Positions 1 to 24,375 of a DNA stretch of 24,375 nucleotides are shown piece after piece. Source of the stretch: a virus. The stretch's first letter is position 1. Each line of letters starts with the position of its first letter. The notes under the pieces are model-generated. The model did no database searches. It worked only from the letters and a program-made list of their open reading frames with translations, and was not told where the DNA came from. Both the position numbers and the translations under genes were made by a program. Location: positions 1 to 24,375 of the IMG/VR virus record IMGVR_UViG_3300048079_000088; one strand, 5' to 3'.

Positions 1-561
1 ATTCGCGAAGATGCGTTCATCACGGGCCTCGATGACTACCCATTGCTCCCGCACCTCGCGCTTGAATAATTGGAACTCGGCGTAGAGCGCGGCGAGACGG
101 TCTGCCGCGTCAGCGATGGCTGGATTATCGGGCGGCGCCGGGATCACATCAGGCAATACGTCCGGGACCAGGTGGTTCACGCAACTCACCGGCATTGGAT
201 TCTGGCCAGTGATATCGTGCGTGGGCGGCATGTTCGGAAACACCATAGGACGGCGAGAGGTGCCGTCCTGCCAGTCCCACGAGTACAGCCGCTTGTCCGT
301 GTAGAGCCGCGCGATGGAATCCTTGGAAAACGGCCGGTTCGGATCTGCTGACTTGCCCGTGTAACCGTCGTTCGGGAACTCGCACACAAACTGCTCGATC
401 ATGAAACGTGTCAGCATCCGTCGCTGATCGTCGTCGCCTCGCGCTAGGTCGGGATGCTGTGCGTAGATCGCTTGAATGATCTGCACGCCGCGCTCCGGCA
501 GCAGCGGTTGGGCCTGTACTGACGCCGCGAGTGCGAACACAGTCACAAACATCTTCCACAT
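1..561 (-). CDS. exported phage protein of unknown function, 3' end cut by window edge
   Basis: The frame is open from ATG at 561 to the left edge, giving 187 residues with no stop, so the C-terminus lies outside. The start is supported by AAGGAG about 8 bases upstream and lies 11 bases after the stop of the preceding gene. The N-terminus (MWKMFVTVFALAASVQAQ) reads as a Sec signal peptide with an A-x-A-like cleavage site. The mature part contains IIQAIYAQHPDLARGDDD, then a FPNDGYTGKSADPNR stretch with a downstream SKDSIARLY and a WDWQDG segment. This resembles a conserved but uncharacterised protein found near the end of tail modules, though I recall no named family. The visible C-terminal part looks helical (ADRLAALYAEFQLFKREVREQW). 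Location after a holin-like gene would fit lysis or a secreted adhesin, but the sequence does not decide this. Confidence 0.8.
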   Translation of the reverse strand, partial: MWKMFVTVFALAASVQAQPLLPERGVQIIQAIYAQHPDLARGDDDQRRMLTRFMIEQFVCEFPNDGYTGKSADPNRPFSKDSIARLYTDKRLYSWDWQDGTSRRPMVFPNMPPTHDITGQNPMPVSCVNHLVPDVLPDVIPAPPDNPAIADAADRLAALYAEFQLFKREVREQWVVIEARDERIFAN

Positions 562-572
562 GATCTATCTCC

Positions 573-815
573 TTACCAATGAGAGACGACGAAGTCCCAG
601 ATGGCAACAACACCACCAAGACCACCGCCACCAATACCCGCCCCGATCAGCCATCGCACTGACTTCCGCATGTTCTCCACAATGACAATACGGGTCTCGT
701 GATTGTGCAAGAGGTTCACGGCGATGTCAACCTTGTCGGAGAGCACCTTGTGGTCTTCCCGCTGTTCCTTGCGCATCTCCGCCAGGAATTCCTGCAAGTC
801 AAATTCTTTATCCAT
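573..815 (-). CDS. small membrane protein, holin-like
   Basis: This 80-aa protein has a charged amphipathic N-terminal half (residues about 1-45, many K/E/D and spaced leucines, likely coiled coil). A hydrophobic glycine-rich segment follows (about 55-77, IGAGIGGGGLGGVVAIWDFVV), ending in SHW. One transmembrane helix near the C-terminus after a coiled coil is seen in phage membrane proteins placed after tail genes, including some holin or antiholin candidates. It starts 7 bases after the stop of the tail tip gene, with AGGAACC as a ribosome site. A holin role is inferred from position, size and topology only. A membrane-anchored tail accessory protein is the main alternative. Confidence 0.75.
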   Translation of the reverse strand: MDKEFDLQEFLAEMRKEQREDHKVLSDKVDIAVNLLHNHETRIVIVENMRKSVRWLIGAGIGGGGLGGVVAIWDFVVSHW

Positions 816-822
816 GGGGTTC

Positions 823-3800
823 CTAAAGTTTTACAGAGATGATGAGCGTTTCGATGTATCGTGTAGCAGCAACCTGCGAGATCACGGTGACATTTGCAAA
901 CAGATTCGTGGTCAAGGACGGCAGATTGGTGACGAGCGTATCAAGCAACACATTGTTCACATAGAACGCCGCACTGGTTCCGTCGCCAGAGATTACAATG
1001 CGAAGGTCATAGACAGTATTTGCAGCAATGGTGATGGTGTTGGGACCCACAGTTTGACTCGTGCCATTGCTCACCGTCGCCCGCCAGCCGGCATCGCCGG
1101 CCACCGTGGAAAAGCGGAACGCGCATGAGTCGAGTCCAGACTGCGTATCGTCGTTTTGAAACGAGCCAGCAATTTCGGTAAAGCCTATCCAATAGCGAAT
1201 GCTGCTCAAGTCCGGTCCGGTCCGGATCGGGGCTGTGAACACCGGATCCGACACCGAGCGTCCAATCGACAGATTCATGCGGAAGTTCGCGGGCGTACCG
1301 GGGCCTCCGGAAGATGATCGTGCCCACGTACCATCCGCGTCAATAGTACCGATGGCGGTGCCCGTAGTTGCGTCGAGCGCGGTGCCGAAGTCGCCCACGC
1401 CGCCGGGGCTGTTGGCGATCCACAGATCAATATCATCACGCTCCACCGTTGGCGCAACCTCCAAGGGCGGCGCGATGCCAGCGAAGCTAACCCCTTGACC
1501 GAAGTTGCCAGTAATGATCTGAAGCAACAAATCGCTCAGCTCGAACTTCACTGAGGAGGCTGAGACACTGTAACGTGGAGCCAATTCGTCAGCTTCATCA
1601 TGAATCTGATCGATGGTCACGTCCTGGATCAAGAAGTCGCCCTTGCACGGCGGGTCCGTCAAGTCAATCGACACAGTCGCCCCGGAGCGAGTCTTAGGAT
1701 CTCGCGTCGCATAGTTCACCGTCACGATGGGGTTAGCGAACAGCTCGAGTTCCGCGTAAGCACGCATATACAGTTGGAAGGCCGTCGTCAATGAGGTATC
1801 TACAATGGTGTACTCGTGGATACCATCGGTTGGTTGACCGTCCTTATCCAATTCAATCGCGCTCAAGATCTCCTGAGATCCCACATCATCGGCTTGGAAG
1901 AACAACTGCACCGGCGATCCCAGCTCCAGCACCTTGGACATGGGTAGTTTCAAGAATATCGAACCTACGCCCGAAGGCTGGGTCAAGCTCGTATATTCCA
2001 GTTTCTGAAACCCAACCATGACGATGCCGCCAGTCGGCTGGAACATTGACAAGTCGGCTACGGGAACTGTTGACTGTCCCTCAAGAACCGCCGCCGTTGT
2101 CACCGTGCCAGCGCCTCGCACATAGATCCGATTCCGCACTTGCGATAGATCAATACTCTGAGTGAATGGCGGATCACGCAACAAATCCACGTTGGCCGAA
2201 TCAATTCGATCCGGCAGGTCAAAATTCTCAAGATAGGGCCCGTCGGGATTGGGCCACTGCGGAATCTCCGGCCCCGTCCCGGATCCGGGCGGCGTTCCCT
2301 CGCCGGTACCCGGCCCAACGTCTACACCTGTAGTGGTGTTGTCATTGATGAGATACCACATCCGGGTCCGCGCCGGCGACCAGTCGGGATCGACGAATCC
2401 ACCTGCTAATAATCGATCAATATCACTTTGTCCGAAGGCTTCAACAAGTTCACCGTAGGTGTCTGGAATAGGTCCGTTCCCGAATCTCACCGCATCACCG
2501 TAGCCAACTTCTGAGCCCAAATTGCCGGCGTCCTGTAAGCCTTGCAAGAGTCCGACAACTTCACCTAGGGTGCGCGCGAAGGCCGAACCAAAAGCCCCAT
2601 AAACTTTTCGGGCGACCACATCTACGCCGTTGATTGTTTCACCAAGAGGAACATTCACGAGTCGCGCCGACAATACTCCATCGAGGAGCACTGTGTTTGA
2701 AGCTCTTGAGGGCAGCGACTCTGTTCCGTCCCGATAGATGTTCGTCACCTTGAACGCCCACGGCCCGGGCGTAAACGTCATCGGTAGATGCTCACCAAAC
2801 AGCGGCGGGAATTGAGGTCTCCAAATCTCGGCGGCGCCCTGCGAAGCTGAGGGACCATCCTTGTCAAACGCAGGCGGCGCCACGAAAGGCCGCACGGGGA
2901 GAGACACACTCGCAGGGATAGCGACGACAGCCCCTAGCGGAGTCGCACCGGTGCCGCCCGCAAAGATGAACGTAAACGCTGTGGTCGAGTTATCATCGAT
3001 CTGACACGCCTTCCCAATCGGCGCGATGCCCGGCGGACCGATGTAGGTGAAGTAGATCCGGCGCTTGGTGCACGTATGTGATCCGGCTGCGGGTCCAATA
3101 GGCAGACCCGTCGCAGAAATAATATTTGTGCCCTGCAACGCCACACAATTCGAGTAAGGGCTAAGCGCTGACTCCACGCCGTTATCATACACAAACGTCG
3201 ACCAGAACAAGTAGAACCCGATGCTAAACGAGGTCGCCATCGGGATGCCAGCGCCCTCTGTGACGGTCATCGCGGATCCCGGGCCCAAGTGAATAATCCC
3301 GCTCGGCGCATTCGGGTCGGTCGGGTCGAAGCCAGGATAGATCAAGACGGTGTTCGTGTGGAAGAAGTGCATCCGTTGCTGATAATCTACGTACCAGTGA
3401 CCGCCCCCAATCGCACTCGCGAGTTGATTCAGGCAGGTTGAGAAATCCAGCGATCCATCAAATGTAGCTGTGACTTTGGCCAGATTTGTCTGCACGTACT
3501 CCGTTGTGAACCCCGGCGCAAAGTTCGCCACCAGATCTTTCACTATGTCACTTACGCACACATCCTCATAGATCCCGGTGGGACGATACTTGTTAAGCAA
3601 GAACGTGAAGTCAATCGCCGTCGTCTTCCATGCGATCTGATTGGTCAAGTCCTCATAGATCTGTTCGACGTGCTGCACATTACCCGCGAATAGAACGCCA
3701 TCGCGTGCGGTGCCGATTCGCGAGGCATACAGCTGCGAGACCTGCGCGGCCGTCAGCGCGGTCGGATAGATCGCGGCCTCGTCGATACGCCCAGGAAAAC

Positions 3801-5127
3801 TGTAGCTGTTTCCTCCCACCGCGTATCCCCCGAGCCACAGTTGGTCCACGCCCAACCCGAGGGGTCCAGTGACTGGCGCCTCCGTATCTTCCAGTCCCCC
3901 ATTGACGTAGATGCGAATCGCCGACCCATCGTAGGTCATCACGACGTGGTACCACTGCCCCACCACGACCGTCGTCGTCCCGGCGACCCCGCGTTGCGCG
4001 CCGTTGACGAAGAGCTGCCCGGTGAATTTCGGCACGCCGCCGGAGAGAAAGACGGCCAGAAAGCTCGCGAGTTGCCCCGGGAACGAATAGAAAATATGAA
4101 ACCCCCCGGGAAGGGTGAGCGACGTCGGGTTGACAAAACATTCCAGCGTGAGCGACGTGGTTCCATTAATCGCGGCGATTGCGGCGTTGGGGATCTGCAC
4201 CTCGGTGCCGTCCGCGCCGTCACACCGCGCCGCCGTGTTGCCGTCGGACAAGACGCCAGGCTGGCCCAGGGTCACTCCGCCCACATACGCGCCATGGTTC
4301 GCGCCGATTGCATCCGAGGCCACTGAACCGGACAGTTCCCCCAGGCGCCAGGCGCCAGTGGCCCCATACTCTTGCACCAATTTCTTGTGACCATAGAGCG
4401 TAGAGTCTACGATCTCGATCTGCTCACCAACCTGCGGCGTATTGCTTTGACCGTCGATAGTGAAGCTGCAACTGTTTGGCTGGTTGTTCAGCACGTCGCG
4501 GATGTTAATGCCCGGGTTCCGACGGATGTCTTGACCACGCGTAAACAGAGTGTACTTAAACCCATTCCGCAGAGTCGCGGTTGCGCCAGGCCCGGGTTCC
4601 GTGACAGTAACATCTACAAAACCTTGAGCATGATTGGGTGAAACGGCGAAGTACGTTTGATCATCAATGAACGTGACATCGGTGGCCGACGTACCGCCAA
4701 ACTTGACTGCCGAACCCGTGATGAAGTTGGCGCCCTTGATGACGACAGAAGTGCCACCAGCGAACGTACCAAAGTCCGGAATCACGCGGTGGATCACGCT
4801 CGCGTAGAACGTGAAGCATCGGAAGAGTGTGTCACTCTGTGACCCAATAGTCACCGTCAGGTCATACAGACCGGCCACCGTCACGACCGGCGTATTACAA
4901 GTGATTGAGGTAGGGCTGACCACAACCACGCTGGTAGCCGGTGTCGTACCAAATAGCACGGTCGGCGCGGCGCCGCTCCCCAGGTACCGGAAGTTCTTAC
5001 CCGTGATTGTTACCGATGTGCCGCCAGAAGTCCGGCCGGAGTTCGGATTGATCGAAGATACAACCGGAGTCGTATCCTCGCCGAAGTGTCTGCCTCGCCG
5101 ATTTCTACGCGGGTCGTAACGAGTCAT
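823..5127 (-). CDS. tail tip / baseplate hub protein with TIG and LamG domains
   Basis: This 1434-aa protein is the largest in the window and follows the tape measure and a distal tail gene, the place of the tail tip or central hub. Visible parts in order: two IPT/TIG-like Ig folds (about 21-108 and 111-195, each with a P-x-x-G-x-x-x-GGTSV-x-I-x-G-x-NF core); a hub beta domain that starts about 200 and resumes about 474 (DGVLFAGNVQHVEQIYEDL); between them a LamG/concanavalin-like module (about 254-474, with QWYHVVMTYDGSAIRIYVNG and GRIDEAAIYPTALTAAQ); hub and beta-rich domains to about 1150; and a C-terminal jelly-roll-like domain (about 1255-1434, RYWIGFTE, YDLRIVISGDGTSAAFYVNN). The start codon overlaps the upstream stop as TAATG. 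It probably closes the tail and contacts the host surface, with TIG and LamG modules as binding domains. The LamG DNA is clearly richer in GC than its flanks. Confidence 0.88.
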   Translation of the reverse strand: MTRYDPRRNRRGRHFGEDTTPVVSSINPNSGRTSGGTSVTITGKNFRYLGSGAAPTVLFGTTPATSVVVVSPTSITCNTPVVTVAGLYDLTVTIGSQSDTLFRCFTFYASVIHRVIPDFGTFAGGTSVVIKGANFITGSAVKFGGTSATDVTFIDDQTYFAVSPNHAQGFVDVTVTEPGPGATATLRNGFKYTLFTRGQDIRRNPGINIRDVLNNQPNSCSFTIDGQSNTPQVGEQIEIVDSTLYGHKKLVQEYGATGAWRLGELSGSVASDAIGANHGAYVGGVTLGQPGVLSDGNTAARCDGADGTEVQIPNAAIAAINGTTSLTLECFVNPTSLTLPGGFHIFYSFPGQLASFLAVFLSGGVPKFTGQLFVNGAQRGVAGTTTVVVGQWYHVVMTYDGSAIRIYVNGGLEDTEAPVTGPLGLGVDQLWLGGYAVGGNSYSFPGRIDEAAIYPTALTAAQVSQLYASRIGTARDGVLFAGNVQHVEQIYEDLTNQIAWKTTAIDFTFLLNKYRPTGIYEDVCVSDIVKDLVANFAPGFTTEYVQTNLAKVTATFDGSLDFSTCLNQLASAIGGGHWYVDYQQRMHFFHTNTVLIYPGFDPTDPNAPSGIIHLGPGSAMTVTEGAGIPMATSFSIGFYLFWSTFVYDNGVESALSPYSNCVALQGTNIISATGLPIGPAAGSHTCTKRRIYFTYIGPPGIAPIGKACQIDDNSTTAFTFIFAGGTGATPLGAVVAIPASVSLPVRPFVAPPAFDKDGPSASQGAAEIWRPQFPPLFGEHLPMTFTPGPWAFKVTNIYRDGTESLPSRASNTVLLDGVLSARLVNVPLGETINGVDVVARKVYGAFGSAFARTLGEVVGLLQGLQDAGNLGSEVGYGDAVRFGNGPIPDTYGELVEAFGQSDIDRLLAGGFVDPDWSPARTRMWYLINDNTTTGVDVGPGTGEGTPPGSGTGPEIPQWPNPDGPYLENFDLPDRIDSANVDLLRDPPFTQSIDLSQVRNRIYVRGAGTVTTAAVLEGQSTVPVADLSMFQPTGGIVMVGFQKLEYTSLTQPSGVGSIFLKLPMSKVLELGSPVQLFFQADDVGSQEILSAIELDKDGQPTDGIHEYTIVDTSLTTAFQLYMRAYAELELFANPIVTVNYATRDPKTRSGATVSIDLTDPPCKGDFLIQDVTIDQIHDEADELAPRYSVSASSVKFELSDLLLQIITGNFGQGVSFAGIAPPLEVAPTVERDDIDLWIANSPGGVGDFGTALDATTGTAIGTIDADGTWARSSSGGPGTPANFRMNLSIGRSVSDPVFTAPIRTGPDLSSIRYWIGFTEIAGSFQNDDTQSGLDSCAFRFSTVAGDAGWRATVSNGTSQTVGPNTITIAANTVYDLRIVISGDGTSAAFYVNNVLLDTLVTNLPSLTTNLFANVTVISQVAATRYIETLIISVKL
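3706..4368 (-). other. inserted GC-rich LamG-like module within the tail tip gene
   Basis: This stretch encodes residues about 254-474 of the tip protein, a complete LamG-like jelly roll. It begins at GATGAWRLGE and ends at the signature GRIDEAAIYPTALTAAQVSQLYASR. Lines counted by hand inside it run mostly 57-75% GC, while lines on either side (3541-3660 and 4381-4560) are 47-50%. The flanking protein reads as one hub beta domain interrupted between GEQIEIVDST and LFAGNV. This fits acquisition of a ready-made carbohydrate or surface-binding domain into a loop. Ligand unknown. Confidence 0.75.
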
Positions 5128-5693
5128 TAGTACCCGTTCGGGGCGCTCAGTGTGTATTGATGCAACTGCACGCTGCCCGTGGCCACAGTCTGAGTGAAGA
5201 ACAAGTCGATCTGCTGCGAGGCCGTTGAATCAAAGTTGGCTCCGACAGCAGGCGCCGTATTCCACGGCAGCATAGCCGTAAGCACGCCCTTCGGTGCCGT
5301 CGCGGGCACACCAAGGATGTCCTCGCAGGTCCACGTTCCGCCGCCGAACAGATTGGCTGTGCCGCCGACAGCGCGGACCGTCAGGTCGAGAACGAGCTTC
5401 CACCCAACGTTGGTGTGACCCGCGATAGTGTCCAGCAGAATCGCCAGTCCATCGAAGACTACAGTGGCGCCAAACGCCAGATCAAAACGCGCAGTACCAG
5501 GCGTCGTGATGAGCGAACTAATTCGGCCATGGGCCTCGACGCGCAGCGTCTGGCCCAAGTAGCTCAGGAAGTTGGCGGGGATCGTCTTCTTCGCGTGGGC
5601 TGCCGCCGTGGTCAGCATCGAGGTTCGCGCGGCCGCGGTGATCGCATCACCATTGCCCTGCGCGACCATAAGTGTTTCTGGTACTCCGATCAT
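5127..5693 (-). CDS. conserved distal tail protein (unknown function)
   Basis: The protein has 188 aa if it starts at the ATG at 5693, which has AAGGAG 8 bases upstream. A longer reading from 5720 would overlap the tape measure gene and has no better ribosome site. It looks beta-rich and soluble, with FDLAFGATVVFDGLAILLD, TNVGWKLVLDLTVRA and a C-terminal QIDLFFTQTVATGSVQLHQY stretch. The pattern recalls small single-domain phage virion proteins with a jelly-roll fold. I recognise it as a conserved unnamed protein of environmental phages but not as a named family. It sits between the tape measure and tip genes, and its stop overlaps the tip start (TAATG), so a distal tail or tip-attached structural role is likely. 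Confidence 0.82.
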   Translation of the reverse strand: MIGVPETLMVAQGNGDAITAAARTSMLTTAAAHAKKTIPANFLSYLGQTLRVEAHGRISSLITTPGTARFDLAFGATVVFDGLAILLDTIAGHTNVGWKLVLDLTVRAVGGTANLFGGGTWTCEDILGVPATAPKGVLTAMLPWNTAPAVGANFDSTASQQIDLFFTQTVATGSVQLHQYTLSAPNGY

Positions 5694-5706
5694 TTCCGTT
5701 CTCCTT

Positions 5707-8043
5707 TTACGCAGCGCCAAACTGGCGATGCTGTTTCAGTGTCCGCATGATCTCCGCGCTGACTTTCTTGGCCACGTCCGCAGCCGTTCCATTCACATAG
5801 ATCTCGATGTTAACCACTCCGCCCCCACCCGGCGTAGCGCCCGTCGGAAACACCTGACTCCCGAACGGAAGTCGAACGGCTTCGGGTCCACGCTCGCCTA
5901 CCATCACGACGCCACCTTCTGCGAAGCCCGGAACACGTGGTCCCTTGTCCCCCTTCCAATCATTGGGGTTCATGCCTGCCTTAAGGACCCAGAAAGCATT
6001 CTCAAGAGAAAATCCCATGTCTAGCAACTCAAAAAGCGCAGCGCGTGTGGTACCCATCTGAGAGAACCACTTATCACCAGTCATCAACAGAGTGGCTTTG
6101 GTTACGTTCGTTGAACCGCCGGACTCATATCGTGCTTTTGCTTCGGCTAGAGTTTCAAACTCTCCCGATAGAGTTCTTACACGAACATTTGTTTCGTTAA
6201 GACCGGCGTTTACGGCATCAACGGCATCTCGTATGCTATTAAAAACCTCTACTCCGGCTGCACCCGCAGAACCAGCTTCATCAAAAGCCCCCGAAACCGC
6301 CGAAGAAAAATTTCTTGCTGCGTCTGCAGCCTGCTCCATCTTCTTGCGTTGTTCTTCAAGGACCTCACGTGTGAAATGCAGGGACCCAAAAATCATTTCA
6401 TCGTACGTGCGTTTGGCCGCGTCTGCTTGTTGCTGCAACGACTCGATGGACTTATCTCGAACGCTGTCCCAATCCATCTCGACGGCCTTCAGTTTTTCAC
6501 CGGCAACGGCCGCAAGTGCGTCATAATGATTCTGCCAGTTGCGATCGCTAGCGTCTAGCTTAGCAACTTCATCGTCAAACCATGCTTGGATTGCGGCCTT
6601 CGCAGAGTCGACAGTGGTTCCGGCGCTCGCTGCTCGAAGCCGAAAGTATTCGTTCCACAAGATGATGGTTTCTTCAAGAGACTTCTTTTCAATCTTCCAG
6701 AGTTCCTCTTCGATCTTGGCACGATCAATCAAGCGAGAAGTGAGTTCTGAATTGGAGGCGGCTAACTTCTGTGCATTGCTCGAAGCAATGTCAGTTGTCT
6801 CATTGCTCTGTTGTTGAATAGCCTCTGCACCTTGGATAGCGTCACGGACTTCAAACATGGTGCCGCCGAGCTTGTCCAAGGTTTTATCAAACTCTGAATA
6901 GCCAGCGACGGCCGCACCGGCTTCAGCCGTCTGACTAGCCAAACTCTTCGTCATCTCCGCGAGGAAGACAACCGTTTCTTTGGCCTGACGGGCCATTTCT
7001 TTCATGCCTTCTGATGCGCCCGGAAGATTACCTGCTGCAATCACGATCATGGAGATCGCGCCCGTGATTGCTGTAGCCACAGCGACTAGGACAGTTTCCA
7101 CACCGAGGACGATTGTTCTAATTGCCTCCCACGCACGATGAATTACACGAGCGGTCTCTACCGCAGCAATACCAAAGCTTACCGTGATGAGTGCACCACT
7201 CTTGATGGCCTCCATCGTTGTGGCAATAGCCTCCTGACTATCACCACCGAAGGCTGCCTTCAGGGCGCTCTCAATAGCCTTCATCCCAGCTGCAAGGGCG
7301 GGCGAAGTTGCAATTGCCTTGCCAAGTTCGTCAATCCAATTGGTCATGGCCGCCTGGGCGAATTCGATCTGCTCACCAAAGTCGCGCTCCTGAGTACCGG
7401 CATCTGCCACCGCTGTGCGGAGCATGCCCATAATCGCCAGACGTTTGGCTTCGACCTTACCTGTGTCGGACAGGTGGTCCTTCGTGATGCCAAGTTGCTG
7501 CGCGTATTTCTCTTCAGCATCTCCCACATCAATCACGCCTAGCGCCATCGAAAGTGCACGCGTGCGGCCCGTGACCATTGCATCGGAGACAAGATTAAGC
7601 ATCTCCTTCGTGCCGCCGAGTCCCCTATTCTGCAAAACAAACGCGGCTTCTCCCAACGTACTGAAGTCCTCTGTATTCAACTTGACGCCGGCTGACAACA
7701 GCTTGGAAGCATCCTTCATCAAGAGGAAGTCTTCAACGGTTCCTTGAGTGCCGTTACGAAGAGCATCAAGGTTAGCGGCTGCTGCTGCCGCAGTACCGGA
7801 GAAGTGTTCCAGTGTGCTCTCGACGTCTTTAACATCGGCACCGCGCTGCCCGAGGTTGTAGACAGCCGTCGCCGCCAACCCAAAGGCTGCCGTGACAAGA
7901 CCGACCGCACCTGCAACGGCGATCAGACTTTCTTGATTTTGTTTGGTGAATTGTCCGAGCGCGGCCTCGGCCAGCCCCAGTTGACCTGTAAAGTTATCCT
8001 GGAGTTCGATAAGACCGCGGACAACACCAATGTCGGTGGCCAC
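5707..8043 (-). CDS. tail tape measure protein
   Basis: The 778-aa protein has the composition of a tape measure: long alanine- and glutamate-rich helical runs, a hydrophobic central part with membrane-like segments (about 275-345, including VLVAVATAITGAISMIVIAAG), and coiled-coil regions rich in E, K and Q (about 410-620). The C-terminus has the common FAEGGVVMVGERGPEAVRLP motif followed by a glycine-rich turn. It would set tail length and travel into the host envelope with the DNA. At roughly 1.5 angstroms per residue the tail would be near 115-120 nm, an estimate. The start is GTG, directly after the TAA of the GT chaperone frame, as usual for tail operons. Confidence 0.93.
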   Translation of the reverse strand: MATDIGVVRGLIELQDNFTGQLGLAEAALGQFTKQNQESLIAVAGAVGLVTAAFGLAATAVYNLGQRGADVKDVESTLEHFSGTAAAAAANLDALRNGTQGTVEDFLLMKDASKLLSAGVKLNTEDFSTLGEAAFVLQNRGLGGTKEMLNLVSDAMVTGRTRALSMALGVIDVGDAEEKYAQQLGITKDHLSDTGKVEAKRLAIMGMLRTAVADAGTQERDFGEQIEFAQAAMTNWIDELGKAIATSPALAAGMKAIESALKAAFGGDSQEAIATTMEAIKSGALITVSFGIAAVETARVIHRAWEAIRTIVLGVETVLVAVATAITGAISMIVIAAGNLPGASEGMKEMARQAKETVVFLAEMTKSLASQTAEAGAAVAGYSEFDKTLDKLGGTMFEVRDAIQGAEAIQQQSNETTDIASSNAQKLAASNSELTSRLIDRAKIEEELWKIEKKSLEETIILWNEYFRLRAASAGTTVDSAKAAIQAWFDDEVAKLDASDRNWQNHYDALAAVAGEKLKAVEMDWDSVRDKSIESLQQQADAAKRTYDEMIFGSLHFTREVLEEQRKKMEQAADAARNFSSAVSGAFDEAGSAGAAGVEVFNSIRDAVDAVNAGLNETNVRVRTLSGEFETLAEAKARYESGGSTNVTKATLLMTGDKWFSQMGTTRAALFELLDMGFSLENAFWVLKAGMNPNDWKGDKGPRVPGFAEGGVVMVGERGPEAVRLPFGSQVFPTGATPGGGGVVNIEIYVNGTAADVAKKVSAEIMRTLKQHRQFGAA

Positions 8044-8406
8044 TTATTTTCCCTTGGCTAAAACCGCATTAGAGCCGGCAATCCAACTATCGATCAATAG
8101 CTCCTGGGTCTCGAGCGATTGCGCAATAACTGGACGCGGCGTGTCCCCGAACGTGAGAAGAAAATTCTCAATGGGCCAACCGTTCGGGTTTGTTTTCATG
8201 TCGCGGTGAATATTCCACAGCGCCTGAACGACTTGAGCTGAGCGATAGTCGGCTCGCTCGGTATCAAATGGCTCAAGCTCTTGAAACGTTTTCCACTCCT
8301 CGAGTTGTTGCCACGTGATCTCGCGGAGCATCCGGTCAACGTTCGCGTAGCCTAACTCTCGAGCGAGGCGATAGGCGAACCTGCGATTGCCGCCTCGCTT
8401 GAGTCG
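8044..8406 (-). CDS. tail assembly chaperone, T-like C-terminal part made by -1 frameshift
   Basis: This frame supplies the second half of a lambda G/GT-type chaperone. Read from 8406 after slippage it gives 120 residues that begin RLKRGGNRRFAYRLARELG and continue through MLREITWQQLEEWKTFQELEPF, with RADYRSAQVVQALWN further on. The pattern R-x-A-Y-x-L-A-x-x-LG...M-L-x-E-I...EW...LEPF is typical of T domains. An in-frame ATG exists at 8331, but the conserved T-domain sequence starts upstream of it, so independent translation from there is unlikely to make the main product. The fusion would be about 249 aa (129 from the G frame plus 120). It acts on the tape measure during tail assembly and is absent from the virion in known systems. 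Confidence 0.88.
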   Translation of the reverse strand, partial: RLKRGGNRRFAYRLARELGYANVDRMLREITWQQLEEWKTFQELEPFDTERADYRSAQVVQALWNIHRDMKTNPNGWPIENFLLTFGDTPRPVIAQSLETQELLIDSWIAGSNAVLAKGK

Positions 8407-8792
8407 TTTTTTGTTTCAGTCCGTGCCCGCGGCCCCATGTTGTTGACCTTCATGGCCGCCCATTGGAGACGGTTCAAGACGATCATGCTCTTGCGCTTCA
8501 AGTCCCCAACATACTTGGCCAACTGTTCCCGCCGCAACTTTTCATCTTCCGGTAGTGGAAACAGCTTCTGATCCGTCTGCGGATCGCGCGCCGTGTAGAC
8601 GAGGATGATGAACATGCCGCTCCGCGGTGACTCGTTCATCGCGTCGGACATCTCCATGGATTCTCCCGCATCCAACTGACGCAGACGAATCACCCCAGGC
8701 TCATTGTTCTTCGGCCACTCGGGGACTAGTTCATCCACATATTTCAGGTCGTCCGCAGAGAGGATGTCCGACGCCAACAGATACTCACTCAT
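8352..8792 (-). CDS. tail assembly chaperone, G-like
   Basis: The 146-aa protein lies between tail tube and tape measure, the fixed position of the lambda G chaperone. The start at 8792 (MSEYLLASD) is chosen because GGGGAG lies 8 bases upstream and the gene then begins after the tail tube stop at 8813. The central part (ADDLKYVDELVPEWPKNNEPGVIRLRQLDAGE and MFIILVYTARDPQTDQKLFP) resembles phage tail-assembly chaperone N domains. The last 17 codons after the slippery AAC look unconstrained and end at TAG, whereas the -1 frame carries the conserved T domain. Most ribosomes should make this short form and a minority the GT fusion. Confidence 0.9.
   Translation of the reverse strand: MSEYLLASDILSADDLKYVDELVPEWPKNNEPGVIRLRQLDAGESMEMSDAMNESPRSGMFIILVYTARDPQTDQKLFPLPEDEKLRREQLAKYVGDLKRKSMIVLNRLQWAAMKVNNMGPRARTETKNDSSEAAIAGSPIASLES
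8362..8412 (-). promoter_or_regulatory. programmed -1 ribosomal frameshift signal (A AAA AAC plus stem-loop)
   Basis: The slippery heptamer A AAA AAC occupies 8412-8406 and is in the correct phase of the G frame (ACA AAA AAC). After a 6-base spacer, 8399-8391 (AGCGAGGCG) pairs perfectly with 8370-8362 (CGCCTCGCT), a 9-bp GC-rich stem. Its 20-base loop can form a further AGG-TTCG-CCT mini-hairpin. Slippage moves ribosomes into the frame ending at 8044. Position, phase, spacing and the conserved protein in the new frame all agree. Confidence 0.9.
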
Positions 8793-8812
8793 GTCACACT
8801 CCCCGGAAAGAA

Positions 8813-9226
8813 TTACCCCTCGGTAACAACGCCCGCCCAAACCCACGCAAGCGCCGCGCCTTGCTTACCGTCGACCGGCGCCACATCAAACTTGAACTGC
8901 TGCACGTAGGCAAATCCCGTCCGAGTCTTGCCCGACGGAAATAGAACCTGCCACGCGTTCTTGACGTTGTTGGCGATGTCCGAGAGAATCAAGATATGGC
9001 CAGCCTCCGCCGCCACGTAATTGATCTTGAACGACGGATCCATCTGACGCAAGATGCCAAGCACATGGCTCTCGCTGCCATCGTTGTGAGTCGACGTCTC
9101 GATCTTGTTGCGGCTCATGCCGCCGGGATCGACTTCGGTGATTTCTCCGATGGTCACGAACGCCGTAGGTGTAGCAAACGGCGCGCGCTTGACGAGAATT
9201 CCGGTGGTGGTGACTGCGTTCGACAT
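8813..9226 (-). CDS. major tail tube protein
   Basis: The protein has 137 aa and stands just before the G/GT chaperones, where siphoviruses encode the tube subunit. It begins MSNAVTTTGILVKR and has FVTIGEITEVDPGGMSRNKIETSTHND (the short loop after IGEITEV is typical of lambda V-like tube proteins). It also has a DPSFKINYV strand and the closing pair FAYVQQFKFDVAP and AALAWVWAGVVTEG. It should polymerise around the tape measure to form the tail shaft. The ribosome site GAGGAG lies about 8 bases before ATG and can be hidden in a small hairpin (9235-9246). Confidence 0.9.
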   Translation of the reverse strand: MSNAVTTTGILVKRAPFATPTAFVTIGEITEVDPGGMSRNKIETSTHNDGSESHVLGILRQMDPSFKINYVAAEAGHILILSDIANNVKNAWQVLFPSGKTRTGFAYVQQFKFDVAPVDGKQGAALAWVWAGVVTEG

Positions 9227-9234
9227 TGCTATTT

Positions 9235-9246
9235 CTCCTCAAGGAG
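9235..9246 (-). promoter_or_regulatory. hairpin covering the tail tube ribosome binding site
   Basis: On the minus strand CTCC-TTGA-GGAG forms a 4-bp stem with a tetraloop. Its right arm is the GGAG used by the tail tube gene that starts at 9226. It could moderate initiation, but it is short and may be only a weak fold. Confidence 0.35.
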
Positions 9247-9250
9247 GAAA

Positions 9251-9267
9251 GGGTGGGATCGCCACCC
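9251..9267 (-). terminator. possible weak terminator upstream of the tail tube gene
   Basis: On the minus strand GGGTGG-CGATC-CCACCC makes a 6-bp stem followed by TTTCCT, just after the stop of the structural gene ending at 9276. The U-tract is short, so partial termination or an RNA-stabilising hairpin is as likely. Confidence 0.4.
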
Positions 9268-9275
9268 AATCCGGA

Positions 9276-9776
9276 TTAGACGCTCGCTCCGAGAACTGCG
9301 AAGTCGAACACTTGCGTTCCAGCCGACGGTGTGAACTGCAGAATGTCTGCCGTGGCCGCAGTGACCGGCCAGCCAGTCGCCTGCGGAGCAAACACAAGAA
9401 ACACACCTCCCGGAGGGACGGCCCACGTGTGAGCAACTGCGCCGAATCCGAGTAGGACTGAAGCGACATCGTTGCCGATGATGACGTTGCCAGTATTGGC
9501 CGCGGCCGCTACCACCAAGATAGCTTTGACGCGGGCCAGGACGAAGGCCGCGCCAAACGCATCAAGCAGCGAGCCTGACAGATCCACATCGTAAGCTGCG
9601 CTGATGGACTTGGCGCTCTCGGAGTACACACGGTTGGCTTGGTCCGCGCCGGTGCCGTCAGGAAGAGCCTTGTTGATGCCGGTCTCGATGGAGGCTTGAG
9701 CTGTCGCCAATCCGATGGAGTTCGCCAGGATTGACTGCAGATTCACGATGAGTTTGGACGTAACAGTGGCTGCCAT
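9276..9776 (-). CDS. conserved virion structural protein (unknown)
   Basis: The 166-aa protein has an N-terminal helical part with small residues (MAATVTSKLIVNLQSILAN, then TGINKALPDGTGADQANRVY). The C-terminal part is beta-rich and includes SLLDAFGAAFVLARVKAILV, AANTGNVIIG, PPGGVFLVFAPQ and the ending VFDFAVLGASV. I recognise this pattern from environmental phage genomes as a conserved unnamed protein next to the tail tube. It lies between tail terminator and tube genes, with AAAGGAG 8 bases before ATG. A jelly-roll-like decoration or tail-associated fold is plausible from the strand pattern, but no function can be read directly. Confidence 0.82.
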   Translation of the reverse strand: MAATVTSKLIVNLQSILANSIGLATAQASIETGINKALPDGTGADQANRVYSESAKSISAAYDVDLSGSLLDAFGAAFVLARVKAILVVAAAANTGNVIIGNDVASVLLGFGAVAHTWAVPPGGVFLVFAPQATGWPVTAATADILQFTPSAGTQVFDFAVLGASV

Positions 9777-9788
9777 TTCAAATCTCCT

Positions 9789-10208
9789 TTAGCTGGTGGC
9801 TGCTGAAAGCCGTTTCACGCAATTGATGTTGAATACGAAACGTACGAGATCATTGTCATCCTCACCAATCGGGAACGGTTCCTGAACAATGGTGATCTGG
9901 CGGTACCACGTTCCGTTGACTAAACGATTCCGCACCTGGAACAACTTGTTGTAGGCCAACTGAATCTTGGCCTCAGCAGCTGCTTGCGTCGTCGCACGAC
10001 ACACAATCTGCGCAGCAGGTCGCACATACGCTGGCACGTCCGTGAGATTGTGCGTGCCTTCCGGTGCCTGCCCGCCCGTCGGTATCACTGTCAACGTGGC
10101 CACGGCGGTGTTACTCACGATGGGGCGCGGCCCAATGAACAAGTCAACACCAGGCGTACCGAGTGTAGCCTCCTGAAAGAGAAAGATGATGTCGTCCGCG
10201 AACGCCAT
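9789..10208 (-). CDS. probable tail terminator / minor capsid-type protein
   Basis: The protein has 139 aa and starts MAFADDIIFLFQEATLGTPGVDLFIGPRP. The N-terminal helix plus GPRP strand, a central proline-rich AYVRPAAQIVCRA segment, the helix AEAKIQLAYNKLFQVRN and strands WYRQITIVQEPFPIGEDDNDLVRFVFNINC follow the order expected for tail terminator proteins. These cap the tail tube and join it to the head. The gene lies directly after the HK97 gp10-like gene and overlaps it by one base (TAATG). Assignment rests on position and predicted strand order, not on a diagnostic motif. Confidence 0.75.
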   Translation of the reverse strand: MAFADDIIFLFQEATLGTPGVDLFIGPRPIVSNTAVATLTVIPTGGQAPEGTHNLTDVPAYVRPAAQIVCRATTQAAAEAKIQLAYNKLFQVRNRLVNGTWYRQITIVQEPFPIGEDDNDLVRFVFNINCVKRLSAATS

Positions 10209-10588
10209 TACCGCCCCTCACTCTCAAGCCTCTTCGCAATCCGTTCCGCCATGTGCGGCGCACTTTCATTCAACGGACCCTCAATATACTTGGCCTCACC
10301 ATCCTTGTGATACACTTCCAAGTCCTCATGAACGGTCAACGCATAGGGTGCCGCAGGTCCTCCCGCCACGATGGCGCAAGAAATTTTCCGACCTTCACGC
10401 ACGGGGCCCTCAGCATGAATTGATGCGCGCAAGGCCCCGCTTTTCACCGGGGTTCGCTTCTTACACTCAGTCGCCTCGATCTCAGCTTCTTGGCGCAAAG
10501 CATTCCCGAAACGATCTGGCAACTGCTCGCGCAACTTAGCGAGATTCCGCAGCATCGCCGCGGCGCCAGTGAATTTCGTGAAGGCCAT
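10208..10588 (-). CDS. HK97 gp10-like tail completion protein
   Basis: The 126-aa protein carries the family hallmark: a long N-terminal helix (AMLRNLAKLREQLPDRFGNALRQEAEIEATECKKRTPVKSG region), then RTPVKSGALRASI, then PYALTVHEDLEVYHKDGEAKYIEGPL and a C-terminal helix. The RTP-x-x-SGALR and YA-x-x-VHE...KY-x-E-x-PL pattern is typical of HK97 gp10 proteins, which act at the head-tail interface. The gene is coupled by TAATG overlaps on both sides. Confidence 0.9.
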   Translation of the reverse strand: MAFTKFTGAAAMLRNLAKLREQLPDRFGNALRQEAEIEATECKKRTPVKSGALRASIHAEGPVREGRKISCAIVAGGPAAPYALTVHEDLEVYHKDGEAKYIEGPLNESAPHMAERIAKRLESEGR

Positions 10589-10959
10589 TAGCTACCGATG
10601 AACACTTCCGAAAGAATTGATTTCCCTGTGCTCCGGTCCACAAGACCTTCCACCTCGAGAATAGGCCCTTGCGATCCATCCGGCAACGTCAACCGATCCT
10701 TCACATGGATCACAATGGCCGGATCAAGGAACGTGACCTTGGCGCGCGAGGCGATGATCTCTCCCGTCGCGAGTTTGACCATCCGCTGCTTCATCTCGAC
10801 AAGTGCCGGTACGTTCACTCCCGCGGCCCGATTGGGTTCGCCCCGAACATCTTGCGTAAGAGGCAAGAACGCCGCCTCACGAATTACTATGGCTTGCAAG
10901 TCCACAGTCAACGTATTGGCGATGGCCACGCCCGACCGGACAATATCGAGGAGTCCCAT
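10588..10959 (-). CDS. head-tail joining (stopper-like) protein
   Basis: The protein has 123 aa. It begins with a helical MGLLDIVRSGVAIANTLT, then a beta domain with LATGEIIASRAKVTFLDPAIVIHVKDRLTLPDG and the ending GPILEVEGLVDRSTGKSILSEVFIGS. The DRLTLPDG-x-x-GPI-x-x-V sequence is like that of small beta-barrel head closure or stopper proteins. Position, between connector genes and the gp10-like gene, supports this. Both ends overlap neighbours by one base (TAATG), consistent with near-equal production. The family name is an inference from position and the motif. Confidence 0.78.
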   Translation of the reverse strand: MGLLDIVRSGVAIANTLTVDLQAIVIREAAFLPLTQDVRGEPNRAAGVNVPALVEMKQRMVKLATGEIIASRAKVTFLDPAIVIHVKDRLTLPDGSQGPILEVEGLVDRSTGKSILSEVFIGS

Positions 10960-11390
10960 TACCCCTCGTCAATCACCGCGTTGACTTGCACTACGCTGTT
11001 GGTGCCTCCGTTCCACAGGACGAACGTAGACCCCGCGGGCACCCACAAACTCCCGAAGAGCCACTGGAGCGCTGCGCCGACTGTCGCCGGCATCTGATTC
11101 TGTCGATAGAACACGGCTGGCACTGTCGGTCCCGCGCCCCACGCGAGTGCTGTTGACGCAGTACTCGTCGTCAGGCCAAATTGATTCTCTTCCTGGAAGA
11201 ACACAGGAGTTGTCGGCGTAGTGCCCTTGGCCGCAGGTCGCCCCGCACCAAAAATGCTAGCCGTCGCGGCCACTTGCGTCAGCGTCAACTCACGCAAGTA
11301 GAAACCCCGCGCAGCGCCCGCGATCAATTCCAGGGCGGCTGTGCCGGTCGTTCCGCTTGTCGTGAGACGAGAAAGTGATGCTCGAGTCAT
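10959..11390 (-). CDS. small virion structural protein (unknown)
   Basis: The 143-aa protein is rich in A, T and G. An LRELTLTQVAATASIFGAGRP strand region follows the N-terminus, and the C-terminal region reads LFGSLWVPAGSTFVLWNGGTNSVVQVNAVIDEG. This strand pattern suggests a small beta-sandwich such as a decoration or fiber-base subunit. I do not recognise a named family. It sits between the DnaT-like connector and the stopper-like gene and is coupled to both by one-base TAATG overlaps, so a virion role is likely. Confidence 0.78.
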   Translation of the reverse strand: MTRASLSRLTTSGTTGTAALELIAGAARGFYLRELTLTQVAATASIFGAGRPAAKGTTPTTPVFFQEENQFGLTTSTASTALAWGAGPTVPAVFYRQNQMPATVGAALQWLFGSLWVPAGSTFVLWNGGTNSVVQVNAVIDEG

Positions 11391-11917
11391 TAGGCCCTCA
11401 GCAAGTTCCGGACACCTGTGTTACGTCCTCGCACGTAGCCCCATTCACACGGAATCAAATTGATCACCGCATCGGGGACTGGCTTTGCGAAGACAGAATC
11501 TTTGAACGCCAAGGAAACGGGCCCGGCCGTCAAGGACTTCAATCCTACGGTCTCGATGTCTGAGTCACCCGCGCGATCACTCACGAGAAGTTGACGCGCG
11601 TACTCCGCAGTCGCCTGTTGCAACTCAATCGGAATAATGTTGCGCGGAACCTCTTCCCACTTGTTCCGCTTCCACATTCCTGTGCGAGGCCACAACAAGG
11701 CTTGGATCGCATCCGTGGGATACCCATTCCACTCCCACAACGCGTCCAGCAATTTGGTCGCCCACAGAATACCCGTAGTCTTTTGATCAGTCGTCGCCGT
11801 CGACCAGGTAGTTCCGACAGCGGGCCGGTCAAGATGATACTGGTCGGCTACTGCAATCGTTACGTAGGCGTTTGCAGCAGCCGAGCCGGGCGTTACGTCG
11901 ATGGCGGAAACAGGCAC
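11390..11917 (-). CDS. head-tail connector (adaptor), DnaT-like fold family
   Basis: The 175-aa protein begins SAIDVTPGSAAANAYVTIAVADQYHLDRP, then W followed by a helical stretch with KTTGILWATKLLDALWEWNGYPTDAIQALLWPRTGM. The pattern ANAYVT-x-x-x-A-x-x-Y...AT-x-x-LD...W-x-G...Q-x-L-x-WPR is characteristic of the phage connector family often labelled DnaT-like single-strand binding by automated pipelines. In this context it is a head completion adaptor bound below the portal, not a replication protein. The start is GTG at 11917, one base after the upstream TAA. The stop overlaps the next ATG (TAATG). Confidence 0.87.
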   Translation of the reverse strand: MPVSAIDVTPGSAAANAYVTIAVADQYHLDRPAVGTTWSTATTDQKTTGILWATKLLDALWEWNGYPTDAIQALLWPRTGMWKRNKWEEVPRNIIPIELQQATAEYARQLLVSDRAGDSDIETVGLKSLTAGPVSLAFKDSVFAKPVPDAVINLIPCEWGYVRGRNTGVRNLLRA

Positions 11918-11918
11918 C

Positions 11919-12233
11919 TTAGTACCCTACCGCGACCCAATTGACTTTCTTGCCGAACGTGGTCGCCGCGATCTGCGCGGTGTCCGCCGTCGCTGTGGCC
12001 TTCCACGTCTTCAGGAGAATCGAACCCGACGCAGGTGTACCGGCTTGGTCGCCCACAACGGCTTGTGCGAACTGCGCGCCCGCGACCGGCGCATCGTCCA
12101 AAGAAGCCACCGCATACAGAACCTTACGCAGGCCCGTCACGATGGTATCGCTGGCGGCTACCGTCGTGTGCTGGCCGGCGACGGTCTTGAGGTTGTTGGA
12201 CTCGTGTTCGTGATTGAGAACTGAAAGCGGCAT
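11919..12233 (-). CDS. probable head decoration protein
   Basis: The 104-aa protein is encoded straight after the coat gene, the usual place of a decoration protein. It contains HESNNLKTVAGQHTTVAASDTIVTGL, VLYAVASLDDAPV and TAQIAATTFGKKVNWVAVGY. The alternating strands and the closing WVAVGY are typical of a small beta-rich surface protein. No catalytic motif is present. It has AGGAGA before ATG and follows a strong terminator-like hairpin, so it may be expressed less than the coat. Function is inferred from position and size. Confidence 0.8.
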   Translation of the reverse strand: MPLSVLNHEHESNNLKTVAGQHTTVAASDTIVTGLRKVLYAVASLDDAPVAGAQFAQAVVGDQAGTPASGSILLKTWKATATADTAQIAATTFGKKVNWVAVGY

Positions 12234-12263
12234 GAACGTGTCTCCTATTTGATGTGAGGGAAA

Positions 12264-12291
12264 GGAGGCAACTCAGAATCGAGTTGCCTCC
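12264..12291 (-). terminator. rho-independent terminator after the coat gene
   Basis: On the minus strand GGAGGCAACTC pairs perfectly with GAGTTGCCTCC (11 bp) around a 6-base loop, followed by TTTCCC. It lies 14 bases past the coat stop. It would stop or thin transcription before the connector genes, or protect the coat mRNA 3' end. Confidence 0.75.
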
Positions 12292-12304
12292 CGACCGTTC
12301 ATGG

Positions 12305-13450
12305 TTATCCGGCGATGAAGACGGCCGCGTTAGCGCGAATGACTGAGGAACCGTAGAGCGCGTCGAAGGACCACTGAACCTGGCGATGCTGACGGGACAC
12401 TTCCAGGCGCAGCGACAGGCCCGAGACCTCATCGACCGCCACGGCCTGAAGCGTTGCGCCGGGCACCTGGACAGTGTCCATCAGCGGCGCCATGGCGAAG
12501 GCCAGTGCATCGCGGTGAATGAGCACGTTCTTGACGAACGAGTCACGCGCCGTGATCGCTTCGTTGTCAATGACCGCGACCTTGAGACCGGGCTCGAACG
12601 TGATCGAAGTGATGGTCGAACCACCGACTGTGCTGACCACCGCGTAGGTCTGCGTGTGCCCCGTGAAGGAGATGATGTCACCCGCGACCATCGTACCGAG
12701 GGCGCCACCGTCGACCGTGATCGTCTTGGTACCGACCGGATAACCGGCGCCGTTGTTCACCAAGTAGCCCGTGGTATACGTGCCCGCAACATGCTGAGGC
12801 ACCCGCTGCGACATGATCCACAGCGCCCCGAGCTTGCGACCCATCTGTCCATTGATGATGCCGTCCGTATCGCCGCGGAACGACGCATCCTGGAAGGCGC
12901 GCAGACCCAGCGCGTTGGCTTCCGCATCCGAGTTCAGGACCACGTAGCGCGGATCGAAATCCATCAGCTGCTTGTTGCCGACGTTGCGCGCTTCGAGGTA
13001 GGCCGACAGGTCAGTGGCAAACGGCGTGACGCCCGAAGAGCCGCCGAAGCCGTACCATCCAATGGACTTGGACCACAGGAAGTCTTCGATACCGTTGGCC
13101 AATGCCTTCACGGCTTCGGAGGCCTGCATCGGCAGGATGCCGCGGTCGACCTGGGACAGACCCTTGTCGTCCATGGCGAACGGCGCTTCCTTCCACTCGC
13201 TGAGTGACACGGGAATGCTGGTGGGCGTGACAGCCGTCACCGCAGGCGGCACCACGTCGGGTGCAACGGTACGGGTGGCCACTTCGGCGGGCACGGAAAC
13301 GTTGACCGTGGCGAATCGCTTCGCCGCAGTGATCTCGCTTTCGTATTCCCGGTTGGCGATGAGAACGAGAGCCACCTGTTCGCGCAAGGTGGCAAGACCC
13401 ATGGCGACGGTGGTACCGAGAATGTTCGTGGTGACAAGTGCTCCGGCCAT
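12305..13450 (-). CDS. major capsid protein, P22 coat-like
   Basis: The 381-aa protein follows a scaffold gene and precedes a decoration-type gene. It matches the P22 coat family by pattern: a helical N-terminus with ATLREQVALVLIANREYESEI, a long strand VPAEVATRTVAPDVVPPAVTAV, then PVSLSEWKEAPFAMDDKGLSQVDRGI. Later come FDPRYVVLNSDAEANALGLRAFQDASFRGDTDGIINGQMGRKLG and a SQRVPQHVAG motif. A beta-rich segment (about 245-300) resembles the inserted domain seen in P22-type coats. The C-terminal SRQHRQVQWSFDALYGSSVIRANAAVFIAG is the usual ending. It starts with ATG and CAAGGAG 8 bases upstream. The gene has its own structured leader and a strong downstream hairpin, which fits high expression. Confidence 0.92.
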   Translation of the reverse strand: MAGALVTTNILGTTVAMGLATLREQVALVLIANREYESEITAAKRFATVNVSVPAEVATRTVAPDVVPPAVTAVTPTSIPVSLSEWKEAPFAMDDKGLSQVDRGILPMQASEAVKALANGIEDFLWSKSIGWYGFGGSSGVTPFATDLSAYLEARNVGNKQLMDFDPRYVVLNSDAEANALGLRAFQDASFRGDTDGIINGQMGRKLGALWIMSQRVPQHVAGTYTTGYLVNNGAGYPVGTKTITVDGGALGTMVAGDIISFTGHTQTYAVVSTVGGSTITSITFEPGLKVAVIDNEAITARDSFVKNVLIHRDALAFAMAPLMDTVQVPGATLQAVAVDEVSGLSLRLEVSRQHRQVQWSFDALYGSSVIRANAAVFIAG

Positions 13451-13462
13451 TGGACTCTCCTT

Positions 13463-13480
13463 GAAAACAAGTTGGTTTTC
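13463..13480 (-). promoter_or_regulatory. hairpin next to the coat ribosome site
   Basis: On the minus strand GAAAAC-CAACTT-GTTTTC forms a 6-bp stem that ends 1-2 bases before the CAAGGAG of the coat gene. It leaves the ribosome site free and may shield the mRNA leader. Confidence 0.45.
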
Positions 13481-13487
13481 GAGGCAA

Positions 13488-13520
13488 CTCCACCGGAGTC
13501 GGGCGCCGACCTCGCCGAGG
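13488..13520 (-). promoter_or_regulatory. three abutting 11-base mini-hairpins in the coat leader
   Basis: Read on the minus strand the segment divides exactly into CCTC-GGC-GAGG, TCGG-CGC-CCGA and CTCC-GGT-GGAG. Each is a 4-bp stem with a 3-base loop and no base lies between them. The pattern is exact, but the role is unknown. Confidence 0.55.
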
Positions 13521-13527
13521 TGGGCCA

Positions 13528-13554
13528 GGGATTCTTCGCGCCGCGTTGAATCCC
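13528..13554 (-). promoter_or_regulatory. hairpin in the coat leader
   Basis: On the minus strand GGGATTC pairs with GAATCCC (7 bp). Inside, AA/AA forms a symmetric bulge and CGC-GGC-GCG makes a second stem. The structure lies between the scaffold-end hairpin and the three mini-hairpins. Confidence 0.5.
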
Positions 13555-13582
13555 CCAGTTACGCGCGTCTTACCTAAACGTT

Positions 13583-13616
13583 AAAGGTGGCCCACCCGCC
13601 GGGCCGGGCCACCCTT
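13583..13616 (-). terminator. terminator-like hairpin after the scaffold gene
   Basis: On the minus strand AAGGGTGGCCC pairs with GGGCCACCTTT (11 bp with one G-U) around a GC-rich 12-base loop. It begins 4 bases after the scaffold stop. The terminal T run is part of the stem, so termination may be partial. It separates scaffold from coat transcription or acts as a processing/stability element. Confidence 0.65.
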
Positions 13617-13620
13617 GTGC

Positions 13621-14415
13621 TTACTTGGAATACTCGACCTTGACCTTCCCCGCCTTGATGTCTTTCGCGTATTCGCCGAGTTGCTGCGGCGTCGGATCGC
13701 GCAGAATCGTCTGACCTGCTCGGAGCGCACCGCCTCCGCCCTTGACCGGCGCCGCACCACTTCCCACAGAACCCTCGAACGCGAAATCGTCTTCCTTCGC
13801 GATCCCCACAAGCCATTCCTCGACGCCCAGGGGTTCGCCCGGTTTCTCCGCACTGAACTTGTTCGGCAACGCCTTTACCACGCCGCCCTCGATCTTGAAC
13901 ACCGATTGTGCTCTGCCGATGATGAAGTCCAGCGCCTTGGCTTTTCCGCCCGCCTTGCTGAATTTCTCGCCGACGACGTTCCGAAGTGTCTGGTCGTCCG
14001 CACGTTTGGCGTTGGCATCGGAAGTTGCGCGCGATGCAGCCACCTCATCCTTGAGCGGTTTCACCGCCGCTTCGACCGCCGCGGTAACCAACGTTGCGAC
14101 ATCATCCACGTTCTTCACGCCTTTCTGCTCGAGGGCGGCCTTTGCGGCGAGGGCGGCCTTTGCGGCGACCGGGTCGATTCCCTCGAAGTTCGTCTTGATG
14201 ACTCGCAGCGGTTCGACTTCCTGAAGCAGCGCAATGTTCTTGTCCCGGAATTCCACGACTTTGCCGTTGGCCGTGGCCAAGTCCGCAGCGGGCACATATC
14301 CCGCAGGCGGCGCACTCAGGTCAACGACGTACTTGCCGTCTTTCTGAGTATAGAACGGACGAGCGGCTTCTGGAACCTTGTCGAGAGAGTCTACGACCGG
14401 CGTCAATTGAGGCAT
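13621..14415 (-). CDS. probable capsid scaffolding protein
   Basis: The 264-aa protein precedes the coat gene, where scaffolds are encoded. Its composition suits a scaffold: K, E, A and V rich, mainly helical, with a coiled-coil stretch from about 45 to 140 (FRDKNIALLQEVEPL; VDDVATLVTAAVEAAVKPLKDEVAASRATSDANAKRA). A central segment reads FSKAGGKAKALDFIIGRAQSVFKI. A glycine-rich linker (VKGGGGALRAG) leads to a basic C-terminal tail KDIKAGKVKVEYSK, like the coat-binding ends of known scaffolds. There is no protease motif. GGAG stands 10 bases before the ATG. An 18-base exact tandem repeat (14131-14166) duplicates an alanine-rich unit. Confidence 0.83.
   Translation of the reverse strand: MPQLTPVVDSLDKVPEAARPFYTQKDGKYVVDLSAPPAGYVPAADLATANGKVVEFRDKNIALLQEVEPLRVIKTNFEGIDPVAAKAALAAKAALEQKGVKNVDDVATLVTAAVEAAVKPLKDEVAASRATSDANAKRADDQTLRNVVGEKFSKAGGKAKALDFIIGRAQSVFKIEGGVVKALPNKFSAEKPGEPLGVEEWLVGIAKEDDFAFEGSVGSGAAPVKGGGGALRAGQTILRDPTPQQLGEYAKDIKAGKVKVEYSK
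14131..14166 (-). repeat. 18-bp exact tandem duplication in the scaffold gene
   Basis: The unit GAGGGCGGCCTTTGCGGC (plus strand) occurs twice in a row at 14131-14148 and 14149-14166. It keeps the frame and doubles an AAKAAL unit in the helical part of the scaffold, a recent slippage event by its perfect identity. Confidence 0.85.
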
Positions 14416-14450
14416 AGTCTTTGAACTCCTAATCTAACACGAGTGAACGG

Positions 14451-14624
14451 TCACCGAGTTTTCTCTACACGGGAAAACAACACTCTACGCAGTACCTCAT
14501 TCAACGACAGGCCCGCGCGGAGCGCCTTTACGCACAACTGATCCTTCTCCTCCTTCGTTACGCGGAAGTGAATGACTTCACTAAGTCGATCCTCTGGATT
14601 CTTGGGCGGACGCCCGAGTTTCAT
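14451..14624 (-). CDS. small ribbon-helix-helix DNA-binding protein
   Basis: The 57-aa protein begins MKLGRPPKNPEDRLSEVIHF with the ATG at 14624 overlapping the upstream stop (ATGA). A longer reading from 14654 is possible but lies inside the previous gene. It has a basic N-terminal GRPPKNP arm, one strand (EVIHFRVT) and two helices (KEEKDQLCVKALRAG and SLNEVLRRVLF), the order of a ribbon-helix-helix (Arc/CopG-type) domain that binds DNA as a dimer. This is unusual in the middle of a head gene cluster and suggests a late-phase regulator or a protein that binds the phage DNA. Targets are not visible. Confidence 0.78.
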   Translation of the reverse strand: MKLGRPPKNPEDRLSEVIHFRVTKEEKDQLCVKALRAGLSLNEVLRRVLFSRVEKTR

Positions 14625-15184
14625 GGTGAAGCAATCCCGATAGTGCAACGGCACCGCGGATGGAGTGGCGGATCGCCGCCACGAAACTCACTCGAGATAG
14701 TCACAGGTTCTTGCTGCGCGGCTTCCTCACACAACGGACACGCGTCCTCACTCAAGATCCATTCCTTCGTGGCCTTGTCGCTCAGCACTCCTTCATCTTG
14801 CGCCTGGCGCCAGGCTTGACTTTGGCCCTCATTCAGTGCGTCCATGATCTCATTGCGCGCAATGTTTTCCGCACGGACAGCAAGGAGTTCATTCGCATAG
14901 GTCTCGACTTTCTCCTCCACCTTGGCTGCAGATAGACCCGCATCGATCAGCTGTTGACGATATTTCTTGACCGCTTGCCCTTGCGCCGCCGTCAGGCCTA
15001 TGAGATCGCGAATCTCGATGGCTGCTTCATAAGGTGACTTTCCTTCTCTGATAGCTTGGATGATCAAATTGCGGATGTTGGCCTCAGTCTCTACCGTGAT
15101 CTCCTTGACCATCTTGGCCGCGATTTCTTCGGCAGCCTCCTGGGCGGCCTCCGCTTTATCATCGAAGTTAAACTCAAGAGCCAT
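14621..15184 (-). CDS. Mu F-like minor head protein, C-terminal part
   Basis: The 187-aa protein contains the signature of the Mu F/SPP1 gp7 head morphogenesis family: ENIARNEIMDALNEGQSQAW (residues about 106-125), then EWILSEDACPLC (141-152) and GGDPPLHPRCRCTIGI (169-184). The C-x-x-C and HPRCRC pair are thought to hold a metal or the fold. The N-terminal region is helical and rich in A, E and K. In this family the motif part normally belongs to a protein of about 250-350 aa with a preceding helical region; here that region seems to sit in the overlapping upstream gene. It would be a minor head protein associated with portal and DNA ejection. Confidence 0.87.
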   Translation of the reverse strand: MALEFNFDDKAEAAQEAAEEIAAKMVKEITVETEANIRNLIIQAIREGKSPYEAAIEIRDLIGLTAAQGQAVKKYRQQLIDAGLSAAKVEEKVETYANELLAVRAENIARNEIMDALNEGQSQAWRQAQDEGVLSDKATKEWILSEDACPLCEEAAQQEPVTISSEFRGGDPPLHPRCRCTIGIASP

Positions 15185-15416
15185 TTACTTTCTCTGCGCC
15201 GATACGTCCACCCTGGCGCACTGCGTCACGAATGATTTTGCTCGCAGGATCAAAGGCTCTCTTGATTGTGGCCGTGGGAAACAGCTTCGTATGTCCCAAC
15301 GCAATAATCTTGGCCAAATCGTCCACGCTCATTGACCGTCGGAGCCTCCTCATCGCACGCGCGAGACTCGCACGGAGAAGTGGTTCGTAGTACCGCGCGG
15401 ACTTGTCAATCGTCAT
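15174..15416 (-). CDS. small basic protein, possible N-terminal half of the Mu F-like head protein
   Basis: The 80-aa protein starts with ATG at 15416, which overlaps the upstream stop (ATGA). An earlier start at 15455 would intrude into that gene. It is helical and strongly basic (RYYEPLLRASLARAMRRLRRS, then DDLAKIIALGHTKLFPTATIKRAFDPASKIIRDAVRQGG). The stop overlaps the start of the Mu F-like gene by 11 bases in another frame. The N-terminal helices of Mu F/gp7 proteins often begin in a similar way, so the pair may be a naturally split gene, or an assembly/mutation frameshift may divide one protein. No catalytic motif is seen. Confidence 0.75.
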   Translation of the reverse strand: MTIDKSARYYEPLLRASLARAMRRLRRSMSVDDLAKIIALGHTKLFPTATIKRAFDPASKIIRDAVRQGGRIGAEKVNGS

Positions 15417-15934
15417 TCTCTTAACAGCGCCGCTGATCGATACAGCGTGCGCCACTCCGTGAGAACCACTATAAGAAAGTCACCACGATACGCAGAGAGA
15501 TAGCGCGCGTGTTCGCGAGGACTGTCCCTCACGACAAGTGCGGCGATGATCTCCGCGAACACATCGCCTTTTGCGTAGTCCATCCAGTGAGGCTGCAAGA
15601 CGTGACCCGCTTCATGAGCAAGAACAGCGTGCCGGGCATTCCAGCTCAGGGCCGCGTCCACATATACTGTGTGCTCTTCCGTCGCTGTCAATCCATACAC
15701 CTTGATTGGGCCCTGCCGAGTCATCATGGTCAAGGGTGTTTCGTACTTGACAGCCCACCCTATTCGGATTAGGTTGCTCTCCAAGGCCAATGCTTCCCAG
15801 TAGCGCGTGTTCTGGTCGCTGATACGTGTGTGACCCGGCGACACAAAGAACACCTCCACACCCAACGCCATCAATCGCCATGGTGCATGGGCGAGGATGA
15901 ATACAGTCAGTACAGCAAGAAGTGTTCGCTTCAT
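15413..15934 (-). CDS. exported HExxH metallopeptidase-like protein
   Basis: The 173-aa protein starts MKRTLLAVLTVFILAHAPW, a Sec signal or membrane anchor, with AGAGGTGA before ATG. The motif HEAGH (residues 107-111) within HAVLAHEAGHVL is the classic zinc site, and a glutamate at about 128 in DVFAEIIAALVV is at a suitable distance to be the third ligand. The layout recalls gluzincins, with some likeness to M48 or ImmA/IrrE-like proteins, but no family can be fixed. A second part after about 135 is basic and aromatic. The protein likely works outside the cytoplasm, on envelope or secreted protein, unlike the intracellular head genes around it. Its stop overlaps the next start (ATGA). Confidence 0.82.
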   Translation of the reverse strand: MKRTLLAVLTVFILAHAPWRLMALGVEVFFVSPGHTRISDQNTRYWEALALESNLIRIGWAVKYETPLTMMTRQGPIKVYGLTATEEHTVYVDAALSWNARHAVLAHEAGHVLQPHWMDYAKGDVFAEIIAALVVRDSPREHARYLSAYRGDFLIVVLTEWRTLYRSAALLRE

Positions 15935-15968
15935 GGGTCACCTCTAAGCAGGATCGGGCGTAGACACA

Positions 15969-16003
15969 AGACGCGCTCGTATACCGGGTAGAATCCCGCG
16001 TCT
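15969..16003 (-). promoter_or_regulatory. possible hairpin before the HExxH gene
   Basis: On the minus strand AGACGCG and CGCGTCT can pair (7 bp) across a 21-base loop that holds a small CGGG/CCCG stem. GTAGAC/GTCTAC offers an alternative pairing. The hairpin covers the stop of the preceding small gene. There is no U-tract, so a terminator is unlikely. Confidence 0.35.
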
Positions 16004-16175
16004 ACGTCCGACCTGAGATTGATGGGGCCGTCGCCGCAGCCTCTGCCGCGTCCTGTCGAAGGTTACGCAGCTGGGCCTTCTTCCCACAATGGGCCTTCCA
16101 CTGCATCTTCGGCGGATCCAACGCCCGGTTCCGCTGTGTCAAGTACGACGGAAATACTAACCCTTTGAGTTTCAT
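16002..16175 (-). CDS. small basic protein, 57 aa
   Basis: The frame runs from ATG at 16175 to TAG at 16002 (57 aa) and its ATG overlaps the upstream stop as ATGA, the same coupling used by several neighbours. It begins MKLKGLVFPSYLTQRNRALD and contains PPKMQWKAHCGKKAQLRNLR, then an alanine-rich tail. It is basic, without a signal peptide or membrane segment. I do not recognise a family. The coupling and coding-like composition support a real gene, and without it there would be a gap of 237 bases in an otherwise packed operon. Confidence 0.65.
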   Translation of the reverse strand: MKLKGLVFPSYLTQRNRALDPPKMQWKAHCGKKAQLRNLRQDAAEAAATAPSISGRT

Positions 16176-16456
16176 CGCTGCCTAATCTTGAGCTTGATGG
16201 TTTGATCCTCTTGACGACCTTGCGCCGTAGTGATGTGATTGACTACAAGATACTCATTCTCCAGGGCTGCACCGCTCGTGCGGATCCAAACGGTCGCCGT
16301 TGTCGTGGTGTTCGATTCGTTCTCATTAATGATCGCCGGATCGGACGTGACCCACGTCGAGGTTACAATGGTATCGCCGGCCGGCAGCCAAGCCGACCAA
16401 TCATTGAGATAGTCCAGCCGCGCGTTCGGATCGTGTTCGTAAGTGGGTATGCTCAT
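16172..16456 (-). CDS. phage fiber-tail adaptor-type protein
   Basis: The 94-aa protein contains YEHDPNARLDYLNDWSAWL, GDTIVTSTWV, TATVWIRTSGA and EYLVVNHITTAQGRQEDQTIKLKI. The series LDY-x-x-DWSAWL-x-x-GDTI-x-x-S-x-W ... T-VW-x-x-x-G ... Y-x-V-x-x-x-ITTA-x-GR-x-x-D-x-x-I is the pattern of small beta-sandwich proteins known as phage fiber-tail adaptors, which join fiber or surface proteins to the virion. It follows two large surface-type genes, which suits this. Start and stop both overlap neighbours as ATGA. An open reading in the same frame continues 5' of the ATG (see findings). Confidence 0.88.
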   Translation of the reverse strand: MSIPTYEHDPNARLDYLNDWSAWLPAGDTIVTSTWVTSDPAIINENESNTTTTATVWIRTSGAALENEYLVVNHITTAQGRQEDQTIKLKIRQR

Positions 16457-16647
16457 GGGGTCACTCCAGTCCGACGCGACACAGCCATAATGGTCGTCAT
16501 TCTCGTACTCACCATCACTCCAGTCAAACGACCGGATGCGGCAATTATCGTTATGCGCTCAAGTGGTGTAGTACCCGGTGGTGGCGGTATGAACGGTTCA
16601 CCCAGCCCAAAGAAAAAGAACCAGAGCGTCGAGACAAGACCGTTCAT
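16453..16647 (-). CDS. small hydrophobic-start protein, 64 aa, unknown
   Basis: The frame overlaps both neighbours by four bases (ATGA). It opens MNGLVSTLWFFFFGLGEPFIPPPPG: a hydrophobic segment with FFFF followed by a proline run. The remainder (TTPLERITIIAASGRLTGVMVSTRMTTIMAVSRR, given here in parts) is basic and rich in T, M and V, and looks less protein-like than the neighbouring frame. A small membrane-associated protein is possible. I recognise no family. Confidence 0.6.
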   Translation of the reverse strand: MNGLVSTLWFFFFGLGEPFIPPPPGTTPLERITIIAASGRLTGVMVSTRMTTIMAVSRRTGVTP

Positions 16648-18512
16648 GGCCTGCCGATGCCCATCATTAGAAGTCCGCCGGGCGGAATAGCTGCGGTCGG
16701 TTCAGGTTTGATGGAGAACACTTGTCCGCCCCACCCATCGCCCGCCGTCACTGCGGTACTAAAATCCACCGATACAGTGCCCGTCGCGCCGGCCGTCGTG
16801 CGGATGGCTTCCGAGAAGCCGATGGACCCGTCCGCGCCAGTTATAGATGTTAGCCAGTGTTCTGTGTAGGCCGACGGATCGGTACCCGTGGCGATAATTG
16901 ACGCGTTGTTATTGTCCGCGTAGCCCAGGACAGCCACGACCAGGGCGTTGGCCGCGAGCGTCGTGATCCCAGTCAAGGGCGCGGGGTCCGCCGTGCCTGT
17001 GGCTGTGGCGCCCTGCACTTCGAGTGGTGTCTCCGTGGTGATCGCACCCCGGTACCCGCACGCGAGCGCGTAGGTGTCACCAGTCGCTGTGGACTTGTCG
17101 AACAATGGATTGGTCTCCGCGGCTGACGCGGCGCGCTTCCAGAAAATCCAATACCGCTCCACGGTCGACCGATCGAACGGCGTGCTCGTCGCCGCTGTCC
17201 ACCCAGTCATCGTGACTGAATCATCCACGTCCCTCACGAGTCCCATGATCATCAGAAGGTCGTTCGTTAAGTGAGCCGGTAGCGTCACGGTCACGTCCGC
17301 ACCCGTCGACGCATTGATGGCTGCTGCGCAGGCCGTAAACGTAACCTCTCCTGATCCTTCCGCAGGAGATGGTTTAAACGCAATCGCACCATACATCGCG
17401 CCAGTAAGACCCGTTACTGTCCAGCCCATTACACCGCCCGACGATCCAAACTGGCGACTAACCGCCATGAAATTGTTACTCGCGTCATCTTGGTTCAGTG
17501 TGGCGGTCTGATCTGCTCCCACTACCGGCGCTCCCGTCGATAAAGATTGAATATGGTCAAGCACCAAATCGTCAGCACCCACCCCAGTAACGGTAAGCTC
17601 AACTGGTGAAGTCGTATCGGGTGTATTCTCGGCTGTAAATTGCGGCGTGCCAACAGGAATTGTTTGATGCACTCCCGTCATAGACACAACACCCAGGGTC
17701 TGATACACAATCGTTCCACCCGTCCCAATCGTGCTCGTCACGGTTTGAGCCCCCGGGAGCGTCGCGCCCATCGCCAGCGAATAACCCGCGGCGCCGACCG
17801 CTGTCGTCACATCGTCAAACACATCCCACTGTTCGGTCATACTAGACCCGCCATAGGTCAAGGAAGTGCTATGGACAATGGCCCCGGAGTTGTTCCATCC
17901 CACGGCCCCAAACACGGCCCGGTTCGTGCTGCCCCCAGCCGTATGGGTCAACGAGAGGACTCGATCACCTGACACTTCTTCTGCGGACGTTGCGGTGTCG
18001 AACACGACAGACTGGTGCATCGCTAAAGGTGGCGCTGGCTCCGCGTCAGCTTCAGCGAACAGAATCACAGTGGACACTGCGACGCCGCTCAATAACTCAA
18101 TAGTGCAATGCGCCGTAAAAATCCCGCTGTTCATTTCGCCCAGTCGTTGAACCCCTGATGGCAAGTGGTAAGTAAGAACGTAGGCCCCGATCTCACTCCC
18201 CCCTCGTCGAGACCGAATTCCCCCTGTCGATTCACCTGTCGCGTGATAGCGCACTCCATCAAGAAAGACGTCAATAGAGATACGAAGCGTCGCTGTGTTG
18301 TCCCACACAGTTGAAGTGTCGCCTGTTGTCGGGCGTCGGATCTGAATCTGAATTGCTCTCGTCTGTCGGTCAAGCATCAACGACACAGTTTGAATTGACT
18401 GTCCCGTCGTCAACACGAACGAGGTATTTTCCACAAAACGAATTACCGCAGCCTCCAGTCGAACCGCGAACAGCAGACACGCGAGAGCGAACAATAATCT
18501 AGTAGATCGCAT
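16644..18512 (-). CDS. large exported beta-rich surface protein, 622 aa
   Basis: It begins MRSTRLLFALACLLFAVR followed by LEAAV, a clear Sec signal peptide with a likely A-x-A-type cut near residue 22. The rest is beta-rich: an N-terminal domain (about 23-155, VSLMLDRQTRAIQIQIRRP), a second domain from about 165-395 (VLSLTHTAGGSTNRAVFGAVGW, SLTYGGSSMTEQW) and a third from about 400 to 610 (FTACAAAINASTGADVTVTLPA, WIFWKRAASAAE, GWGGQVFSIKP). The second and third share a lectin-like sandwich rhythm, common in phage surface proteins. It ends PPGGLLMMGIGRP. It overlaps the upstream signal-peptide gene by 14 bases and the next gene by ATGA. A virion or host-surface adhesin is likely. Confidence 0.85.
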   Translation of the reverse strand: MRSTRLLFALACLLFAVRLEAAVIRFVENTSFVLTTGQSIQTVSLMLDRQTRAIQIQIRRPTTGDTSTVWDNTATLRISIDVFLDGVRYHATGESTGGIRSRRGGSEIGAYVLTYHLPSGVQRLGEMNSGIFTAHCTIELLSGVAVSTVILFAEADAEPAPPLAMHQSVVFDTATSAEEVSGDRVLSLTHTAGGSTNRAVFGAVGWNNSGAIVHSTSLTYGGSSMTEQWDVFDDVTTAVGAAGYSLAMGATLPGAQTVTSTIGTGGTIVYQTLGVVSMTGVHQTIPVGTPQFTAENTPDTTSPVELTVTGVGADDLVLDHIQSLSTGAPVVGADQTATLNQDDASNNFMAVSRQFGSSGGVMGWTVTGLTGAMYGAIAFKPSPAEGSGEVTFTACAAAINASTGADVTVTLPAHLTNDLLMIMGLVRDVDDSVTMTGWTAATSTPFDRSTVERYWIFWKRAASAAETNPLFDKSTATGDTYALACGYRGAITTETPLEVQGATATGTADPAPLTGITTLAANALVVAVLGYADNNNASIIATGTDPSAYTEHWLTSITGADGSIGFSEAIRTTAGATGTVSVDFSTAVTAGDGWGGQVFSIKPEPTAAIPPGGLLMMGIGRP

Positions 18513-20517
18513 AACCGATCCTTCCAGAAAGTTGCACGGCCGCGCTCGTGATCACACAGACACTGTCGCCCGTCGCGTTCGTGCGATTTATTTCCCCAAA
18601 ACCGGTACCTTCTCGAACACCCTGATTAGCCACGAAGTTGAAACCCTCTGCGGCCGTCGTTCCACCGGTCATGCCGGTCGTGCCCGTGCCGCAGGTCGCA
18701 CCCGTTCCGGAGATGAGGGCCACGTTGTTGATACCCGCCGTAAACAGAGTCATCGAACAGAACCGCACATGGCGTGCAGACACGCCGGTTACTAAAAGCG
18801 TGGTCGTAGCTGTGACCACGTCCACGTTAACCCAAGTGTCGCACACCGTAACGCCCAACATCAAGCCTGCTGTTGCGCCGCTCGTGAGACCACCGATCGC
18901 GACCCGGCCTGTAGGTGGGGCTGCCGCGTTGGCTGCGACCGCATCATTGTCCGTGTCCGGCGTCACACTGATGCTGTTGGCGGCAGTCTGCTGACCCTCA
19001 TTTGGCAGCGTCAGCACGTCTACGTCGTTATTCGTCGTGGTCTGCGAGATTGCGACGGTTGAATCGTTGCTGACCGTGACGCGGGGGATCCCCGCGCCGC
19101 CCGCGCCGGTTCCAGTGACAACAATCGACCCACCGAACTGTGCCACATTGAAGGGTTCATTGTCGGGAAAGGTTCCGACTGTGACCGTGCCGCTAACCGG
19201 TTGTGTGACCGCCGAGCCATCTACAACTAGAGCGTTCGTCGCCGTGACGTTCACACCGCGCTCATTGCCTGCCGCATCCCGAATGGTTCCGAACAGGTTA
19301 CGGTTCGCGGACATCCGTAAGTTACCGAATTGATTTTCGGTAATCGCGGTTGGCGTTACGTCATCAAACTGTCCCACGCCCTGCGCCGTCTGAATCCCCG
19401 CGCCAGTAGAGTTCAGAGCGTTGGCCGCTGACAAGAACGAAACGCCGGTTGCATCACTGATACTAACCTCTTGAACGCCGGTAGCGACCGTCGACACAGT
19501 TCCGCCAGCGATCTGATTCAAGTTGAAGGGCTCGTTGTCGGGGAACACGCCGACCGTCACGCTCGGCAACGTCAGCACGTCCACATCATTCGCCGAGCCA
19601 GTCTGCGAGAGCGTTGCCGTCACGGAGTCCGCACCAGAGGTCAGATCCCGGATGTCCAGGTTCGTCGCGCTAACCGGCTGCGTGACTGCGGACCCGTCCA
19701 CGACTAGAGCATTCGTCGCCGTAACATTCGCCCGACGCTCGTTACCAGCCCCGTCGCCCAGTTGAAACAGCTGCATCCGATTGGCCGAAATGCGGGACGC
19801 GGCCGCGCTATTTTCCGTCGCCGCGTTCGGTGCTGTGTCATCAAGTACATGACCCGAAAGATTGATGGCCGTCGAACCAAACGAGAACGCGGTATTGTCT
19901 GCGAAGCTCCCGCCAGGCGTACATCCCGAATCGCAAATGACGTTGACCGCGCCGGCCCCGTCACCGATAATGAATGTACCAGAGCCCGCGTTCGCAGTGA
20001 CGGTCCCGCTGATCGGTTGTGTGGAGGTTCCCGTAGGGTCCACCCGCAATGGATCTGTTGACGTACCGAATTCTACAGAACCACCGGAAGCTGCCTTCCG
20101 TAGGCTCATGCCCTGAAGATTTTGAAGTCCTCCCCCCGTATCCGCGTCAAAGGGCACAGCCAGCGCTGTCCCTGCTAGCTGATTCAGATTGAAAGGCTCG
20201 TTGTCAGGAAACGTCAGCACGTCTACGTCATTGTCGGTCGTCGTCTGAGATACTTTGAACAGCCACGCGACGGTATTCGCGGTGTTCCCCGGTTGCACCG
20301 TCCATGTACCGCTCTGCGTCACAGGCTGCGCACTATCGAATACGATACGACCCACTAACCGTGCGAGGTTATCTTCAAGATCAACTACGTTGTTGATACC
20401 CGTCTGATCAAACCTGACTGACCACGGAAAGTCGCCTCCGCGACCCTGCGAAACAATCTGGGCCTGCGCAGCGGAAGCGATAAACAGGCTGGCGAGAAGC
20501 AGCAAAAGTTTCTTCAT
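18499..20517 (-). CDS. large exported repeat protein, 672 aa
   Basis: The start at 20517 (MKKLLLLLASLFIASAAQAQ, a textbook signal peptide cut after AQA) is chosen over an upstream start at 20595 because it overlaps the previous stop as ATGA and yields the signal. The mature protein is built from repeats: FPDNEPFN occurs at about 103, 325 and 450; NDVDVLT at about 96, 310 and 497; and TATNALVVDGSAVTQPVS at 266 and 425, each preceded by a TEN...R-x-SANR...AGNER block. A final domain (about 515-672) has several cysteines (VTVCDTW, RFCSMT, GATCGTG, SVCVIT). The repeat style is that of phage fiber or surface proteins known from environmental phages. Whether it is part of the virion is not shown. 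Confidence 0.86.
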   Translation of the reverse strand: MKKLLLLLASLFIASAAQAQIVSQGRGGDFPWSVRFDQTGINNVVDLEDNLARLVGRIVFDSAQPVTQSGTWTVQPGNTANTVAWLFKVSQTTTDNDVDVLTFPDNEPFNLNQLAGTALAVPFDADTGGGLQNLQGMSLRKAASGGSVEFGTSTDPLRVDPTGTSTQPISGTVTANAGSGTFIIGDGAGAVNVICDSGCTPGGSFADNTAFSFGSTAINLSGHVLDDTAPNAATENSAAASRISANRMQLFQLGDGAGNERRANVTATNALVVDGSAVTQPVSATNLDIRDLTSGADSVTATLSQTGSANDVDVLTLPSVTVGVFPDNEPFNLNQIAGGTVSTVATGVQEVSISDATGVSFLSAANALNSTGAGIQTAQGVGQFDDVTPTAITENQFGNLRMSANRNLFGTIRDAAGNERGVNVTATNALVVDGSAVTQPVSGTVTVGTFPDNEPFNVAQFGGSIVVTGTGAGGAGIPRVTVSNDSTVAISQTTTNNDVDVLTLPNEGQQTAANSISVTPDTDNDAVAANAAAPPTGRVAIGGLTSGATAGLMLGVTVCDTWVNVDVVTATTTLLVTGVSARHVRFCSMTLFTAGINNVALISGTGATCGTGTTGMTGGTTAAEGFNFVANQGVREGTGFGEINRTNATGDSVCVITSAAVQLSGRIGYAIY

Positions 20518-20816
20518 ACGTATCCCCACAGGTGACCGACGACGCCGGCCCCCGATGCAAACCACTTTACGCCGAGCGCAGGACGAAATGGCCACTCGTA
20601 AGGCTGCTCACCGCCAGCCGGAATCTCCAACTCCACGAGATTGGCAAGTGCGGTGTTCTCCACCGTCACGGTCACGGTCACGCCCGACGTGTTCTTGAAG
20701 TGCGTGCCCAAGACCCACGCTTGAGCCGCGGTTACTACCGTGGAAACGGTCGGAACAGCTACGCCCGGTCCCGTATCCAAGTTAGGTGCGGCAACGTTTG
20801 AAAATGGCCAAGCCAT
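20514..20816 (-). CDS. small virion-type protein (unknown), 100 aa
   Basis: The ATG at 20816 has AAAGGAG 5-7 bases before it, so the longer reading from 20849 is not needed. The protein opens MAWPFSNVAAPNLDTGPGV, then AAQAWVLGTHFKNTSGVTVTVTVENTALANLVELEI and ends VVGHLWGYV. It is soluble and beta-rich, like a small Ig or sandwich domain used on virion surfaces. It lies between a 70-aa conserved gene and the repeat protein, whose start it overlaps (ATGA), so it may be an accessory of that protein. Family not recognised. Confidence 0.8.
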   Translation of the reverse strand: MAWPFSNVAAPNLDTGPGVAVPTVSTVVTAAQAWVLGTHFKNTSGVTVTVTVENTALANLVELEIPAGGEQPYEWPFRPALGVKWFASGAGVVGHLWGYV

Positions 20817-20826
20817 GAAGTCTCCT

Positions 20827-21039
20827 TTAAGAAACGCGTCCGTTGCCACCCACGATGGCCAAACGTTCTGCGGCCGTCGCAGGCTTCACACGTTTCTCCG
20901 CTTCATCATGGTACTGCTTGATGGCCTCTTTGCCGAGCTCGAGAAGACCATACACGAAGAGCTTGTTCTCGATGGGGCCCTCGACATTCACTCGGCCCGC
21001 ATCATCCAACGAAATCACGAGTTTTGCTACGACAGCCAT
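20827..21039 (-). CDS. small conserved phage protein, 70 aa
   Basis: The protein reads MAVVAKLVISLDDAGRVNVEGPIENK, then FVYGLLELGKEAIKQYHDEAEKRV. A beta hairpin (KLVISLDDAGRVNVEGPI) is followed by one long charged helix. This is a recurrent small protein next to the portal in phages with DUF4055-type portals; no function is assigned to it. It has GGGGGAAG before ATG and is spaced 9 bases from the portal stop. Confidence 0.82.
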   Translation of the reverse strand: MAVVAKLVISLDDAGRVNVEGPIENKLFVYGLLELGKEAIKQYHDEAEKRVKPATAAERLAIVGGNGRVS

Positions 21040-21048
21040 TTCTTCCCC

Positions 21049-22479
21049 CTAATCATTGGGCGACAGATCCGGATCAAGATCCGGCTCAGGAGCCAGGGCC
21101 TTGTCTTTGATGATGGCAGCTCGTTCTGCGGCGGCGTCAATCCCTTCTCGTCCCCAGCCGCCGGTAGTGATGAGGTTCCACCAAGTCTCGAAGCTGATCT
21201 CTCCGGCCTGGAGTGCAGTGAGTGCGACCTGGATTTCTTGCGCCGACGCTTTGACATTCAGATACTCCTTGTTAAGTTCAACCTTGCCCTTGGCGTCAGT
21301 CAGTATCATCTCCACACCGGCCCACCACGACACCATCTGGAGCACCAACGAGAAGCCCTGCTCCAGCGCCTGCGCTACCGTCCGCAGCGTAGCGTGTTCG
21401 TCGCTGTGGCGCATCTTCACCGCGGACGCTGTCTCCTGGACGACGGCCTGATCTTCTAGGAGGCGGCCTCCTAGAACAGCCATTTGTTTTTCTTTCTTGT
21501 CCATCGCGGTGACGAGGGAGGCGAGCCCCGAGCCGCTGAACTCCAACATGCCCGCCTGACCCTGCGCCTCGAGTTCCCACACCACGCTGGGACCTATCTT
21601 CATGGCGCCGGTAGAATTTCCCCGCACGCCCGCGACCCACGGCGTGGGAAGTGCGACAAGATGGAGACCCCACTCGTGGTCAACTGAGTTCCGGAAGTGC
21701 GCCAGGTTGACGTCCGCCAAGTCAATAAGCGGCGGCTGCTCGATCTCCGGCGTGCAGTGCATCGCACCCAAGAAGACAAACGGGATGAAGTCCAGCGCGA
21801 TCCCTCGGCGCGTAAGAATCACTGGGCTACCGAACTCCACAAACCCCTTCGACCGTTCTGTAGACTCACGCCACAACTGCACCAAGCACACGTTCTCCTT
21901 GATCTCCAGGACGCGATACTGTTCAACACAATCATTCACGAACTCGTCCTTGGCGTTGGGCACTTCCACGATCTCGTGGAGCACAACCATTGTCAGGACT
22001 TCGTCACCCGCACGGCGCTCCACGCGCCAATTAATAATGTCCTCCGAACGATAGCCAATGCAGTATGGACGTGCGGCCGCGTTCGTCAGGCCGTTGTACT
22101 GCTCCGGCATATCGACCAGCACGCCATACCGTGCGACCAACATCAACTCGGCGCCGGCCTCCTGCGTGAAGGACTCGAAAGAAACGTTGCTCAACGTCAA
22201 GTCTTTCAAATATGACTCAAACGCTTTGGGAAACTCCTCCACCTGTGGCGCTTCTTGGAAGATGCCTCCCACCATCCCTTGCACCGTGCGCTTCGTCGCG
22301 TTGAAGAAATTACCTCGCGCCCGATACGAGGAGTTCATGTCCGCATCGCCGCCCGGCAAGTCGGGGACGTACTTGGAACCCCGTTCGATGACCGCATCTC
22401 GGCCGCCGAAGCAGTCCCGCAGGCGCTGCCACTTCGCGACCATGTCGCGGTAATCTTTTCGTTCAGTATTGACGGGCAT
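21049..22479 (-). CDS. portal protein, DUF4055 type
   Basis: The 476-aa protein directly follows terL and shows the features of the DUF4055 portal group: YRDMVAKWQRLRDCFGGRDAVIERGSKYVPDLPGG near the start, SYRARGNFFNATKRTVQGMVGGIF (about 51-74), PYCIGYRSEDIINWR (about 137-151), FIPFVFLGAMHCTPEIEQPPLIDLADVNLAHFRNSVDHEWGLH (about 232-274) and a helical tail. It forms the ring at one capsid vertex through which DNA enters and leaves and to which the adaptor binds. It starts 3 bases after the terminase stop and ends just before the 70-aa gene. Confidence 0.91.
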   Translation of the reverse strand: MPVNTERKDYRDMVAKWQRLRDCFGGRDAVIERGSKYVPDLPGGDADMNSSYRARGNFFNATKRTVQGMVGGIFQEAPQVEEFPKAFESYLKDLTLSNVSFESFTQEAGAELMLVARYGVLVDMPEQYNGLTNAAARPYCIGYRSEDIINWRVERRAGDEVLTMVVLHEIVEVPNAKDEFVNDCVEQYRVLEIKENVCLVQLWRESTERSKGFVEFGSPVILTRRGIALDFIPFVFLGAMHCTPEIEQPPLIDLADVNLAHFRNSVDHEWGLHLVALPTPWVAGVRGNSTGAMKIGPSVVWELEAQGQAGMLEFSGSGLASLVTAMDKKEKQMAVLGGRLLEDQAVVQETASAVKMRHSDEHATLRTVAQALEQGFSLVLQMVSWWAGVEMILTDAKGKVELNKEYLNVKASAQEIQVALTALQAGEISFETWWNLITTGGWGREGIDAAAERAAIIKDKALAPEPDLDPDLSPND

Positions 22480-22482
22480 AGT

Positions 22483-23985
22483 TTATCCCCACACCGCTTC
22501 GCGCATGGACACCGGTTTTGGCTCCAAGAGCACTGCGTTGAACGCACACGAGGAGGCATCCACTTGATCGTCGTGCTTGGCCGTAGGGAACCCGCACAAC
22601 TCAGTGATGTACTTCTCATTCCACGGCGCTTTCACAAGGTAGACGTTACCCGCCTGCACTTGCGCGCGGAATGGCTTCGCACGCGTCACCTTCGATCCGC
22701 TCGTTGGTACCCCGAGGTAGTCCCAGCCTTTGAGCATCTTCGCGCGGGCTTTGATGACGGTCAGACCAGACGACCCGCCTTCTTTTTCTTCACGCACAGG
22801 GACAGACCGCCCATCGAGTTCAGCCGTCGTGTAGATCAACTTGTCCACCCCATCGGGGCCGAGTTGATCGCGTTGCACGTCCTCGACGTAGTACAGGCCC
22901 TTATCTTCGCTGATCTTGACGCCGACGGTCCAATCGCCTTTGCCTTCTGAGCCTGCGGTGTCCCATCCACGCACCCGGCGCGCATACGTGGGCGCGGCGT
23001 CAATGAACTTGAAGTGCTCTCGCTTGAAGAGGCCACCTTCCCCAGGCGCGGGGCGCTGCTGCAACTGACCGGCGGTACCATAGTCGTCCAGATCGAGTTC
23101 CAGTTGTTTGACCTTGGTCTCGTCAAAGACCTCAGGCCACAGGAGCTCCCCTTCCACGGTGCGTGGGTCGCGCGGGTCGGGGACCCATTTCTCGTTGGTC
23201 TTGTGCAGTGTGCAGCGTTGCTCCGCCGGCACCGCGTAGACCTCGCCTTCGGGCAGTGGCCATACGACACCGGGACAGACGCATTTCTCGTAGCGCATTG
23301 GGAAGCAGACGTGCAGCCAGCCTCCTCGATTCAGCAAGTACCCCGGCAGATCTTCCTCGTGCAGTCGCTGCGCAATGATGACGATGGCCACTCCACGCGC
23401 CACCCCGCGAGTAGAGACTGTCTTATCGAACCAATTGTTCGCCGCCTTCCGCTCGGGTTCAGACTGCGATTGCTCCGCCGTGATCACATCGTCAATGACG
23501 ATGAGGTCCGGATGCTCGCCCGTGAGGGCGCCGCCCACTGATGTGGCGATGCGCCATCCGCCGGTGGTCGTATTGAACCGGATTTTGGTGTCCTGGTCGT
23601 CGCGCAACTGCACATCGAACAGCGATTGATACCACGCGCTGTTGATCAAGTCGCGGACTTTGCGGTTCTGATCGATAGTAATGGCAGAGGAGTAGGAGGC
23701 CGTGACGACGCGCTTCTTGCTGTCAAGGGTCCATTGCCACGCGGGCCAGAGCACACTAACAAGCAGCGACTTCATGCACCCGGGCGGTACATTGATGATG
23801 ACGCGTTTGGTCTTCCCGAGAGTAACTGATTCGAGAACTTTGCAGAGCTCTCGAATATGCCAGTTGTCTTTGAATTCCTGAGAGGGCTCGATGATGCTCC
23901 ACGCCTCGAGAACGAACGCGTGCAACGACTTCTTCAGCCGTCGCTTTTCTTTTGCTTGATCCATGCGTGCTGTATCCGCCAGCAC
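22483..23985 (-). CDS. terL: terminase large subunit
   Basis: The 500-aa protein has the two-part layout of TerL. ATPase: NVPPGCMKSLLVS as Walker A (residues about 65-77), LIVIDD as Walker B (161-166), IIAQRLHEEDLPG (about 203-215) as coupling motif. Nuclease: RGWDTAGSEGKGDWTVG with D342, VREEKEGGSSG (about 397-407), and AKHDDQVDASS (469-479). It packages DNA into proheads and cuts it. The annotated start is GTG without a clear ribosome site. ATG at 23964 is an alternative. In-frame CTG at 24012 has GGAG 7 bases upstream and adds LITKDERAD, a sequence usual at TerL N-termini. No small subunit is visible, so it is probably outside the window to the right. Confidence 0.96.
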   Translation of the reverse strand: MLADTARMDQAKEKRRLKKSLHAFVLEAWSIIEPSQEFKDNWHIRELCKVLESVTLGKTKRVIINVPPGCMKSLLVSVLWPAWQWTLDSKKRVVTASYSSAITIDQNRKVRDLINSAWYQSLFDVQLRDDQDTKIRFNTTTGGWRIATSVGGALTGEHPDLIVIDDVITAEQSQSEPERKAANNWFDKTVSTRGVARGVAIVIIAQRLHEEDLPGYLLNRGGWLHVCFPMRYEKCVCPGVVWPLPEGEVYAVPAEQRCTLHKTNEKWVPDPRDPRTVEGELLWPEVFDETKVKQLELDLDDYGTAGQLQQRPAPGEGGLFKREHFKFIDAAPTYARRVRGWDTAGSEGKGDWTVGVKISEDKGLYYVEDVQRDQLGPDGVDKLIYTTAELDGRSVPVREEKEGGSSGLTVIKARAKMLKGWDYLGVPTSGSKVTRAKPFRAQVQAGNVYLVKAPWNEKYITELCGFPTAKHDDQVDASSCAFNAVLLEPKPVSMREAVWG

Positions 23986-24044
23986 GTCGGCGCGTTCGTC
24001 TTTGGTGATCAGTGTCGGTCTCCGGTACGTCCTCCCTTCGCGTG

Positions 24045-24096
24045 GCCGCCTGATGAGTCAATGACCGGTACGCTCGCGGCCAAGTCATCAGGCGGC
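24045..24096. repeat. 12-bp perfect inverted repeat between tmRNA and terL
   Basis: GCCGCCTGATGA at 24045-24056 and TCATCAGGCGGC at 24085-24096 are exact reverse complements, with a 28-base spacer. In minus-strand RNA it forms a long hairpin starting 11 bases after the CCA end of the tmRNA. No U-tract follows, so it is not a typical terminator. It could be a processing signal, a terminase recognition site, or part of an attachment site. Confidence 0.6.
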
Positions 24097-24107
24097 GCTT
24101 TCAAATT

Positions 24108-24375
24108 TGGTGGAGCTGGCGGGAATCGAACCCGCGTCCGAACAACTCACTTTGTGTTTCTCAACGTGCGTTGCCGCCTCGCCCGGCGCGCGGGGATCAC
24201 AAGTGCGTCTTGGTTCGTCCGTGCCTTCACGAACTAGCCGTCACGGAATGTCGGTCCGTCCCGCTGTCTCGGCGCGGCGGGTGACCGGATGACAGGTGTT
24301 AGGCCGCCATCGGGAGTGATTCGAGTTCCGCAGTTAAGGGAGTCGGCCATCAGTTTACGACATGATGACAGGTCG
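24108..24375 (-). ncRNA. ssrA: tmRNA (ssrA), 3' portion, 5' part beyond the window
   Basis: The minus strand ends in CAGCTCC-A-CCA (acceptor strand with encoded CCA at 24108). It is preceded by GGACGCGGGTTCGATTCCCGC, the nearly invariant tmRNA T-arm, distinct from any tRNA because no anticodon arm precedes it. At the right edge pseudoknot PK1 can be read: CGAC/GTCG (24375-24372 with 24361-24358) and GTCATCA/TGATGGC (24369-24363 with 24352-24346, one G-U). Next come TTAACT and the tag reading frame, then several stem regions, including GTTCGT/ACGAAC, as expected for PK2-PK4. The visible GGCTAGTT matches the E. coli molecule at the equivalent place. It rescues stalled ribosomes with SmpB. Whether phage-encoded or host DNA at an integration site is unresolved. 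Confidence 0.9.
24299..24331 (-). other. tmRNA proteolysis tag reading frame
   Basis: From the resume codon GCG (24331-24329) the frame gives A-E-L-E-S-L-P-M-A-A and TAA. The bases before it, TTAACT, have T at -5 and A at -4 as required for correct resumption. The ending M-A-A fits the hydrophobic C-terminus recognised by ClpXP-type proteases. The tag lies 15 bases past PK1, in the canonical position. Confidence 0.82.

Follow-up and report, generated by a model that had tools for sequence, protein, structure and literature searches.

A one-piece tmRNA gene with an unusual tag upstream of the terminase gene in a metagenomic viral record

Trans-translation follows a well-described series of steps, in which tmRNA is charged with alanine, enters the ribosome in an SmpB-dependent manner and then directs resumption of translation, addition of a peptide tag and release. 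Among the possible tag endings, LAA is recognised by ClpXP. In phages, a survey of 18,146 genomes found tmRNA genes in 402 of them (about 2.3%). These comprised 133 unique structures, of which 53 were two-piece, and the roles considered for such RNAs were ribosome upkeep or degradation of host proteins (PMC9004378). Phage tmRNAs can accordingly be called uncommon, but the rarity that the original prediction attached to them is moderately true at most. In this line, tmRNAs are also carried by virulent phages of Bradyrhizobium elkanii (PMC12656738), whereas our reading of the literature found no tests of phage tmRNA function. Phage tmRNAs are thus already known, and it is the tag and the position of the tmRNA described here that are its notable features.

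The sequence analysed, hereafter the window, derives from a tailed phage and makes up an entire IMG/VR viral record (24,375 bp, linear by its classification); as the window is the whole record, nothing can be read 5' of the tmRNA. The main features of this end of the record are the following:

24108..24375, minus strand: tmRNA gene, one-piece form, with its 5' end off the record (RF00023, 59.1 bits, and descriptor)
24346..24375, minus strand: pseudoknot PK1 (cmscan, sequence reading and descriptor)
24299..24331, minus strand: resume codon (GCG) and tag AELESLPMAA closed by a TAA stop, with TAACT just before (cmscan, frame reading and descriptor)
24112..24135, minus strand: T-arm GCGGG-TTCGATT-CCCGC (24135-24119) and 3' acceptor strand CAGCTCC (24118-24112) (cmscan; the 3'-terminal 93 nt alone score 47.2 bits)
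24110-24108, minus strand: encoded CCA (cmscan)
24045..24096, minus strand: perfect 12-bp inverted repeat GCCGCCTGATGA/TCATCAGGCGGC with 28 nt between its arms, lying between tmRNA and terL
22483..23985, minus strand: terminase large subunit (TerL), 500 aa, with a GTG start or an ATG at 23964 (PF17289; phrog_38, E 5e-94)
21049..22479, minus strand: portal protein, DUF4055 (phrog_145, E 4e-123)

When compared with the one-piece ssrA of bacteria (RF00023), the window tmRNA keeps the same order of PK1, resume site, ten-codon tag, pseudoknot region, T-arm and encoded CCA, but differs in a divergent mRNA-like half, in a tag that is not of the ANDxxxALAA kind and in its location on a phage contig. 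The covariance search that had been proposed with the original prediction was run with cmscan on the whole window, and its sole Rfam match was the tmRNA family RF00023 at 24375-24108 on the minus strand, with 59.1 bits against a cut-off (GA) of 47 (E 5e-21). The alignment spans positions 51-374 of the model, passes through PK1 and the resume site, and lacks model positions 1-50 alone at the 5' side; since the record stops inside the gene, the tmRNA is incomplete by about 50 model positions at its 5' end. Stem 1 of PK1 (CGAC/GTCG) pairs 24375-24372 with 24361-24358 in 4 bp, and stem 2 (GTCATCA/TGATGGC) pairs 24369-24363 with 24352-24346 in seven pairs including one G-U. The tag follows in frame as ten codons and a stop (24331-24299), and both its length of ten residues and the UAACU-GC resume context are common to several genomic tmRNAs. 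In the 3' acceptor strand U70 is present, whereas the position of G3 falls off the record, which ends 5' of PK1. Two standard approaches were silent for reasons that could be expected: ARAGORN made no tmRNA call on the window because the 5' tRNA-like half is missing from the record, and minimum free energy folding was uninformative (z -0.22) because the RNA is pseudoknotted. Altogether, the tmRNA at 24108..24375 on the minus strand is confirmed as genuine and of the one-piece form, and the structural reading of the original prediction (PK1, resume context, tag, T-arm and encoded CCA) holds for a gene that is 5'-incomplete.

The score is distributed unevenly along the RNA, with 47.2 of the 59.1 bits contributed by the 3' 93 nt by themselves. 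For this reason the mRNA-like part was tested separately, and we considered whether only the last 40-90 nt derive from a tmRNA, as an att-like fragment of ssrA, with PK1 and tag arising by chance. Consistent with such a fragment, positions 24150-24375, which leave out the 3' 42 nt, gave by themselves no Rfam match at E<=10, and a home-made covariance model (R1), for which 12 other one-piece tmRNAs supplied the segment from PK1 to the tag, gave 7.4 bits (E 4.6) and ranked this site fourth among the window matches, a result too weak alone. These low scores indicate that the mRNA-like half is divergent in sequence. However, the Rfam alignment does continue through PK1 and the resume site, and the architecture itself could be searched with a descriptor, which asks for a 4-bp PK1 stem 1, a loop of 8-13 nt, T[AT]AA and a stem 2 of at least five pairs, followed after 22-29 nt by TA[AG]NN-GCN and by 8-15 codons ending in GCN GCN and a stop. 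It has a match at the window tmRNA, with stem 1 CGAC/GTCG, a stem 2 of seven pairs and a spacing of 26 nt, so that PK1, resume site and an AA-ending tag with its stop lie at canonical spacing. The descriptor also matches 8 of 14 loci with a known one-piece tmRNA (two of the eight being identical), and it has no match in 4.26 Mb of background, a zero that is only descriptive because the window and host examples were already known when the descriptor ranges were chosen. Leaving out one of two rules, T[AT]AA or AA-end, still yields no background match, and leaving out both yields 16. A chance origin of the architecture at this site is very unlikely, and a mere ssrA fragment is scarcely credible as an explanation of the locus.

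The tag was the second feature singled out from the sequence as unusual, and this view is borne out by wider comparisons, since AELESLPMAA occurs in no other tmRNA found among 84,980 species genomes and 2.9 million viral contigs. In the species genomes, a degenerate pattern of the tag had two matches, neither called a tmRNA by ARAGORN, and both loci (L006 and L007) were rejected, the real tmRNAs of those genomes being elsewhere; tag patterns found nothing in the viral contigs. Moreover, when the RNA was compared by BLAST with 398 genomes from a single phylum, the best matches barely exceeded the generic 3' end. The lack of a known host counterpart fits a diverged gene borne by a phage, and may also reflect a host that has not been sampled.

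Among the phage tmRNAs recovered in this analysis, intact ones whose 3' ends match that of the window tmRNA are mostly permuted. The permuted two-piece tmRNAs of RF04321 (for example those of Stenotrophomonas DLP_6, Xanthomonas X1, QDWS359, L221 and L227) share with the window tmRNA a near-identical T-arm and acceptor end, and the tag of L227, AKDEPFALPMAA, likewise ends in PMAA. In QDWS359 and L221 the tmRNA also lies near terL, but downstream of it, whereas that of the window lies upstream. A permuted form was rejected for the window tmRNA, whose tag lies 5' of the T-arm with no permutation and whose RF04321 score of 34.6 bits is below the cut-off of 47. Compared with the documented phage tmRNAs (PMC9004378, PMC12656738), the window tmRNA similarly lies on a phage contig, whose close relatives are without integration genes, but it heads the packaging genes, carries an unusual tag and sits in an incomplete record. 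This survey of related RNAs also left some observations in their own right. Seven isolate phage records (L008, L010, L011, L013, L014, L015 and L016), namely Stenotrophomonas DLP_6 and QDWS359, Xanthomonas X1, Rb1 and XacN1, Alcaligenes QDWS595 and Bordetella PHB04, contain permuted tmRNAs, at about 1444-1900 of each locus, that are absent from their annotation, and the annotation of QDWS359 places a hypothetical protein antisense across the RNA. Other viral tmRNAs have odd tags, which include AKDEPFALPMAA (L227:2654-2966), a 26-aa tag ending in AAAA in a one-piece tmRNA of 256 nt (L234:8935-9190), and, at L224:1471-1915, L240:6804-7295 and L245:2949-3369, the tag GATIYDEMINGLQVATSERVSGLVMA given by ARAGORN and AMAAAAGR endings.

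The question of whose tmRNA this is depends on its surroundings, with terL on the 3' side and the end of the record on the 5' side. The CCA of the tmRNA is followed after 122 nt by the GTG of the co-directional terL (143 nt to the ATG at 23964), in agreement with the distance of about 120 bases on the same strand that had been noticed at first sight. The inverted repeat in this interval has a fold z of -1.9 and no T run, and its exact sequence does not recur in the window; a role in processing or transcription is possible for it. The minus-strand run of phage genes goes on from terL and portal through head morphogenesis, scaffold (phrog_206), major capsid (phrog_283) and tail (phrog_158) genes to a 1434-aa protein with TIG/LamG; a small terminase gene (terS) was not identified in the window. 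Between the portal and head genes are found two large proteins of 622 and 698 aa (16644-18512 and 18499-20595) that have neither a PHROG match nor a counterpart in the sister records used for comparison.

A phage group was gathered by portal- and terL-based scans, and members such as G005, G010, G011, G014, G018, G028 and G001 show the structural module in the same order as the window. Two of them, G010 and G011 (57.9 and 57.1 kb), look like circular genomes because their two ends repeat each other exactly over 123 and 99 bp, whereas the terminal repeat of G028 (54.5 kb) is imperfect. The replication genes found jointly in G010 and G028, among them those for DNA polymerase, helicase, primase and DNA ligase, are typical of virulent phages. 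Neither a tyrosine integrase (PF00589) nor a resolvase-type recombinase (PF00239) was found in the window, a partial genome, or in its close relatives, matches to the former occurring solely in more distant records. The lineage looks non-integrating, and the lack of an integrase beside the tmRNA, already pointed out in the original prediction, extends to these relatives. With regard to packaging, the TerL of the window is 54-59% identical to its relatives and belongs to phrog_38, as against phrog_2 in the closest structural relatives, a mismatch that makes the packaging end of the window genome mosaic. The packaging gene beside the tmRNA is thus swapped relative to phages with otherwise the same structural module. 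No tmRNA was found in 81 related records, where two weak RF00023 matches of 17 and 18 nt were discarded (in G020 the T-arm of a tRNA-like sequence, in G076 a similar 18-nt match that is probably also a T-arm), and protein-coding sequence fills the stretch that precedes terL in the terL relatives.

These data bear on three possible origins of the gene. Phages commonly integrate at ssrA, and the tmRNA could be that of a host with a prophage at its 3' end, so that the record would cover one edge of the prophage and the integrase would lie past its open left end. Phage DNA would then begin immediately after the CCA, just as it directly follows the tmRNA 3' end in prophages at host ssrA; several phage records (LMessi, PhiR12_5) contain just the 3' end of ssrA beside an integrase, and the relatives of the window phage have no tmRNA. 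In the window, however, the supposed edge carries terL instead of an integrase gene, attP would have to sit right before terL, the window and its close relatives lack both types of recombinase, the 3' end is not repeated elsewhere within the window (whose left end is open), and the tag is found in no sampled host, all of which makes a prophage edge unlikely. An assembly chimera, in which a phage contig was wrongly extended at its end by a bacterial tmRNA fragment, would suit a tmRNA placed at the extreme end of a metagenomic contig and unique within its phage group, but about 120 nt separate it from terL, and tmRNA 14-mers reveal no repeat common to the tmRNA and the rest of the window that could explain a false join; we consider this origin highly improbable.

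We favour, as the probable origin, a phage-encoded one-piece tmRNA gained by the lineage of the window upstream of terL. This reading draws on the RF00023 score above cut-off together with a PK1/resume/tag architecture missing from the background, on the co-directional placement before terL in a phage structural module with conserved synteny, on close sisters without integrase or resolvase, two of them circular, in a group with replication genes, on the lack of a host tmRNA with this tag in the species genomes, and on precedents of other phages with a tmRNA near terL (QDWS359, L221) or with documented tmRNAs (PMC9004378, PMC12656738). It is weakened by a record that ends inside the gene with nothing phage-like visible 5' of it, by the related records without tmRNA and the protein-coding stretch before terL in its relatives, by the missing terS and by the open left end, beyond which an integrase could sit. 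The option of a tmRNA carried by the phage, initially proposed as worth testing, is better supported than the prophage alternative, by the recombinase-free sisters, two of them circular, by the replication genes of the group and by the tag absent from sampled hosts, though short of proof, with a record that ends inside the tmRNA and 81 related records lacking the gene.

As for its action, transcription of the tmRNA would run the same way as that of the late genes, and its strand and position suggest expression together with them. Host enzymes would then mature the RNA and charge it with alanine (U70 is present, and G3 lies off the record), and host SmpB and tmRNA would enter stalled ribosomes. 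The ribosome would resume at GCG, add AELESLPMAA and release at UAA, and the outcome during infection would be that ribosomes are freed and incomplete proteins marked for destruction. Proteolysis is the likely fate of the tagged proteins because their MAA end is close to the LAA recognised by ClpXP. A bolder proposal, that a virulent phage evolved its own tmRNA with late expression and a tag unlike those of sampled hosts, sending proteins rescued late in infection to a protease route other than that used for the host's own tag, or sparing them from it, is one that we regard as quite doubtful.

In practical terms, this case illustrates that when a contig end truncates a divergent tmRNA, ARAGORN misses the gene and Rfam gives it only a moderate score. 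For the biology of these phages, a one-piece tmRNA that heads a late module and carries a tag found in no sampled host would make it possible to test whether phages redirect ribosome rescue and tagging or merely supplement them.
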